This document shows, in pieces, positions 1 to 64,000 of a DNA stretch of 64,000 nt. The stretch comes from Ignavibacteriota bacterium (GTDB lineage: Bacteria; Bacteroidota; Ignavibacteria; Tepidaquicellales; Tepidaquicellaceae). The translations under genes were made by a program, and so were the position numbers. The notes beneath the pieces are model-generated. The model saw nothing but the letters and a program-made list of their open reading frames with translations, did not search any database and was not told the origin of the DNA. Location: contig JAPLFJ010000052.1 in NCBI GenBank assembly GCA_026390735.1, positions 62,001 through 126,000 of the forward strand, read 5' to 3'. The stretch's first letter is position 1. Each line of letters begins with the position of its first letter.

Positions 1-269
1 CGGGATCACCTGCGTACATTCCTACGAATTATTATACTCCTTATTACAACTATTACTTTATGAGTTATGATATGGTATACACACCGGGGTATTATGTAAC
101 GAATACTGATGTATACATTGAAAGCAGTATTTACGATTTACAGAAGAACGAGATGGTTTATTCGCTTCTGTCAGAAACGGTTAACCCGACTTCCGTAGGA
201 GACTTCACAAAATCATTTTCAAAATCTTTGGCAAAAACTCTTGTTGACCAGCAAGTGTTTTTAAAATAA
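1..269 (+). CDS. C-terminal part of a probable lipoprotein/surface protein (partial)
   Basis: The reading frame is open from the window edge (frame beginning at base 3) to a TAA at 267-269, so the 5' end and any signal peptide are missing. The visible 88 or so residues start with a Tyr-rich stretch (NYYTPYYNYY) and continue into a domain alternating short strands with a final amphipathic helix. This layout resembles the C-terminal half of small DUF4136-like envelope lipoproteins common in Bacteroidota. An internal ATG at 60 is unlikely to be the true start because the same frame stays open upstream with similar composition. The gene is followed by a hairpin terminator shared with the convergent serS. 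Function unknown; the family assignment is tentative. Confidence 0.6.
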   Translation, partial: GSPAYIPTNYYTPYYNYYFMSYDMVYTPGYYVTNTDVYIESSIYDLQKNEMVYSLLSETVNPTSVGDFTKSFSKSLAKTLVDQQVFLK

Positions 270-286
270 GAGGTTTTAGTAAAGCA

Positions 287-321
287 AAAAAGCTGTTGCA
301 GATATTATGCAACAGCTTTTT
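287..321. terminator. Bidirectional intrinsic terminator
   Basis: A 13-bp perfect stem (287-299 with 309-321) around a 9-nt loop has an A-run on its left side and a T-run on its right. It therefore works in both directions, between the partial gene on the left and the convergent serS on the right. Confidence 0.8.
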
Positions 322-341
322 CTGTTTATAAATACTCGCAA

Positions 342-1616
342 TTATATAATGTCGAACCCTGTGTATTTTCTTAATACTTCGGGAACAACAATGTTACCTT
401 CTTTTGTCTGGTTCGCTTCGAGCATTGCCACCATAAGCCTTGAAGTAGCAAGTCCGGAGCCGTTTAGTATGTGAAGTAACTCAGTTTTAGTTTTACCGTT
501 TTCAAGAACTTTCTTATACCTTATTTTTGCACGCCTGCTCTGGAAATCTGTGCAGTTGCTGACAGAGGAAGCCTCAAGCCACTTATCTTCGGCATAAGAC
601 CATACCTCGATATCGTAGCATTTACTCGCAGAGAATCCCATATCACCCGTACAAAGTTCTATAACCCTGTAATGTACATTCAGTGCTTCGAGGATTGCAC
701 AGGCATCCAAAAGCATTTTCTCCATCTCCACATAAGAAGACTCAGGCGTACAGAAATTAATCAATTCAACTTTGTTAAACTGATGAACCCTTAAAAAACC
801 TTTAGTGTCCTTGCCGTAACTTCCTGCTTCTCTTCTGAAACAATTAGTGAATCCGCAATACTTAACGGGAAGTTCTTCTTCCTTTAAAATCTCATCACGA
901 TGAATGTTGATGATAGGAACTTCCGCTGTCGGGATTGCAAAAAGGTCATCTTCGTTCATATGGTACATATCTTCTTCAAACTTTGGAACCTTCTCCGCCG
1001 CTTCCATAGATGCACGATTAACGAGTATCGGCGGCATAACTTCCCTGTATCCTTTTGTGATGTGTGTGTCTAGCATAAAGTTTATGAGTGAACGCTCAAG
1101 TGTTGCACCCTTACCTTTATACAAAGGAAACCCGCTGCCTGATATTTTAGTACCTCTTTCAAAATCAAGGATATCAAGTTTCTTTGTAAGTTCAATATGG
1201 TCTTTAACCTTAAAATCAAAATTCTTTTTATCGCCCCATACTTTAACTTCAACATTTTCCTCGGCTGACTTGCCATAAGGAATACCCTCGGCGGGCAACG
1301 CAGGTATATAGTATAAGTGGTTTTCTATTTCTGTTTCTACGTTACGAAGTTCAACATCAAGTTCTTTTATTTCATCGGATACTTTTTTCATTTCGGCAAT
1401 TTTTTCTGATGCGTCTTCCTTATTCTTCTTCATCAGACCGATTTCATCAGAAACTTTATTCCTGATTTCTTTAAGCGTTTCAGCTTTCTTAATAATCTCA
1501 AGTCTTTTGGAATCGGTTTCCTGAATCTTCAGTATAACAGCGGTATCTTCATTTCTCAGCTGAAGTTTTTCTTTTACATAGTCAGGGTTTTCTCTAATAA
1601 GTTTTATATCAAGCAT
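342..1616 (-). CDS. serS: Seryl-tRNA synthetase
   Basis: Cytoplasmic class II aminoacyl-tRNA synthetase that charges tRNA-Ser. Its 424 aa is the usual length. The N-terminus begins MLDIKLIRENPDYV, the standard SerS opening, and is followed by a long charged antiparallel coiled coil (about residues 30-110) that contacts the tRNA long arm. The catalytic core shows motif 2 (TNCFRREAG) and motif 3 (NGSGLATSRLMVAMLEANQ) near the C-terminus. It lies 11 bp downstream of the RmlD-like reductase on the same strand and may be co-transcribed with it. The terminator at 287-321 follows. Identification is secure. Confidence 0.97.
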   Translation of the reverse strand: MLDIKLIRENPDYVKEKLQLRNEDTAVILKIQETDSKRLEIIKKAETLKEIRNKVSDEIGLMKKNKEDASEKIAEMKKVSDEIKELDVELRNVETEIENHLYYIPALPAEGIPYGKSAEENVEVKVWGDKKNFDFKVKDHIELTKKLDILDFERGTKISGSGFPLYKGKGATLERSLINFMLDTHITKGYREVMPPILVNRASMEAAEKVPKFEEDMYHMNEDDLFAIPTAEVPIINIHRDEILKEEELPVKYCGFTNCFRREAGSYGKDTKGFLRVHQFNKVELINFCTPESSYVEMEKMLLDACAILEALNVHYRVIELCTGDMGFSASKCYDIEVWSYAEDKWLEASSVSNCTDFQSRRAKIRYKKVLENGKTKTELLHILNGSGLATSRLMVAMLEANQTKEGNIVVPEVLRKYTGFDII

Positions 1617-1627
1617 AGTAGTATGTT

Positions 1628-2530
1628 TTAATGTCCTAATTGAAATTTCAAAAGTTGTAATGCTTCCATTGTATCAAACGGTTTAAACTGTAATTCTGAC
1701 TGAACCTTAAGTGTTACAAGCCCTGAATTCAAAGGGCGCGGAGCAGGCTGATTAAGTGAGGCCGTTTTGATTGTGTTTATTAATCCTTTATCGTAGCCAA
1801 ACACTTCGCAGAGTTTATTGGTAAACTCAAGTCTTGACTCAATATCTTTTCCAGCAATGTTAAAAATGCCTGATCTTTCTGACTCGATTACCTTTAATAT
1901 TCCGAAAGCAAGATTGTCGACTATAGTGCTGTTACCAATCTGATCGTCGACGATGTTAATCTTTTCTTTTGCGGATAATTTATTTATCAGCCAGATGGCA
2001 AAATTTGGTTTAACCTTCTGTCCGACACCGAAGAGAACCATCGTTCTGATAATTGCAGCGTTTATACCGCTTGCGAATATTGCATTTTCCGCAGCAAGTT
2101 TAGAACGGCCGTAAAAAGAAATAGGGTTTGGGATTGCCTCTTCATCGTACGGACCATTTTTGCCGTCAAAAATATAATCCGTGGATATATGAACGAGTTT
2201 AATGTTATGCGGGCGGGTTGCGATTATTAAATTCTTTATTGCATCAACGTTTAATTTCCAGCAGAGCTCACGCTCGGTTTCACACTTATCAACATCAGTA
2301 AAAGCAGCACAGTTTAAAACCACATCTGGCTGATATTTTAAGACAGCAGATTTAACCTGGTCTTTTGAAGTGATATCAAGCTGATGATAATTTGATTCAA
2401 AACCCATAAAAGATTTGTCTTCAACCGATGTAAGAATAAGTTCAAAATCTGATTCCCGTGTAAAGATTGCAGTAACTGCCTGACCAAGTAATCCGTTAGA
2501 ACCTGTTATTAATACTTTTCCTTTTTTCAT
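1628..2530 (-). CDS. rfbD: RmlD-like dTDP-4-dehydrorhamnose reductase (extended SDR)
   Basis: NAD(P)H-dependent extended short-chain dehydrogenase of 300 aa. The dinucleotide-binding motif GSNGLLGQ is near residue 9, HISTDYIFDG is mid-protein, and the catalytic YGRSKLAAE (YxxxK) follows. This is the pattern of RmlD, which makes dTDP-L-rhamnose in the last step of the pathway. rfbA and rfbC lie 30 kb away in the window, so the pathway genes are split. The gene is 9 bp downstream of the PfkB kinase and just upstream of serS on the minus strand. It could instead be another sugar-nucleotide reductase, because RmlD-type SDRs are broad; the dTDP-rhamnose role is inferred. Confidence 0.8.
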   Translation of the reverse strand: MKKGKVLITGSNGLLGQAVTAIFTRESDFELILTSVEDKSFMGFESNYHQLDITSKDQVKSAVLKYQPDVVLNCAAFTDVDKCETERELCWKLNVDAIKNLIIATRPHNIKLVHISTDYIFDGKNGPYDEEAIPNPISFYGRSKLAAENAIFASGINAAIIRTMVLFGVGQKVKPNFAIWLINKLSAKEKINIVDDQIGNSTIVDNLAFGILKVIESERSGIFNIAGKDIESRLEFTNKLCEVFGYDKGLINTIKTASLNQPAPRPLNSGLVTLKVQSELQFKPFDTMEALQLLKFQLGH

Positions 2531-2539
2531 AGAACAAAA

Positions 2540-3475
2540 TTATTTAAGCTTGTGTAATTCATATATTCCGGACACGGAAGTTTTAAAGGAGGCAATACGG
2601 GTTGCGTAATGAAGTGCTTTTTTAATGTCCCTTGTTTTTGAGAAATCAACAGTAAAAGACGCAGCAAAAACATCACCGCACCCTGTTGTGTCAACAAAAT
2701 GAGGGTTCTCAATTGCCTGAACATCGAGCCTGTCGAGGTCAAAAAACCTTACTTCACCAAATGATTTTTCTTTTCTCGTAAATCCGCTTACACCAAGTTT
2801 TCCCTTTGTGACAATAACACCTGTCATAGAGCGGTTTAGGTTTATCAGGATTTCTTCTGCTATTTCATAATCATTTCTTTTTTCACGGGACAGTACTCCT
2901 ATTTCATATTCATTCATCTGAATAGTGTCTGTGTTCGTACACCATTCGCGCCATCCTTCAAGGTTAGTATGTTCTCTGAATCCTTCGTCGTTAGTCTTCA
3001 TAACAAGGTTATGAATATCCATATGAATAAGACCTTTGAAGTTTGCCCTTATCTTTTTAAGTGTGTCAAGAGAAATGTCGACACCTGAAATCATATTAAT
3101 AAGCATAGCGTCTGCTAAAGGAAGAAACTTTTCGATGTGGTCATAGGATAAAGTATAAGTTACTGCGTCCGAATGTTCAATCTTTGCTTTTTTTCCGGAA
3201 CGGTAATTGGAAATATATAAATGGACTTTCTTAGTAGGGTGTTCAACTTTATTAACGCCGTCAAGTTTTATTTTGGGGTAAGACTTTAATATGTTTGTAA
3301 TGTTATCATATTCATCCTCACCAAGGTTCATTAACGGAAATACTGAATCGTTATTTCCCGCAAGGACAGCAAGGGATATGATGGAATACAATACACCGCC
3401 ATAACTGTGAATAACTTCACCGTTTTCTTTATGTATTAAATCGACACAAGGTTCACCAACAACTAAATAGTTCAT
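2540..3475 (-). CDS. PfkB-family carbohydrate/nucleoside kinase
   Basis: The 311-aa sequence has the ribokinase/PfkB fold. An N-terminal substrate-binding segment (GEPCVDLIH, then SYGGVLY) is followed near the C-terminus by DTTGCGDVFAASF, the family signature that carries the anion hole and catalytic Asp. These enzymes phosphorylate sugars or nucleosides with ATP. The substrate cannot be read from the sequence. Its position between an RmlD-like reductase and a PorV/Q protein gives no clear pathway. Start ATG at 3475; it is 25 bp downstream of the PorV/Q-like gene on the same strand. Confidence 0.85.
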   Translation of the reverse strand: MNYLVVGEPCVDLIHKENGEVIHSYGGVLYSIISLAVLAGNNDSVFPLMNLGEDEYDNITNILKSYPKIKLDGVNKVEHPTKKVHLYISNYRSGKKAKIEHSDAVTYTLSYDHIEKFLPLADAMLINMISGVDISLDTLKKIRANFKGLIHMDIHNLVMKTNDEGFREHTNLEGWREWCTNTDTIQMNEYEIGVLSREKRNDYEIAEEILINLNRSMTGVIVTKGKLGVSGFTRKEKSFGEVRFFDLDRLDVQAIENPHFVDTTGCGDVFAASFTVDFSKTRDIKKALHYATRIASFKTSVSGIYELHKLK

Positions 3476-3500
3476 ATAAGATAAATTTTAAAATCCCGAA

Positions 3501-4364
3501 TTAATCGAAAGACTTACTTAATCTTTCCCTGGACTCTTTTTTAGCCTTAAGTCCTCCAAAGTTAACAGAAATGGTTCCAAGATGAGTAAATCCTAAATCT
3601 TCTGACTTTGTAAAAGCATAGTCAAAAGAAAACAAGTTATAGTTTAAGCCGATACCTGCAGAAAATATTGACGGCTGGCTTCCGACCCCAAACCTTAAAT
3701 CAAGAAAATCAATAACGCTGTATTCAAGACCTCCCCTAACTGATATCGGATACTTAACATCTTTTTCAATTTCTCCGATTACCCTTATTTTATCTTCCGG
3801 CTGAAAAGTAAAACCTGACCTGTATACCTGGGCAATTTTTTCTTTCGATTCACCTATCTTTGTACCCGTTATATTTTTTCCAAAGAATCCCCACTGTAAA
3901 AACTTTGCGAGGTAGACCATTGCACCAATATCCAGACCGAAAGCGGTGGCGTTATTGTAGTTTTCAATGTGAAGGTTGTACAAATTTATATTTGCACCGT
4001 AATAGATTTTCTTTTTATAACTGTTTCCATAAGAGACAATAAAATTATTTTCCCTGTACAAATCAAACCCATAAGTTTTGAATGCGGCTCCGACAGTTCC
4101 AAAACTAAAAGGTTCAGAATATGAAAGAGAGGCAGTCGAAAGGTCCGTCAGCCCGAAAGGTGCGGGGCTGTAGTAAGCAGAAAATTCACGATATTTTACC
4201 TGACCCAGGCCTGCGGGATTGTAAAATATTGCAAGGGAATTATCCGAAAGCGACGTAAACGCACCGCCTAAGGCCGTAGGGCGTGCACCTACGTCAGTAT
4301 TTTCAAACTGGGCCGATAAATTTACTGCCCATAGGATTAATATGACTAAAAATAAGCGTTTCAT
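3501..4364 (-). CDS. PorV/PorQ-family outer-membrane protein
   Basis: A 287-aa protein with a cleavable signal peptide (about residues 1-18, ending LSAQ). The family opening follows: DVGARPTALGGAFTSLSDN, then FYNPAGLG, then alternating beta strands rich in Gly and aromatic residues. This is the UPF0164/PorV-PorQ beta-barrel group. In T9SS organisms, PorV shuttles cargo to the sortase PorU, and PorQ belongs to the same attachment complex. Four T9SS cargo genes in the window fit that role, but PorV-like paralogs are numerous and this one need not be the essential copy. It is divergent from the DUF4835 gene, with 58 bp between starts. Confidence 0.8.
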   Translation of the reverse strand: MKRLFLVILILWAVNLSAQFENTDVGARPTALGGAFTSLSDNSLAIFYNPAGLGQVKYREFSAYYSPAPFGLTDLSTASLSYSEPFSFGTVGAAFKTYGFDLYRENNFIVSYGNSYKKKIYYGANINLYNLHIENYNNATAFGLDIGAMVYLAKFLQWGFFGKNITGTKIGESKEKIAQVYRSGFTFQPEDKIRVIGEIEKDVKYPISVRGGLEYSVIDFLDLRFGVGSQPSIFSAGIGLNYNLFSFDYAFTKSEDLGFTHLGTISVNFGGLKAKKESRERLSKSFD

Positions 4365-4422
4365 TTGTATTGATTATTAAAATAAGAATTCAAAGTTTAA
4401 TTAGAAATTAATAAAACAATAA

Positions 4423-5379
4423 ATGTTTAGAAACTTATTAGTATATTTCTTTTTAATAATATTGGTTTGTGGAAGTTTTGATGCGCTAAAGGCGCAGGAT
4501 TTTGATTGTACAGTAACATTAAATACCGACGCACTTGCCCCTGATTCAAAGGACAAGGTAAAAGATTTAAAACAGCAACTCGAAGATTACATCAACAAGA
4601 ATAAGTTTTATGAAAATGCCCTGTTTAACGAAACAAACAGACCGGGAGCAGATGCTTACAAGATTAAATCAAACATACAAATAACCTTTAAAGGAGTCGG
4701 CGGCATAGACCAGTATACTGCGCAGGTTTTAATCCTGAGCCAGAGAATTATTGACAGGGAAGACAAAAGACAGAACCCCAAATACACAGTTCTTTTTAAG
4801 TACATAGATGAAAGATGCAGCTTTTCGTACAACAGGGCGCTTCAGTTTATCAAGAATGAATTCCGATTTGACCCGCTGTTAAGTTTCTTTGACTACTACA
4901 TATATCTTATGCTTGGGTTTGACCAGGATTCGTTTTTCCCAAAAGACCACCCGATGAACAGAAGCATATATTTTCAAAAGGCACTTGATATATGCAATAA
5001 GCCGATGTCCGACAGAACGGGCTGGACAGAAACAGGGGGCGGCTCAAAACCATCGAGAATACAGATGGTACAGGAATTAATGAACCCGCGTTTCGATGAT
5101 TTCAGGAATGCGTTTTACGAATACCACTGGATGGGCCTTGACTCGCTTGGCTTAACAAGAAACGCTTATGCGTACATATACAATGCAATCGAGAAAATGA
5201 CTAAGGTCAGAAAGAAAGAAGTCAAAACTTTCAACATAGATTATTTCCTCGAAACGAAAGCACAGGAAATAGCTGATGCATTCCTGAACTACGGTGACAA
5301 AGGAATATACGACAAACTAAGTTTGCTCGACCCTGCCCATCAGCGTGTTTACGAAGAAGGGAAAAAGAGGGCCAGGTAA
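4423..5379 (+). CDS. DUF4835 (PorD-like) periplasmic protein
   Basis: 318 aa with a signal peptide (about residues 1-24, ending ALKAQ). The mature N-terminus DFDCTVTLNTDAL is typical of DUF4835, with conserved aromatic and charged blocks up to the end (HQRVYEEGKKRAR). DUF4835 proteins are found in T9SS-bearing Bacteroidota and have been called PorD-like. The neighbouring divergent PorV/Q-like gene supports a role in the secretion apparatus or in envelope assembly. No catalytic motif is visible. Family membership is fairly secure; the molecular function is not known from sequence. Confidence 0.8.
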   Translation: MFRNLLVYFFLIILVCGSFDALKAQDFDCTVTLNTDALAPDSKDKVKDLKQQLEDYINKNKFYENALFNETNRPGADAYKIKSNIQITFKGVGGIDQYTAQVLILSQRIIDREDKRQNPKYTVLFKYIDERCSFSYNRALQFIKNEFRFDPLLSFFDYYIYLMLGFDQDSFFPKDHPMNRSIYFQKALDICNKPMSDRTGWTETGGGSKPSRIQMVQELMNPRFDDFRNAFYEYHWMGLDSLGLTRNAYAYIYNAIEKMTKVRKKEVKTFNIDYFLETKAQEIADAFLNYGDKGIYDKLSLLDPAHQRVYEEGKKRAR

Positions 5380-5404
5380 AGATTATTAATTAGTTTTATA
5401 AAAA

Positions 5405-6682
5405 CTATGCGACCTGAAGAAGCTTAATCCTGCTGAATCCGATTGGTATTATTGTATAAATAATAATATACGAAGTAAATCCATACCTCGGATCAAATCC
5501 AACCAGGAAGTGAAACATCAGGTTAAACAAAGCAAATAAAACCAGCATCAGGATAAATGTGTCTTTATAACCTTTAGTCTTAAACAAATAGAATAAAGAA
5601 ACCAGAAAAGAGATCAGACAGAAGACTCCGTAGAAATAATAGTATATTAATACGGGCTGACGTTTTAAAAAGCCCCTTTCGTACGGATAACCAAACATAA
5701 TCCTGGAAAAATTCTTAAGGTACAAAGGTACGGCAGAAAAGCCGTTTCTCTTTATGTTGTTAAACGCTTCTTCTTTTAAAATATCATCTTTCTCGTTTAT
5801 TCTCTTACCCTTAATTCTCTGAAAAACTTCTTCCGTTAAGAACGAATGATCTTCGTCTCTTTCTGTAACGACAAAGTCATCAATTCTTACAGCTTTCATT
5901 CCGTCGGTTTCAAGGTTAGTGGCACAGAACAGAACACCTCCCCCCTGGTACACAATCTTATAACCGCCAAACAGGTCATGACCTCTTTTCATTACAGGAT
6001 AAATTACAAGGAAAAGTAAAATTATTGAGACAGGAATATCGATAAGATACTTCCGTTTCTTCAGTTTTAAGGAATGAAACAATATAAAAGCCTCAAACGG
6101 GAATACAAGGTACAGGTATGTTGGTTTCGTAATTATCAACAATCCGAATAATGCCGACAACAAATAAAATGCCAGGCTGTTAAAATTACCGAGGTACTTG
6201 AGCAGCAAATAAATTATTAATACCTGAAGAAAGACGGCAAATGATTCACTCATAGTCATCGAATTAAACGACATCATTTTATAATTCAAGACATAAAACA
6301 GGGAAGGAAGAATAATTACCCAGATGTTTTTTGTGTAGGTCATTATAATCTTCGTCAGAAGCAGAATAATAATGTATCCTTCAATTATCTGGATTATTGA
6401 AACGTATGCTGCGCTATTTCCAAAAAGATAAAATATTGCAGACAGAAATAAGGGATAGCCTATCGGGAATGTGGCAACCGGATTTCCCTGGTAAGTGAAC
6501 CCCTGGCCATTAACCATACTAACAGCAGAGTAGAAATAAAAATGTGCGTCACCGTCAACAGGATTATGAATACCCAATGTCAGAAAATATAAAACGTTTA
6601 ATATTGTGTAAAGTGCTACAACAAGAATAATAAGAACAGACAGTTTGTTTCCTGATATAAAGTCATTTATTCTCAGAAACAT
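5405..6682 (-). CDS. GT39/ArnT-like membrane glycosyltransferase
   Basis: A 425-aa polytopic membrane protein with about 10-11 hydrophobic helices. An acidic motif (DGDAHFYFY) lies in the first periplasmic loop, where GT-C enzymes place the catalytic Asp that uses polyprenyl-phosphate sugars. The C-terminus is hydrophobic and lacks a large soluble domain. It forms a block with the adjacent methyltransferase (2 bp apart) and GT2 gene, so a lipid-linked sugar made by the GT2 enzyme could be the donor here. That pairing is inference. The acceptor is unknown. Confidence 0.75.
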   Translation of the reverse strand: MFLRINDFISGNKLSVLIILVVALYTILNVLYFLTLGIHNPVDGDAHFYFYSAVSMVNGQGFTYQGNPVATFPIGYPLFLSAIFYLFGNSAAYVSIIQIIEGYIIILLLTKIIMTYTKNIWVIILPSLFYVLNYKMMSFNSMTMSESFAVFLQVLIIYLLLKYLGNFNSLAFYLLSALFGLLIITKPTYLYLVFPFEAFILFHSLKLKKRKYLIDIPVSIILLFLVIYPVMKRGHDLFGGYKIVYQGGGVLFCATNLETDGMKAVRIDDFVVTERDEDHSFLTEEVFQRIKGKRINEKDDILKEEAFNNIKRNGFSAVPLYLKNFSRIMFGYPYERGFLKRQPVLIYYYFYGVFCLISFLVSLFYLFKTKGYKDTFILMLVLFALFNLMFHFLVGFDPRYGFTSYIIIYTIIPIGFSRIKLLQVA

Positions 6683-6684
6683 GA

Positions 6685-7365
6685 TTAAAATTTAAAGCTG
6701 TAAATTTCAAAAAGCGGGAATAAGGGATAAAGAGTTTTAATCTTTTCAACTTTGCCATAATTTCTGAAAAAGTTACTTATTGTTTTTATGTTTGAGACGT
6801 GATAATCACCGGAGTAATCGTTACCTGCTACTTTTCTTCCAAATTTATATAAAATGTTTTCAGTAGGTCCCGAGAATATAATCTGTCCGTTTTCTTTTAA
6901 AAGAAGTTTAAACTTTTTCACGTATGGAACAAGGTCTTCGATGTGTTCTAAAACATCCAGTGCCACAATACAATCAAATTTGTTTTTATTAGATTCGACA
7001 ATTTGTTCAAGAGGAGAATCTGAAACCGAAATATTCTCTCCAAAGTCAATCTGTTCTCTTACCATGTTTAAAGGGTCAATTATAATGTCATAAGCCAGTA
7101 CTTTGTGGTTTTTGCTTCCCAGCAGATAAGAAAGGATACCGCTTCCACAACCAAAGTCCATTATGTTTGCATCTCTAAAATTATCCAGAATATAATTATA
7201 TGAATGATATACTCTTCCCCAGAATAATCTGTCGATAAAGAAATTTTTATTTGCATAAGCAGGAAAAGCGGATTCACTTAATACGTATGTGTTGCCCTTT
7301 TCCTTTAGAGTGTCTGAAATAGCAGACTTAAATAATTTTTGGGCTGACTGAAAGCTCTTACTCAT
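6685..7365 (-). CDS. Class I SAM-dependent methyltransferase
   Basis: 226 aa with the Rossmann methyltransferase motif I IMDFGCGSGILSYLLG (about residues 69-84). Post-I acidic residues (AYDIIIDP) and CIVALDVLEHIED (motif IV region) follow. This is the Methyltransf_11/UbiG-like fold. It overlaps the upstream GT2 gene by 8 bp and sits 2 bp from the GT39 gene, so translational coupling is likely. The substrate is probably a lipid-linked or nucleotide-linked glycan, inferred from neighbours only. Confidence 0.82.
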   Translation of the reverse strand: MSKSFQSAQKLFKSAISDTLKEKGNTYVLSESAFPAYANKNFFIDRLFWGRVYHSYNYILDNFRDANIMDFGCGSGILSYLLGSKNHKVLAYDIIIDPLNMVREQIDFGENISVSDSPLEQIVESNKNKFDCIVALDVLEHIEDLVPYVKKFKLLLKENGQIIFSGPTENILYKFGRKVAGNDYSGDYHVSNIKTISNFFRNYGKVEKIKTLYPLFPLFEIYSFKF

Positions 7366-8314
7366 GAATTAATCTGCTTTTAATTAATACTTTTCTGGGA
7401 ATGTTTAATAAATCAAAATGTACGTAAGCAAGAAACGATTGAAATCCGAGAATCAGCAATAACGCTGAAATGATTACCGTTCCAGCGGTTGCAGGCACAC
7501 CAGACAAGATACTTTTCCACCAATGGTATAAGCCGAAAGAAGCTCCGACCAAAGTAAACACAAGGCTAATTATCAATTCTAAGGTCCCGATATTAAAATC
7601 TCTTATAAAATAGTTATACATTATTCTTTTTACTAACCGTGAAGAATATTTAAAAGGGAAAGTAAACAATACCTTAAACACACTCAGGTTACTTTTATTG
7701 TTTTCATACGAGACCGGTACCGGAACTTCTTTTACAACAGCCCGTATTGTGTTTAAACGGAACAGCATATCGCTTTCAAAGAAAAAATCTTTGCTGATTT
7801 TCTGCAGCGGTAACATTTTCAGTATATCAGTATGAATCGCAGTATACCCATTAGTAGGGTCCATTATATCCCAGTAACCGCTAATTAATTTATTGTAGAA
7901 AGAAAGAATTGAATTACCAATCAGCCTTACAAAAGGCATATTTTTCAAATCGTTAACAAAATAAAACCTACTGCCTTTAACATAATCCGCCTCTTTGGAG
8001 TTAATGAGAAACAACAATTCCTCAATATGAGTAGGATCCATCTGTCCGTCTCCATCGATTTTAACAACAACAGAAACTTCCAGTTCAATAGCTCTCATAT
8101 AGCCGGATATCATTGCCCCGCCAACCCCCTGATTACGGACATGAGATATTATTTCTACTCTTTTATCCGAGCAGTTGTCCTCTACATATTTACCCGTCCC
8201 CTCGGGACAAAAATCATCAACAACAATTATTTTCCCAACTATTTCAGGAATCTTATTGATTACACCCAATATTGATTTTCTTACTTTAAAACAGGGAATT
8301 ACAACACATATCAT
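7358..8314 (-). CDS. GT2-family glycosyltransferase with membrane anchor (DPM1/GtrB-like)
   Basis: 318 aa. The N-terminal GT-A domain shows IVVDDFCPEG and the DxD-type metal site VVKIDGDGQMDP. A later acceptor-loop region DFFFESDMLFR is the pattern of polyprenyl-phosphate hexose synthases. Two hydrophobic helices occupy the C-terminal 80 residues. Such enzymes charge undecaprenyl phosphate with a sugar, which GT-C enzymes then use; the next-but-one gene encodes a GT-C candidate. It is the first gene of this minus-strand block and overlaps the methyltransferase by 8 bp. Confidence 0.85.
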   Translation of the reverse strand: MICVVIPCFKVRKSILGVINKIPEIVGKIIVVDDFCPEGTGKYVEDNCSDKRVEIISHVRNQGVGGAMISGYMRAIELEVSVVVKIDGDGQMDPTHIEELLFLINSKEADYVKGSRFYFVNDLKNMPFVRLIGNSILSFYNKLISGYWDIMDPTNGYTAIHTDILKMLPLQKISKDFFFESDMLFRLNTIRAVVKEVPVPVSYENNKSNLSVFKVLFTFPFKYSSRLVKRIMYNYFIRDFNIGTLELIISLVFTLVGASFGLYHWWKSILSGVPATAGTVIISALLLILGFQSFLAYVHFDLLNIPRKVLIKSRLIHE

Positions 8315-8417
8315 AGATTAATATTATTTAAGGCTTTCATTTCTCATTATACTTATTAACTTTTCTTACACCTGTATAATTTTTAAATTAAAGCATAATA
8401 TTTAAAATAATAATTAA

Positions 8418-9248
8418 ATGTATAACATTAAAATCAAAAATAAAAACGGGAATATCATAAACATAGATTTTCGTTATCCGGAAAACACCGGCAGCAAATT
8501 GCCGTTGCTTGTTTTCTGTCACGGATTCAAAGGGTTTAAGGACTGGGGATGCTTTCCGTACATGTTTGATAAATTTGCGAATGCCAACATATTCACGGTA
8601 TCTTTCAATTTCTCACTGAATGGAGTTGACAACGAAAAGAACAATCCGGTAGACTTTGAACGGCTTGATGATTTTGCCAGGAATACTTTTTCGGAAGAAC
8701 TGGACGATTTAGGTTGTGTGATAGATTATCTCGAAGAAGTAAAGGATAAATACAATTATAATTTTGATTCACTTATACTGGCAGGGCATTCCCGCGGCGG
8801 CGGAATAGCAATACTGAAGACGGCAGAGGATAAAAGAATAAAGAAACTGATAACACTTGCATCGGTAGACGAATTAAACCGCTACGGGGACGAAACAAAA
8901 AGGATGTGGAAGGAAAGAGGGTTCGTCGAGGCTTTGAATACACGAACAAGACAAAAAATGAGAATGAATGTGTCGCTACTGGAAGATCTTGAGAATAACT
9001 ATTCACGCTTAAACATAAAAGATGCCATGAAAAAAGCAAACGTTCCAACGTTGATAATGCACGGGACTGAAGATTTAGCTGTAGAAAAAAGCGAGGCAGA
9101 AACGCTTTATAATTTATGCAACAAAGACATAACAAAATTAGTAATACTGGAAAAGACCGGGCACACATTCGGTGCGGTACATCCTTTTGCGGGCACGACT
9201 CCGCATCTTGAGGAAGTTATTGAAGAAATTATTACGTTTTCCAAATAA
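8418..9248 (+). CDS. Alpha/beta hydrolase (dienelactone hydrolase/prolyl oligopeptidase-like)
   Basis: 276 aa with no signal peptide. The visible triad is the nucleophile elbow GHSRGGG (Ser), an acid in MHGTEDLAVE (Asp), and the C-terminal His in TGHTFG. An oxyanion-type HGFKGFKDWG sits near residue 35. This fits a cytoplasmic serine esterase or peptidase-like hydrolase of about 30 kDa. The substrate is unknown. It stands alone between the divergent GT2 block and the T9SS cargo gene. Confidence 0.85.
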   Translation: MYNIKIKNKNGNIINIDFRYPENTGSKLPLLVFCHGFKGFKDWGCFPYMFDKFANANIFTVSFNFSLNGVDNEKNNPVDFERLDDFARNTFSEELDDLGCVIDYLEEVKDKYNYNFDSLILAGHSRGGGIAILKTAEDKRIKKLITLASVDELNRYGDETKRMWKERGFVEALNTRTRQKMRMNVSLLEDLENNYSRLNIKDAMKKANVPTLIMHGTEDLAVEKSEAETLYNLCNKDITKLVILEKTGHTFGAVHPFAGTTPHLEEVIEEIITFSK

Positions 9249-9319
9249 TGTGAGTTTTATTAATTGATTGATAAATAGGGATTTTTTCTTTAGATTTATA
9301 TAAATTTCTTACAAATAAG

Positions 9320-12157
9320 ATGAGTTTTTTAAAATACGCCCTGACGATAGCCGTGGTTATCACTATGAGTTCAAAGTTGTTTTCTCAAGAGCAGATGATA
9401 GTGAAGCCAAAAGATTTTAATCCCGGTAGATTAATCAACTATTATAATACGGGGAACACCACAAACACCTCGGGTTATACGGTTTCGGGGTTGAATGTCG
9501 TTACCCAATATCCAAACATACGTGTTTTCAGCAGTCCCTTCGACCAAACAGAACCTTCAATCGCTGTTTCACCAGCAAGTTCAAACAATTTATTTATAGG
9601 TGCGAATACTGATTACGGAATGGGTTACTACTCGTCTTTTAATGCAGGTTCAAATTTCAGCGGTGGAGATATAATTCCGGGTTCTTTATACTATTCAACC
9701 AATCCATACGTTGCATACAACAATTCAGGTGAGCTATACTATAATTATTTAGACGATTATATAGTAACTGACCGCTCTTTCAATAACGGTGTAAACTGGG
9801 GCGGAAGAATGGTGGTGCCTTCTTCGACGCTTTACGACATGAACACTGTTGCAGTTGACAATGCTCCTGCAAGTCCATATTTCGGAAGAGTTTATGCTGC
9901 ATGGAGTAATTTCAATCTTACTCTGCCGCGAATTTATTTATCATACTCAACTGACAACGGATTAACATTCGGCACATCACATCCAATAGGTTTGCCACAG
10001 GCCAACCATTACGAACAGGGTGCAAAACTCGTGGTAGGACAAAACGGAACTGTATACTGTTTATGGGCTGTTCCAAACATTGCCAACAATAACATAGAAG
10101 ATAAAATAGCTTTTACAAAATCAACAGACGGCGGCGTAACATGGTCTGCACCAACTTATCCGATAACGATTAACGGAATAAGGGGATTCTTATTGCCGAA
10201 CGGAATACGTGTAAATTCATTTCCGTCTGTCGCAATAGACAACACAGATAAAATATTTGTAACATGGGCACAGAGAAACCTTGCCCCAGCCGGCACTGAC
10301 GCCGATGTATGTTTCAGTTATTCTTCAAACGGCGGCACCTCATTTTCGGCACCTGTCAGGGTTAATGATGACGCACTGAACAACGGCAAGAATCAATTCC
10401 TGCCGTGGATTGCAGTGGATAACGTAAACAATAATATCGCTATAGCTTTTTACGATAACCGTGACGCGTATTCTTCTGACTCGTGTGATATCTTTACTGC
10501 TGTATCAACCAATGGCGGAACAACATTCACAAACATAAAGGTAAGTGACAGAACACACAGACCGACTCCATTAAGCGGGTATGCAGACGGATATTATTCT
10601 GATTACATTGGAATAGCCGCAGACAATAACACCATCTATCCGACATGGGCAGACAACAGAAACGGGGTTGTACAGATTTATACAGCAAAGATAGAACTAA
10701 AACCGTACATAACGCATACACCTTTAAAGGATACTGAAAACCTAACGGGGCCCTATGCAGTATCTGCAAATATTTATTCATTCGGAACCACTCTTGCTAC
10801 AGGAGAACAAAAGGTTTTTTATGGGGTTGGTTCTATTACGGATAGTGTTACAATGACCAATTCAAGCGGAAACACATATACTGCTTCCATCCCGGGAAAT
10901 GGGTCGGCATCTACTTATCTATATTACATTAAGGCGGCTGACCTTAACAGCGGAGTCTCATTTCTGCCAATTAATGCTCCTGCGAACACATTTACATTTA
11001 AAACAGGAAGCGACGGAACAAAACCGGTAATAAATCATACACCTATTACATATTCAAACTGGACATTCTGGCCGGACACAATAAACGCTTATGTTTCAGA
11101 CAACCGCGGAATCGACTCAGTGTGGGTAAGATGGTACAGAAACAATCCATCTACAGGAATAAAACATTTTAAGTTAAGCAATATAACGGGAGATATATTT
11201 AAAGGAGTTTTTAATTCAAACAAAACACAGATATATCCGAACGATTCTATATTCTACAGAGTGTATGCACAGGACAATTCAACGAATCATAATTCTGATT
11301 CAACAACATTGTATCATTACACAGTAAATTCTGCCGCATTAGTGTTTGCGGGAAACGGAACAGTTACCGCATCCCATCCTTTTAAGACATTTTACATGGA
11401 TGCAAAGACTGACATGCTTTATCTGGCGAGTGAACTTACACCAGTATGGGGAGTGGAACAGGCACGCATCAACGGTATCGGGTTTAATGTATTGAATGCC
11501 TCTCCGCAGATGATGAACGGACTTACTATGAAAATTCAGAACACAACTCTGACTTCATTAACAGGATTTACCAACACAGGGTGGACATCAGTTTATTCAA
11601 ACAATTACACGATTACGAACACCGGATGGATATTCTTCAACTTCTCTCCTTTTATCTGGGACGGAACCAGCAACATACTGATTGAGGTATGCTTTAATAA
11701 TGCATCAATAAATTCAAACTCGGCAGTAACAGCAACTCTGAAACCCGGGCTTACATGGCACCAGTATCAGGATTTACCGAGTGGTAGTGGCTGCACGGAT
11801 TTAACAGGAGGCGGGTTACAGGCAAACAGACCGAACCTTGCATTTATATTGAATTCAATAATTGATGTAAAGCAAGTCGGCACAGAAATTCCAAGCAAAT
11901 ATTCGATGAAACAGAATTATCCTAATCCGTTCAACCCTGTTACAAAAATCAGTTTTGACATACCAAAAAAATCATTCGTCTCTTTGAAAATTTATGACAT
12001 ACTCGGAAAAGAAATCAAAACTTTAGTCAGTGAAGAGAAATCAGCAGGAAAATATATAGTAGATTTCGATGCGTCATACCTGTCATCAGGCGTATATTTC
12101 TACAAGCTTGAATCTGGTTCGTTTGCCGAAACGAGGAGAATGATAGTCCTGAAATAG
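9320..12157 (+). CDS. T9SS-exported BNR-repeat (sialidase-like) protein
   Basis: 945 aa with a signal peptide (residues 1-22, ending KLFSQ). The N-terminal ~460 residues form a six-bladed-propeller sialidase-like domain with several Asp-box/BNR-type repeats (STDNGLTFG, STDGGVTWSA, SSNGGTSFSA, STNGGTTFT). Beta-sandwich-like segments follow, and then the T9SS type A sorting domain over the last ~85 residues. That domain begins at QNYPNPFNPVTKI and ends with GVYFYKLESG and RRMIVLK. The protein should be secreted and attached to the cell surface, or released after CTD cleavage. BNR repeats are structural, and the catalytic Arg triad of true sialidases cannot be confirmed by eye, so enzymatic activity is not claimed. 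A paralog lies at 39230-40921. Confidence 0.85.
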   Translation: MSFLKYALTIAVVITMSSKLFSQEQMIVKPKDFNPGRLINYYNTGNTTNTSGYTVSGLNVVTQYPNIRVFSSPFDQTEPSIAVSPASSNNLFIGANTDYGMGYYSSFNAGSNFSGGDIIPGSLYYSTNPYVAYNNSGELYYNYLDDYIVTDRSFNNGVNWGGRMVVPSSTLYDMNTVAVDNAPASPYFGRVYAAWSNFNLTLPRIYLSYSTDNGLTFGTSHPIGLPQANHYEQGAKLVVGQNGTVYCLWAVPNIANNNIEDKIAFTKSTDGGVTWSAPTYPITINGIRGFLLPNGIRVNSFPSVAIDNTDKIFVTWAQRNLAPAGTDADVCFSYSSNGGTSFSAPVRVNDDALNNGKNQFLPWIAVDNVNNNIAIAFYDNRDAYSSDSCDIFTAVSTNGGTTFTNIKVSDRTHRPTPLSGYADGYYSDYIGIAADNNTIYPTWADNRNGVVQIYTAKIELKPYITHTPLKDTENLTGPYAVSANIYSFGTTLATGEQKVFYGVGSITDSVTMTNSSGNTYTASIPGNGSASTYLYYIKAADLNSGVSFLPINAPANTFTFKTGSDGTKPVINHTPITYSNWTFWPDTINAYVSDNRGIDSVWVRWYRNNPSTGIKHFKLSNITGDIFKGVFNSNKTQIYPNDSIFYRVYAQDNSTNHNSDSTTLYHYTVNSAALVFAGNGTVTASHPFKTFYMDAKTDMLYLASELTPVWGVEQARINGIGFNVLNASPQMMNGLTMKIQNTTLTSLTGFTNTGWTSVYSNNYTITNTGWIFFNFSPFIWDGTSNILIEVCFNNASINSNSAVTATLKPGLTWHQYQDLPSGSGCTDLTGGGLQANRPNLAFILNSIIDVKQVGTEIPSKYSMKQNYPNPFNPVTKISFDIPKKSFVSLKIYDILGKEIKTLVSEEKSAGKYIVDFDASYLSSGVYFYKLESGSFAETRRMIVLK

Positions 12158-12188
12158 ATAATATTAATTAATCAGATTATAAGTATCT

Positions 12189-12214
12189 TCATCCCGGGTT
12201 TAAACCCGGGATGA
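12189..12214. repeat. 26-bp perfect palindrome between T9SS cargo genes
   Basis: A perfect inverted repeat centred on TTTAAA, with arms containing ATCCCGGG/CCCGGGAT, lies 32 bp after the BNR protein stop. It has no T-run, so it is a poor intrinsic terminator. It looks like a dispersed REP-type palindromic element or a protein-binding site. Confidence 0.6.
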
Positions 12215-12330
12215 CAAACCTTCAAAAATGTCTTTAATCATAACAGTTTTTCAATTCTTAAAGAAACCAATTAGATTATTAATTAATATTATAATAAGTA
12301 TTTTATACTATTGACAAATTAATTTCAATC

Positions 12331-14340
12331 ATGAAAAAAATAATAACACTTTGCATAATACTGATTCTTGGTACAATTACTACGGCACAGGATTACAGCG
12401 GAATGACAGGAGCAGAAATCTGTTCGCAGAACAAAATGAAAAGAACTGCATTCATAAATCCGCTTGATGCATCACCAAACACGCCACGGCATACATACGA
12501 TGTTCTGAATTACAAATTAAATTTAGACATATACAATTGCTTTAAAACGTCTGTCAGAACATTCACAGGAACAGAGCAGATTACTTTTCGTGTGGATTCA
12601 ACACTAAACTCAATTCAATTAAATACGGTGTACGCTTCTCTTGGGATTGACTCAGTAAAACTATTTGGTGGAGCAAGCCTTGTATTCGCTCACAGTTCAA
12701 CTACTAACATGCTTACAGTGAACCTTGACAGGACATATAATCCCGGTGAGACAGTTAACTTAGTAGTAAAATACAATCACAAGAATATAGCGGATGGTTC
12801 ATTCAATGTTAGTTCTGGTTATGTATATACAGACTGCGAACCTGAGGGAGCAAGAGAATGGTTCCCTTGCTGGGACAAGCCATCTGACAAGGCAACGTTT
12901 GATATTACAGTAAAAGTGCCTTCGAATGTACAAATAGGTTCTAACGGCAGACTTGCAGACTCAACAGCAAGCGCAGATACAATCTGGTACCACTGGGTAA
13001 GCCGTGACCCGCTTCCGACATATCTTGCCGTGCTAACAGGAAAAACAGGATACAACTGCGACATAGTCTGGTGGCATAAACTTTCAAATCCTAACGACAG
13101 CATTCCACTTCGTTTATATTACAGCACAGGTGAAAACATAGCTCCGACAAAAACAGCACTGCCGGGAATGACAACAATATTTTCGCAGTTATTCGGAGAA
13201 CACCCGTTTGAGAAAAATGGCTTTGCAGCAGTATCGACTTATGGTGGAGGTATGGAAAACCAGACATTAACCACAATTTCTCCATCGTGGAGTTCTGTGA
13301 CCAGTCTAATTTCGCACGAATACGCTCATCAATGGTTCGGGGATATGATTACCTGCGGCACGTGGGCAGACTTATGGCTTAATGAAGGGTTTGCTACATA
13401 TATGGAGGCAATTTATAAAGAACAGACAACAGGATATACTACATATAAATCAAACATTACTTCAAACGCCTCATCTTATATGTCAGGAAATCCAGGATGG
13501 GCTATTTACAATCCTGCATGGGCAATCACAACTCCGCCAACGGGAACATTGTTCAATGGTCCGATAACTTATTATAAAGGTTCATGTGTTCTGCATATGT
13601 TAAGGTACACTATCGGAGACTCGTTGTTCTTTGCGGGCTTCAAAGCATACGCAACAGACACAGTAAATTTCAGGCTTAAGAATGCGCTGACAGATGATTT
13701 CACAGCAAAGATGAGTTCAGTTGCAGGTCAGGATTTAACATGGTTCATAGACGAGTGGGTTAAACAACCAAACCATCCTGCATACCAGAACGGTTATAAT
13801 TTTACAAACTTAGGAGGTGGAAACTGGCGCATTAACTTCCTCGCGTACCAGACTCTGGCAAACACAGTTTTCCATAAAATGCCAATCGTGCTTAAATTCT
13901 CATTTGCTACGGGAGCCGATACGACTGTAAGAGTAATGAATGATGTCAACAGTCAGTTATTCTCGTTTATTTTCAACAGACAACCTACTGCAATAGTATT
14001 CGACCCGAACAATGATATAGTAATTAAGAGCGCAACATTATCAGTAGGAATAAACAATGAATCAGGTATCGCGCCAACAAAGTATGCAGTATATCAGAAC
14101 TATCCAAATCCGTTTAATCCATCAACAAGTATTAAATTTGATTTACCGAAAAATACTTTTGTGACTTTAAAAGTGTATGATGTACTCGGCAAAGAAGTTG
14201 CAATACTTCTTAACGAAGTCCGAAACGCAGGTTCATACAGCATTGACTGGAACGCTTCTGTATATCCAAGCGGAGTTTATTTCTATAAACTCGAATCTAA
14301 AGATTTTACAGAGACAAAGAGAATGTTGTTGATAAAATAA
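12331..14340 (+). CDS. T9SS-exported M1-family aminopeptidase
   Basis: 669 aa. A signal peptide (1-20, ending TTAQ) is followed by the M1 N-terminal beta domain. The GxMEN-type exopeptidase motif appears as GGGMEN (about residues 304-309). The zinc site HEYAHQWFGD (first His about residue 329) has its third ligand in NEGFATY. The last ~80 residues form a T9SS sorting domain (QNYPNPFNPSTSIKF through GVYFYKLES to RMLLIK). It lacks the ERAP-type C-terminal helical domain of long M1 enzymes. Likely a secreted, surface-bound zinc aminopeptidase for peptide scavenging. Both the peptidase and the sorting assignments are secure. Confidence 0.93.
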   Translation: MKKIITLCIILILGTITTAQDYSGMTGAEICSQNKMKRTAFINPLDASPNTPRHTYDVLNYKLNLDIYNCFKTSVRTFTGTEQITFRVDSTLNSIQLNTVYASLGIDSVKLFGGASLVFAHSSTTNMLTVNLDRTYNPGETVNLVVKYNHKNIADGSFNVSSGYVYTDCEPEGAREWFPCWDKPSDKATFDITVKVPSNVQIGSNGRLADSTASADTIWYHWVSRDPLPTYLAVLTGKTGYNCDIVWWHKLSNPNDSIPLRLYYSTGENIAPTKTALPGMTTIFSQLFGEHPFEKNGFAAVSTYGGGMENQTLTTISPSWSSVTSLISHEYAHQWFGDMITCGTWADLWLNEGFATYMEAIYKEQTTGYTTYKSNITSNASSYMSGNPGWAIYNPAWAITTPPTGTLFNGPITYYKGSCVLHMLRYTIGDSLFFAGFKAYATDTVNFRLKNALTDDFTAKMSSVAGQDLTWFIDEWVKQPNHPAYQNGYNFTNLGGGNWRINFLAYQTLANTVFHKMPIVLKFSFATGADTTVRVMNDVNSQLFSFIFNRQPTAIVFDPNNDIVIKSATLSVGINNESGIAPTKYAVYQNYPNPFNPSTSIKFDLPKNTFVTLKVYDVLGKEVAILLNEVRNAGSYSIDWNASVYPSGVYFYKLESKDFTETKRMLLIK

Positions 14341-14364
14341 CTTAACACATATTTTATTTAAACC

Positions 14365-14386
14365 AAGGGGGCGAAAGCCCCTTTTT
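14365..14386 (+). terminator. Intrinsic terminator after the M1 aminopeptidase
   Basis: A G-rich/C-rich stem with a GAAA tetraloop is followed by a short T-run, 25 bp after the aminopeptidase stop. Confidence 0.65.
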
Positions 14387-14407
14387 GGAATAAAAGTTAT
14401 TACTGAC

Positions 14408-15409
14408 ATGAAACATATAAACATAATACTTTCGCTTATAATGGTATTTATATTTACATCTTGCGGAAAGAAATCCGAGATACCTGATTATTCCAAAACG
14501 AAGTACTGGTTATCGTTACCGTCAACAACGCATAAGAAGGTTGATGTATTTTATGTCTATCCTACTGCATGGTCGAAGGTAAAGAAAAGCGACCCCAATA
14601 TCTGCAACATCGATAATCTATCTATGCTTGAAGGTTCGAAGATGACTTTTAATGCACAGGCCACTGCATTTGAAAATGCAGGAAATATTTATTCTCCATA
14701 CTACAGACAGGCAGACATTTCATGCTTTACAGATTTATCAATAGAAGGACGTGACAGTGTTATTGGCGGAATTCCTGCAACAGATGTAATAACAGCATTT
14801 GATTACTACGTAAAGAACTATAATAAAGGTCGGCCTTTCATACTTGCCGGGCATTCGCAGGGTTCGAATGTATTGCTGTTTTTATTGTCGAAGTATATGA
14901 AAGATAATCCTAAGGTTTATGAAAGAATGATAGCGGCATACGTAATCGGATACTCGGTAACCAAAGATTATCTTGCAAAGAATCCACACTTAAAATTTGC
15001 CGCAGGGCCTGATGATACTGGAGTGATAATATCCTACAACACAGAGGCGCCCGGTGTGACGGGAAATAATATAGTATTATTATCAGGTGCAATTTCAATA
15101 AATCCTATAAACTGGAGCAGGGAAGAAATTCCTGCAAGCGCAGAAGAAAATCTTGGTTCAATTATTATAGACAATGTATGGAATGTATTGGAACGAAACG
15201 TAAAGAATTTTGCTGATGCAAGGGTTGATAAGACAAGGGGCGTAGTAATCTGCAGTACGGCAGATGCAGAAAAACTGGCACCTGCCAATCAGATATTTCC
15301 GAAAGGTGTTTACCACGGTTACGACTATCCGTTTTACTATTATAATATAAGAGAGAATGCAGAGAAAAGGACGGAGGCGTTTTTTATTAAGATTAGTAAT
15401 GAGAAATGA
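14408..15409 (+). CDS. DUF3089-family alpha/beta hydrolase lipoprotein
   Basis: 333 aa. The N-terminal signal ends in a lipobox (FIFTSC, Cys about residue 19), so it is predicted to be anchored in a membrane as a lipoprotein. The DUF3089 start KVDVFYVYPTAW is present. The serine elbow GHSQGS is mid-protein, and a C-terminal HGYDY carries a possible catalytic His. DUF3089 proteins are lipase/esterase-fold hydrolases of unknown substrate. It stands alone after the terminator at 14365-14386. Confidence 0.85.
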   Translation: MKHINIILSLIMVFIFTSCGKKSEIPDYSKTKYWLSLPSTTHKKVDVFYVYPTAWSKVKKSDPNICNIDNLSMLEGSKMTFNAQATAFENAGNIYSPYYRQADISCFTDLSIEGRDSVIGGIPATDVITAFDYYVKNYNKGRPFILAGHSQGSNVLLFLLSKYMKDNPKVYERMIAAYVIGYSVTKDYLAKNPHLKFAAGPDDTGVIISYNTEAPGVTGNNIVLLSGAISINPINWSREEIPASAEENLGSIIIDNVWNVLERNVKNFADARVDKTRGVVICSTADAEKLAPANQIFPKGVYHGYDYPFYYYNIRENAEKRTEAFFIKISNEK

Positions 15410-15451
15410 CGGAACTTAGAAACAATCTTACTTATAATTAATATTACACAA

Positions 15452-15901
15452 ATGCTTAAATTAACAAAAGAACAAATTAACGAAATTTATCAGGAATTAG
15501 ACTGCGGGTTATTGTGCTTTTTTAATCCTGAAACAGGTGAGATAAAATCGTTACCTGATTTCGATTCCAACCCATACGCAGAAGAAGAGATGTGGGAAGA
15601 AGAAATTAAGGAAATAGAATCTAATTCTGAAAAGTACCTTGAGTTCGAAAAAATGTCAAGTCGAGATAGTTTTAGAATGATGGAAGATTTTGTAGATGAA
15701 GTTAAGGATGAAAAGATACAAGACCTTCTTGCAGACGGTCTTGGCAGACCTAGGCCTTTTCATAACTTTAAGTTTGTAATAGATAACGCTGGAGAATACA
15801 GAGATAAATGGTTTGAGTTTAAGGAAAAGAGATATTGTGAATGGATTGAAGAACAAATAGAAGGATTTAATAATACAATTGATGAAGACGACGAGGATTA
15901 A
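15452..15901 (+). CDS. UPF0158-family acidic protein
   Basis: 149 aa, strongly acidic, no signal peptide. The sequence matches the UPF0158 layout: an N-terminal segment on 'gelvyynpetgei' lines (CGLLCFFNPETGEI), a middle SSRDSFRMMEDFV, then GRPRPFHNFKFVID and a C-terminal WFEFKEKRYCEWIEEQI. Function is unknown in the family. It is followed on the opposite strand by the toxin-antitoxin pair, with a convergent gap of only 11 bp. Confidence is for the family, not for a role. Confidence 0.75.
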   Translation: MLKLTKEQINEIYQELDCGLLCFFNPETGEIKSLPDFDSNPYAEEEMWEEEIKEIESNSEKYLEFEKMSSRDSFRMMEDFVDEVKDEKIQDLLADGLGRPRPFHNFKFVIDNAGEYRDKWFEFKEKRYCEWIEEQIEGFNNTIDEDDED

Positions 15902-15912
15902 TTTTACATGAT

Positions 15913-16188
15913 TTATTTGTATGAGTCTTTTCTCTTTTGGATATCAAGCAGAAAAACAGTTCTTGATGAAGCATCTATTAAATAGAAAACCCTTGTTGAA
16001 CCAACCCTATAACGATAAACACCTTCGTACTCACCCTTAAGTTTTTTTACATTCAATCCGAAGTAAGGATTCTCCTTTAGCTGAGGATATACATAATCTG
16101 ATAACTTTTTAGACAACTGCTTAAATTCGGGTTTAGCAATATTACGGCTAAAAGTGTCAGTCTCGGCTATTTTATATTTAGCCGACAA
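15913..16188 (-). CDS. RelE/ParE-family type II toxin
   Basis: 91 aa with the RelE/ParE pattern: an N-terminal helix pair (FKQLSKKLSDYVYPQL), then LKGEYEGVYRYRVGSTRVFYLID, in which the Arg and Tyr residues of the mRNase or gyrase-poison surface lie, and a C-terminal VFLLDIQKRKDSY. The start codon overlaps the end of the antitoxin gene by 11 bp, the usual toxin-after-antitoxin arrangement. Whether it cleaves ribosome-bound mRNA (RelE) or targets gyrase (ParE) cannot be told from sequence. Confidence 0.85.
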   Translation of the reverse strand: MSAKYKIAETDTFSRNIAKPEFKQLSKKLSDYVYPQLKENPYFGLNVKKLKGEYEGVYRYRVGSTRVFYLIDASSRTVFLLDIQKRKDSYK

Positions 16189-16420
16189 TTTTATATTTAC
16201 CTTTCTTTATATCTTCAAGGCTGCTTTTAAGACCTTTTAATAAGTTTTTATCAGAGACAATATCGTTCATCTCTTCGTCCGAAACATATTGATCTGTCAA
16301 AAGGTAAGAAAAAGCTGCGTTTTCAATAAAGTTAGAAATGCTGCGATTTTCCCCGTTTGCCGCTTTTTTAAAGACCTTGTAAACTTTGTCTTCAATTCGT
16401 AATGTTATAGTTTTTGCCAT
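16178..16420 (-). CDS. Cognate antitoxin (ribbon-helix-helix-like)
   Basis: 80 aa. The N-terminal strand TITLRIEDKVYKVFKKAA followed by helices (SISNFIENAAFSYL) is the CopG/RHH DNA-binding pattern. The acidic and then basic C-terminal tail (about residues 45-80) would wrap the toxin. It lies upstream of the RelE/ParE gene and overlaps it by 11 bp, so the pair is probably autoregulated from the 100-bp gap before 16523. Confidence 0.8.
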   Translation of the reverse strand: MAKTITLRIEDKVYKVFKKAANGENRSISNFIENAAFSYLLTDQYVSDEEMNDIVSDKNLLKGLKSSLEDIKKGKYKIVG

Positions 16421-16522
16421 TATTCGTTTTTATTCAAAAGTAAACATATTTATTCAGATTATCAAGTACCAACTCTAATCAATATTTCGAAATCCTCTGT
16501 TTCGCGAAACTAATTTTATCTA

Positions 16523-17824
16523 CTACAAATGAGTAATACCAGAAGTAACTTTTTTCATTAACTTACAAACTTCTCTGACGTCATCAAGGCTGCATACACC
16601 AACGGATATTCTGAACCAGAGTGAATCGGGATTTGCGCCAAAGGCAAAGAAGGGAACGACCGCAATGCCCGCTTCGTCCAGAAGGAAGTTAGTAATATCG
16701 GCAACGCTGCTTATGGTTTTTCCTGCAGGGGTTTTATAACCAATGAGATTAAGTTTTACAGAAAGGTACAATGCACCCTGCGGAGATATGGCATCAACAT
16801 CAATACCTGTTGCTTTAATTTGCATTATAGTTTTATATAGTAAATCGAGTCTATCAAACAATCCGCTTTTAAATCCCTTCAGATATTTTTCCACTTCTGC
16901 GGTATCTTTAAGAAACTTTGATACGGCAACCTGTTCAGGTTTAGGGCTCCACGCGCCTATATGAGCAATCATTTGTTTCATCTTTGCGATAACCGGTTCG
17001 GGGCCGAAAGCCCAGCCGAGCCTGACCCCTGTTGCAGCAAAGCACTTAGAAATACCATCGACAAATATTATATAATCTTTTATTTCAGGGCATACTTCTA
17101 CCGGGTTTATGAACTTAGTATTGCCGTAAGTAAGGAGCCAGTAGACGATATCATAGAAAACGTACAGAGGTTTATTATCTTCAGCAATCCGTCTTTTGTT
17201 TTCTTCAACTATGAGATTGAATATATCCTTTGTATTCTCAGAAGAATAAGTCGTTCCAGCGGGGTTTGAAGGCGAGTTAAAAGTAATCAAAGAAGCAAAA
17301 CCCAGAAGAGGTTTGATTTCTTCAGGGGTCACCATAAAATTATTTTCGGGTTTTGCCTCAAAAGTAATTTCCTCTGCTTCAACGAGTTGAACATAATTAT
17401 AATTATTCCAGGAGGGCACAACGTTTATAACTTTATCGCCTTTATTAATCAGTGTTTTAAAAAGAATGTATGTTAAGGGACGTGAGCCGCTGCCTGTAAT
17501 GATTTCGTTTGGGTTGTAATCGAATCCGCCAAAGTATTTTATGTGAGCAGATACTGATTCAAGCAATTCGGGCATACCGCCAACGACGGGATAATTAGTA
17601 TACTTTGATTTATAGGCTGTGATTATTTCCTCCTCAAGTATTAACGGAATTGGAAAATGTACAGGGTCAAAATCCCCAATCGTGAGATTAAAAATCTTTT
17701 CGCCTTTACTTCGGCGCTCGTTTATTTTTGCGGCAATATTACTGATTGAAAGCGAACTTAGTTTATTCGCAACATCAGATAATTTATGTATAGAATTATC
17801 ATGATTCAATAGTGTATTTATCAA
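16523..17824 (-). CDS. Class I/II PLP aminotransferase (candidate N-succinyl-DAP aminotransferase)
   Basis: 433 aa, fold type I aminotransferase. The PLP Lys sits in DGISKCFAATGVRLGW, the substrate-carboxylate Arg near the C-terminus in WFRISVG, and the cofactor Asp/Tyr region in PLYVFYDIVYW. The start is taken as TTG (17824); no in-frame ATG is better placed, and the segment aligns with the start region of the paralog at 28701-29969. It is transcribed divergently from the lysine operon, which has DapD and a DapE-like enzyme but no DapC, so this protein is a good DapC candidate. That role is inferred from neighbours; a general aspartate or aromatic aminotransferase is the alternative. Confidence 0.8.
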   Translation of the reverse strand: MINTLLNHDNSIHKLSDVANKLSSLSISNIAAKINERRSKGEKIFNLTIGDFDPVHFPIPLILEEEIITAYKSKYTNYPVVGGMPELLESVSAHIKYFGGFDYNPNEIITGSGSRPLTYILFKTLINKGDKVINVVPSWNNYNYVQLVEAEEITFEAKPENNFMVTPEEIKPLLGFASLITFNSPSNPAGTTYSSENTKDIFNLIVEENKRRIAEDNKPLYVFYDIVYWLLTYGNTKFINPVEVCPEIKDYIIFVDGISKCFAATGVRLGWAFGPEPVIAKMKQMIAHIGAWSPKPEQVAVSKFLKDTAEVEKYLKGFKSGLFDRLDLLYKTIMQIKATGIDVDAISPQGALYLSVKLNLIGYKTPAGKTISSVADITNFLLDEAGIAVVPFFAFGANPDSLWFRISVGVCSLDDVREVCKLMKKVTSGITHL

Positions 17825-17996
17825 ATAATTTCTTGAATAACAAATTAAACAGAAAACTTCATACTTAATACATATAAATATAACCGGATATTTAATATTT
17901 TGTAGAACTTTTTAGTATAAGTTTACCTTATAAAAGTATACAATGATTATTTAAGAAAATTCATATATTTAATACATATAAAGATAATAATTTAGA
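17825..17996. promoter_or_regulatory. Divergent promoter region with 19-bp direct repeats
   Basis: A 172-bp AT-rich gap between the divergent aminotransferase and the lysine operon. It contains two 19-bp direct repeats with one mismatch (17865-17883 and 17969-17987; core TTAATACATATAAA). The second ends 9 bp before the GTG start of the M20 gene. They could be operator sites for shared control. No lysine riboswitch (L-box) structure is visible. Confidence 0.4.
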
Positions 17997-18995
17997 GTGA
18001 TAGATTTATTAATAAAAATGATGGAAGTCGATTCGACTTCCGGCAAAGAAGAAAACATCGTAGGAGTTATTCAGAAGCACTTTTCTCCTGAGAGAGCCGT
18101 ATGTGAAATACAGGATATTCCGAACGGGAAGAAGAACGTTTATTACAAATGGGGAAACCCAGAAATAATATTCTGTTCGCACTTTGATACGGTTCCGCCG
18201 TTTATTCCTCCTTACAACGAAGGAAAAAGAATAATGGGTCGCGGTTCGTGTGATGCAAAGGGGCAGATAGCCGTACTGGCAGAAACCTGTTTACAGCTTG
18301 AAGCAGAAGGAAAGACAAACTTCGGACTGCTTATGCTGGCGGGAGAAGAAGTCGGGTCTTACGGTGCACGGACTGCAAACGAATTAATAAAAGGATGCAA
18401 GTATGTGGTTGTAGGCGAACCTACAGAAAACAAACTGATTAAAGCAGGAAAAGGAAACGTGCTTGTTGAGTTTACTATAAAAGGGAAGGCAGCACATTCG
18501 GGTTATCCTGCAAAAGGCGAAAATGCTATTGAAAGGTTCAGAGTATTCCTGAATAAATTAAAGGGGTTGGAATTTCCCGAAGATGATATACTCGGAGACA
18601 CGACTTATAACGTAGGAATGTTATCGTCGAACAATGCGCACAATGTGATATCGGATAACGTATCGTTTAAAGTATTTTTCAGGACGACTTTTGCAACACA
18701 CGGAATACTGGAAGAAAAGATAAATGAAATATGTGACAAGCATACAGAATATAAGGTACAATATGGAGATGAGCCGATAGAGTTTCATACGGTCGAAGGA
18801 TTTGAAACGGGAATAGTTTCTTACGGAAGCGATGCCCCTGAATTATTCAACTTAGGAAAGAGGCTCCTGTACGGACCAGGAACAATATTTGTAGCACATA
18901 CACAGGAAGAGCACGTAGTGATATCAGATTTGCATAAAGCAGTAAAAGATTTAAAAAATATTTACTATAAACTGGAGAAAGAAATTGGAGAATAG
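17997..18995 (+). CDS. dapE: M20 metallopeptidase, DapE-like (N-succinyl-DAP desuccinylase candidate)
   Basis: 332 aa. Metal and catalytic residues of the M20 family are all visible: SHFDTVPPF (HxD), GRGSCDAKGQIA (bridging Asp), LAGEEVGS (general base Glu and ligand Glu), VVGEPTENK (Glu) and a C-terminal HTQEEHV (His). The dimerisation domain lies in between (GKAAHSGYP). The GTG at 17997 is chosen because the family N-terminus (LLIKMMEVDSTSGKE) begins immediately after it. An ATG at 18018 would trim this segment. It is the first gene of the lysine operon and overlaps asd by 11 bp. Related M20 enzymes include acetylornithine deacetylase and LysK; the context favours DapE. Confidence 0.82.
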   Translation: MIDLLIKMMEVDSTSGKEENIVGVIQKHFSPERAVCEIQDIPNGKKNVYYKWGNPEIIFCSHFDTVPPFIPPYNEGKRIMGRGSCDAKGQIAVLAETCLQLEAEGKTNFGLLMLAGEEVGSYGARTANELIKGCKYVVVGEPTENKLIKAGKGNVLVEFTIKGKAAHSGYPAKGENAIERFRVFLNKLKGLEFPEDDILGDTTYNVGMLSSNNAHNVISDNVSFKVFFRTTFATHGILEEKINEICDKHTEYKVQYGDEPIEFHTVEGFETGIVSYGSDAPELFNLGKRLLYGPGTIFVAHTQEEHVVISDLHKAVKDLKNIYYKLEKEIGE

Positions 18996-20025
18996 AATTA
19001 AAGTCGGAGTACTTGGCTGCACAGGAGCGGTTGGACAGAAACTTATAGCACTGCTTGAGAACCATCCATGGTTTGAAATATCGGAAGTCGCAGCATCAGA
19101 AAATTCAGCGGGGCAGAAATATTCTGACAGAGTAAACTGGAAAGAAGCAAAGCCGATACCTGAGAACGTGAAGAACTTAACGATTAAGAACTGCAACGAG
19201 GAATTAGATGCTAAGATACTATTCTCAGGGCTTGATTCATCGGTAGCGGGAGAGATAGAAGAGTACTATGCCGGTGAAGGGTATGCAGTTGTAAGCAATT
19301 CAAAGAATCACAGAATGTCAGAAGACGTACCGCTTATAATACCAGAAATAAATCATTCACACTTTGAGATTATTAATGTTCAGCACAAAAGGTTTACTAA
19401 AGGCGGCTTCATTGTAACGAATCCGAATTGTTCAACTATAGTGATGGTGCTTGCGTTGTATCCGATTTTCAGAAAATTTGGATTAGAGAAAGTACTTGTC
19501 AGTACGATGCAGGCAATATCAGGTGCAGGGTATCCTGGGGTTCCTTCACTTGACATACTCGGCAACGTAGTTCCGTACATTAAAGACGAAGAAGAGAAGA
19601 TGCAGACAGAACCTTTGAAAATATTCGGGGAAATTAAAGACGGGAAGATTAACTTTGCAGACTTTACATTATCTGCTATGTGCAACAGGGTACCTGTGCA
19701 GAACGGGCATACTACATCGATATCTTTTAAGACAAAGAAACCTGCTACAAAAGAGGCGATAATAAAATCATTCGGAGATTACGAACATCTCGGACTGCCT
19801 TTCTCACCTGAGAAAGTAGTACAGTATTTTGATGACCCTGCAAGACCACAGCCGGCGCTGGATTTATACAACGGTAACGGGATGACGGTGTCTGTGGGAA
19901 ACTTAAGAGAGTGCAACATACTCGACTGGAAGATGACGGCATTCGGACATAACACGATAAGGGGAGCGGCTGGAGCGGCAATACTGAACGCAGAATATTT
20001 AGTTAAAAACAAATACATAAAATGA
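18985..20025 (+). CDS. asd: Aspartate-semialdehyde dehydrogenase
   Basis: 346 aa, with a TTG start overlapping the M20 gene by 11 bp. The NADP-binding motif GVLGCTGAVGQKLI is at residue 8, and the catalytic Cys is in FIVTNPNCSTIVMV. The active-site segment ISGAGYPGVPSLD and the catalytic His region NGHTTSISF follow. This is the yeast/archaeal-type ASADH branch rather than the E. coli type. It reduces aspartyl phosphate to the semialdehyde, feeding DapA. Its stop overlaps the aspartokinase start (ATGA). Confidence 0.95.
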   Translation: MENRIKVGVLGCTGAVGQKLIALLENHPWFEISEVAASENSAGQKYSDRVNWKEAKPIPENVKNLTIKNCNEELDAKILFSGLDSSVAGEIEEYYAGEGYAVVSNSKNHRMSEDVPLIIPEINHSHFEIINVQHKRFTKGGFIVTNPNCSTIVMVLALYPIFRKFGLEKVLVSTMQAISGAGYPGVPSLDILGNVVPYIKDEEEKMQTEPLKIFGEIKDGKINFADFTLSAMCNRVPVQNGHTTSISFKTKKPATKEAIIKSFGDYEHLGLPFSPEKVVQYFDDPARPQPALDLYNGNGMTVSVGNLRECNILDWKMTAFGHNTIRGAAGAAILNAEYLVKNKYIK

Positions 20026-21386
20026 TAGTAATGAAATTCGGCGGAACATCTGTTGGAGATGTTTCGTCAATAAGAAGACTAGTTGAGATTGTAAGGACGA
20101 GGCTGGCAAAAAAACCTGTGGTTGTGGTATCGGCAATATCTAAAGCAACAGACACTTTACAGAATGCAGCAAGGCTATCTGAGAAGGGCGAACTGAGCAG
20201 TGCAAAAAAATTACTGAAGGATCTTGAAACAAGACACTCAGATATATGCAAAGAACTTCTAGGCGATGGCACAAAGGAATATGAAGATGTAACATTAAAG
20301 ATAAAGGAATACTTTACAACGATATTAGAACTAATAAAAGGAGTGTCGCTTCTTTCGGAGCTGTCAGAAAGGAGCATGGCAAAGATAATATCACACGGAG
20401 AGTTACTTTCATCACTTGTGATAGATGCCGTGTTTAACCATAACAAAATTAAGACTACGCTTATTGATGCAAGGGAGTTTATATATACTGACGATAATTA
20501 CCTGGTCGGTGAGCCTATGATGGAAAAAATAAAAACAGGTACACCCAAAATTATAATACCGCTGATAAAGAATAATGATGTTGTGTTAACACAGGGTTTT
20601 ATTTCAAACACAGAAGATAAAAGAACGACAACACTCGGCAGAGGAGGTTCGGATTACAGTGCCTCGCTTATAGGAATGGCAATGGACGCAGAAGAGATTG
20701 AAATATGGACAGACGTTGACGGAATGCTGACTGCAGACCCGAGGAAAGTAAACAACACAAAGATAGTATCTGTTATATCGTTTGAAGAGGCGGCAGAACT
20801 TGCGTACTTTGGAGCAAAGGTATTACATCCGCTGACGATACAGCCTGCGGTAGAAAAAGAAATTCCCGTAAGGATTCTTAATTCGAAGAATCCCGAGAAC
20901 GAAGGTACTCTGATACTGTCAGACTCAAAAAAAATCAAGGGCGGTATTAAATCGATATCATGCAAAGAAAACGTAAAGGTGCTGAACGTGTTTTCGACGA
21001 AGATGCTTAACTCATACGGTTTTTTAAGAAGGATATTTGAAATATTCGACAACAACCAGACATCTGTTGATTTGATTACAACTTCGGAAGTAAACGTATC
21101 GCTTACTCTTGACAATGAAGAGCGCATTGAGGAAATTGTAAAAGAGCTGTCTGTGTTTTCGACAGTGAAAGTGGAAGAGGAGAAGTCGCTTGTATGCGTT
21201 GTTGGCAAGGACTTAAAGAACACAAAGGGAATTGCAAAAAGGATATTTCAGAAGTTAGGAGATTTTAACATAACGATGATATCACAGGGGGCATCACTAA
21301 TTAACGTAAGTTTTGTTGTGAATAAGAGCGATCTGCAGGAAGTGATGCAGATACTGCACGATGAATTTTTTGATAATTCAAATTAA
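20022..21386 (+). CDS. lysC: Aspartokinase (monofunctional, ACT-domain regulated)
   Basis: 454 aa. The N-terminal kinase domain begins MIVMKFGGTSVGD, with GRGGSDYSASL (about residue 207) and IWTDVDGMLTADPR as substrate and ATP segments. The C-terminal ~150 residues hold two ACT domains (TSEVNVSLTLDNEE and MISQGASLINVSFVV), the usual lysine or threonine feedback site. No homoserine dehydrogenase domain is fused. It overlaps asd by 4 bp and is 4 bp from dapB, inside the lysine operon. Confidence 0.95.
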   Translation: MIVMKFGGTSVGDVSSIRRLVEIVRTRLAKKPVVVVSAISKATDTLQNAARLSEKGELSSAKKLLKDLETRHSDICKELLGDGTKEYEDVTLKIKEYFTTILELIKGVSLLSELSERSMAKIISHGELLSSLVIDAVFNHNKIKTTLIDAREFIYTDDNYLVGEPMMEKIKTGTPKIIIPLIKNNDVVLTQGFISNTEDKRTTTLGRGGSDYSASLIGMAMDAEEIEIWTDVDGMLTADPRKVNNTKIVSVISFEEAAELAYFGAKVLHPLTIQPAVEKEIPVRILNSKNPENEGTLILSDSKKIKGGIKSISCKENVKVLNVFSTKMLNSYGFLRRIFEIFDNNQTSVDLITTSEVNVSLTLDNEERIEEIVKELSVFSTVKVEEEKSLVCVVGKDLKNTKGIAKRIFQKLGDFNITMISQGASLINVSFVVNKSDLQEVMQILHDEFFDNSN

Positions 21387-21390
21387 GTAA

Positions 21391-22083
21391 ATGGACATCA
21401 TAATATCGGGTTACGGGAAAATGGGCAAGGAAGTTGAAGCCGTGATAAAATCACGCGGAGGGAAATCACTTGCAAGAATTAATGACGGGAACGCATTGAA
21501 GAATGCGAAGTATGAAGAGAACGTGTGTATAGATTTTACGACACCTGAGGCGTTTAAAGAGAATTATAAATACATATGCGATAACTTCAAGGCTGCTGTA
21601 GTAGGAACGACGGGCTGGTTTGATATAAAAGATGATGTGTTAAGTTATTTTAAAGAAAAGAATAAGACATTGATATACGCTACAAACTTTTCTATAGGTG
21701 TAAACATATTCTTTAAAATTACAGAATTATCATCAAAGCTGATTAACGGGCTGGCACATTACGATCCGTACATTCTTGAACTGCATCACAAACAAAAGCT
21801 TGAGGCACCATCGGGGACAGCAAAGACAATAGAGAAAATAGTTGAGGATGTATTCGAGAAAAGAGTTGAAGCAGAGTCTATAAGAAGCGGTTACATAAAA
21901 GGAATACACGAAGTAGGGTTTGAATCAGAAGAGGACGGAATCACACTGAAGCACGAAGCATATTCTAGAAAAGGGTTTGCGGAAGGCGCCGTAACGGCAG
22001 CCGAATGGGCAGAAGACATAAAGGGTATATACGAGTTTAAAGAGTTACTGGAAGAAAAGTTTAAAAATATATTAAAACAATAA
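21391..22083 (+). CDS. dapB: 4-hydroxy-tetrahydrodipicolinate reductase
   Basis: 230 aa, somewhat shorter than E. coli DapB (about 270) and like the compact Bacteroidota form. The nucleotide-binding start is ISGYGKMGKEV. VVGTTGWF is mid-protein, and the signature ELHHKQKLEAPSGTAKT holds the catalytic His and Lys. It reduces the DapA product to tetrahydrodipicolinate. The stop shares one base with the dapA start (TAATG), so the two are translationally coupled. Confidence 0.95.
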   Translation: MDIIISGYGKMGKEVEAVIKSRGGKSLARINDGNALKNAKYEENVCIDFTTPEAFKENYKYICDNFKAAVVGTTGWFDIKDDVLSYFKEKNKTLIYATNFSIGVNIFFKITELSSKLINGLAHYDPYILELHHKQKLEAPSGTAKTIEKIVEDVFEKRVEAESIRSGYIKGIHEVGFESEEDGITLKHEAYSRKGFAEGAVTAAEWAEDIKGIYEFKELLEEKFKNILKQ

Positions 22084-22964
22084 TGAAAGAAATTAAAGGC
22101 TGCGGAACGGCATTGGTTACTCCGTTCGGGAAGAACTCTGAAGTAGATTATGTTGCTTTCAGAATACTTGTAAGAAGGCAGATAGCAGAAGGAATACATT
22201 TTCTTGTACCGCTTGGAACAACGGGCGAGACGCCTTGTCTTGAAGACAACGAAAAGTTACAGTTAGTGGAAATTACTGCAGAGGAATCGGGTGGAAGAAT
22301 ACCTGTGGTAGTTGGTGTGGGTTCGAATAACACGAAACACGTGGTACACAACATACATATGTTCAGCAAGATGAATGTTGACGGATTTCTTGTTGTGACA
22401 CCTTATTACAACAAACCGACACAGCAGGGAATGATAAACCATTTTACAACTGTTGCAGACTCGACAGACAAACCAATAATAATGTATAACGTACCTGCAA
22501 GAACTTCTGTGAACATGAATGCAGAGACGGCTTTAAAACTTGGAGAGGTAAAGAATATAATTGCTACAAAAGAGGCATCAAGTAATTATGCACAGATATG
22601 TGAGATTATAAGAAATGCGCCTGAAGGATTTTCAGTGTTATCGGGAAATGATGATGAAACATTGTCACTGATTGCTACGGGAGCGAAAGGGCTTATCAGT
22701 GTGGCATCTAACATAGCGCCAAAGTTAATGAGTGAATTTGTTGATAAATTACTCAGCGGTGAAATGGAAGATGCAAAAGCACTGCACCATAAACTGACTC
22801 CGTTGTTCAAGAGTTGCTTTGTGGAAAGTAATCCGATACCCGTAAAAGCAGGAATGTACAAGATGGGATTGTTAGAGAACATATTAAGGGCACCGTTGTA
22901 TGCTTCGACTGATGCGACGCTTAAGACTATGGAAGGTACTTTGAAAGAATTAAACTTAATTTAA
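22083..22964 (+). CDS. dapA: 4-hydroxy-tetrahydrodipicolinate synthase
   Basis: 293 aa TIM barrel. The pyruvate-binding region is PLGTTGETPCL, the catalytic Tyr is in YNVPARTSVNM, and the Schiff-base Lys is in IIATKEASSN. It condenses pyruvate with aspartate semialdehyde. It is coupled to dapB by a one-base overlap and followed by dapD after 2 bp. Confidence 0.96.
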   Translation: MKEIKGCGTALVTPFGKNSEVDYVAFRILVRRQIAEGIHFLVPLGTTGETPCLEDNEKLQLVEITAEESGGRIPVVVGVGSNNTKHVVHNIHMFSKMNVDGFLVVTPYYNKPTQQGMINHFTTVADSTDKPIIMYNVPARTSVNMNAETALKLGEVKNIIATKEASSNYAQICEIIRNAPEGFSVLSGNDDETLSLIATGAKGLISVASNIAPKLMSEFVDKLLSGEMEDAKALHHKLTPLFKSCFVESNPIPVKAGMYKMGLLENILRAPLYASTDATLKTMEGTLKELNLI

Positions 22965-22966
22965 GA

Positions 22967-23794
22967 ATGGCAGATTTAAAACACAGGTTTGAAACAGCGA
23001 CTGCAAGCGGGAATTTAAGTTATGATGAAGGACTGGCTTTATTCAATGAGGTGAGGCTTGCGCTTGAATCGGGAGAGATAAGAACAGCTGAAAAGATAAA
23101 CGGACAATGGGTTGTGAACAACTGGGTGAAACAGGCAATACTGTTTGGGTTCAAGGTTGGTGTTTTGCAGGAAGTGACTTCTACGGCGTGGAATTATTTC
23201 GACAAGAGCACATTACCTGTACAGGATATTAAGATTGAGAAGAAAGTTAGAATAGTACCTGGTGGTTCATCGGTAAGGGGCGGTTCTTTTGTTGCACAGG
23301 GGACAATAATAATGCCACCGTCATACATTAACATAGGCGCATACGTTGACGAAGGGTGTATGATTGATTCACACGCACTTGTAGGGTCTTGTGCACAGTT
23401 GGGCAAGAATGTACATCTTTCTGCGGCATCGCAGATAGGGGGAGTTCTGGAGCCGATTGGAGCAATGCCCGTGATAATAGAAGACAATGTTTTTATCGGA
23501 GGCAACTGTGGAATTTATGAAGGGGCGATAGTAAGACAGAATGCAGTAATAGGAACGGGAGTAATAATAAATGCCTCGACACCTGTGTTTGATAATACTA
23601 CGGGAAATTTTATAAAGAAGGAAGCGGGGAAATCTTTGGAAATACCTGAGAATGCAGTTGTGATTGCAGGAAGCAGGCCGATGACAAGCGGTTACGGAAA
23701 AGATGCGGGGATACACGTTTACTGTCCTGTGATAATAAAATACCGCGACGACAAGACGGGAAAATCAATAACACTGGAAGATTTACTGAGATAG
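22967..23794 (+). CDS. dapD: Tetrahydrodipicolinate N-succinyltransferase
   Basis: 275 aa, full length. The N-terminal helical domain (FETATASGNLSYDEGL) precedes a left-handed beta-helix with hexapeptide repeats from about residue 100 to 210 (GGSSVRGGSFVA, GSCAQLGKNVHLSA, NAVIGTGVIINASTP). This is DapD of the succinylase branch, so the operon uses the acylated DAP route rather than Ddh or DapL. It sits 2 bp after dapA and 1 bp before the decarboxylase gene. Confidence 0.95.
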   Translation: MADLKHRFETATASGNLSYDEGLALFNEVRLALESGEIRTAEKINGQWVVNNWVKQAILFGFKVGVLQEVTSTAWNYFDKSTLPVQDIKIEKKVRIVPGGSSVRGGSFVAQGTIIMPPSYINIGAYVDEGCMIDSHALVGSCAQLGKNVHLSAASQIGGVLEPIGAMPVIIEDNVFIGGNCGIYEGAIVRQNAVIGTGVIINASTPVFDNTTGNFIKKEAGKSLEIPENAVVIAGSRPMTSGYGKDAGIHVYCPVIIKYRDDKTGKSITLEDLLR

Positions 23795-23795
23795 T

Positions 23796-25013
23796 ATGAG
23801 CATAGAAGAATTTCAACAGCACGAGTTTTTCAAACACGTAAGTCCGGATGCGATAAGTCATTACATTAACAATTATGACTCACCACTTTATTTATATTCA
23901 AAAAGAATAGTAACACACGCATACACAAAACTAAGGAAGGGGCTGCCTTCGAACTTTGAAATATTTTATGCACAGAAGAGCAATCCTAACAAGAATATTT
24001 TAAGACATCTGAATTCACTTGGTGTGGGCTGTGATACTGCATCGCTCGGAGAAATGGATGCGGCGCTGAATGCGGGGTTTACGGCTGACAGGATAATGTT
24101 TACGGGACCTGCGAAGAGAGAGGCGGAGTTGCGGTATGCGGTTGAGAATAATTTGTTGTCGATAAACGTGGAGTCGATTCAGGAGTTAATGCTTGTGAAT
24201 GAGATTGCGCAGGAGTATGATAAAGAACAGAATATACTCGTAAGAATTAATCCGTTGTACGAAACGGGAGAGACGACGAAAATAATAGGCGGGACGGGAG
24301 TAAGTAAATTCGGGATAGATATAGAGGACATTGATGAGTTTTTCGCGGCGCTGAAAAAAACAACGAACGTGGCTTTAAAGGGAATACATATATTCAATTC
24401 ATCACAGATACTCGACTGGGAAAAGATTTACAACAACACGAAGAACGTTATAGACACTGCTATAAAACTAAGCTGCAATTATACGTTTGAAGTAACGCAC
24501 ATAGACCTTGGAGGCGGGTTCGGGATTCCTTACAGTGCAGAAGAAAAGCCGCTGGACATTACGAGACTTGGAGACGAACTTTTTAAGTTGGTTGATTCAG
24601 AAGAGTACAAAGGATTTCTTGACGGAGTTGATTTAATATTCGAGCCGGGAAGATTTTTAAGCGGGCACTCGGGAATTTATTTATTTAAAGTTTTATACAC
24701 GAAGACTTCGAGAGGCAAGAATATTTTATTAACTGACGGCGGGATACATCATCTTTTAAGACCTGCATTAATCGGGACGGGTCATCCTGTTGTGAACATC
24801 ACTGCGTATTACGAAAAGAGAACGACGAAAAGCAATTACATGGTTGCGGGTCCGTTGTGCACGTCGCTTGATTGTTTCGGCGAAGAAATCTGTCTGACTG
24901 AATCAAAACCAGGCGACATACTTGCAGTATTAAATGCCGGAGCTTATGGTTTTACAGAGTCGATGCCTTTATTCCTTTCACATCCACCAGCAAAAGAGAA
25001 GTTTATAGACTGA
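23796..25013 (+). CDS. lysA: Fold-III PLP decarboxylase, LysA-like (diaminopimelate decarboxylase candidate)
   Basis: 405 aa alanine-racemase-fold barrel plus beta domain. The PLP Lys is in FYAQKSNPN, the glycine-rich phosphate loop is HIDLGGGFGIPY, and the segment EPGRFLSG is conserved. The last gene of the operon would be expected to encode DAP decarboxylase, which makes lysine. However, the signature Cys segment reads GPLCTSLD instead of the usual CESGD, and the loop HIFNSSQ replaces H-IGSQ. These features resemble carrier-protein-linked or exosortase-associated type III decarboxylases. Position argues for LysA; sequence argues for an unusual one. No dapF is seen in the window. Confidence 0.78.
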   Translation: MSIEEFQQHEFFKHVSPDAISHYINNYDSPLYLYSKRIVTHAYTKLRKGLPSNFEIFYAQKSNPNKNILRHLNSLGVGCDTASLGEMDAALNAGFTADRIMFTGPAKREAELRYAVENNLLSINVESIQELMLVNEIAQEYDKEQNILVRINPLYETGETTKIIGGTGVSKFGIDIEDIDEFFAALKKTTNVALKGIHIFNSSQILDWEKIYNNTKNVIDTAIKLSCNYTFEVTHIDLGGGFGIPYSAEEKPLDITRLGDELFKLVDSEEYKGFLDGVDLIFEPGRFLSGHSGIYLFKVLYTKTSRGKNILLTDGGIHHLLRPALIGTGHPVVNITAYYEKRTTKSNYMVAGPLCTSLDCFGEEICLTESKPGDILAVLNAGAYGFTESMPLFLSHPPAKEKFID

Positions 25014-25124
25014 TTTTAGTTAACCACAAACTACAACATTAAATTTGAAACCCATCATTTTCTAATTACTACTTTATTTATTGGATTATGTATTGACTAA
25101 GTTACGAATTAGATTAATTCAGAT

Positions 25125-25174
25125 ATAATGCAGTCATAATGGAGGCATAATGGACTCATAATGCAGTCATAATG
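25125..25174 (+). repeat. 11-bp tandem repeat forming a ladder of 3-codon mini-ORFs
   Basis: Four 11-bp units of the form NNNNCATAATG follow an initial ATAATG. Read as codons they give ATG-CAG-TCA-TAA, ATG-GAG-GCA-TAA, ATG-GAC-TCA-TAA and ATG-CAG-TCA-TAA. Each stop shares its last base with the next ATG (TAATG). The fifth ATG (25172) opens a 41-codon ORF. Because 11 is not a multiple of 3, each unit shifts the frame by exactly the amount needed to keep the pattern going. Confidence 0.75.
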
Positions 25175-25297
25175 CACTTAAGAAGAAAAAAACAAGAAAG
25201 AATCGAACAATTTAGGAATATTCAAGAAAAGCATACTTTAACAGAATTATATGAAAAAGAAGAGAACACAAACAAATACCACAAGAAAAGGGCCTAA
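25172..25297 (+). CDS. Small charged ORF at the end of the mini-ORF ladder (hypothetical)
   Basis: 41 codons from the last ATG of the 11-bp repeat array to a TAA. The peptide starts MHLRRKKQERIEQF and is very rich in Lys, Arg and Glu, like a short helix. No recognisable domain. Its only support is an open frame directly behind a chain of stop-start overlaps; it may well be fortuitous. Confidence 0.25.
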   Translation: MHLRRKKQERIEQFRNIQEKHTLTELYEKEENTNKYHKKRA

Positions 25298-25321
25298 ATG
25301 AAGTGGTTATTAAAAAAATTC

Positions 25322-26455
25322 TTATTGTTTCGTGTCGAATTCAAATCTATCAAATTTCCTTATTTGGTATATTTTTCCAAAAATCCCGAGTGTAACATTT
25401 TCCCTATTTCCTGTTGTAAGTCTTGCGCTACCAATAGAAAACAATAGATAGTTATCTATTTTGATAATTTTATCACCAATTGTAACCATAGTCTCCTTCA
25501 TTATTTTAGCTGCAACATTTTTTTCATTTGTGAATGGGTTATCAATTCCTGAATCAACTGATACTTCAGTAGTGATTTTAACAATCAAAGAATACATTAA
25601 GTCAGTGATATAAATTTTATGCATTTGTTCTGTCGGATTTGTTGCAATCATTACGAAAATTAATATTGAAACAATTGCGGTGAATATAATATACCTTTTA
25701 TTCCTTTTACTCTTTTTGGTTTTTATATTTTTTGATAATAGTCCTGCATCTTTTCTTTCATATTTTTCCGGATTTAACAAGCTTAAATTATTATTACACT
25801 CAAAAATTATGTCATTCAACTCCTCTCTGAATGTCTCACTAATAAATATATCATTATGTTTGTTTATAATTCGATTACACAAAAATATTATATGTTCGTA
25901 AAATTTGTTTTCTTCAATTCTTAATTCCTCTGGAATGAATTTCAATAGTCGGATTATTTTCTTGCTGTTATCTACATAAATATTAACAGTAGTTTCTCTT
26001 TGTTCAATAAACCTTATATTGTTGTCATTTAATTTGTAGAGATATTCTGATATTACATACAAGATTTCTTTAATCTTTCCGCGAATATCATTTTGCTTCG
26101 TTTCAGGTGTATATTTTAAGGCGTTTTCAAAACACGATTTAGTTTCATCTATTCTAAGATTGTTTTCAACAGCTAATCTACTTATAACGATTGCTTTATA
26201 GTACCATACTAAATAATTAGCAAAATCAGTTTCTAATAATTTATTGCAATATTCGTATGCCTCGGTGAAGTTTTGATTTTTTATTGCTTCTTCAATCAAT
26301 TTCATTAAGTTTGTATTATTTGTATTCAAACTTTTTCGAATAGCTTCTCTAACTTCTATATTTGTCCCGCAATACATACAGATGATAATATCTTTGTCAT
26401 CAGGTATATGTAATTCCCCTTTACAGGAAGGGCATTTTGCTAATATAAAATTCAT
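25322..26455 (-). CDS. Zinc-ribbon/TPR-like membrane protein of unknown function
   Basis: 377 aa. An N-terminal zinc ribbon (CPSC at residues 8-11 and CMYC near 27-30) is followed by a helical region with a TPR-like rhythm (residues 55-215, FTEAYEYCNKLLETD). A basic stretch (KTKKSKRNKRY) leads into one transmembrane helix (IIFTAIVSILIFVMIA). The C-terminal ~110 residues are probably outside the cytoplasm. The zinc ribbon at the start followed by a membrane-spanning region is a common design in accessory genes of unknown role. It is the left-hand gene of the island between lysA and the second aminotransferase. Confidence 0.6.
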   Translation of the reverse strand: MNFILAKCPSCKGELHIPDDKDIIICMYCGTNIEVREAIRKSLNTNNTNLMKLIEEAIKNQNFTEAYEYCNKLLETDFANYLVWYYKAIVISRLAVENNLRIDETKSCFENALKYTPETKQNDIRGKIKEILYVISEYLYKLNDNNIRFIEQRETTVNIYVDNSKKIIRLLKFIPEELRIEENKFYEHIIFLCNRIINKHNDIFISETFREELNDIIFECNNNLSLLNPEKYERKDAGLLSKNIKTKKSKRNKRYIIFTAIVSILIFVMIATNPTEQMHKIYITDLMYSLIVKITTEVSVDSGIDNPFTNEKNVAAKIMKETMVTIGDKIIKIDNYLLFSIGSARLTTGNRENVTLGIFGKIYQIRKFDRFEFDTKQ

Positions 26456-26571
26456 GTTGTGGTTCTTTATTGTTTATTCTTATATAATAAAGTGTAAATC
26501 CGTTGGTTGGTTATTGCCAACGGTAATTTGAACTTTAATGCAGTAATTGTTTTATTCTTCAGGCCATGTCA

Positions 26572-27093
26572 TTATTTAAGATATTTAAAAATTTCTTTCT
26601 CGAGTTTTCCATTAGAATTACATGTAACTTTTTGACTAAAAACTAGAATGTTTGAATTGTTGTACTGATTTAATTCAGAGTGAGAAAAGAAATTAATAAT
26701 TACTTTTGTTGTATTATCGTCCACTTTTTTTACAGAAACATTGAAATTGCCACTTTGTTTTTCAAATCTTAAATGGGTTACTTCCATTCCATAACCATTA
26801 TCTTGTCCATGTAACGCCGTACCACAATCTATATATTTTCCATCTTCTGTTGATAAATTATATTCAGATGCAATAATCCCCGAGCTTTTATCAAGAATTT
26901 TAATAGGTGTATTGTGACTTGCAAACCAATCAATTATTTTTTGCCATATTGTTTCAAAGTTGTTTTCAAAGGTTTGCTCTTTTTCAACAATATAATCCTT
27001 CGGTTTGTCATATTCTGCAGGACTTCCCGTACAACCTAAAAATAGTGTTGTAGTAACTGTTAGAATAAATAGTGCTGTAAATAATTTTTTCAT
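26572..27093 (-). CDS. Hypothetical lipoprotein
   Basis: 173 aa. The signal peptide ends with a lipobox (LFLGC, Cys at residue 21), so it is probably lipid-anchored. The mature part (IWQKIIDWFASHNTPIKILDKSSGII) recalls NlpC-like or DUF4136-like envelope lipoproteins with an alpha-beta core. No catalytic motif is visible. It lies in the accessory island with 116-127 bp gaps on each side, so it is probably transcribed alone. Confidence 0.6.
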   Translation of the reverse strand: MKKLFTALFILTVTTTLFLGCTGSPAEYDKPKDYIVEKEQTFENNFETIWQKIIDWFASHNTPIKILDKSSGIIASEYNLSTEDGKYIDCGTALHGQDNGYGMEVTHLRFEKQSGNFNVSVKKVDDNTTKVIINFFSHSELNQYNNSNILVFSQKVTCNSNGKLEKEIFKYLK

Positions 27094-27164
27094 AATATTT
27101 ATATTTAAGTTTGTAAAAAAGAATATATAACCAATATTTCTATTTCTGTTTAATATCTTATGGT

Positions 27165-27198
27165 AAATTATTCGCCGCTTGCGACGAAAGAATAATTT
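27165..27198 (-). repeat. REP-like hairpin after the nuclease gene
   Basis: Perfect 9-bp arms (27165-27173 and 27190-27198) enclose CGCCGC-TT-GCGACG, which resembles the core of the 98-bp REP elements elsewhere in the window. It starts 23 bp after the nuclease stop and may serve as its terminator. Confidence 0.5.
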
Positions 27199-27220
27199 AT
27201 TTTAAAATAGTCATTAATAA

Positions 27221-27808
27221 TCAAATTCTGCTAATCGCCGAATCTAATCTTTTATAAAAATAATTATCGTCCGGTATTATATTTCTATAAATATCATAAA
27301 TCTCTTTCCAAGTTATTAATTCGAAGGATTTTAACACATAATCATATGGACATATTGCTATTTGTTTTATGTTGGTAATAATGCCCTCTGAAAGATTTGT
27401 TACTATATCAAGAATGTAACTTTGTTCTAACATCTGCTCATTCAAAGAATATTCACTATACTTAGAAAACAATTTTATTTCAAAAAGTAAAGCCCAACTT
27501 TCATATATTATTAGCAAATCAGGTTTGCTTTGTTTTAACTTTTTCTTTGAAAAACTTTCTGATGGGATTTCAATTTTATAATGAGATAAATCTCTTTCAA
27601 CATTTGGCTCGGTAATTAATTGCAAAGAAGAAAGACTGTTCTGGAAATCTGACACACTTATATCATTATTGTTTACTGATAAAGTTTTCTTGTTTAGATA
27701 TTCAAAAAACACTTTTAATCCATTGAAATCATCATAAGATAAAAGATATGGTAATATTGTCGCAGAAAAATACCTTTCTTCCCTAATTAAATCATCAAAC
27801 CTAAGCAT
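27221..27808 (-). CDS. PD-(D/E)XK nuclease-like protein
   Basis: 195 aa. The segment KPDLLIIYESWALLFEIK places Asp97, Glu110 and Lys112 in the PD-(D/E)XK arrangement. Gln125, Gln129 and Tyr131 follow on the next helix, as in several nuclease-fold families. The N-terminus (FDDLIREERYFSATILPYLL) is like those of hypothetical restriction-type nucleases. No helicase or methylase is nearby. It overlaps the upstream 88-aa gene by 8 bp, so the two form a two-gene unit. Function is unproved; defence or a DNA-repair accessory role are the natural guesses. I do not recognise a named family. Confidence 0.55.
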   Translation of the reverse strand: MLRFDDLIREERYFSATILPYLLSYDDFNGLKVFFEYLNKKTLSVNNNDISVSDFQNSLSSLQLITEPNVERDLSHYKIEIPSESFSKKKLKQSKPDLLIIYESWALLFEIKLFSKYSEYSLNEQMLEQSYILDIVTNLSEGIITNIKQIAICPYDYVLKSFELITWKEIYDIYRNIIPDDNYFYKRLDSAISRI

Positions 27809-28067
27809 TTTTCTTTTCCCATCTTGCAGGCGATTCCTCTTGAGGGGACAATTGTGTTATTTTATTTGTTTCACGGAGATATCGTTTTATTGCTACACCT
27901 ATTACTGACTGAAAATTTCTCGGAGAATTGATTTTCAATTCATTATATTTAGCTGGATAATCTGATTCAAGGATTTTTACAACAGTTATTGTTGTAAAAT
28001 GTTTTCCTGGTATGGAATTAATAACTTTTGAAATTGTGTTATTGTCTAAAACATTGTGCTGTGCCAT
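27801..28067 (-). CDS. Small partner protein of the PD-(D/E)XK nuclease (hypothetical)
   Basis: 88 aa, with no signal or membrane segment. A helical N-terminus (NTISKVINSIPGKHFTTITVVKIL) is followed by SPRNFQSVIGVAIKRYLRET, a pattern compatible with a winged-helix-type DNA-binding domain. The end is charged (ARWEKKNA). It precedes the nuclease-like gene and overlaps it by 8 bp, the layout of an antitoxin/toxin or specificity/nuclease pair. No family recognised. Confidence 0.5.
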   Translation of the reverse strand: MAQHNVLDNNTISKVINSIPGKHFTTITVVKILESDYPAKYNELKINSPRNFQSVIGVAIKRYLRETNKITQLSPQEESPARWEKKNA

Positions 28068-28221
28068 AATATTAATATTTTAAATTTATGAAAATGTTCA
28101 ATACTTATAGCTTCCTTTTGTAATCAAAGAATTTATATCCTTTTTGGGCCTTTTATCGTTTTCAAATTTATAAATACTAATTGAAATTGTTATAAAAAAA
28201 GGACGCAACTGACATTACATC

Positions 28222-28335
28222 CTACATTGAGGTACTGGTATACCTTCCGTAAAAGACATAAGAAAGTGCGTCCCATTCGGGACGCAACATTCTTGCATGT
28301 TCTTTACGGAGGAAAATTACCAGTTTTCAATGTAG
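28222..28335. repeat. 114-bp compound inverted repeat (candidate structured RNA or mobile element)
   Basis: Outer arms of about 38 bp (28222-28259 and 28297-28335) pair imperfectly, with a few mismatches and bulges. They enclose an inner region with a perfect 7-bp stem GCGTCCC/GGGACGC (28268-28274 and 28279-28285) around an ATTC loop, flanked by further pairing bases. The motif GGACGCAAC also occurs as a direct repeat just outside (28201) and inside (28280). The whole could fold into one long hairpin. It lacks integron attC boxes and a T-run. Confidence 0.6.
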
Positions 28336-28647
28336 AACATAGCAAAAAGCTACGTTAAAATCTTATTTATAAAGAACGTTTACAAATCGAATCAATTATT
28401 GTCAATCGTTATTCAAATATACTATCTATACAATCTCTTTAAAACACAAAAAGGTCAAAGCTTAAAATGCCGATTCCCTGAATCAACATTCTAAACCCCA
28501 ACCCTAATTGCGTTTTGCCATATATAAAAGTTTTTAACCGAATTAAAAACTTTTCCCATGATTTTAACTTATAAATATTTTTTACAATTTACAAGTTAAT
28601 ATTTTTGTTCCAAGATTTCTTATCAGAAAGCTTTGACTTTTTTATCA

Positions 28648-28674
28648 AAAACCCCGTTGATTTGACGGGGTTTT
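28648..28674 (-). terminator. Terminator of the second aminotransferase gene
   Basis: The stem AAAACCCCGT/ACGGGGTTTT (28648-28657 with 28665-28674) has a 7-nt loop and, on the minus strand, a following T-run. It starts 27 bp after the gene's stop. Confidence 0.8.
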
Positions 28675-28700
28675 GAGTGATTTTGATATAAAATTATGTA

Positions 28701-29969
28701 TTATTTCAATTTTTCGATAGTTTCTTTCAGTATAAGGACTGCAACATTAGCTTCTTCTCTGCTGCAGGTGCCGACTGAAAGTCTGAACCAAGGGGAATCC
28801 ATTTTTGCGCCGAATGCATAGAAAGGAACGAGTGCAATTTTGCCTTCTTCAAGAATGTATCCGAGGACGTCGTCAATAGTTTTCAGTTCTTTTCCGGCTT
28901 CGGTTTTTTTGCCGACAAGGTTTAACTTAACAGTTAAGTACAGAGCACCCTGCGGATAGATGGCATCGACATCATAGCCTGATTTTTTAATATCCATAAT
29001 ACCTTCGTAGAAAGTATTCAGGCGCGTGAAGAGTTCGGATTTGAAATGATCGAAGTACTTATCAACTTCAACGGTGTTCTTCAGGAATCTTCCTGTTGCG
29101 ACCTGTTCCGGTTTCGGAGCCCAGGCACCGATATGTGCAAGGATGGCGCTCATTTTTTTGATGATTGCCTTTGGCCCGAAAGCCCAGCCGAGTCTGACGC
29201 CGGTAGCCGCAAAGCATTTTGAGATACCATCTATAAAGACAACGTAGTCGCGGATTTCAGGATTTAATTCAATCGGATTATAATGTTTTGTGTCGCCGTA
29301 GACAAGAATCCAGTAAATCATATCGTAGAAAACATAAAGAGGTTTACGGTTTTCTTTTGCTCTCTGCTTATTTTCATCGACAATAAGGTCAACAATTTTC
29401 TTAAGTTCTTCTTTAGTAAACACAGTACCGCTTGGATTAAGCGGTGAGTTCAGAGCAAGAAGTGCTGCATCTCTTAAGTGCGGTTTTAATTCTTCGGCAG
29501 TTGGTACGAAATTATTTTCAAATTTAGTTTCAACACTAACTGGAACGGCATCTATCAGCTGGACGTAACAGTTATTATTCCATGACGGTGCAGGGTAGAC
29601 AATCTTTTCGCCCGGATCGACGAGTGTCAGCATAAGAGTATAAGTAAGCGGTCTGGCGCCGCTGCCGACGATGATTTCGTCAGTACCATAATCGAAACCG
29701 CCGCGTTTCTTAATGTATTCGGAGATTGCTTCGCGAATGACCATAACGCCTTCAGAAGGAGGATAGTTTGTTAAATCTTCGTCGTAAGCATTTTTGATTT
29801 CCTGTTTAAGTGCATCAGGAATAGGAAAGACTCTTGGGGAAAAATCACCTATAGTAAGATTAAATATTTTTTCACCTTTTTCAATTCTTTCATTTACTTT
29901 ATCTGATATCTTTCTGATACCTGAGGGGATGAGATTTTGCGCTGTTTTTGATAACAATAATTCGCTCAT
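28701..29969 (-). CDS. Class I/II PLP aminotransferase, paralog of 16523-17824
   Basis: 422 aa from the ATG at 29969 (MSELLLSKTAQN). The frame extends 14 codons further upstream to 30011, but that extension (LFLHLYITYTLLI) is not family-like. It has the same key segments as the paralog: PLYVFYDMIYW, PLP Lys in DGISKCFAATGVRLGW, and WFRLSVGTCS near the end. The two proteins align over their whole length with long identical blocks. It stands alone with its own terminator, at the far side of the accessory island from the lysine operon. Either copy could be the DAP-pathway aminotransferase; the other may serve aspartate or another amino acid. Confidence 0.85.
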   Translation of the reverse strand: MSELLLSKTAQNLIPSGIRKISDKVNERIEKGEKIFNLTIGDFSPRVFPIPDALKQEIKNAYDEDLTNYPPSEGVMVIREAISEYIKKRGGFDYGTDEIIVGSGARPLTYTLMLTLVDPGEKIVYPAPSWNNNCYVQLIDAVPVSVETKFENNFVPTAEELKPHLRDAALLALNSPLNPSGTVFTKEELKKIVDLIVDENKQRAKENRKPLYVFYDMIYWILVYGDTKHYNPIELNPEIRDYVVFIDGISKCFAATGVRLGWAFGPKAIIKKMSAILAHIGAWAPKPEQVATGRFLKNTVEVDKYFDHFKSELFTRLNTFYEGIMDIKKSGYDVDAIYPQGALYLTVKLNLVGKKTEAGKELKTIDDVLGYILEEGKIALVPFYAFGAKMDSPWFRLSVGTCSREEANVAVLILKETIEKLK

Positions 29970-30176
29970 AATTAATAAGGTATAAGTTATGTACAAGTGT
30001 AAAAATAGCAATTAAGGACTTGAAAAGTTAGTCAAAAAACGAACAACAGAGGGTCTTATCCATAACAAAAGCCATAACACAAGCACTTTAATTAATGTAT
30101 ATAATGTTTAATGAAATTATTTTAAATTCGATACACAGAAGAATAAGTTTTAATAATTTTAATAAGATATAACAGA

Positions 30177-31127
30177 ATGGAATTAAACGGCAAGAAGGTT
30201 CTGATAACCGGTGGTGCGGGATTTCTGGGTTCTCACTTGTGCGACAGGTTTGTAAAAGAAGGATACCACGTGATTGCGATGGACAACTTAAGTACGGGTT
30301 CGCTGAAAAACATTGAACACCTTTTCCCATTAAGCAACTTTGAGTTTTACTTTCACGACGTAACCAAGTTTGTTCATATACCCAGAAAGCTTGACTGTAT
30401 ACTCCATTTCGCGTCACCTGCTAGTCCGATAGATTATTTAAAGATGCCTATACAGACTTTAAAAGTCGGTTCACTCGGCACGCATAACCTTCTTGGTTTA
30501 GCGAAAGAAAAATCATCAAGGTTTCTGATTGCGTCTACATCAGAAATTTACGGCGACCCTGATGTACATCCGCAAACCGAAGAATACTGGGGCAACGTAA
30601 ACCCGATAGGCCCAAGAGGTGTGTACGATGAAGCGAAGAGATTTATGGAAGCAATCACGATGGCGTACCACACATTTCACGGCGTTGAAACAAGGATAGT
30701 AAGAATATTCAACACATACGGCCCGAGAATGAGACTTGACGACGGAAGAGCGCTGCCTGCTTTCATGAAACAGGCAATAGAGGGACACGACATCACAGTC
30801 TTCGGAGACGGAAGCCAGACAAGGTCTTTCTGTTATGTGTCAGATTTAGTTGAAGGGATTTACAGATTACTGTTAAGCGATTATGTGTTTCCTGTAAACA
30901 TAGGGAATCCAAACGAAATAACCATAAAACAGTTTGCGGAAGAAATAATAAAATTAACAGGTACGAAACAGAAGATAGTATATCTTGATTTACCTACAGA
31001 TGACCCAAAGCAAAGACAGCCGGATATTACGAAAGCAAAAGATTTGCTGAGCTGGGAGCCAAAAGTCGACAGAGCGGAAGGGCTGAAAATCACGTACGAA
31101 CATTTCAAAAAAGTACTTAACAAATAA
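30177..31127 (+). CDS. UDP-glucuronate decarboxylase (UDP-xylose synthase)
   Basis: 316-aa extended SDR. The NAD-binding motif [12 protein letters not shown] is at residue 13, the catalytic YDEAKR (YxxxK) near 150, and the UXS pattern is strong ([40 protein letters not shown]). It converts UDP-glucuronate to UDP-xylose. The convergent neighbour encodes UDP-glucose dehydrogenase, which makes its substrate. The two genes share the terminator at 31137-31172. Confidence is high. Confidence 0.93.
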
Positions 31128-31136
31128 GAGAAAATA

Positions 31137-31172
31137 AAAACCCCTGTTCAGGAATAACCGAACAGGGGTTTT
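31137..31172. terminator. Bidirectional terminator between UXS and UGDH genes
   Basis: A perfect 13-bp stem (AAAACCCCTGTTC and its complement, 31137-31149 with 31160-31172) has a 10-nt loop, with A-rich and T-rich flanks serving both strands. Confidence 0.85.
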
Positions 31173-31188
31173 ACTATAACGCTACAAT

Positions 31189-32511
31189 CTATTTTACGGG
31201 TTGTCTTCCGATACTGTAATAAACAAATCCTTCTTCTTTCATCTTTTCTGGTGAGAAAATATTTCTTCCGTCAAAAATAACAGGGTTCTTCAGTTCTTTC
31301 TTTACTATATCAAGATCGGGGTTTCTGAATTCATTCCATTCGGTCATTATTAAAAGGGCCTCTGCATTTTTCAGAGTTGTGTATTCGCTTTCAGCATACA
31401 CGATAGAATCTTTTAAATAGAATTTAGATGTTTCCATTGCCGCCGGGTCATATGCAGAGACGGTTGCACCTGCTTCAAGAAGTTTTTTAATAATAACCAC
31501 CGAAGGTGCTTCTCTCATATCATCAGTATTTGGTTTAAAGGCGAGACCCCATACTGCGAAGTGTTTACCTTTAATATCGCCGAAGTGGCTTACAACTTTA
31601 TTAAAGAGAACTGATTTCTGGTTATGGTTAACTTTATCGACTACGGTAAGTATAGACATCTCAGAACCTTTATCTGTGGATGTTTTAATCAGTGCGTTTA
31701 CGTCTTTTGGAAAACACGAACCTCCATATCCGATACCTGAGAATAAAAATCTTTTGCCTATCCTGTTATCTGTGCCCATACCTTTTCTAACAAAGTCTAT
31801 ATCAGCACCGACGATTTCGCAGAAGTTTGCGAGTTCGTTCATATACGTGATACGCATTGCAAGGTAAGAGTTAGCGGCATACTTTGTAACTTCAGAACTT
31901 GCAGTATTCATTTCGATGATAGGGTTTCCCTGTCTGACGAATGGTTCGTATAGTTCTCTCATAATAGCAAGAGCCTTTTTACTGTCAGAACCGATAACGA
32001 TTCTATCAGGCTTTAAGAAATCCTCTACTGCAAAACCTTCCCTGAGAAATTCAGGATTAGAGACAATATCAAAATTGATAAATCCGCAGGATTTTACTTC
32101 TGCTTCAACCCTCTGTGCTGTTCCGACCGGAACAGTACTTTTGTTAACAATGATTTTATAATCCTTTGTACCGCTGTCTTTAAGAATCTTTCCGATTTCC
32201 GCCGCAACACCTATAACATATTTTAAATCTGCGGAGCCGTCTTCTCCCTGAGGAGTTGGCAGACAAAGGAAAATAATATCAGTGTTAAGTACCGCTTCTT
32301 TAAGGTCACCCGTAAACGAAAGCCTGTTCTTGGAAATATTACGCTGAAAGATTGTATCGAGGCCAGGTTCGTAAATGGTTACTTCTGCATTCTTAAGTTT
32401 GGTGAGTTTCTCCGGGCTGTTATCAACACAGATAACCTGGTTTCCCATTTCGGCAAAACAAGTACCCGAAACCAGTCCGACATATCCGGTACCAATGATT
32501 GAAATATTCAA
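31189..32511 (-). CDS. ugd: UDP-glucose 6-dehydrogenase
   Basis: 440 aa. NAD-binding GTGYVGLVSGTCFAEMG at residue 7, the central dimer helix, and the catalytic Cys in GYGGSCFPKD. The C-terminal UDP-binding domain carries WGLAFKPNTDDMREAPS. It oxidises UDP-glucose to UDP-glucuronate, the substrate of the convergent UDP-xylose synthase. It is downstream of rfbC and rfbA on the minus strand, with a 26-bp gap, so the three nucleotide-sugar genes are probably one transcript. Confidence 0.96.
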   Translation of the reverse strand: MNISIIGTGYVGLVSGTCFAEMGNQVICVDNSPEKLTKLKNAEVTIYEPGLDTIFQRNISKNRLSFTGDLKEAVLNTDIIFLCLPTPQGEDGSADLKYVIGVAAEIGKILKDSGTKDYKIIVNKSTVPVGTAQRVEAEVKSCGFINFDIVSNPEFLREGFAVEDFLKPDRIVIGSDSKKALAIMRELYEPFVRQGNPIIEMNTASSEVTKYAANSYLAMRITYMNELANFCEIVGADIDFVRKGMGTDNRIGKRFLFSGIGYGGSCFPKDVNALIKTSTDKGSEMSILTVVDKVNHNQKSVLFNKVVSHFGDIKGKHFAVWGLAFKPNTDDMREAPSVVIIKKLLEAGATVSAYDPAAMETSKFYLKDSIVYAESEYTTLKNAEALLIMTEWNEFRNPDLDIVKKELKNPVIFDGRNIFSPEKMKEEGFVYYSIGRQPVK

Positions 32512-32537
32512 AATAAATTCCTTTAAATAATTATTAA

Positions 32538-33095
32538 TTAAAAATCTGAGAAGATAAAATCTTTATCGATATCTTTAAATGATTTTCCCTTAAGATCCTT
32601 TTCGGAAATATTCAATGCATCAACTTTCCAGTCGATGTTTAAATCAGAATCGTTAAACAGAATTGCACGTTCATCCTGCTTGCTGTAAAAAGCAGTGCAC
32701 TTATAATGAAATATCGCAGTATCTGACAATACCGAAAAACCGTGGGCAAAACCGGGCGGAATCCAGATCTGGTTGTGGTTATCTTCTGAAAGTTCAACCA
32801 CTACATGCTGACCGAACGTAGGTGAGTTAAACCTTACATCGACTGCCACATCGAGCACTTTACCTGAGAGAACCTGACAGAGTTTTCCCTGTGCAAATTC
32901 ACCTACCTGATAATGCAGTCCGCGGACAGTGCCTTTTTTAGAGAAAGAAATATTATCCTGGACGAAGTCAAGAAAAAGGCCTTCTTCAAGAAAATTCTTT
33001 TCACTGTAAGATTCGAAGAAGAAACCTCTGTCATCAGGAAACACTTTTGGTTTCAGAACAAGAACACCGTCTATAGCTGTTTTGCAAAATTCCAT
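32538..33095 (-). CDS. rfbC: dTDP-4-dehydrorhamnose 3,5-epimerase
   Basis: 185-aa cupin-fold epimerase. The catalytic His is in VRGLHYQVGEFAQGK, the Asp region is in VLDVAVDVRFNSPTFG, and the conserved IWIPPGFAHGFSVLSD follows. It is one of the four dTDP-L-rhamnose enzymes. The start shares one base with the rfbA stop (TAATG on the minus strand), so translation is coupled. Confidence 0.95.
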   Translation of the reverse strand: MEFCKTAIDGVLVLKPKVFPDDRGFFFESYSEKNFLEEGLFLDFVQDNISFSKKGTVRGLHYQVGEFAQGKLCQVLSGKVLDVAVDVRFNSPTFGQHVVVELSEDNHNQIWIPPGFAHGFSVLSDTAIFHYKCTAFYSKQDERAILFNDSDLNIDWKVDALNISEKDLKGKSFKDIDKDFIFSDF

Positions 33096-33955
33096 TAATC
33101 CCTGTTAATCCTTTCGAGGTAATTTCTGTAATCGGATTTAGGCATATTGGCAATAGTTTTTTCGAGTTCGTCGAATGTAATAAAGCCCATATTATAAGCC
33201 ACTTCCTCAATACACGCAACCTTTAATCCTTGTCTGTCTTCAATTACGCCGAAGAAGTTAGATGCCTGAAGAAGTGACACAGGTGTACCTGTATCGAGCC
33301 ATGCAACGCCTCTGCCTATTTTTGATACTTTAAGTTTCTTCTTTTTAAGGTACTCAACGTTAACGTCTGTAATTTCGAGTTCGCCGCGAGGAGAAGGTTT
33401 TAAATTTTTAGATATATTAACAACATCATTATTGTATACATACAATCCCGGAACGGCATAGTTTGATTTCGGGTGTTTCGGTTTTTCTTCAATTGAAAGA
33501 ACGTTACCGTCGTGATCAAACTCAACGATTCCGTATCTTTCGGGATCGGTTACACGGTAACCGAATATTGTGGCACCTTCGTTATTCTTTAATCCGTTAT
33601 AAAGAAAATCAAGTTGTCCGTAGAAGATATTATCACCGAGTATTAAAGTAACGCTGTCATTACCGATGAACGAATCTCCGAGTATGAACGATTCAGCAAT
33701 TCCATTTGGAGCTGCCTGAACTGCATACTGGATGTTCATTCCGAGATGGCTTCCGTCTTTAAACAATTTTTGATAGTGAGGAATCGTTTCGGCGTTTGAG
33801 ATTATTAAAACATCCTTAATACCACCCAGCATTAAAATTGAAAGCGGATAATAAATAAGAGGCTTATCATAAATAAGCGTAAGTTGTTTACTGTAAATAC
33901 TTGAAACAGGATACATCCTCGTACCCGATCCACCGGCTAATATAATACCCTTCAT
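33095..33955 (-). CDS. rfbA: Glucose-1-phosphate thymidylyltransferase
   Basis: 286 aa. The nucleotide-binding start GIILAGGSGTRMYPVS, followed by KQLTLIYDKPLIYYPLS, LILGDNIFYG and VAWLDTGTP, marks RmlA. It makes dTDP-glucose from dTTP and glucose-1-phosphate. First gene of the rfbA-rfbC-ugd block. rfbB (the 4,6-dehydratase) is not in the window, and the RmlD-like gene is at 1628-2530. Confidence 0.96.
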   Translation of the reverse strand: MKGIILAGGSGTRMYPVSSIYSKQLTLIYDKPLIYYPLSILMLGGIKDVLIISNAETIPHYQKLFKDGSHLGMNIQYAVQAAPNGIAESFILGDSFIGNDSVTLILGDNIFYGQLDFLYNGLKNNEGATIFGYRVTDPERYGIVEFDHDGNVLSIEEKPKHPKSNYAVPGLYVYNNDVVNISKNLKPSPRGELEITDVNVEYLKKKKLKVSKIGRGVAWLDTGTPVSLLQASNFFGVIEDRQGLKVACIEEVAYNMGFITFDELEKTIANMPKSDYRNYLERINRD

Positions 33956-34429
33956 GTTTAATTTTGTTTAATTACCCATTTAAAACACAACAAAGGCGGT
34001 TTAAAATGATGCGTAAAGATAACTTTTATAATTTTTGAATTCAGTATATTTTGCGGGTAGTTTTTAACTTTTAAATACATATGGATTTATTACTAATACA
34101 ATTAGTAACTCAATAACATGAAGATTATTAGTCTAATATTTTTTAATATGCGTTGAAAGAAAATATAATCATAAAATAATAAGTGTGAAAATATTTCTTG
34201 TGGTTTTGAATACTAATTTCTATCTTTTATAAGGAAGTTCAAAACATAAAATAATGATTTTAAAAATGATGTAATTAATGACTGATGAATGAAAGACTTT
34301 TAAGATAGGAATATATTTCGCTTACTTAATAAAGTTTTTTTGAATGTATGATTTAAAGTTAATAAATAAATAGCTATTTTTAATCAATTGTTTTCTAAAG
34401 AAATTGAGAATTCTAAAAACATATATATT
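33956..34429. other. 474-bp AT-rich intergenic region with ATTAG/CTAAT motifs
   Basis: No gene visible. It contains an inverted repeat (34090-34097 with 34101-34108, arms TTACTAAT) and a second small one (ATTAG-T-CTAAT, 34127-34137), about 135-180 bp upstream of rfbA. These could be operator half-sites. The remainder is very AT-rich and presumably carries divergent promoters. Confidence 0.4.
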
Positions 34430-35281
34430 ATGAAACTCCATACCGCCTTTTCGAGTGTCCTTAAGGGATTGATAGTTGTATCCGTTGTGTTATTCTTATC
34501 CGCAGCAGGATTTCAGGATAAAATGACTTCCGGCTGGTATCAGCAGTATTTTCCCAACCTGAATGGAAGTACAATTAAGGATATGACATTTCTTGATAGT
34601 CTTACGGGGTTTGCAGTAACAACTGTTAACTCAACTTATCAAGGGTATATATTAAAAACTACAAATGGTGGCGACAATTGGAATATAAAATTTACATATA
34701 ACCCACCTTATACTAATGTATCGTTTAATAAAATACAATTTGCTAATAATAATACCGGTTATGCAAACATTGATTATGTTGATTTAATTAAGACTACCAA
34801 TGGTGGTGACGATTGGTTTCAAATATATACAGGTTTATATGCTGAAGATATGGCCCTTATTAATCCGGATACAATTTTTGCAGTAAAGAGCAACGCATTT
34901 AATGGAGGAGTCTTTCGCTCTACCAACGGAGGTTATAACTGGCAGACTATCTGGTCTATGGGTGGCAGCGGTAATCCTCAAAAAATATATATGGTTAATA
35001 AGGATTTAGGATTTACTCAGGATGAAGGGCTCTCAACTTTTATGAAAAGAACTACAAACGGTGGATTTAACTGGACCGAAATATCTGGAGAAAAATTTAA
35101 GGATTTAGCTTTCTTTGATAGTAATACAGGTTGGAAAGTAAATAACGAAATAAGGAAAACAACTAACGGAGGCGTAAATTGGTTTCTTCAGCAAACCCCA
35201 AATATTATAAATGGATTTTATAGTCCTGCAAAATTCTCCGTAATGAAACTCCCCGCCGCAAGCAGCGGGGTATCTATTTAA
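34430..35281 (+). pseudogene. Truncated YCF48/BNR-like secreted protein, 3' end replaced by a REP element
   Basis: 283 codons from the ATG at 34430. The frame continues 14 codons upstream from a TTG, but the signal sequence (HTAFSSVLKGLIVVSVVLFLSAAG) begins after the ATG. Five repeats of the form K/R-T-TNGGxNW lie about 45-50 residues apart, the pattern of YCF48-type photosystem-assembly-like propellers found in T9SS cargo. The reading frame runs into the 98-bp REP-like element at 35241. The last 14 residues (SVMKLPAASSGVSI) come from that element and give no sorting domain. All other large secreted proteins here end in a T9SS domain, so this copy looks broken. Confidence 0.7.
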
Positions 35282-35338
35282 TATATTTGTAAAAACCTTT
35301 CGCCGCAAGCGGCGGGGAATTTACCCTAAGAGATTAAA
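35241..35338. repeat. 98-bp REP-like element, copy A
   Basis: Identical over 98 bp to copy B (40984-41081). Two GC-rich hairpins (CCCCGCcGCAAGCaGCGGGG and CGCCGC-AA-GCGGCG) sit in an otherwise AT-rich element. The outer sequences also pair as an overall inverted repeat (CCCCGCCGC against GCGGCGGGG). This REPIN-like pair of palindromes is typical of REP elements mobilised by a RAYT transposase in trans. Copy A lies inside, and ends, the YCF48-like gene. Confidence 0.8.
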
Positions 35339-35362
35339 TTTTTGTTCGCATTAAACAAAAAT

Positions 35363-35392
35363 ACGCCCTATGAATTTATTTTTATAGGGCGT
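35363..35392 (+). terminator. Intrinsic terminator
   Basis: The stem ACGCCCTAT/ATAGGGCGT (35363-35371 with 35384-35392) has a 12-nt loop and T-rich sequence after it. It sits behind copy A of the REP element, probably the original terminator of the truncated gene. Confidence 0.6.
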
Positions 35393-35520
35393 TTGTCGTT
35401 CTTATCGTTTTGGACAGATGTGGTTTTGGAGTTTATTTCTGCAAACTTTTGCCTTGAATATATAAGCAAATGATAACGAAATTACAACAGACCTATTTTA
35501 AAACACAAATTACTTAAGTT

Positions 35521-37287
35521 ATGAAAAAACTATTACTGCCTTCAGTATTTCTTTTGTTGTTCCTTTGTTTCTCTTCGGGATTGTTGTATTCACAGCCTTT
35601 AAACAATTGTATACCTGATGTGATGAACAAGTTGAATATAACAGATGCATATTCAAAACATCAGCAATCTTTGTACAAAGAATCGGATTCACTGGTTGTT
35701 TTCACAGGATTTCCTTTTTTGATATCAGGTAATACTTTCGAGGGAGGAATCTTCTGTAACATGGACAACGACCCCGAGATGGAGATAGTATTTAACATAG
35801 GTTACACGGTTCAGGCTTTGAATATGAACGGTACATCTGTTCCGGGGTGGCCGAAAACGGTTGCCTCATATGCGCTGGAAGGGGCACCTGCTTTTGGTGA
35901 TATAGATGGAGACGGGTATGGAGAAATAGTGGTTACTAACCACGGATTAACTTCCGGTGGTTTCATTTATGCATACAAAAGAGACGGAACATTATTAACG
36001 GGCTTCCCGATTAATCACGGATACAGCGCACGAACTCCCGTGCTTGGCGACATAAACTCAGACGGCAAGATGGACATTATAGTAAACAAACGTATATATC
36101 CGACAGGACAGGTTTATGTTTATAAATACGATGCAACGATTCTTCCGGGGTGGCCGAAAAACATCGGACACGTTCCAGGTTCAAGTGCAGCAGTCGGTGA
36201 CATAAACGGAGACAACGTACCTGAAATTGTAATGGAATCTTATACGGCGCTATATGCGTGGACTGCAAACGGAGATTCCATTCCGGGATTTCCATTCTTT
36301 ATGCCGAACGGAGATGTTAACTCATATTCTTCGCCTGTACTGGCAGATTTAGATAATGATAATATGAGAGAAATTATTTTCGGTACTCACGTTTCCGGTG
36401 GAGGCGGGTATGTTTATGTATTGAAGAACAACGGCACTGTCCTTTCCGGATGGCCAAAGGCAACATCAAACTGGGTTTACGGTCCGCCATCAGTCGGATA
36501 CATTAACAACGACAATGTACTTGATATATCGGTCGGTGACCAGGTGCTATCAGGGGTTCCGTCAGACTTTGTATATGCCTGGGATAAGAACGGAACGGCG
36601 CTAACAGGATTTCCTATAGGGCCCGTTAATGCGGTTAATTCTCAAGTAGTGCTTGCTGATATAGACGGAGATAATAGCACGGAACTGATATTTGACGATA
36701 ACACACAAACGGCAAACATCGGAAAGTTCCTTGTGTACAACCACGACGGAACATTTAACAGGAATATTGAAACAAGCGGAACAACATTTTTTACAACTCC
36801 CTGTATAACCGACATAGACAGAAATGGGATTATGGATATAATTGGGGCAGGAGTACTGGGAACGGCGCCGTCGCAACAGACGAATGTATATCTGTGGAAT
36901 TCCGGGGTTGCATATTCAGCATTAAAAGTTCAGACACCAATGTGGCAGTACAACGCAAAACATAACGGTGTTTACAATAACGGCGATATAGTTAAAGTAA
37001 CAGAGGGCACGATTGAAACGCCAAAAGAATACCGTTTGTTACAAAACTATCCTAACCCATTCAATCCAACGACCAGGATTGTTTACAAAATAGCAAAAAC
37101 AGGATACGTGAAAATATCATTATTTAATGTTCTGGGAAAAGAAGTTCTAATAATGGCAGAGGGGCAGAAACAGGCTGGTACTTATGAATATACGTTAAAT
37201 GCCGAAATGCTGAACACAGGAGTTTATTTTTACAGAATGGAGATAAACGGGTTTACATCGACAAAGAAAATGTTATTACTTAAATAG
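35521..37287 (+). CDS. T9SS-exported FG-GAP/VCBS-repeat protein
   Basis: 588 aa with a signal peptide (1-25, ending LYSQP). Repeated Asp-rich calcium-binding loops of the FG-GAP type recur about every 50 residues (DIDGDGYGEIVV, DINSDGKMDIIV, DINGDNVPEIVM, DLDNDNMREIIF, DIDGDNSTELIF), consistent with a beta-propeller like an integrin alpha N-terminus. A T9SS sorting domain occupies the last ~80 residues (QNYPNPFNPTTRIVYK to TSTKKMLLLK). Likely a surface protein of binding or structural role; no enzyme motif is visible. Confidence 0.9.
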   Translation: MKKLLLPSVFLLLFLCFSSGLLYSQPLNNCIPDVMNKLNITDAYSKHQQSLYKESDSLVVFTGFPFLISGNTFEGGIFCNMDNDPEMEIVFNIGYTVQALNMNGTSVPGWPKTVASYALEGAPAFGDIDGDGYGEIVVTNHGLTSGGFIYAYKRDGTLLTGFPINHGYSARTPVLGDINSDGKMDIIVNKRIYPTGQVYVYKYDATILPGWPKNIGHVPGSSAAVGDINGDNVPEIVMESYTALYAWTANGDSIPGFPFFMPNGDVNSYSSPVLADLDNDNMREIIFGTHVSGGGGYVYVLKNNGTVLSGWPKATSNWVYGPPSVGYINNDNVLDISVGDQVLSGVPSDFVYAWDKNGTALTGFPIGPVNAVNSQVVLADIDGDNSTELIFDDNTQTANIGKFLVYNHDGTFNRNIETSGTTFFTTPCITDIDRNGIMDIIGAGVLGTAPSQQTNVYLWNSGVAYSALKVQTPMWQYNAKHNGVYNNGDIVKVTEGTIETPKEYRLLQNYPNPFNPTTRIVYKIAKTGYVKISLFNVLGKEVLIMAEGQKQAGTYEYTLNAEMLNTGVYFYRMEINGFTSTKKMLLLK

Positions 37288-37357
37288 TTTTAAATCGCTA
37301 TTTTTAAGTCCAAAATAAATTATCATCAAATGATAATATTTTTCTATTACAACAGAT

Positions 37358-37365
37358 TATATTTG
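37358..37365 (+). promoter_or_regulatory. Candidate recA promoter -7 element
   Basis: TATATTTG fits the TAnnTTTG -7 consensus of Bacteroidota-type promoters. It lies 33 bp before the recA start. No clear -33 TTTG partner is seen, so this is tentative. Confidence 0.3.
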
Positions 37366-37398
37366 TATAAACGAATTTAAAAATTTAAAATTATAACA

Positions 37399-38451
37399 AT
37401 GGCAGACGACAAAGCAATGAAGATCAAATCGCTTGATATGGCGATTGAACAGATAGAAAAAGACCACGGCAAGGGCTCGATAATGAAGCTCGGCGACAAA
37501 CCCGCAGCAAAGATTGAGGCAATATCAACAGGTTCAATTTCGCTCGATGCGGCACTTGGAATCGGCGGTGTACCGCGCGGCAGAATAATGGAAATATACG
37601 GACCTGAATCATCGGGTAAGACCACTGTTTGTCTTCACATAATAGCAGAGGCACAAAAGACAGGCGGACTTGCAGCATTCATAGATACAGAACACGCACT
37701 TGACACAAACTACGCACAAAAACTCGGAGTTGATATCGGAAATCTTCTTGTGTCACAGCCGGAATACGGTGAGCAGGCACTTGAAATCTGTGAAACACTC
37801 GTAAGAAGCAACGCGCTTGACGTTATAGTCATTGACTCCGTTGCAGCTTTAACGCCGAGAGCAGAAATTGAAGGTGAAATGGGTGACGCAGTAATGGGAA
37901 TGCAGGCAAGACTGATGTCTCAGGCGCTTCGTAAACTTACCTCTGCTGTTTCAAAATCAAACGTCGTTCTTATTTTCACCAACCAGTTAAGAGATAAAAT
38001 TGGTGTTATGTTCGGAAGCCCGGAAACAACAACGGGTGGTAAAGCCCTTAAGTTTTATGCATCAATCAGGATGGACATAAGAAGAATTGCAGCAATTAAG
38101 GATGGTACGGACGTCATTGGTAACAGGACAAAAGTTAAGATTGTAAAAAATAAAGTAGCGCCTCCGTTTAAAGAAGTTGAGTTCGATATAATCTATAACG
38201 AAGGTATTTCAAAAGTTGGAGATTTAATCGACATCGCCGTAAACAAGGAAATAATTAAAAAAGGCGGCGCATGGTTCACTTACGGCGAGAACAGAGTACA
38301 GGGCAGAGACGGACTGAAAAAACTTCTGCAGGAAGAGCCGGTAATGTACGATAAATTATTAAACGAAGTTAAGGCTTTGTTCGGAATAGACAATGCAGTA
38401 GCGCCTGAAGTTAGCGGCAAAGACGAAGTTGTAAAAGAAAAGAAGAAATAA
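37399..38451 (+). CDS. recA: Recombinase RecA
   Basis: 350 aa. The N-terminal segment [13 protein letters not shown] is followed by Walker [10 protein letters not shown], Walker [11 protein letters not shown], the DNA-binding loops ([36 protein letters not shown]) and the C-terminal domain. The Lys-rich end (VKEKKK) is basic, where E. coli RecA has an acidic tail. Homologous recombination and SOS coprotease. recX follows after a hairpin, which could lower recX expression. Confidence 0.98.
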
Positions 38452-38472
38452 GTTTTAAGCCATTAATAAATC

Positions 38473-38510
38473 CTCAAGCTCTTTCTTTATGAGAGAGCTT
38501 GAGTTATTTT
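38473..38510 (+). terminator. Hairpin between recA and recX
   Basis: The perfect stem CTCAAGCTCT/AGAGCTTGAG (38473-38482 with 38494-38503) is followed by TTATTTT. It may attenuate transcription into recX. Confidence 0.65.
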
Positions 38511-38529
38511 AAACCAAAATCAGTTTGCT

Positions 38530-39156
38530 TTGATAATTACTTCAATTGAAGAACAGAAGAAAAAAGGCAGGTACAACATTTTTTTAGATGGGGAGTATGC
38601 CTTTGGCTTATACAAAGAAACTATATACCATTTTGGTTTACGCACAAAAGACGAACTTGACGAAAAAAGGGTTGAGGAATTAAAAAGTTATGACGAGATT
38701 AATTTCGGCAAGAAGGTTGCATACAGATTTTTGAACTTCAAACCAAGGAGCGAAAAAGAAGTAAGAACCAAACTAAGGGGTCACAAACTTTCCGATACAT
38801 CGATAGATACAATTATTGATTCACTGAAGGAGTTCAAATTTATAAATGACGAACATTATGCAAAGATGTTTATAGAAAGCAAGGTAAACCTGAAACCTGA
38901 GGGCAGAAGGTCGCTTAAGATGAAACTCACACAAAAAGGAATAGAGAAAGAAACATCGGAAAAAACCGTAGAAGAGAATTACCCAGAAGAAACCGAATTT
39001 CAAAAAGCACAGGGCCTTTACATAAAATACAGCAAGAAAGTAAAAGCAAAAACACCACTTGAGAAAAAACAGAAATGCTACAGACATTTATTATCAAAAG
39101 GCTTTTCATTTGAACTAATCAACAGAGTCTTAAAAATTGAAGACAGCGGAAATTAA
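38530..39156 (+). CDS. recX: Regulatory protein RecX
   Basis: 208 aa with a TTG start at 38530 (MIITSIEEQKKKGRYNIFL). It has the RecX three-helix repeats (KVAYRFLNFKPRSEKEVRTKL; FKFINDEHYAKMFIES; KCYRHLLSKGFSFELINRVL), which bind the RecA filament and modulate it. The position right after recA is typical. No ATG lies close upstream in frame, so the TTG is preferred. Confidence 0.93.
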   Translation: MIITSIEEQKKKGRYNIFLDGEYAFGLYKETIYHFGLRTKDELDEKRVEELKSYDEINFGKKVAYRFLNFKPRSEKEVRTKLRGHKLSDTSIDTIIDSLKEFKFINDEHYAKMFIESKVNLKPEGRRSLKMKLTQKGIEKETSEKTVEENYPEETEFQKAQGLYIKYSKKVKAKTPLEKKQKCYRHLLSKGFSFELINRVLKIEDSGN

Positions 39157-39229
39157 TAACACTCTTTATTCCATCTAATCACTTTAACAATCACAATATT
39201 TTGATTAACTTTAATCAAATTTAAAATCT

Positions 39230-40921
39230 ATGAAAAACATAATTACTCTATCCGTCCTGTTAATAATCACATTATTAACGACGAACATATCTTTGTCCCA
39301 GAATACCAGGTTTTCAAAGCCACACGAATTCAACAACGATAACATTGTAATTTCAAAAGCCCCGGAATCACCTATGCACGGTTATTCCCAGCTTCCATAT
39401 CCTTACATAAATTATAATTTATCAAGGGACAGTTTTCCACAGAACGAACCATCGATAAAATTTAATGCCAAATATCCGAACAAAGTACTTGCGGCGTGGA
39501 GGGATTTCAGAACGGGGGTGTCGCCTGCTTTAAGACGTATAGGTTACACTTATTCAACCGACGGAGGCACAACCTGGTCACCAAGTCAGTTAATCCCGGT
39601 ACTTGACCCGAACCATCCTCTGGCAAGCGACCCTGTGGTTGTTTCAGATACAAGCGGAAACTTTTACGTTTGTACTGTTTCTTTGACTACTGCCGGTGCA
39701 CTGGATCTTCTGGTTTTTAAATCGACAGACGGCGGAGCAACTTTTAACAACTATTATTTTGTACAGGGCGGCGGTGCCAACAGTGAAGACAAAGAATGGA
39801 TGATATGTGACCTTACGAAAGGGAGCAGTCCATATAAAAATACTTTATACATAAGCTGGACAAGGTTTGGAACACCCGCCGGAATACTTTTAACAAAATC
39901 AACGAATGGCGGGGTTAACTGGTCCTCACCTGTACAGGTTAGCAGCGGGGGCGGGGTTCAGGGTTCAGACCCTGCAGTCGGTCCAAACGGAGAAGTATAT
40001 GATGTCTGGGTCGGAGGAAATGCGACGACAGATATAATTTATTTTAATAAATCGACAAACGGCGGTACGTCTTTTGGGACAGAGCAAATTATTGCACAGG
40101 GCATTTCACCCGTCATACCAATTTCAAGCAGTGGGGTAACGTTTCCTTCTATAGCCTGTGATTTATCAGGAGGACCAAGAAACGGTTATTTATACACTGT
40201 GTGGTGCGACGCAAGAAACGGGGACCCCGATGTATTTTTAATAAGGTCTTCAAACAGTGGAACAAACTGGTCAACACCAGTAAGAATTAACGACGATGCA
40301 GTTGGCAACGGCAAATTGCAATCCTGGCCGTGGATTTCTGTAAACGAACAAGGGAACATTGCGATACTATATTACGATTCACGTAATTCAACAAGCACGA
40401 ATATAATTGATTCCTGGCTTGCAAGGTCTACTGACGGAGGATTAACTTTTATAAATGAAAGATTAAGTTCAACCAATTTCACTGCCTCCTCTCCAAATTC
40501 AGATGTCAGGTTTGGTGATTACATTAATGTGGATTATTCAGGGAGCAGAATAGCGGCTGTTTGGACAGATCAGAGGGCAGGGGGAAGCAACCAGGAAATT
40601 TATACTGCCGTTATAGATTTATCTACGGGTATAACACCTATATCAACAAAGACTCCAGACAACTATAATTTGTCACAAAATTATCCCAACCCGTTTAATC
40701 CGACAACAAAGATTAAGTTTGATATCAAGAAATCCGGGCCGGTAAACCTGTCTGTTTATGATTCAAGGGGTTCTCTTGTTTCGGAACCGGTTAACGGCAA
40801 TTATAATGCAGGAACTTACGAAGTCAGCTTTGAGGCGGGCAAACTTTCAAGCGGAATATATTTTTACAAGATTAAAGCAGGGGATTTTACAAGTGTCAGG
40901 AAAATGATGCTGGTGAAATAA
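39230..40921 (+). CDS. T9SS-exported BNR-repeat (sialidase-like) protein
   Basis: 563 aa with a signal peptide (1-24, ending ISLSQN). A six-bladed-propeller-like region carries Asp-box repeats (STDGGTTWSP, STDGGATFNN, STNGGVNWSS, STNGGTSFG, SNSGTNWS, STDGGLTF). The T9SS sorting domain covers the last ~85 residues (QNYPNPFNPTTKIKF, then SSGIYFYKIKAGD and RKMMLVK). Shorter paralog of the 945-aa protein at 9320-12157; both share NDDA and PWI-type segments late in the propeller. Surface-attached; enzyme activity is not established. Confidence 0.88.
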   Translation: MKNIITLSVLLIITLLTTNISLSQNTRFSKPHEFNNDNIVISKAPESPMHGYSQLPYPYINYNLSRDSFPQNEPSIKFNAKYPNKVLAAWRDFRTGVSPALRRIGYTYSTDGGTTWSPSQLIPVLDPNHPLASDPVVVSDTSGNFYVCTVSLTTAGALDLLVFKSTDGGATFNNYYFVQGGGANSEDKEWMICDLTKGSSPYKNTLYISWTRFGTPAGILLTKSTNGGVNWSSPVQVSSGGGVQGSDPAVGPNGEVYDVWVGGNATTDIIYFNKSTNGGTSFGTEQIIAQGISPVIPISSSGVTFPSIACDLSGGPRNGYLYTVWCDARNGDPDVFLIRSSNSGTNWSTPVRINDDAVGNGKLQSWPWISVNEQGNIAILYYDSRNSTSTNIIDSWLARSTDGGLTFINERLSSTNFTASSPNSDVRFGDYINVDYSGSRIAAVWTDQRAGGSNQEIYTAVIDLSTGITPISTKTPDNYNLSQNYPNPFNPTTKIKFDIKKSGPVNLSVYDSRGSLVSEPVNGNYNAGTYEVSFEAGKLSSGIYFYKIKAGDFTSVRKMMLVK

Positions 40922-40942
40922 CAAGAAGGAACAGTTTTGTGA

Positions 40943-40972
40943 AAGGCTTTCAGGTAACTGAAGGCCTTTTTT
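40943..40972 (+). terminator. Intrinsic terminator
   Basis: An 11-bp stem (40943-40953 with 40958-40968) has a GTAA loop, is followed by a T-run, and sits 21 bp after the BNR protein stop. Confidence 0.75.
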
Positions 40973-40983
40973 CATTTAGGCGA

Positions 40984-41081
40984 TAATGAAACTCCCCGCC
41001 GCAAGCAGCGGGGTATCTATTTAATATATTTGTAAAAACCTTTCGCCGCAAGCGGCGGGGAATTTACCCTAAGAGATTAAA
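40984..41081. repeat. 98-bp REP-like element, copy B
   Basis: Identical to copy A (35241-35338) over all 98 bp, with different flanks on both sides. Its right end reaches into the 3' end of the convergent esterase gene and supplies that gene's last five codons (residues NLLG) and TAA. Confidence 0.8.
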
Positions 41082-41648
41082 ATAGTCAAACACAGATTTC
41101 AGATTGTCTCCAAACTTTGTAAAACTATGGCCCGCTTCTTTTTCTAAAATAAGCTTACAGTAATCATTCCCGAAATATTTTAATGTCCGCCTGTAGTCCA
41201 GCAAATCGTCGTCTTCTGCAAGCATCAGCACAATCTTTTCCCCGGGATATCTGCTGAAATCAATATCGGAGGATAAATTCTTTAGTTGTTTAAGGTATTC
41301 CTCTTTAAATTCAAACTCTTCTCCTGTCTGATAGTTTTTATTCATACCTAATACGCTTTTTAAGTCTATGTATGGTTCCACGGCAGGATTAACGAGAACA
41401 ATATTTGTATTATGTTTTGTTCCGGCCCACATAGCATAATATCCCCCAAGGCTGCTGCCAAAGACGATTGTATTATTGTCTGCAGATTTTAAAATATTGC
41501 TTATTAATTTAATTGCTTTTTCAGGTTCAACTGGTAAATCAGGAGAAATAAATTCCTGATTACCAAGGTTATTTATACAGTATTCTTTAAGCACTTCTGC
41601 CTTTGTTGCATTCCCGGAACTCGCGAATCCGTGCAGGAATAAAATCAT
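41064..41648 (-). CDS. YqiA/YcfP-like alpha/beta-fold esterase
   Basis: 194 aa. The opening MILFLHGFASSGNATKA, a nucleophile in VFGSSLGGYYAMWAG, an acid in LAEDDDLLDY and the His in AGHSF fit the UPF0227/YqiA family of small cytoplasmic esterases. The stop codon and the last few residues are encoded by the end of REP copy B, so the native C-terminus may have been altered slightly. The length is normal for the family, and the change probably has little effect. Confidence 0.85.
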   Translation of the reverse strand: MILFLHGFASSGNATKAEVLKEYCINNLGNQEFISPDLPVEPEKAIKLISNILKSADNNTIVFGSSLGGYYAMWAGTKHNTNIVLVNPAVEPYIDLKSVLGMNKNYQTGEEFEFKEEYLKQLKNLSSDIDFSRYPGEKIVLMLAEDDDLLDYRRTLKYFGNDYCKLILEKEAGHSFTKFGDNLKSVFDYFNLLG

Positions 41649-41862
41649 AACCTGATTAATAATTTAAATGATGTAACTTAATGAAAAAGATTCTTCCTTA
41701 AAAGTGCAATAATTATCGAGGTCTATTTCTTTGCGTCTATGCAGATTAATAACTGGAAAAGATCAGCGAAAGCATGCATATTTCGTCGTTTTTGAGCACA
41801 AATATAGTCAGAAACCCACCATAATTATAAATTTTCCCCTACAATCTGAAGTTTAAAATCAG

Positions 41863-41870
41863 TAATTTTG
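41863..41870 (+). promoter_or_regulatory. Candidate ppdK promoter -7 element
   Basis: TAATTTTG matches the Bacteroidota TAnnTTTG element, 39 bp before the start codon. No convincing -33 element is seen. Confidence 0.28.
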
Positions 41871-41909
41871 TAGATACTTTTCAAAAAAATTTAAATAGGA
41901 CTTACTCTT

Positions 41910-44711
41910 ATGCCTACAAAATATGTTTATTATTTCGGCGGAAAAAAAGCTGACGGTAAAGCAAATATGAAAACTTTACTCGGCGGAAAAGGAGCAAACC
42001 TTGCAGAAATGGTTAATATTGGATTGCCCGTACCTGCCGGTTTCACAATCTCCACTGAAGTTTGCACTGCTTATTACAAAAACAAGAAGAAATATCCAAA
42101 AGAATTAAAAGACCAGGTTTTAAAAGCTCTTGAGAAAACTGAAAAACAGATGGGTGCCAAATTCGGCGACAAGAAAAACCCATTACTTCTTTCGGTTCGT
42201 TCAGGTGCAAGAAGTTCAATGCCTGGAATGATGGAAACGGTTTTAAACGTTGGGCTTAACGATTCCACACGCGATGGTTTGATTGAAAAAACAGGTAATG
42301 CAAGGTTTGTGTACGATTCACAGCGCAGACTTATTCAGATGTATTCAGACGTCGTAATGGAAAAAGCAGCCGGTATAGAACCTGCAGAAGGACAAGGCGT
42401 TCGTCAGCATCTTGAAAGAGAATTGCATAAAATGAAAACAGCAAGAGGCTGTAAATTGGATACTGATTTATCAGCTGATGATTTAAAAGAACTCATTAAC
42501 ATATATAAAGCAAAAGTTCTTGAAGTACTCGGAAAACCTTTCCCTGAAGATGCGATGGAACAACTCTGGGGCGCTGTCGGCGCAGTATTCCAGAGCTGGA
42601 TGGGCAAGAGAGCAATCTCATACAGAAGAATCGAAGGTATCCCGGATGAATGGGGTACTGCGGTAAGTGTTCAATCCATGGTATTCGGTAATATGGGTGA
42701 TTCATCGGCAACAGGTGTTGCGTTCACTCGTAATCCTGCCACAGGCGAGAATTATTTCTACGGTGAATGGTTAGTAAACGCACAGGGTGAAGACGTTGTT
42801 GCGGGTATCAGAACACCAAATCCAATCAATGAAGTCGGAAAGAATGAACACAACAACCATCTTGATTCACTCGAAACGGCAATGCCAAAGGTTTACAAAG
42901 AACTTCACAAAATAGAATTAAACCTTGAAAAGCACTACAATGATATGCTGGACCTTGAATTCACTATTCAGGAAGGCACGCTTTATATGCTTCAGTGCAG
43001 AATCGGTAAGAGAAACGGTGCCGCCGCTGTAAAGATGGCAGCAGATATGTATAAGGAAAAATCCATCACTGCCGAAGAAGCAGTAATGAGGGTTAAACCT
43101 GAACAGTTAGACGAACTTTTACACCCTGTATTATTACCGGCGGCGGAAAAAGCAGCACAACTTTTAACAAAAGGTTTACCTGCGGGACCGGGAGGAGCAG
43201 CAGGGCAGGTAGTATTCACAGCAAACGATGCAGTTGAATGGAAAAAAGCAGGGAAGAATGTTATTCTCGTAAGGGAAGAAACAAACCCTGAAGACATTGA
43301 AGGTATGAGAGCGGCAGAAGCAATTCTTACGGCCCGCGGAGGAATGACATCACACGCAGCACTCGTTGCACGCGGCTGGGGTAAATGCTGTATAGTAGGT
43401 GCAGGCGATATCGAAGTGAAACTTAACGAAAAATACTTTAAGGTTGGCGGTACAGTTATTCGCGAAGGTGAATGGGTTTCTTTAAACGGAACAAAGGGTC
43501 ACGTATACGTTGGCAAGCTTGATATGATGGATGTAGATACAGAAAACGAAGACCTGAACACATTCTTAAAAATCTGCGACAAAGTCCGCGACATGAAAGT
43601 CCGTACAAATGCAGACACGCCGTCAGACGCGGCAACTGCAAGACGTTTCGGAGCAGAGGGCATCGGACTTTTCAGAACAGAACATATGTTCTACGGTAAA
43701 AACACAGAAGAGCCGCTTTTCTTACTCAGAAAAATGATAATGTCAGATACATTAGAAGAAAGAAAATCAGCACTCAACGAGCTCTTCCCATTCATAAAGA
43801 AAGATATGAAGGGTACGCTTGAGGCAATGGACGGATTCCCGGTAACCATCAGAACACTCGATCCACCATTACATGAATTCGTTCCGCACAACGCAGAAGA
43901 AAGAGCAAAACTTTCAGAAAGTCTTGGAATTACAGTTGAACAGTTTAACAACAGAGCAGATTCGTTACACGAAAACAATCCTATGCTCGGACATCGCGGC
44001 GTAAGACTCGGTATAACATATCCTGAAATAACAGAAGTACAAATCCTCGCAATCTTTGAAGCGGCAGCAGAGCTTCTGAAAGAAGGAAAGAAACCTTTCC
44101 CTGAAATCATGATTCCCGTAACCTGTACCTCAAAAGAAATTGAACATCAGTATAAAATTATCGACAAGATTTACAAAGAAGTTTGTGAAAAATTCGGTCT
44201 GAAGAAAATCGGACACATGGTTGGAACGATGATTGAAATTCCAAGAGCGGCATTAACAGCCGACAAGATTGCCAAGCACGCACAGTTCTTCTCGTTCGGA
44301 ACAAACGATTTAACCCAAATGGGATTTGGTTTCTCAAGGGACGACATCGGATCATTCTTACCTGACTATCTTGAACAGGGTATCTTACCTGTTGACCCAT
44401 TCCAGGTTATCGACAGAAGCGGTATCGGCGAACTTATGAAAATAGCAGTAGCAAAAGGTAAAGCAACACGACCCGACATTAAACTCGGAATCTGCGGTGA
44501 ACACGGCGGCGAACCAAACTCAGTTGAATTCTGTCATTTACTAGGACTCGCATACGTTAGCTGCTCACCTTTCAGAGTACCTATCGCGAGGCTTTCAGCA
44601 GCAAGGGCATCGGTAGAATACAAACACGGTGAAATCTTCGGCGGCAAGAAAGAACAGAAGAAGGTTGCCAAGAAAGCAAAGAAGACGGTAAAGAAAGCAA
44701 AGAAGAAATAA
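41910..44711 (+). CDS. ppdK: Pyruvate, phosphate dikinase
   Basis: 933 aa. The N-terminal ATP-grasp-type nucleotide domain is KYVYYFGGKKADGK to VRSGARSSMPGMMET, followed by the phosphohistidine domain (GGMTSHAALVARGWGKC, catalytic His). The C-terminal PEP/pyruvate barrel has GICGEHGGEPNSVEFCHLLGL. It interconverts pyruvate, ATP and Pi with PEP, AMP and PPi, so it can serve gluconeogenesis or PPi-linked glycolysis. The last ~24 residues are a Lys/Ala-rich basic tail (KKVAKKAKKTVKKAKKK), absent from most homologs, which end near residue 875-900. A similar tail is on SucD. Confidence 0.96.
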   Translation: MPTKYVYYFGGKKADGKANMKTLLGGKGANLAEMVNIGLPVPAGFTISTEVCTAYYKNKKKYPKELKDQVLKALEKTEKQMGAKFGDKKNPLLLSVRSGARSSMPGMMETVLNVGLNDSTRDGLIEKTGNARFVYDSQRRLIQMYSDVVMEKAAGIEPAEGQGVRQHLERELHKMKTARGCKLDTDLSADDLKELINIYKAKVLEVLGKPFPEDAMEQLWGAVGAVFQSWMGKRAISYRRIEGIPDEWGTAVSVQSMVFGNMGDSSATGVAFTRNPATGENYFYGEWLVNAQGEDVVAGIRTPNPINEVGKNEHNNHLDSLETAMPKVYKELHKIELNLEKHYNDMLDLEFTIQEGTLYMLQCRIGKRNGAAAVKMAADMYKEKSITAEEAVMRVKPEQLDELLHPVLLPAAEKAAQLLTKGLPAGPGGAAGQVVFTANDAVEWKKAGKNVILVREETNPEDIEGMRAAEAILTARGGMTSHAALVARGWGKCCIVGAGDIEVKLNEKYFKVGGTVIREGEWVSLNGTKGHVYVGKLDMMDVDTENEDLNTFLKICDKVRDMKVRTNADTPSDAATARRFGAEGIGLFRTEHMFYGKNTEEPLFLLRKMIMSDTLEERKSALNELFPFIKKDMKGTLEAMDGFPVTIRTLDPPLHEFVPHNAEERAKLSESLGITVEQFNNRADSLHENNPMLGHRGVRLGITYPEITEVQILAIFEAAAELLKEGKKPFPEIMIPVTCTSKEIEHQYKIIDKIYKEVCEKFGLKKIGHMVGTMIEIPRAALTADKIAKHAQFFSFGTNDLTQMGFGFSRDDIGSFLPDYLEQGILPVDPFQVIDRSGIGELMKIAVAKGKATRPDIKLGICGEHGGEPNSVEFCHLLGLAYVSCSPFRVPIARLSAARASVEYKHGEIFGGKKEQKKVAKKAKKTVKKAKKK

Positions 44712-44730
44712 TTAGTTTCCTTGCATAACA

Positions 44731-44755
44731 AAAAGGCGGGTTATCCCGCCTTTTT
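44731..44755. terminator. Intrinsic terminator after ppdK
   Basis: A perfect 10-bp stem AAAAGGCGGG/CCCGCCTTTT with a 4-nt loop is followed by T residues. The left A-run lets it act on the minus strand too. Confidence 0.85.
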
Positions 44756-44856
44756 CATTTCCTGCAAAACATTACACATAATTTTTTATAGAATAATACC
44801 CCGGAACACTGATAATTTAAACATTATTCCGTATTCAGCTTTGTACAAAAGAGCCT

Positions 44857-45048
44857 CTACTGCTTTTTACTGTTTTTGTCGAAGGAACTTCCCTTAAGGG
44901 CGCCTTCCTTATCTGTCTTATTAAAAACTATACCGCTTATTTTTTCCGGATCTTGATTCTCTTTTGAATCAGCCTTTGAATCCTGCTTAATTGCATTTTC
45001 CTGCATTTGTTTTTGCAGAATTTCTAACTTCCGAAGTATTTCTTCCAC
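44857..45048 (-). CDS. Small hydrophilic hypothetical protein
   Basis: 63 aa with a GTG start at 45048. The N-terminal half is a short coiled-coil-like helix (EEILRKLEILQKQMQEN). The rest is charged and low-complexity. It is 51 bp downstream of queG on the same strand and might be its operon partner. No family is recognised, and the evidence for coding is modest. Confidence 0.35.
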   Translation of the reverse strand: MEEILRKLEILQKQMQENAIKQDSKADSKENQDPEKISGIVFNKTDKEGALKGSSFDKNSKKQ

Positions 45049-45099
45049 TGATTACAACCCCCAATCGATTGTATTAGATTTTATTATGAAAACGACTTA

Positions 45100-46011
45100 T
45101 TACAACATTCTGTTCAGATTTCTTTTCCAGCCTGCATACTTTGCTCTTTTCACAGGCGAATCTGCAAACACTTTATTAAACCCTTCTTCATTTATTTCGC
45201 TCAATTCATATATATCTTTCTCATAAATTTCCATCATCGGATAAAAACTTTTGTCTTCCGTAAAGATTATTCTCTTGTTATACGGGCAAACATCCTGACA
45301 AATATCACAGCCGAATATCCATCCTGATAAATCTATGTATGAAGGTATATCGGCTCTGTTTTCAATTGTATGATACGATATACACAAATTTGCATCAACT
45401 TTATACTCCTTATAAATTGCACCTGTCGGACACGCATCCACACACACTCTGCAGGTTTCACATAAATCGTCAACCGGTTTATCGTATTCCAGTTCTTTAT
45501 TTATAAATATTTCCGAAAGGAAAAAGAAGCTCCCTGCTTCGGAATCAATTACGTTACCATGTTTCCCCATCCAGCCTATTCCCGATTTTACGGCCCAGGC
45601 TTTTTCCATCACAGGCCCGTCATCAACATAAAACTTTGTCTGTACGTTTACACACAGGCTCTCTATTTCTTTGCAAACAACCTTCAACTTTTTTTTCAAA
45701 ACTTTATGATAATCTTTTTCTCCCCAGGCATATCTCGATATTTTTGGCATAGAATCATTATGAATAAACGGTGTGTCATAAACATAAGCAAGGGATATTA
45801 CACTTTTAACATTATTAAGAATTAATGATACGTCTTCTCTTTTTTCGTGGTTTCCTGAAATCCAGCCCATACCTGCGTTTCGCCCTTCGCTAACCCAATC
45901 TTTTAAATGATTAACCTCGTTTGAAAGTCTCTCATGTTTAGCGAACCCTACTTTAAAGAAACCTTCCAGCAAACAAATTTCTTTAATCTTTTTAGAAAGA
46001 ATGGCCTTCAT
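45100..46011 (-). CDS. queG: Epoxyqueuosine reductase
   Basis: 303 aa. The two 4Fe-4S clusters are bound by CETCRVCVDACP and CDICQDVCPYNKR, with a further Cys in DANLCISYHTIE. The corrinoid-binding N-terminal domain includes GFFKVGFAKHERL and GMGWISGNHEKR. It carries out the last step of queuosine synthesis in tRNA. The protein lacks the C-terminal HEAT-like repeats of E. coli QueG. Its start abuts the Rieske gene on the minus strand (no gap), so the two are probably co-transcribed. Confidence 0.93.
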   Translation of the reverse strand: MKAILSKKIKEICLLEGFFKVGFAKHERLSNEVNHLKDWVSEGRNAGMGWISGNHEKREDVSLILNNVKSVISLAYVYDTPFIHNDSMPKISRYAWGEKDYHKVLKKKLKVVCKEIESLCVNVQTKFYVDDGPVMEKAWAVKSGIGWMGKHGNVIDSEAGSFFFLSEIFINKELEYDKPVDDLCETCRVCVDACPTGAIYKEYKVDANLCISYHTIENRADIPSYIDLSGWIFGCDICQDVCPYNKRIIFTEDKSFYPMMEIYEKDIYELSEINEEGFNKVFADSPVKRAKYAGWKRNLNRML

Positions 46012-46356
46012 TTAAAAGTCAAAGTTAAAAAATTTATTATCGGGCTTTTCAACGAAAACCTCGTTACCCTCAATTTTAACCTCGTAAACCGGTAATGTAC
46101 ACCCTGCCTCGCCTGTCAGCTTTCCTGTCTTTAGTGAGAACTTAAAGAAATGAACAGGGCAGAGTACGTGCTCGTCTTCAATGTAACCAAGATGCATTTT
46201 CGGGGTGTGATTATGGGGACAGACATTATCCACAGCATATATAATTCCATCAACTTTAAATAAAGCAATATCGGTAACGTCATCAATTATAAAACGAAAC
46301 CCTTTTCTTTCTTCAATTTCATCAACCGTGCAAACCCTTAAAAATTCCTTACTCAT
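46012..46356 (-). CDS. Rieske [2Fe-2S] ferredoxin-like protein
   Basis: 114-aa soluble single-domain Rieske protein. Cluster ligands are CPHNHT (Cys-x-His) and CPVHFFKF (Cys-x2-His). It is related to NirD and biphenyl-dioxygenase-type ferredoxins. No signal peptide. It sits between ispH (overlap 4 bp) and queG (adjacent), both iron-sulfur enzymes that need low-potential electrons. An electron-donor role for one of them is an inference. Confidence 0.85.
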   Translation of the reverse strand: MSKEFLRVCTVDEIEERKGFRFIIDDVTDIALFKVDGIIYAVDNVCPHNHTPKMHLGYIEDEHVLCPVHFFKFSLKTGKLTGEAGCTLPVYEVKIEGNEVFVEKPDNKFFNFDF

Positions 46357-47582
46357 AAACCTGATTCATACTCGTTTATCACCTCCTCAGCATTCCTGAC
46401 ATCCTTAAAGAACGAAAGTGTTTTTGTTAACACTTCATCAACGACAGCATCTGGACACGATGCACCACTCGTTAGAATAATCTTAACCTTTTCTTTCTGA
46501 GGCAGGTAATTATTTGTTGTTTGCTCAACACCTTCGGCGAACTTAAAATGACGAATAATAGTTTTGCTTTCCATCTTATCGGCACTTGAAATAAAATATG
46601 TCGGCAGTCTTTCCTCACAAAGTTCAACTATATGAGAAGTGTTGGAACTGTTGTACCCACCGACAACAATAGCCAGGTCGGCGGCAAGTTCCAGTAATGA
46701 CAACGTTGCGCGCTGATTATCATGAGTGGCATAACACAAAGTATCACGGGTATCCGCAATATGTTCTTTAATATTTTCTTCTCCGAATTTAAGAGTCATT
46801 ATGTTTTTCAGGTAGTCGGAAATAGCCTGCGTTTCAGATGCCAGCATTGTTGTCTGGTTTACAACCCCAACCTTTGACAAATGCTTTTTAATGTTGAACC
46901 CGGGAGAAAGTTTATCTCTAAAATATTCATTAAACACTTTTTCGTTTGTTTCACCAAGAATATACTTACCGAGAATCTGTGCTTCCTCAATATTTCTCAC
47001 TATTATTGTAGGTGCGTTTTCCTTGCTGTGTGAAAATGTTGCTCTTGTTTCTTCGTGTTTATGCTTTCCATGAACAATAACGGTAAAATCGCTCTTTCCA
47101 AGTGAGGCGGCACGGTTCCATACCTTTTCCACAAATGGACAGGTCGTATCGTATTTAATTGCTTCTATTCCAAGTTCATAAAGTTTCTGCTGAATCTCAA
47201 CAGTGGTTCCAAAAGCAGGAATAATAACTATGTCGTCAGACTTCAGTTCTCCCCATTCTATCAGTTGCTTTCCGTTTGTATCACTTATAAACTTAACGCC
47301 CCTGCTAATCAAATCGCCATTTACTTCTGGGTTATGAATCATCTCGCTCAGAAGAAATATTCTTTTATCCGTGTTTTCTTCTATAGCCTTATAAGAAATT
47401 TCGATAGCGTTTTCGACTCCGTAACAAAAACCAAAGTGTCTTGCTATTAAAAATTCCACAGGGCCAAAATTCAAAGATGTTGGTAAATAATCTTTTTTCC
47501 TCGGATCTTTTGCGTCACGAAGTTTCTTTATCTTCGTTATTAACGGACTTCTGTAGAATACCGGTATTTCAAATTTTTTCAT
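46353..47582 (-). CDS. ispH: 4-hydroxy-3-methylbut-2-enyl diphosphate reductase (long form)
   Basis: 409 aa, longer than the ~310 aa of E. coli IspH and closer to the cyanobacterial/plant-type length. The three cluster Cys residues are in GFCYGVENAIE, DTTCPFVEKVW and SGASCPDAVVDEV. The catalytic Glu/Thr region is in VGVVNQTTMLAS. It makes IPP and DMAPP in the MEP isoprenoid pathway. The N-terminal extension of about 45 residues (PVFYRSPLITKIKKLRDAK) precedes the core. It overlaps the Rieske gene by 4 bp. Confidence 0.93.
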   Translation of the reverse strand: MKKFEIPVFYRSPLITKIKKLRDAKDPRKKDYLPTSLNFGPVEFLIARHFGFCYGVENAIEISYKAIEENTDKRIFLLSEMIHNPEVNGDLISRGVKFISDTNGKQLIEWGELKSDDIVIIPAFGTTVEIQQKLYELGIEAIKYDTTCPFVEKVWNRAASLGKSDFTVIVHGKHKHEETRATFSHSKENAPTIIVRNIEEAQILGKYILGETNEKVFNEYFRDKLSPGFNIKKHLSKVGVVNQTTMLASETQAISDYLKNIMTLKFGEENIKEHIADTRDTLCYATHDNQRATLSLLELAADLAIVVGGYNSSNTSHIVELCEERLPTYFISSADKMESKTIIRHFKFAEGVEQTTNNYLPQKEKVKIILTSGASCPDAVVDEVLTKTLSFFKDVRNAEEVINEYESGL

Positions 47583-47600
47583 TAATAAATTTATTGCTTA

Positions 47601-48776
47601 TTATTCAAACGCAGCAAAGCCGGTAACATCTTCACCGAGAATTAATGTGTGCATTTCGTGAGTACCTTCGTATGTCTTTACAGATTCAATATTGTTTAAG
47701 TGCCTCATTATCGGATATTCATCGAGTATACCGTTTGCACCAAGCATCTCTCTTGCCATTGAAGCTATCGTCTTGGCAAGTTCACAGTTGTTTCTTTTTG
47801 CCATAGAAACGTGCTGAGGTCTCATTGTTCCGTTATCTTTCATCTGTGCAAGTCTGTAATCAAGCAACTGTGCTTTCGTAATTTCAGTTAACATATACGC
47901 AAGTTTCTCCTGCGTAATCTGAAATGCCGCAAGAGGTTTGCCGAATTGAATTCTCGACTTTGTGTATTCAAGCGCTGTATGATAGCAATGCATTGCCATT
48001 CCAATAACCCCCCAGGCAATACCATATCTTGCCTGAGTAAGACACGACAAAGGAGATTTCAGCCCACTGCTTTTTGGTAGAATATTTTCTGCGGGAATCA
48101 AACAATCTTCAAATACCAGTTCTGACGTAACGGATGCACGAAGAGAAAGTTTCCCTTTGGTCTCGGGTGCCGAAAAACCTTTCGTTCCTTTTTCAACGAG
48201 AAAGCCTTTCACCTTACCGTCAAGTTTTGCCCATACGACGGCAACATCGGCAATCGTTCCATTCGTAATCCACATCTTAGCACCGTTAAGCAAATAGCCG
48301 TCTGAAACTTTCTCTGCCTTTGTTATCATACCACCCGGATTACTTCCAAAGTCCGGCTCAGTTAAACCGAAGCAACCTATCTTTTCAGCGGTAGCAAGTT
48401 TTGGCAGCCAGAATTTCTTTTGCTCTTCACTTCCATAAGTATAAATAGGATACATAACAAGCCCTGACATAACCGAGGCAAAACTTCTCACTCCGCTGTC
48501 ACCTCTTTCAAGTTCCTGCATTATTAAACCGTAGGAAACATTGTTAATTCCCATTCCTCCGTATTCCACAGGAAGCGTAGGGCCAAATAAACCAAGTTCA
48601 CCCATTTTAGGAATTAAGTGCATAGGAAATTTCATTTCCTGGTTATACTTTTCAATTATAGGTATCACCTCGTGGTCAACAAAATCCCTGACGGTGCCTC
48701 TTATTGCTTTTTCCTCGTCGGCATACAAATCATCAAGATTATAATAATCTACACCTTTATAGTCTGATTTACTCAT
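47601..48776 (-). CDS. Acyl-CoA dehydrogenase (glutaryl-CoA dehydrogenase-like)
   Basis: 391-aa flavoprotein. The FAD-binding CFGLTEPDFGSNPGG, then WITNGTIADV, the substrate helices, and the catalytic Glu in VKTYEGTHEMHTLILGEDVTG are all visible. That C-terminal arrangement is the glutaryl-CoA/isovaleryl-CoA branch rather than medium-chain ACAD. It oxidises an acyl-CoA, passing electrons to ETF. The exact acyl group is not certain. It is next to hflX and ispH on the same strand, with no obvious pathway link. Confidence 0.88.
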   Translation of the reverse strand: MSKSDYKGVDYYNLDDLYADEEKAIRGTVRDFVDHEVIPIIEKYNQEMKFPMHLIPKMGELGLFGPTLPVEYGGMGINNVSYGLIMQELERGDSGVRSFASVMSGLVMYPIYTYGSEEQKKFWLPKLATAEKIGCFGLTEPDFGSNPGGMITKAEKVSDGYLLNGAKMWITNGTIADVAVVWAKLDGKVKGFLVEKGTKGFSAPETKGKLSLRASVTSELVFEDCLIPAENILPKSSGLKSPLSCLTQARYGIAWGVIGMAMHCYHTALEYTKSRIQFGKPLAAFQITQEKLAYMLTEITKAQLLDYRLAQMKDNGTMRPQHVSMAKRNNCELAKTIASMAREMLGANGILDEYPIMRHLNNIESVKTYEGTHEMHTLILGEDVTGFAAFE

Positions 48777-48781
48777 GGCTA

Positions 48782-50068
48782 TTATATTTTCTTTTCTAAA
48801 AACTCTTTGTTTTTCTTGTTTGTTATTATTTTAACTTTGATACTGTTCTTTAAGTATTTTACTTCCTTAACTTCTGCCTTCTTATAAATATCGTTTAACC
48901 CCTTATAATCATCTGGTTTCAATTTAATAATGGTTTCTTTAACGTCTTTTGTGATAAGGTCTTTTACTTTAAGCATAAGCCCGGGAATATTCAATCCTTT
49001 TTGCGCAGAAATGAATACTGCGTTTTTATGCTTCTTGCTGAGACCTTTTATGTCCTCCTTGTTTTCAAGTGCATCTACCTTGTTAAAAACTTCCAGTACA
49101 ACTTTCTTCTTAGCGCCAATATCGTCGAGAGTTTTCTTTACAACTTCTATCTGGTCTTCATAGTTAGGGTTAGAAACGTCAATAATATGAAGAAGAACAT
49201 CTGACTCCACCACTTCAGAAAGAGTTGACTTAAAAGATTCAATTAAATTATGCGGCAGGTTCTTTATAAAACCCACTGTATCGGATATTAAAACTTTCTT
49301 TGGAAACTTTGATACAACATCTTTCGCGTCTTTTGTTCTCAGGTTCATAACCCTTGTTGATGTGTCGAGGGTTGCAAAAAGTTTATTCTCAACGTAAACA
49401 TCGGAGTCAGTAAGAAGGTTTAGCAATGTAGATTTCCCTACATTTGTATACCCTACCAGAGAGAGCCTTATGAAGTTTCTTCTTTCATAAGCCTGGGTCT
49501 GTCTTTGAACGATTATTTTCTCAAGTTTTTCTTTTAATACAGAAATTCGCTTTTTGATTAATCTTCTGTCTGTTTCAATCTGTGTTTCGCCCGGTCCCTT
49601 TGTTCCGATGCCGCCATACTGTTTTGACAGGTGTGTCCATTGCCTTGTAAGTCTTGGCAGAGAATATTCCAGTTGTGCGAGTTCAACCTGCAGTTTTGCC
49701 TGAGCCGTTTTAGCATTCCTTGCAAAAATATCGAGTATCAGGCTCGACTTGTCAAGAATCTTGCACTTAATCTCTTTTTCAAGGTTTCTTAAATGCGTGT
49801 ATGTCAGTTCATCTTCAAAAACGACTAGTGATATTTTGTGCTCTTCAACGTATTCTGCAATCTCGCTTACCTTCCCCTTGCCAATCATATACCTCGAATC
49901 GAAGTTGTCATTAAACTGATAATAAGTTTTTACAACTTCAGCTCCTGCGGTTTCTGCGAGTGAACGCAATTCTTCCAGTGCCTGAACGTGGTCATATGAA
50001 TTCTTCCCGTCTTTAACGGCAAAATAAACGAGTACTGTTTTCTCGGCGGCTTTTTTAGTATCTATCAA
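48782..50068 (-). CDS. hflX: GTPase HflX
   Basis: 428 aa. The N-terminal HflX domain has the conserved GKGKVSEIAEYV and GIGTKGPGETQIETDRR, a coiled-coil linker, and then the G domain: GYTNVGKSTLL (G1), DTVGFIKNLP (G3), FNKVD (G4). HflX binds the ribosome and rescues or splits stalled 70S under stress. The C-terminal domain is short. The acyl-CoA dehydrogenase gene starts 5 bp downstream. Confidence 0.95.
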   Translation of the reverse strand: MIDTKKAAEKTVLVYFAVKDGKNSYDHVQALEELRSLAETAGAEVVKTYYQFNDNFDSRYMIGKGKVSEIAEYVEEHKISLVVFEDELTYTHLRNLEKEIKCKILDKSSLILDIFARNAKTAQAKLQVELAQLEYSLPRLTRQWTHLSKQYGGIGTKGPGETQIETDRRLIKKRISVLKEKLEKIIVQRQTQAYERRNFIRLSLVGYTNVGKSTLLNLLTDSDVYVENKLFATLDTSTRVMNLRTKDAKDVVSKFPKKVLISDTVGFIKNLPHNLIESFKSTLSEVVESDVLLHIIDVSNPNYEDQIEVVKKTLDDIGAKKKVVLEVFNKVDALENKEDIKGLSKKHKNAVFISAQKGLNIPGLMLKVKDLITKDVKETIIKLKPDDYKGLNDIYKKAEVKEVKYLKNSIKVKIITNKKNKEFLEKKI

Positions 50069-50171
50069 TAAAGTTTTCTTTCCTTTTCCTGAAATTATTA
50101 AATATGTAACTCATATAAAACATAATATACTATATAGTTTTAAAGAGTAGTAAGCAATAGTAGTGCATACA

Positions 50172-51710
50172 TCAGCGTATGAATATGGTATACCCAAATG
50201 ATTCCTCAAACAATTCCTTTCGCATATTCGCACCCCAAACCTCAAGTGTAGGGTCTGTGTTCGTTACAATCTTTATCTCATATACTCTGTCCCTTATGCT
50301 TATCTGAACATCTTTAACGACGGCACTATGTCCTCTGTCAAGTCCGTCGGCAATACGAAGAATACCCGAAAGCATTTTAACTTTCCGTTTGTTCTGCTCA
50401 GGAAGCTTGTTGAATTCCAGATGTTTGACTTTTGGATGAGATTTTCGATGATACCTTGCAACGTTGGCAATCATTTCGATTTCCTCGTTATTAAACCCTA
50501 ATAATTCAGAGTTCTTTATCAGATAGTATGAATGCCTGTGGTGCTGGGCGTGCGAGATGCTGTGCCCGATATCGTGCAGTATAGTTGCCGCCTCAAGTAC
50601 ATCTCTGTCCTTTTCTGTCAGGTCATACTTTTCTATTAAAGAATCAAATATTTTATTTGCAATATTCAGCACTTTAACAGTGTGTGTTTCATCATACCCG
50701 CAGTGTTTTGCAAGGTTAATTACGCTTCTGTACCTGATGTTTTTCATGTCTCCCGACAGAAGAGTATTGTGCTCTTTGTCGATTGTGTCAAAAAGTATTC
50801 CCTCCCTTAGCGCATAACTCGAAAGCGTAATATCCTTGATGCCTATCTCCTTTACAATCTGTTCAAGAATGATAGCGCCCGCCGAAATAATATCGGCCCT
50901 TTGCGAATCCAGCCCGTCCAGTAGTTTAATCTGCTGAACATTGTCCGAGCCCAGAATTTCTTTTACAATACCGGATAATTCGGTATCTGTATACTTAAAA
51001 TTATTAAAGTTAAATTCCGAAAACTCTTCTCCCGCATTCTTGCTGTATACCATAGACCCCAGAGTTGTAATCGTACCCGATGTGCCAACCACAAAATCAT
51101 ACTTCTGTTCTTTTATGTGTCTTACAATTGGATTAATAAGACTCCTTACGTGGAGCCTTGCATTTTCAATGTTTTCTTTTCTGAACTTCCCTTCATTAAA
51201 AAACTTTTCCGTTAAACGAACGGCCCCTAGTTTAATGCTGTTTGCATAATGAACCTGACCTTTTTCACCTACGAGAAATTCCGTACTCCCACCCCCGATG
51301 TCAACCAGCAGGATCCGGTTATCATACACATTAATGGCCTGAAGAATACCAAGATAGATTAACCTTGCCTCTTCGAAACCAGAAACAACCTCAATGTTAA
51401 TTCCTGTTCTTTCTGAAACCTTATTAATAAACTCATCCCTGTTCAAAGCTTCACGTGTGGCGCTCGTTGCAACCGCTCTGATTTCAGCATTAAATGAATC
51501 ACAGATTATCTTAAACCTTTTTAGTGTGCTCACAGCTCTTTCCATTGCATCGGGCGAAATGTACTTCATATCAGATGAACTTTTTCCAAGGCGCACTACT
51601 TCTTTATCCTTTGACAGGATTTTTACAATACCTTTATCATTTACCTTTGCAGTTACAAGATGAAAAGAGTTTGTACCGATATCTATTGCGGCAAGAATTT
51701 TACTTGTCAT
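50172..51710 (-). CDS. ppx: Ppx/GppA phosphatase with C-terminal HD domain
   Basis: 512 aa. The N-terminal actin-like ATPase fold has ILAAIDIGTNSFHLV (phosphate 1) and ILLVDIGGGSTEFL (phosphate 2). The C-terminal ~200 residues form an HD phosphohydrolase-like domain with ILHDIGHSISHAQHHRHS and further conserved His. The family hydrolyses polyphosphate or (p)ppGpp's pentaphosphate form; which one cannot be told here. It overlaps the GT9 gene by 4 bp. Confidence 0.92.
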   Translation of the reverse strand: MTSKILAAIDIGTNSFHLVTAKVNDKGIVKILSKDKEVVRLGKSSSDMKYISPDAMERAVSTLKRFKIICDSFNAEIRAVATSATREALNRDEFINKVSERTGINIEVVSGFEEARLIYLGILQAINVYDNRILLVDIGGGSTEFLVGEKGQVHYANSIKLGAVRLTEKFFNEGKFRKENIENARLHVRSLINPIVRHIKEQKYDFVVGTSGTITTLGSMVYSKNAGEEFSEFNFNNFKYTDTELSGIVKEILGSDNVQQIKLLDGLDSQRADIISAGAIILEQIVKEIGIKDITLSSYALREGILFDTIDKEHNTLLSGDMKNIRYRSVINLAKHCGYDETHTVKVLNIANKIFDSLIEKYDLTEKDRDVLEAATILHDIGHSISHAQHHRHSYYLIKNSELLGFNNEEIEMIANVARYHRKSHPKVKHLEFNKLPEQNKRKVKMLSGILRIADGLDRGHSAVVKDVQISIRDRVYEIKIVTNTDPTLEVWGANMRKELFEESFGYTIFIR

Positions 51711-52768
51711 TTTACTGAATGGTTTAATATAACACTTTTTGATAATTCAAAAACGTTGTCAACCGTTATGCCGTTAATATCATTACCCGGTGACTGAATA
51801 TAACACCCTCTTTCGTTTACTGGTCCCCACTCATATCCGTTAGTAGGACCGAATAAACCAACTACATTGGCATTAACATAAGAAGCTACATGCATAGTCC
51901 CAGTGTCATTAGTAATATACAGCGTTGCTTTTTCTATTAATGCACCGACTTTGCGTATAGGCGTTTTTTCAATAACTTCACAAGGTATGTTTAATTGTGT
52001 TAACTCGTCTTTAATTAAATCGGTTATTTCCTTATCAATCGGTCCCGAAGTAAGACAAAGATAAGGGTCATATGTTTTGTAAAGCACCGCCATGAGGTCT
52101 ACAAAATTAAACGGGTTCCAGCGATTCATAGCTTTTGCGGCTCCGGGATGAAACATAAAAACCGGTTTGCTTTTATCAGGGAATGTAGTTTCATAAAACC
52201 TGTTTACAAACTCTTTCTCTGAATTATCAAAATAAATCCTGACCTTTTTCTTGTCTGTTTCTGAAATATCACAGTCTATCAACTTGCTTATATCAAGGTT
52301 TCTTTCTGTCTGGTGAAGTTTCTTCTCGTCCCAGTTGAATTTACTTTTAATGTTCAGAAGGTTCGCAGATTTGTTAATCTTATTCCCGATGCTTTCGACA
52401 CCAACCCGTACTTTTGAGCCCGCAATATAATTTATAATGTGAGAAGTTCTGGATATCGATGCGGTTGAAGGCACAATCCCGATATCATATTTCCTGGAAT
52501 AGAGGCCGTTAAAAAAACTCAGAATATGAAAGATTGTCTGTTTGTTAAAATTGATTACCTCGTCGAGATACGGGTTTGCTTTACTTTTTAAAATATCATA
52601 ACTGACAGGGGAAGCGATTAACGTAATATGGGCTTGTGGGTATTTATTTCGAATAGCTGCAAACATAGGCAAAGCACAGAGCATGTCTCCAAGCTGGTGA
52701 TGCTGTCTGACAATCAGTACATTTTTTACTTCTTCCGGAATGATATTAAAGTTCTTCGTATTTGGCAT
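51707..52768 (-). CDS. Glycosyltransferase family 9 (heptosyltransferase-like)
   Basis: 353 aa GT-B fold. The N-terminal NVLIVRQHHQLGDMLCALPMF and the late donor-binding HPGAAKAMNRWNPFNF, ITNDTGTMHVASYVNANVVGLFGPTN segments are hallmarks of ADP-heptose:LPS heptosyltransferases. It probably adds a heptose-like sugar to a lipopolysaccharide core at the inner membrane. It overlaps the upstream DUF4834-like gene by 23 bp and the Ppx gene by 4 bp. Confidence 0.9.
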   Translation of the reverse strand: MPNTKNFNIIPEEVKNVLIVRQHHQLGDMLCALPMFAAIRNKYPQAHITLIASPVSYDILKSKANPYLDEVINFNKQTIFHILSFFNGLYSRKYDIGIVPSTASISRTSHIINYIAGSKVRVGVESIGNKINKSANLLNIKSKFNWDEKKLHQTERNLDISKLIDCDISETDKKKVRIYFDNSEKEFVNRFYETTFPDKSKPVFMFHPGAAKAMNRWNPFNFVDLMAVLYKTYDPYLCLTSGPIDKEITDLIKDELTQLNIPCEVIEKTPIRKVGALIEKATLYITNDTGTMHVASYVNANVVGLFGPTNGYEWGPVNERGCYIQSPGNDINGITVDNVFELSKSVILNHSVK

Positions 52769-52931
52769 CTACAATCTTATCTTTATCTATCTGTGGTTTT
52801 GTCCCAACTTTCGGACCGGTATTTTTAACGGTATCCTTTTTTGCTTTACCGGCTGAATAAATTCTTACAATATGCTTTATAACAAAATAGATAATATAAA
52901 ACAGAAACAGGTATCCTAAAAATCGTAGCAT
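52746..52931 (-). CDS. Small membrane protein (DUF4834-like)
   Basis: 61 aa. One N-terminal transmembrane helix (FLGYLFLFYIIYFVIKHIV) is followed by a basic then hydrophilic tail ending VDAKYEEL. The pattern resembles DUF4834 proteins of Bacteroidota. It shares one base with the dNK gene upstream and overlaps the GT9 gene downstream by 23 bp. This tight embedding supports it as real. Function unknown. Confidence 0.7.
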   Translation of the reverse strand: MLRFLGYLFLFYIIYFVIKHIVRIYSAGKAKKDTVKNTGPKVGTKPQIDKDKIVDAKYEEL

Positions 52932-53587
52932 TATTTGTTTGCGGCTTTCTTTACTGACGGGTTGAAATATTCAATATTTCCGTGTTCTGGTTTAAGTATT
53001 TCGGCTACCAGTTCGTCGAAATCATACTTGTTGTTTACAAAATCTATTTCCGTTGCGTTTACGATCATAACTCTGGATGCTTTAAAACGAAAGAAGAAAT
53101 AGTTGTATGCTTCATTAAGGTCTGATATATAAGTCTCGCTCATCTGCTTCTCGGCAGGCCTTCCGCGCTTGTTAATGTTTGCCATTAACCTTTCCACTGT
53201 TGACTGAAGATAAATCACAAGGTCCGGAGTCTGAAGGTTTCTTTCTATAAACGAAACCATTTTTTCATAGAGCTCAAGTTCATCATCGGCAAGGTTCAGG
53301 TAAGCAAAGATTTTATCTTTCTCAAATATGTAATCCGAGATGATATAATTATGGAATAAATCGTCCTGGCGTAGTTCCAGTAATTGTTTATACCGTGACA
53401 TAAGGAAATACATCTGCGTGTGCAGTGCATACCTTCTCGGGTTCTTATAAAACTTTTCAAGAAAAGGGTTATCCTCAAAACTCTCAAGAACAAGTTTGGC
53501 GTTTAACTTTTCTGAAATCATTTTTGCAAGCGATGTTTTGCCCGCGCCAATTACCCCTTCGATTGCTATGTATTTAATTTGTGACAA
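52931..53587 (-). CDS. Deoxynucleoside kinase (dGK/dAK-type)
   Basis: 218 aa. P-loop AIEGVIGAGKTSLAKM, the substrate-binding LESFEDNPFLEKFYKN, and the lid-type ANINKRGRPAEKQMS identify the deoxyguanosine/deoxyadenosine kinase family. It salvages deoxynucleosides to dNMPs. The first 15 residues match family starts. It is 12 bp downstream of folK, an arrangement often seen in Bacteroidota. Confidence 0.9.
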   Translation of the reverse strand: MSQIKYIAIEGVIGAGKTSLAKMISEKLNAKLVLESFEDNPFLEKFYKNPRRYALHTQMYFLMSRYKQLLELRQDDLFHNYIISDYIFEKDKIFAYLNLADDELELYEKMVSFIERNLQTPDLVIYLQSTVERLMANINKRGRPAEKQMSETYISDLNEAYNYFFFRFKASRVMIVNATEIDFVNNKYDFDELVAEILKPEHGNIEYFNPSVKKAANK

Positions 53588-53599
53588 ATATAAATATCT

Positions 53600-54088
53600 T
53601 TACTTATATAGTTTAACTTCTGAAATATCTTTTGTTTCGTTTAGTAAAACCCTCATTGATTTTTTTAAAACGGGGTGCACAAACTCTTCTGCTATTTCAC
53701 ACATTGGTACCAGAACAAATTTTCTGTTCTGTACTTCTTTATGAGGAAGGCAGAAACTGTCTGTTGATACAACCTCGTTATCATAGAACAGAACATCTAC
53801 ATCAATCTCTCTTTCGTGCCATTTATCCCTCTGGGTTCTCCCGGACTTTACCTCAACCTCTTTAACAAAAGTTAATAAGTCTTCGGGAAGCAAAGAACAT
53901 TCCAGCATTAAAACCTGATTGTAGAAAGCTTTCTGGTTCCTGATTCCCCAGGGTTCCGTTTCGTATATCAATGAACTTTTTACTATCTTTATTTCACTGC
54001 AACTTCCTATCAAAGATGTTGCAGTGTTTATGTGCGTTACTCTGTCGTCAATGTTTGAGCCTAGGCCAAGGAACACATTGGTTTTCAA
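53600..54088 (-). CDS. folK: 2-amino-4-hydroxy-6-hydroxymethyldihydropteridine pyrophosphokinase
   Basis: 162 aa. FLGLGSNIDDRVTHI at the N-terminus, SSLIYETEPWG in the middle, and the catalytic HEREIDVDVLFYDN form the HPPK signature. It transfers pyrophosphate from ATP in folate synthesis. It overlaps folB by 4 bp and acts right after it in the pathway. Confidence 0.95.
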   Translation of the reverse strand: MKTNVFLGLGSNIDDRVTHINTATSLIGSCSEIKIVKSSLIYETEPWGIRNQKAFYNQVLMLECSLLPEDLLTFVKEVEVKSGRTQRDKWHEREIDVDVLFYDNEVVSTDSFCLPHKEVQNRKFVLVPMCEIAEEFVHPVLKKSMRVLLNETKDISEVKLYK

Positions 54089-54450
54089 TTCCTGCTTAAC
54101 TCATTAATTACCTCAACTGAATCTATAATACCAAGCGGAGCATTTGGCTTTCTGATTTTAACAATCACTTTCTGAACCAGAGCAAAATTACTCATTATAG
54201 CCTCGCAAACTTTTATGTTTGCAGTTTCTACAAGGTTAAACTTCTCTTTGCTGAATATTTCTTTCACAAGATTATAGACAGTAAGATAGTTGACTGTTTT
54301 TGTAAGTTTATCCGTATCTTTCAGTTCGGTTAAATCACATATCATTTCAATGTCAACCTCAAACTGATTGCCGAAGACCTTTTCGTGTTCGAGGTCTCCG
54401 TGGTATGCAAAGAACTTTGCATTATTTATCTTTATAGTTGTCAGTTTCAA
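54085..54450 (-). CDS. folB: Dihydroneopterin aldolase
   Basis: 121 aa. The family start TTIKINNAKFFAYHGDLEHEK, the Tyr/Glu segment LTVYNLVKEIFSKEKFNLVET, and the C-terminal VIVKIRKPNAPLGIIDSVEV fit FolB. It makes the substrate for FolK. The sucD stop lies immediately upstream on the minus strand with no gap. Confidence 0.93.
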   Translation of the reverse strand: MKLTTIKINNAKFFAYHGDLEHEKVFGNQFEVDIEMICDLTELKDTDKLTKTVNYLTVYNLVKEIFSKEKFNLVETANIKVCEAIMSNFALVQKVIVKIRKPNAPLGIIDSVEVINELSRN

Positions 54451-55476
54451 TTATTTCTTCTTCTTTGTTACTTTCTTTGCGGCTTTTTTTAAAGCCTTAT
54501 GAACTTTCTTGCTTTCTTTCTTCGTATCTTTCTTTGCTTTCTTTATGTTCTTCTTCTCTTTTTTGGCTTTTAATTTTTTTGCGTTTAATTTCTCAAGCGC
54601 TGCCTGCATTGTTTTGCCGATATCTGCGGGAGATTCAACAACGTGAATACCACACTCCGTCATAACTGCCATCTTTTCTGCTGCTGTTCCTTTACCGCCG
54701 GCAATGATTGCACCTGCATGTCCCATTCTTCTTCCCGGAGGAGCGGTTCTGCCTGCGATGAATCCTACGACAGGTTTCTTCACATGTTTCTTTATAAAAT
54801 ATGCGGCTTCTTCTTCTGCGTTACCACCGATTTCGCCAATCATTACGATTGCATCAGTATCTTTATCTTCGTTGAATAATTTTATAGCGTCGATGAACCT
54901 TGTTCCGATTACAGGGTCGCCGCCAATACCGATACAGGTGGACTGACCGATGCCGAGTTTTGTTAACTGGTCAACTGCCTCGTATGTTAGTGTTCCACTT
55001 CTTGAGATGACGCCGACTTTTCCCTTTTTATGAATGAAGCCGGGCATTATACCAATCTTACATTCACCCGGGCTGATGATGCCTGGGCAGTTTGGTCCGA
55101 TGAACCTGACTGAGCGTCCGTTACGGTTTAAGTTCTGAACGTGGTCATAAACGTTTACCATATCTTTTGCTGGAATTCCTTCCGTGATACAAACAACAAG
55201 GTCAATGCCCGCCGAAACTGCTTCAATAACTGCATCAGCCGCAAAGCCTGCAGGGACGAAGATTACAGATACGTTGGCCTTTGTTGCTTCGACTGCCTCT
55301 TTTGCTGTATTGAAAATAGGAACTGAATCGTTGAAGAATGTACCGCCTTTGTTTGGTGTTACACCTGCGACTACGTTTGTGCCGTATTCTATCATCTGTG
55401 TTGCGTGGAATGTTCCTTCAGAACCTGTAATGCCCTGAACGAGAACTCTTGATTTTTTATTTACTAATATGCTCAT
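54451..55476 (-). CDS. sucD: Succinyl-CoA ligase alpha subunit with Lys-rich tail
   Basis: 341 aa, versus about 290 in most species. The core has the CoA-binding [29 protein letters not shown], and the phospho-His segment [17 protein letters not shown]. It forms succinate plus ATP/GTP from succinyl-CoA in the TCA cycle, with a SucC partner not in the window. After about residue 295 the protein ends in ~45 mostly Lys/Ala residues ([14 protein letters not shown] ... KVTKKKK). This tail is unusual for SucD and resembles the one on PPDK in the same window. Confidence 0.95.
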
Positions 55477-55493
55477 GTTTGTTTAATTTATTC

Positions 55494-56201
55494 TTATTTA
55501 ACTAAGTTGCTTTTGATTTTCCATTTACCGTTTTTATCGGCAACAAGATTGTAAGTTATTACATTTTCCTTTTCTGTTTCTTTGCCGTCTGCGCCAACCA
55601 TGGACTGTTTCACTTTTACCTTTACCGAGGCGTTGCTGCCTTTCTGAGAAACAACTTTTGGTTCTTCGACAACAGTAAACTTCTTTACATTTTTATAATT
55701 CTTTTTGAAGCTGTCAGCAGTGCGGTTTTCCCATACATCACTTGCTTTCTTCATGTTTGCATCGAAAGTTTTGTTTTCTCCTATACCTCTTTGAATGTAC
55801 TCAAGATAATCGTTAACGGCTACCTTAGGATTGTCGAGCCTTTTGTTAAGGTCTTTTTCCTTTTCTTCCATTTTCTTTTCCTTGAGTGCTTTCTCTTTTA
55901 ACTTTGCAGAATCTTTAGACATTACTACAGAATCTTTCGTGAGCTTTTCGGAATCTTTTCCGGATGCAAGCAAAGTAGAGTCAGCTTTCTTCAGTCTTTC
56001 TTCCCACTGTTTAAGCTGTTCTTCTTTGATTTTCAAGAAATCTTCTTTGTCTTTTAACTCTTTTTCTTTGTTAGAATACTGCTCTTTTTGTTCAGTAACA
56101 TTTTGTTGTTCTTCTTTTTTATTACACGATGAGATGGATAAAACTAACAGAACAAGAACTACTCCGGCTAATAAATTTGTTGTCCGTTTCATTGTTTTCA
56201 A
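55494..56201 (-). CDS. Coiled-coil lipoprotein of unknown function
   Basis: 235 aa. A signal sequence ends in a lipobox (SISSC, Cys about residue 26). A Lys/Glu-rich coiled coil with KxxELKDKEDFLKIKEEQ-type heptads covers residues 40-125. The C-terminal ~100 residues have an NTF2-like rhythm (VNDYLEYIQRGIGENKTF, then YNLVADKNGKWKI). Probably an envelope protein. No catalytic residues are visible. Gene 17 bp upstream of sucD on the same strand. Confidence 0.65.
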   Translation of the reverse strand: MKTMKRTTNLLAGVVLVLLVLSISSCNKKEEQQNVTEQKEQYSNKEKELKDKEDFLKIKEEQLKQWEERLKKADSTLLASGKDSEKLTKDSVVMSKDSAKLKEKALKEKKMEEKEKDLNKRLDNPKVAVNDYLEYIQRGIGENKTFDANMKKASDVWENRTADSFKKNYKNVKKFTVVEEPKVVSQKGSNASVKVKVKQSMVGADGKETEKENVITYNLVADKNGKWKIKSNLVK

Positions 56202-56361
56202 ATTTTTTATATAAAGTTAATTTCAAAATAATCTATTTGCTTTTCATATTCAATTGAATATTTGAACAAGTATTAAAATAACTTATTCCACAGAGAAAAT
56301 TAATGTTCAATACAGGATTTAATAGAGTTTAAGTTTGAAGTTTTATTGTTAATTTTAACGC

Positions 56362-57051
56362 ATGAAATACAGAAAAGTAATAGAAGAAACTGCGTGGATT
56401 CTCGTGGAAAAGTTGCTGCTTGCTGGATATCCTGCAACGGTTGACGATGAATCGTTCAGGGATTATTCGGTGAAGGTGGAACTGGAAGGTGTTGGCGGAA
56501 TTAATTTGTATTATAGTCCGAGGAAGAAAACTTTTACGACAACTTATCAGGAGGTTAAAGATAAGACAACCGTAAAGGAGTTGAAGAGGATACTCGAACT
56601 TGAGATGGCGGATGCTAACGGTGACGATACTTACACAAACAAGGGTTATGAGGTGGATGTTGACGGTTCGTGCTTTAATGATCTGACTTCGTACGGGGCG
56701 ATTGTGAGGAAGGACGGGAAAGTTTTAAAAGAAATTTCGGGATTAGTGAATACGGATAAGATAAAAAGTTCGCGGCAGATAACGGGAGAGATAAAGGCGG
56801 TGATAGAGGCAGTGAAGTATTGCAATGCGAACGGGATAGAAGAGATTCGTTTGTATTATGACTATAATGGTTTGAAGTACTGGGCTTTGGGGCAGTGGAA
56901 GGCAAATTTGATTTCAACGAAGTACTACAGGGATTTTATGAAGAAGCAGACGATAAAGATTGAGTGGGTGAAGATTAGCAGTCATACGGGAGTTTACTGG
57001 AATGAGATGGTGGATAAGCTGGCAAAGAGTGTGATACTGGGGGAGAAATGA
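56362..57051 (+). CDS. RNase HI-domain protein with extra N-terminal domain
   Basis: 229 aa. From about residue 93 onward the RNase H fold shows the acidic quartet: VDVDGSC (Asp), GEIKAV (Glu), YYDYNGLKYW (Asp) and NEMVDKLAK (Asp), with HTG in the His loop. The N-terminal ~90 residues (RKVIEETAWILVEKLLLAGYP) are an extra domain that I do not recognise as the usual caulimovirus-type HBD. Likely hydrolyses RNA in RNA-DNA hybrids. A candidate -7 element TAAGTTTG (56330-56337) precedes the gene. Confidence 0.82.
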   Translation: MKYRKVIEETAWILVEKLLLAGYPATVDDESFRDYSVKVELEGVGGINLYYSPRKKTFTTTYQEVKDKTTVKELKRILELEMADANGDDTYTNKGYEVDVDGSCFNDLTSYGAIVRKDGKVLKEISGLVNTDKIKSSRQITGEIKAVIEAVKYCNANGIEEIRLYYDYNGLKYWALGQWKANLISTKYYRDFMKKQTIKIEWVKISSHTGVYWNEMVDKLAKSVILGEK

Positions 57052-57144
57052 ATATAGATAACCTCTTTTTCTATTTGTTTTAACTAATGATTATAAACGA
57101 TTATAAATACAAATACTTGAACTGTATTAAATGTTTTAGGTGAC

Positions 57145-57170
57145 AAAAAGAGGCGCCGGGAGGCGCCTCT
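57145..57170 (-). terminator. Intrinsic terminator of the Gly-Asn-repeat gene
   Basis: A perfect 9-bp stem AGAGGCGCC/GGCGCCTCT with a GGGA loop, plus a T-run on the minus strand. It sits just past the stop at 57201. Confidence 0.8.
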
Positions 57171-57200
57171 TAAGAGGGAAAATATACTAAATTAAGGGAA

Positions 57201-57953
57201 TTACTTTGTTATGTTCGGGCAGTTTTGTCTCCAGCCGCGACCATTTTGGTTTCCGTTGGAGTTATCCGAGTTGTCTGTGGTGTTTCTCTGACAGTTGCCA
57301 TTGCGATTACCGTTGCCATTACCGTTTCCGTTTCCGTATTTACAGGCGTTACCATTTCCGTTGCCATTACCATATTTGCAGCCGTTACCGTTTCCGTTTC
57401 CATTACCATTTCCGTTGCCTTGTTTACAGCCAGTGCACTTTTCATTGTTTCCTTTTGGACAGACACCGTTATTATTTTTGCAGCATTTATCTTTGTTGAC
57501 ACAGTTTGCGCATTTTGATGAGTCGTATTTGCAGGTTCCGTTATTCCAGCCGTTTCCGCGTCCGTAGCCATTACCACTATATCCCGCCCAGAGAGGAATG
57601 CCTTTTTCGTCAGTGAGTTTTATGGTTGTACTGTTCTGTGATACTTCGACAGGGTAGAGTTCGTTGATGCCGTTTACGGTTTTGACTTCGCCTTTGATTA
57701 CTGCGGATTCGTTGTTTAATTTGTAGCCGTTATCGAGCCAGTACCAGTAAGGTCCCATATGGATTTGATAAACTGTGCCGTCTTCTGATTTGAAGTTTGC
57801 GATTGGATGGTTTACTTCCGTGATATTTCCTGTGATGGTTACAGGTGTGAATGTGTCTGTTGTGTTGCGCTGTGCAAACGTAATTCCTGCCAGTAGGATT
57901 ATCATAATTACAGCCAGAATTATAGCGAACACTGAATTGTTTTGAAATTTCAT
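57201..57953 (-). CDS. Secreted Cys-rich protein with Gly-Asn dipeptide repeats
   Basis: 250 aa. Signal peptide (1-27, ending GITFAQ), then a small beta domain (about residues 35-120: VTITGNITEVNHPIANF, MGPYWYWLDNGYKL) resembling OB-fold or pre-SH3-like 'DUF5666-type' modules. The C-terminal half is unusual. Pairs of Cys (CANC, CC, CTGC, CKY) alternate with runs of Gly-Asn dipeptides (GNGNGNGNGN). The Cys-rich part could bind metal. It is transcribed divergently from the ECF sigma operon that includes a Spy/CpxP-like protein, suggesting a shared stress response. Function unknown. Confidence 0.75.
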   Translation of the reverse strand: MKFQNNSVFAIILAVIMIILLAGITFAQRNTTDTFTPVTITGNITEVNHPIANFKSEDGTVYQIHMGPYWYWLDNGYKLNNESAVIKGEVKTVNGINELYPVEVSQNSTTIKLTDEKGIPLWAGYSGNGYGRGNGWNNGTCKYDSSKCANCVNKDKCCKNNNGVCPKGNNEKCTGCKQGNGNGNGNGNGNGCKYGNGNGNGNACKYGNGNGNGNGNRNGNCQRNTTDNSDNSNGNQNGRGWRQNCPNITK

Positions 57954-58042
57954 TTTTTACTCCTAATTTATATTTTAATTAAATGTTTCATTGTTTAATT
58001 TCATATTCTAATAAGCAATTGCTGTGCCACAAAGAAAACCTT

Positions 58043-58059
58043 GTTTAAAGAGTTTAAAC
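58043..58059. promoter_or_regulatory. Inverted repeat GTTTAAA-GAG-TTTAAAC in a divergent promoter region
   Basis: A perfect 7-bp inverted repeat with a 3-bp spacer in the 284-bp gap between the Gly-Asn-repeat gene and the ECF sigma gene. It could be an operator for either; nothing proves this. Confidence 0.3.
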
Positions 58060-58237
58060 GAATAAAAAGGTTAGAGGGTTTCGACAAATGTGCCGAAGCA
58101 TTTACCAAAAATTGAGACTTTACGAAAAACTTCAGTATGATATGCGGGTTTTTGGGCATATATCGTCGTATTGTATGGCACGTTAATTGTTAATATAAAT
58201 AACAGAAAGATGCAAAGAATAATTTTGAGTATATAAT

Positions 58238-58804
58238 TTGGAAGAGAATGTATTAATAAACGGTTTGAAGAAAAGGGATAAGGACTCTTTTGAAGAGCTG
58301 GTAAACTTATATAAAGACCGTATATATAATGTAACGATTGGGATGATACAGAACGTGGAAGATGCGGAGGATTTGACACAGGAAGTTTTTGTGGAAGTTT
58401 TTAATTCGATTGGTGATTTCAGGGAAGACTCATCGCTTAATACATGGCTTTACAGAATAGCCGTTAACAAATCTTTAGAACTTATCAGAAAGAGAAGCAG
58501 GAAGAAGAGGTTTGGTTTTATGACTTCGATTTTTGCGGAGACGAAAGAGATGCAGATTCCTGACTTCGAACATCCGGGTGTGAAGCTGGAGAATAAGGAA
58601 CGTGCGGCGGTGATGTTTAAGGCGATTGCGAAGCTGCCAGAAACACAGAGGACGGCGTTTACACTGAGCAAGGTGGAGGAATTTTCGTACAAGGAGATAA
58701 GCGAAATAATGAAGGTGAGTGTGGCGTCGGTGGAGTCGCTGCTGTTCAGGGCAAAAGCCAATCTGAAGAAATATTTAGAAAATTATTATTTTGATAAAAT
58801 TTAA
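58238..58804 (+). CDS. ECF-family RNA polymerase sigma factor
   Basis: 188 aa with a TTG start at 58238. Region 2 is DKDSFEELVNLYKDRIYN to AEDLTQEVFVEVFNSI, with LNTWLYRIAVNKSLE for -10 recognition. Region 4 is LPETQRTAFTLSKVEEFSYKEISEIM to SVASVESLLFRAKANLKKYL for -35 recognition. No anti-sigma zinc finger is fused. The next gene encodes a small membrane protein that may hold it. A regulator of an envelope or metal stress response is inferred from the downstream Spy/CpxP-like gene. Confidence 0.92.
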   Translation: MEENVLINGLKKRDKDSFEELVNLYKDRIYNVTIGMIQNVEDAEDLTQEVFVEVFNSIGDFREDSSLNTWLYRIAVNKSLELIRKRSRKKRFGFMTSIFAETKEMQIPDFEHPGVKLENKERAAVMFKAIAKLPETQRTAFTLSKVEEFSYKEISEIMKVSVASVESLLFRAKANLKKYLENYYFDKI

Positions 58805-58844
58805 CCGCAAGTTTTTAAGAATTGCGGCATCTAACTATATAAGC

Positions 58845-59159
58845 ATGGAAAAGCACAACAAAATAGAGGAAGAAATTCAAAAGACAATGCAGAGCATCGA
58901 AGGGCTGGAAAGAGCGAAAGCCAATCCTTATATGTTTCAGCGTGTACACTCGAGGATAGAAGAAGAGGCGAACGAGAGGCTGCCGATACTGAAAGTCAAT
59001 TACGTGGTTGCTTTGCTGATAATAGTTTTACTTAACGTTCTGACTCTTACGTATTTTTATAAAGATGCGAGCAGTGTGAAGAACAGCGTGAAGAGCGAGA
59101 GCATACAATCGATTTCGAAAGAGTATAATATAAACACAGTTTACAATATAATTTATTAA
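58845..59159 (+). CDS. Small single-pass membrane protein, anti-sigma-like
   Basis: 104 aa from the ATG at 58845. The frame extends back to a TTG at 58791 inside the sigma gene, but the family-like start is MEKHNKIEEEIQKTMQSI. A cytoplasmic helical part (about residues 1-55) precedes one transmembrane helix (VNYVVALLIIVLLNVLTLTYF) and a short outer tail. It sits directly behind an ECF sigma gene, where anti-sigma factors usually are. It lacks the HxxxCxxC zinc motif. Moderately supported as a regulatory partner. Confidence 0.65.
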   Translation: MEKHNKIEEEIQKTMQSIEGLERAKANPYMFQRVHSRIEEEANERLPILKVNYVVALLIIVLLNVLTLTYFYKDASSVKNSVKSESIQSISKEYNINTVYNIIY

Positions 59160-59163
59160 TAAG

Positions 59164-59718
59164 ATGAATCCGGGATTAAAAATAAAATCACTTTACATAT
59201 TAGTAGGAGTCTTGCTTCTGATAAACATCGCAACGCTTGGGTTTATCTGGTATACTACGGTAAAGGTAAAGGCAGAGCTTGATGTACACCCGCCAAGACC
59301 TGACAACAAGGGTTCGTTTTTAGCAGATGAACTGGGATTTACAGGAGAACAGTTAAACAAATTTGATACGCTGAAATCGGAACACCACCAGGGAGTTCAA
59401 AAGATTATGGGGCAGACAAAAGAACTTAAAGATCAATTGTTTGAGTGCATAAAAACAGGAGACGATACGAAAGCAAAAGAGATAGCAGGAAAGCTGTCTG
59501 AAAACAACAAAGCAATGGAACTGCTTACATACGAACATTTCAAAGAGGTAAGAAATATCTGCAACGAAAACCAGAAAGTAAAGTTTGACAGAATATTAAT
59601 AGATCTGGTGAGAGGTTTAGAAACACAATCACCACCACCAATGGGAGCACCACCCCCGGGTGACAGACGCCCCCCAGGCGACAGACCGCCTCCGGGAGAA
59701 AGACCACCGGGAAGATAG
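59164..59718 (+). CDS. Spy/CpxP-like periplasmic protein with Pro-rich tail
   Basis: 184 aa. One N-terminal transmembrane/signal anchor (YILVGVLLLINIATLGFIWY). A helical domain (FLADELGFTGEQLNKFDTLKSEHH to CNENQKVKFDRILIDLV) has the LTxxQ-like pattern of the Spy/CpxP/CnrX group of heavy-metal and envelope-stress sensors. The last ~30 residues are Pro/Gly/Arg-rich repeats (PPPGDRRPPGDRPPPGE). Third gene of the ECF operon, and 36 bp before the PqqD gene. A chaperone or stress-sensor role is likely. Confidence 0.8.
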   Translation: MNPGLKIKSLYILVGVLLLINIATLGFIWYTTVKVKAELDVHPPRPDNKGSFLADELGFTGEQLNKFDTLKSEHHQGVQKIMGQTKELKDQLFECIKTGDDTKAKEIAGKLSENNKAMELLTYEHFKEVRNICNENQKVKFDRILIDLVRGLETQSPPPMGAPPPGDRRPPGDRPPPGERPPGR

Positions 59719-59754
59719 AATAACAGATTATTCAAAACACAACAAACAATAATT

Positions 59755-60000
59755 ATGAAGATTAACAAAAAAGTCGCACTAAGCGAAACAGGTTTTGTAT
59801 TCGACGCAGGAACGGGAGACTCTTACTCCATAAACCCTATAGGCGTAGAAATTATAGAATACGTAAAACAGAATCTTACCAAAGAAGAAATCAAAAAGAA
59901 ACTCGCTGACAAGTATGATGTTTCTGCACCAGAACTGGAGAAATCTTTAGACGATTATTTCAGTGCACTAAAAACTTTTAACATTTTAGATAATGAATAA
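59755..60000 (+). CDS. PqqD-like (RRE-type) small protein
   Basis: 81 aa. SETGFVFDAGTGDSYSINPIG (strands), then EEIKKKLADKYDVSAPELEKS and YFSALKTFNIL, fit the PqqD winged-helix fold that binds leader peptides in many RiPP pathways. No signal peptide. Its last codons overlap the ATP-grasp gene by 8 bp, so the two are coupled. It may recruit a peptide, or be itself the carrier for the ATP-grasp enzyme. No candidate precursor peptide was found beside it. Confidence 0.8.
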   Translation: MKINKKVALSETGFVFDAGTGDSYSINPIGVEIIEYVKQNLTKEEIKKKLADKYDVSAPELEKSLDDYFSALKTFNILDNE

Positions 60001-61060
60001 AAGAAATCAGAGAATGGTAAAGAGAAACTTAACGGTTGCGACTACGGGTCTGAACAACATTGACAATCCGGGGCCGGGAATTCCTTTTATCAGGGGAGTA
60101 CTTGACTCGCAGGAATTCAACACAAAGATAATTGGGTTGGCTTACGAGAATCTTGAGCCCGGAATATATATGCATGACCTTGTGAACAAGACATACCATA
60201 TACCATATCCAACGGCGGGATCAGACGTGCTGCTGAAAAGAATTGAGTATATAAACAACATTGAAAAAATTGATGTTCTCGTTCCAAATTTTGATGCTGA
60301 GCTTTATACGTTTATGAAGGCTTCTGCTGACCTTGAAGACATCGGCATAAAAACATTTTTACCGACTGTTGAACAATACGAAGAAAGGCATAAGTCAAAC
60401 CTTCCCGACTTTGGGGATAAATACGGTGTGAAAGTTCCGAAAAGCAAAACAATATTTTCGGAAAATGAAATTGAAAGTACAATGAAAGATTTCAGGTATC
60501 CTGTGTTTATAAAAGGAAAGTTTTATGACGCAACGATTGCATACAATCCTGAGCAGGCAAGAGCAAACGTGAGAAAAATATCTGCAAAATGGGGGTTTCC
60601 GATAATAATACAGGAAAACATAGCAGGAACAGAAGTAAACGTTGTGGCACTTGGTGACGGCGAAGGCACAACTGTGGGAGCTGTTGCAATGAGAAAACTT
60701 TATATCACTGATAAGGGAAAAGCATGGGCAGGAATAACGCTTGCCGACGAAAACCTGATAGAACTTACTGACAAAATTATTAGTCAGACAAAATGGCGCG
60801 GTGGAATGGAGCTTGAACTGATTAAGACACCTGAAAACGAATATTATTTGATAGAAATAAATCCGCGGCTTCCCGCCTGGGTATACTTATCGGTAGGTGC
60901 CGGACAAAATTTGCCGGAAGCGCTTGTAAAACTTGCACTGGGTGAGAACGTAAAACCGTTTGATAAATATGAAGTAGGAAAACTTTTTATAAGGTATTCA
61001 TACGACTTAATAACAGACATAAACGAATTTGAAAAACTATCTCTTTACGCAGAACTTTAA
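59993..61060 (+). CDS. ATP-grasp ligase (carbamoyl-phosphate-synthase-like fold)
   Basis: 355 aa. The pre-ATP-grasp domain occupies residues 1-125 (TVATTGLNNIDNPGPG). The ATP-grasp part has FRYPVFIKGK (ATP-binding Lys), VVALGDGEG and the Mg-binding Glu288/Asn290 in IEINPRLPAWVYLS. It is related to CarB/PylC/biotin-carboxylase types that join a carboxylate to an amine through an acyl-phosphate. Substrates are unknown. It overlaps pqqD-like by 8 bp and is 14 bp from the decarboxylase gene, making one operon. Confidence 0.85.
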   Translation: MNKRNQRMVKRNLTVATTGLNNIDNPGPGIPFIRGVLDSQEFNTKIIGLAYENLEPGIYMHDLVNKTYHIPYPTAGSDVLLKRIEYINNIEKIDVLVPNFDAELYTFMKASADLEDIGIKTFLPTVEQYEERHKSNLPDFGDKYGVKVPKSKTIFSENEIESTMKDFRYPVFIKGKFYDATIAYNPEQARANVRKISAKWGFPIIIQENIAGTEVNVVALGDGEGTTVGAVAMRKLYITDKGKAWAGITLADENLIELTDKIISQTKWRGGMELELIKTPENEYYLIEINPRLPAWVYLSVGAGQNLPEALVKLALGENVKPFDKYEVGKLFIRYSYDLITDINEFEKLSLYAEL

Positions 61061-61074
61061 AACACAATAATAAT

Positions 61075-62430
61075 ATGGTAAAAGAAAATTTTGAAAGACC
61101 TATAATAAAGAAGCTAAACATCGGAATATCGTCCAAGTTTGGCATGAAGACAGAGTTTGAACCAATTACACATCTTGACGGCGTAGCAGTTAAAGACCTT
61201 GTGAAAGAACACGGGTCTCCGCTTTACGTGATTTCGGAAAAGACAATACGCAAAACATACGCAGAAGCGAAACGTGCTTTTGAGACAAGGTATCCTAAGG
61301 TACAATTTGCGTGGTCATATAAAACGAATTACATAGATGCAGTGTGTAATGTTTTCCATCAGGAAGGTTCGTGGGCAGAAGTAGTTTCCAGGTTTGAATA
61401 CGATAAGGCAATTTCAAACGGTGTGCCGGGAAATAAGATTATATTCAATGGTCCGGATAAAACGGAAGATGATTTACATACAGCAATTGATAACAATTCT
61501 TACATTCACATAGACCACTTTGATGAATTATATATGCTGATTGACATTGCCGATAAGCACAAGAATAAACCGAAGGTTGCAATAAGAGTGAATATGGATA
61601 CGGGAATATATCCGATGTGGGACAGGTTTGGATTCAACTATGAAAACGGAGAAGCGTGGGAAGCTCTGAACAGAATAATGTTAAGTAAGAAATTTGATTT
61701 AGCAGGAATACATTGCCACATAGGAACATTTATGCTGACAGCAAGTGCTTATGCTATTGCGGCAACGAAACTTGCAGACCTTGCAATAAATCTGAAGAGA
61801 AAATTTAATCATAATATTTCTTATCTTGATTTAGGCGGTGGATTTGCTTCGAAGAATACTTTGAAGGGCTCATATTTACTGGGCATTGACACATCACCAT
61901 CATTTGACGATTATGCAGAAGCAATTACAACAACTTTAATAAACTCACAGATAGAGCCTGAAAATCTGCCTGTATTGATTCTTGAAACAGGAAGGGCTTT
62001 AATTGATGACGCAGGAAGTTTAATTGGTTCGGTGATTGCGAACAAAAAACTTTCAGACGGACGACGTACAACGATACTTGATATCGGTGTTAACTTGCTC
62101 TTCACAGCATTCTGGTATGAGCACAAGATAACTCCGGCGCAGGATTTTTCTCAGCATACTGAAGTAACGAGTGTTTACGGCCCTTTGTGTATGAACATTG
62201 ACCAGATAAGAGAATCTGTAAGTTTACCTCCTATGAAGAGAGGAGACAATGTTGTAATCAGCAGAATCGGTGCGTACAATATGACTCAATGGATGCAGTT
62301 TATAACATTAAGGCCAAGGGTAGTGATGATTGACACAAAGGAAAAGGCTCACGTAATAAGAGACCACGAAACTAATGCTGCGATTACATCTTTAGAAAGA
62401 ATGCCGGAACATCTAAAACTTAATAAATAG
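61075..62430 (+). CDS. Fold-III PLP decarboxylase (DAP/ornithine decarboxylase family), unusual signature
   Basis: 451 aa alanine-racemase-fold barrel. The PLP Lys83 is in AWSYKTNY, phosphate-binding is by LDLGGGFASK, and AGIHCHIGT and ETGRALIDDAGSL are conserved. The interface Cys segment is VYGPLCMNIDQI rather than the CESGD of true DapDC, so substrate recognition probably differs. An N-terminal ~45-residue extension precedes the barrel. In context with a PqqD and ATP-grasp protein it likely decarboxylates an amino-acid-derived intermediate. The window has another LysA-like gene in the lysine operon. Exact substrate unknown. Confidence 0.82.
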   Translation: MVKENFERPIIKKLNIGISSKFGMKTEFEPITHLDGVAVKDLVKEHGSPLYVISEKTIRKTYAEAKRAFETRYPKVQFAWSYKTNYIDAVCNVFHQEGSWAEVVSRFEYDKAISNGVPGNKIIFNGPDKTEDDLHTAIDNNSYIHIDHFDELYMLIDIADKHKNKPKVAIRVNMDTGIYPMWDRFGFNYENGEAWEALNRIMLSKKFDLAGIHCHIGTFMLTASAYAIAATKLADLAINLKRKFNHNISYLDLGGGFASKNTLKGSYLLGIDTSPSFDDYAEAITTTLINSQIEPENLPVLILETGRALIDDAGSLIGSVIANKKLSDGRRTTILDIGVNLLFTAFWYEHKITPAQDFSQHTEVTSVYGPLCMNIDQIRESVSLPPMKRGDNVVISRIGAYNMTQWMQFITLRPRVVMIDTKEKAHVIRDHETNAAITSLERMPEHLKLNK

Positions 62431-62436
62431 TATCTG

Positions 62437-64000
62437 TTGAAACCAAAAGGATTAATATCGAGTACGCTTAATAGTTATTCCGTAATTTTCTTTTCGGATA
62501 AAATTATATTTGCGCTAATACTTCTGCTGGTATCATTCTTTGATATTTTCTCAGGACTCTGCGGACTGGTGGCCGTAATAACGACAAACCTTGCCGCAGA
62601 ATTTCTTGGGTTTGACAAGTTTAAAGTTCAAAAAGGTTTTTACGGGTTTAATTCGTTACTGCTTGGTGTTGGCATCGGTCTGCACATGGAGATGAGCTGG
62701 ATAGTAGTACTGCTTATAATGATAGCATCCATAATGACACTTTTTGCATTAATAACTCTGGAAAGAATATTTGATAAGTATTATGTGCCATATCTAAGTT
62801 TGCCTTTGTTATTATCCTTCTGGATAATTTCATTAGCATCAAGAGAAATCCCGTTGCTGGCGCTAAGTACACGTGATATATATTTTGTGAATTATGTTTA
62901 TGGTTTAGGCGGAGAGAAAGTTGTGGATATATACAGATGGTGGAATACACTTGGTATTTCAAACTCACTCAAAATATATTTTCTTTCATTAGCCGGAATA
63001 TTTTTTCAGCAGAAACTTCTATCAGGGGTGGTTATTGCAGTTGGACTGTTTTACTATTCAAGAATCGGGTTTAGCCTATCTTTATTAGGGTTTTACACTG
63101 CTTATTTCTTCTATCAGTTAATCGGAATAAACGTAACATATCTGCCTTTTGCTGATATAGGAATTAATTTTATATTAACTTCGATTGCCATCGGAGGATA
63201 CTTTATTATTCCTTCTAGATCATCATACATATGGGTAATGGTATTAATACCTATAACCACATTAATAACTTATGCAGTGCATCAGATATTAGCTCCGTGG
63301 GGACTGGTTGTTTACTCTTTACCTTTTAACATAGTAGTAATTTCGTTCCTCATAGTAATCAAAGCAAGAATTTATAAAACAGGTAACCTTACTGAAGTAT
63401 CTGTTCAATCTGCCTCACCAGAAGTCAACCTTTACAATTTTGTTAACAACAACCACCGATACAAAGATAAAGTATATTTCTCGATGAGGCTGCCATTCTT
63501 TGGTGAATGGAGTGTTTCACAAGGACATAACGGAGAGATTACACATAAGGATAAATGGCAGTATGCGTGGGACTTTGTAATAAGGGATTCTGACCATCAC
63601 ACATACGGCAGAGAGGGTGTGTCTTTAGAGGATTACTATTGTTACAACAAGGCCGTGCTTTCACCATCCGATGGTGTAGTGGAAGAAATAGTCGATGGTA
63701 TTCCAGATAATCCGATTGGCGATATTAATTTAGAGTCAAACTGGGGAAACAGTATTATAATAAAACACAGTGACGGATTTTATTCTCAGATAAGTCACTT
63801 AAAACCATATTCGTTTAAAGTTACGAAGGGTGAATGGGTTAAGGCAGGGCAAATGATTGCTGCATGCGGTAACTCAGGACGTTCACCTGAGCCGCATCTG
63901 CATTTTCAATTACAGTCGGTACCCATAGTTGGCGCAGAAACAGTGGACTATCCACTTGGATATTATCTGAAAAAGGAAACAAAGACGCTTTCGTTTAAGT
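62437..64000 (+). CDS. Urea-transporter-family protein fused to an M23 (LytM) domain (partial, runs off the window)
   Basis: At least 521 codons from TTG 62437, 6 bp after the decarboxylase stop. The first in-frame ATG is ~84 codons later, inside a membrane helix, so it cannot be the start. Residues 1-310: about 10 hydrophobic helices in the urea transporter (UT/SLC14) layout, with LCGLVAVITTNLAAEFLGF and YGFNSLLLGVGIGL. Residues ~350 onward: an M23 LytM-type domain with H370, D379 (YAWDFV), a repeated beta segment (VLSPSDGVVEEI) and HLHF (His487, His489) after CGNSGRSPEP. M23 proteins cut peptidoglycan cross-links, but H370-x8-D379 is an atypical first motif. It lies in one operon with PqqD, ATP-grasp and decarboxylase genes. 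No stop within the window. Confidence 0.85.
   Translation, partial: MKPKGLISSTLNSYSVIFFSDKIIFALILLLVSFFDIFSGLCGLVAVITTNLAAEFLGFDKFKVQKGFYGFNSLLLGVGIGLHMEMSWIVVLLIMIASIMTLFALITLERIFDKYYVPYLSLPLLLSFWIISLASREIPLLALSTRDIYFVNYVYGLGGEKVVDIYRWWNTLGISNSLKIYFLSLAGIFFQQKLLSGVVIAVGLFYYSRIGFSLSLLGFYTAYFFYQLIGINVTYLPFADIGINFILTSIAIGGYFIIPSRSSYIWVMVLIPITTLITYAVHQILAPWGLVVYSLPFNIVVISFLIVIKARIYKTGNLTEVSVQSASPEVNLYNFVNNNHRYKDKVYFSMRLPFFGEWSVSQGHNGEITHKDKWQYAWDFVIRDSDHHTYGREGVSLEDYYCYNKAVLSPSDGVVEEIVDGIPDNPIGDINLESNWGNSIIIKHSDGFYSQISHLKPYSFKVTKGEWVKAGQMIAACGNSGRSPEPHLHFQLQSVPIVGAETVDYPLGYYLKKETKTLSFK

Follow-up and report, generated by a model that had tools for sequence, protein, structure and literature searches.

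An overlapping gene pair for a PD-(D/E)XK-like protein and a small partner, preceded by a structured leader, in an accessory insert of an Ignavibacteria genome

What might two small overlapping genes do when they sit in a genus-variable stretch of an Ignavibacteria chromosome? The window considered here is a 64,000-nt stretch of a genome of 4.0 Mb in 69 contigs, and a sequence-only reading of it had proposed a two-gene unit with an 8-bp overlap, placed in an accessory island and encoding a nuclease-like protein with a small partner, as a compact toxin-antitoxin or defence module. Here we ask which of these roles the proteins, their relatives and their surroundings favor.

The gene pair and its accessory insert

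The coordinates proposed for the unit are exact on the minus strand, and the two open reading frames share positions 27801-27808. The features of the locus are as follows.

27221..27808, minus strand: second gene of the pair, predicted nuclease, 195 aa, ATG start (ORF call)
27801..28067, minus strand: first gene of the pair, the partner, 88 aa, ATG start (ORF call)
25022..28638, no strand assigned: insert that four congeners lack, lying between lysA and an aminotransferase gene, with approximate edges (BLASTN against G001-G004)
26572..27093, minus strand: lipoprotein-like ORF downstream of the pair, 173 aa, no family above cut-off, signal peptide read by eye
25322..26455, minus strand: last gene of the insert, 377 aa, zinc-ribbon-like N-terminus and DUF4359

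The insert spans 3.6 kb and is missing in all four congeners examined, in which the gap between lysA and the aminotransferase gene is 54-244 bp. The GC content is 0.277 at positions 26001-28000, compared with 0.33-0.43 in the other 2-kb intervals; this and the absence from the congeners bear out the island location. The insert carries four genes, all on the same strand, and the two downstream of the pair are not included in the mechanism proposed below. A Pfam and ORF check found no evident methyltransferase among the four, and PADLOC found no MzaB-E-like genes among their proteins. An 11-bp repeat is present in four copies at 25125-25174, close to the 3' insert edge, and two aminotransferase paralogues (16550-17782 and 28701-30011, 56% identical) flank the lysine biosynthesis genes.

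A second full pair is present in a genome of another Ignavibacteria genus within the same family (G020, contig C114, CALMST010000114.1), where the overlap is 16 bp and the nuclease and partner share 47% and 62% identity with those of the window. Between the two genomes, NG86 dN/dS is 0.49/1.64 (~0.3) for the nuclease and 0.35/1.51 (0.24) for the partner, with synonymous sites near saturation. Because the overlapping arrangement recurs in G020 with protein-coding substitution patterns, we consider both ORFs to be more than chance. Neither protein had been assigned to a nameable family from its sequence, and Pfam, PADLOC, NCBIfam and PHROGs likewise give no match at a meaningful level. In the titles and abstract openings of the literature searched, we found no description of the pair or of the leader element upstream of it.

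Predicted folds of the two proteins

Twelve residues are invariant in the four aligned nucleases, down to ~25% identity: R9, E11, R12, E67, R72, D73, P96, D97, E110, K112, Q125 and Q129. The D97/E110xK112/Q/Y pattern proposed earlier thus holds for D97, E110, K112, Q125 and Q129, whereas its tyrosine was not specific; Y183 is the sole invariant tyrosine in the four-homologue alignment. In the structural model, built from the four-sequence alignment (pLDDT 75.6) and showing a PD-(D/E)XK-like core, P96-D97 stand immediately ahead of strand 98-102, E110 and K112 close strand 105-111, and Q125 and Q129 lie within helix 119-139, after the latter strand. By alignment and model together, the PD ... 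(D/E)xK residues occupy the places expected in the superfamily core.

The nearest structural neighbors of the model are Nt.BspD6I (Z 7.9), AF1548 (7.8), R.BspD6I2 (7.7) and FokI (7.3), and they also include two repair nucleases, EndoMS (5gke) and the Pyrococcus abyssi repair endonuclease (2vld), both at Z 7.0. Judging by their names, we take these neighbors to be mostly PD-(D/E)XK enzymes. The scores lie under the clear level of the tool, with a best Z of 7.9 (<8) and a best Foldseek E of 3.5e-3. The nuclease-like core suggested earlier is supported by the kind of neighbors found, although at Z values below 8, and by the way the invariant residues of the motif fall on the strands and the helix where they are expected. 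Unlike named members of the superfamily, the protein has no sequence match to Pfam, NCBIfam or PADLOC families or, in a sequence search, to solved structures, and it adds an N-terminal R-x-E-R helix and an E-RD motif. Judged by motif and model, the 195-aa protein is probably a PD-(D/E)XK-like nuclease, for which we predict DNA cleavage.

The partner was modeled from two sequences as four core helices (pLDDT 74.6). Its top structural matches are AlkX/YcaQ (Z 5.8 over 68 aa, 2.5 A), linker histone H1 (Z 5.4) and FOXO1 (Z 4.9), and the model resembles the winged helices of linker-histone, forkhead and AlkX proteins at Z 4 to 5.8. The winged-helix fold, put forward earlier as something to look for in the small protein, is thus weakly supported by the model. 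A SPARW motif at the C-terminus is also found in a relative of the partner in genome G022. A search against solved-structure sequences gave one match to the partner, at E 0.51, and a Pfam hit to Sigma70_r1_2 (E 0.012, below cut-off) was judged to be chance.

A structured leader upstream of the pair

The sequence-only reading had overlooked a structured element that lies upstream of the pair and is co-oriented with it.

28195..28356, minus strand: leader element of ~160 nt (covariance model R1), ending 128 bp before the partner start codon
28200..28223, minus strand: 3'-terminal part of the element, an intrinsic-terminator-like hairpin with a T run (terminator call on the window copy)
28186..28606, minus strand: ~420-bp repeat enclosing the element, five copies in the source genome at 80-86% identity

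The hairpin upstream of the pair folds far better than its shuffles (z -9.1). In the alignment of the five repeat copies, which was fitted to no structure, 16 of 62 predicted pairs are kept through changes on both sides. Covariance model R1 matches at full length 33 times, in 15 of 99 relatives; eight of these matches lie in the source genome, and E values go down to 1e-45. The leader alignment, which was fitted to the model, comprises 30 of the 33 copies and leaves out four opposite-strand palindrome matches; 92.8% of its cells pair, and 47 of 60 pairs show both-side changes. The cells with both-side changes number 331, compared with 89 after shuffling and no more than 61 with slid partners, and an independent fold on the same alignment recovers 44 pairs, 36 of which have both-side changes.

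In all 30 aligned copies the last helix is followed by a T-rich run, and U-G pairs are conserved at two positions, in 28/30 and 30/30 copies. The strand specificity of the T run, together with these U-G pairs, favors an RNA over a DNA structure. As a comparison with a DNA element, the outer boxes of integron attC sites read RYYYAAC and GTTRRRY; inspection of alignment A12 by eye finds no GTT in several copies (L060, L061, L067, L079), and in place of the 5' AAC most copies have AGC or GGC. Rfam 15 has no match in 24900-30200, and the best sub-threshold matches in 28060-28700 fall far below the gathering cut-off. Viral contigs scanned with a loose pattern gave seven stretches, none of which matches the model. 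The box TANNTTTG, which we take to be a Bacteroidota-type -7 box, is found within 130 bp upstream of nine of the 30 copies; no general promoter is claimed, since these are mostly near-identical copies from the source genome itself.

Downstream of the leader, the first ORF of 80 aa or more is co-oriented with it in 27/29 cases (the thirtieth copy runs out of contig), whereas upstream ORFs are split 14 to 13 in orientation. Ten downstream proteins searched against Pfam comprise CheB-CheR, BNR/sortilin, PAS and PAS/Cache proteins and six without a family, and because the downstream genes are so diverse, we suggest no ligand. We read the element as an undescribed leader family that precedes accessory genes in Ignavibacteria relatives. 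It resembles intrinsic-terminator leaders and riboswitches in its covarying structure, its 3' terminator and its position before genes, but differs from known ones in having no Rfam 15 family. Two alternative pairings are available to the 5' box, one with its own hairpin and one with the 3' half of the terminator, and they suggest that the leader may act by attenuation.

A broader reading, which we offer tentatively and consider rather doubtful, is that a single system extends across the class, in which a terminator-bearing RNA leader would co-activate diverse accessory genes by antitermination, its cargo including the defence nuclease pair, PAS sensors, CheB-CheR and secreted BNR proteins. 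If so, one RNA device would govern laterally acquired genes, those for defence included. The proteins alone are of modest novelty: they represent an unnamed nuclease family and a conserved small partner, which one relative carries next to a methylation-linked defence locus. The leader may matter more, as a strongly covarying element that lies outside Rfam and precedes accessory genes of unrelated kinds allows a direct test of whether bacteria share an RNA switch for the genes they acquire.

Relatives, genomic context and the role of the pair

The complete pair is known from two genomes only, that of the window and G020. The nuclease was found in three of 99 relatives, namely its own genome, G020 and, at 28% identity, G035; the partner was also found in three, with G022 (28%) as the third. 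At wider scales, the nuclease is present in 3/44 genomes of the order, the partner in 2/395 genomes of a phylum sample, and nuclease profile A3 matches 6/395 phylum genomes including its own, mostly in part. A contig scan with alignment A1 gave three nuclease loci; the two nearest named are Ignavibacteria MAG contigs, one of which belongs to G020. Searched as a single query, the window nuclease has no close homologue in genome contigs or viral contigs, and scans of viral contigs with alignments A2, A3 and A6 gave no match. Neither protein matches plasmids by tblastn; in phages, tblastn found nothing better than E = 1, the one partner match at that value being judged chance. Four further proteins, in G129, G246, G418 and G446 (245-280 aa), show the REER and PD...EAK pattern; only model positions 78-187 matched, and they were not accepted as firm members. 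G388 was set aside as a chance match, confined to the C-terminal extension seen in long-form proteins and falling in a place where another ORF lies.

Both short-form nucleases (2/2) are accompanied by the partner. By contrast, the long-form relatives in G035 and in the alphaproteobacterial genome of locus L014, the latter from the genome-contig scan and found in its order in that genome only (1/28), have no partner gene at the locus and no partner match genome-wide; conversely, G022 and G203 have partner relatives without the nuclease. At the G035 locus (L010, 3849-6494), a 281-aa long-form nuclease with ~85 extra C-terminal residues lies near Nmad3 and DUF2779 genes.

The most informative context is that of G020, where the pair is followed directly by Vsr, two C5 methyltransferases, an HNH protein and MzaB, C, D and E-like genes (GHKL ATPase, Z1, DUF4420 and AIPR); the contig extends just 326 bp ahead of the pair, and this neighborhood is thus seen from one side. 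Gene sets of this kind, with Z1, DUF4420 and cytosine methyltransferase, have been presented as a putative defence system (PMC9523054) and, earlier, as MORC-associated restriction-modification neighborhoods with Vsr (PMC2292703). The pair is absent from the components listed in section 11 of PMC9523054, and while it sits directly before such genes in G020, the insert in the window has none.

We consider that the pair stands about an even chance of being a restriction-like defence nuclease with a separate winged-helix subunit or regulator. It would be a compact DNA-cleavage unit acquired horizontally, in which the second gene product would act as a metal-dependent PD-(D/E)XK-type nuclease, most likely a restriction-like effector directed at foreign DNA, which may counter phages. 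The partner, made from the same message and coupled to the nuclease via the gene overlap, would probably bind DNA, either guiding or gating the nuclease, possibly in physical association with it, or repressing its own operon. The leader with its intrinsic terminator would probably set expression, and in G020 the pair would work beside the methylation-linked Vsr, C5 methyltransferase and Mza-like system. The defence role is favored by the conservation of the overlapping pair in two genera, the invariant motif, the G020 neighbors, the accessory insert and the codon pattern of selected genes, as well as by the setting of the distant G035 relative. It is weakened by the single further genome with a full pair, the nuclease fold score and the weak partner fold match, by the occurrence of each family without the other and by the absence of plasmid and viral matches. 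A further point against it is that no methyltransferase that would explain self-protection is evident in the insert.

The defence half of the earlier proposal thus gains from the G020 context, whereas the toxin-antitoxin half fits in gene order and overlap but less clearly in distribution. As a toxin-antitoxin system, which we regard as possible, though unlikely and less supported than a defence nuclease with partner, the nuclease would be the toxin and a winged-helix antitoxin would both neutralize it and repress the operon. The small gene comes first, the overlap is 8 bp, the accessory insert is a plausible carrier and the partner model is winged-helix-like; however, partner relatives and long nucleases occur apart, and the best context is a restriction-modification-like locus rather than a lone toxin-antitoxin site. 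At locus L009 in G022 (7902-8590), moreover, the partner-family gene overlaps a different downstream gene (143 aa) with no nuclease adjacent, which counts against a dedicated antitoxin. We presume that the 143-aa protein is a cyclophilin-fold DUF3830.

A quite improbable alternative is that the pair is what remains, or a solo part, of a restriction-modification system, namely a restriction subunit with its control protein that were captured by the insert while the methyltransferase was lost. In some type II systems, a small control (C) gene overlaps the restriction gene, and C proteins are lambda-repressor-like HTH proteins. The pair is similar in that a small gene for a putative DNA-binding protein comes first and overlaps the nuclease gene, but it differs in its winged-helix-like partner and in having no adjacent methyltransferase in the window; the cognate methyltransferase expected of a type II system is not among the four genes of the insert, and methyltransferases stand beside the pair only in G020, along with Vsr. 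Such a loss would agree with this arrangement, but both ORFs are intact, the motif is kept and substitutions are biased to synonymous sites, all of which argue against decay. A DNA repair or other house nuclease is very improbable, given the patchy occurrence in the order within a genus-variable insert, even though EndoMS and the P. abyssi enzyme are among the structural neighbors and Vsr is itself a repair enzyme.

It is worth noting two further observations. The source genome contains a second Z1 locus (G000:C14, L023, 7787-14143), in which Z1 was tested and a GHKL-like ATPase and a DUF4420-like gene were named by eye; its Z1 gene is divided between two ORFs, 9722-10552 and 7787-9634, which may reflect a frameshift. 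In addition, more distant REER/PD...EAK nucleases in three genomes (L024, L025 and L026) are each followed by a gene of 214-234 aa, for which the one of three scanned has no Pfam match, and they apparently lie, as read by eye, inside islands with BREX-like and type I restriction-modification genes.
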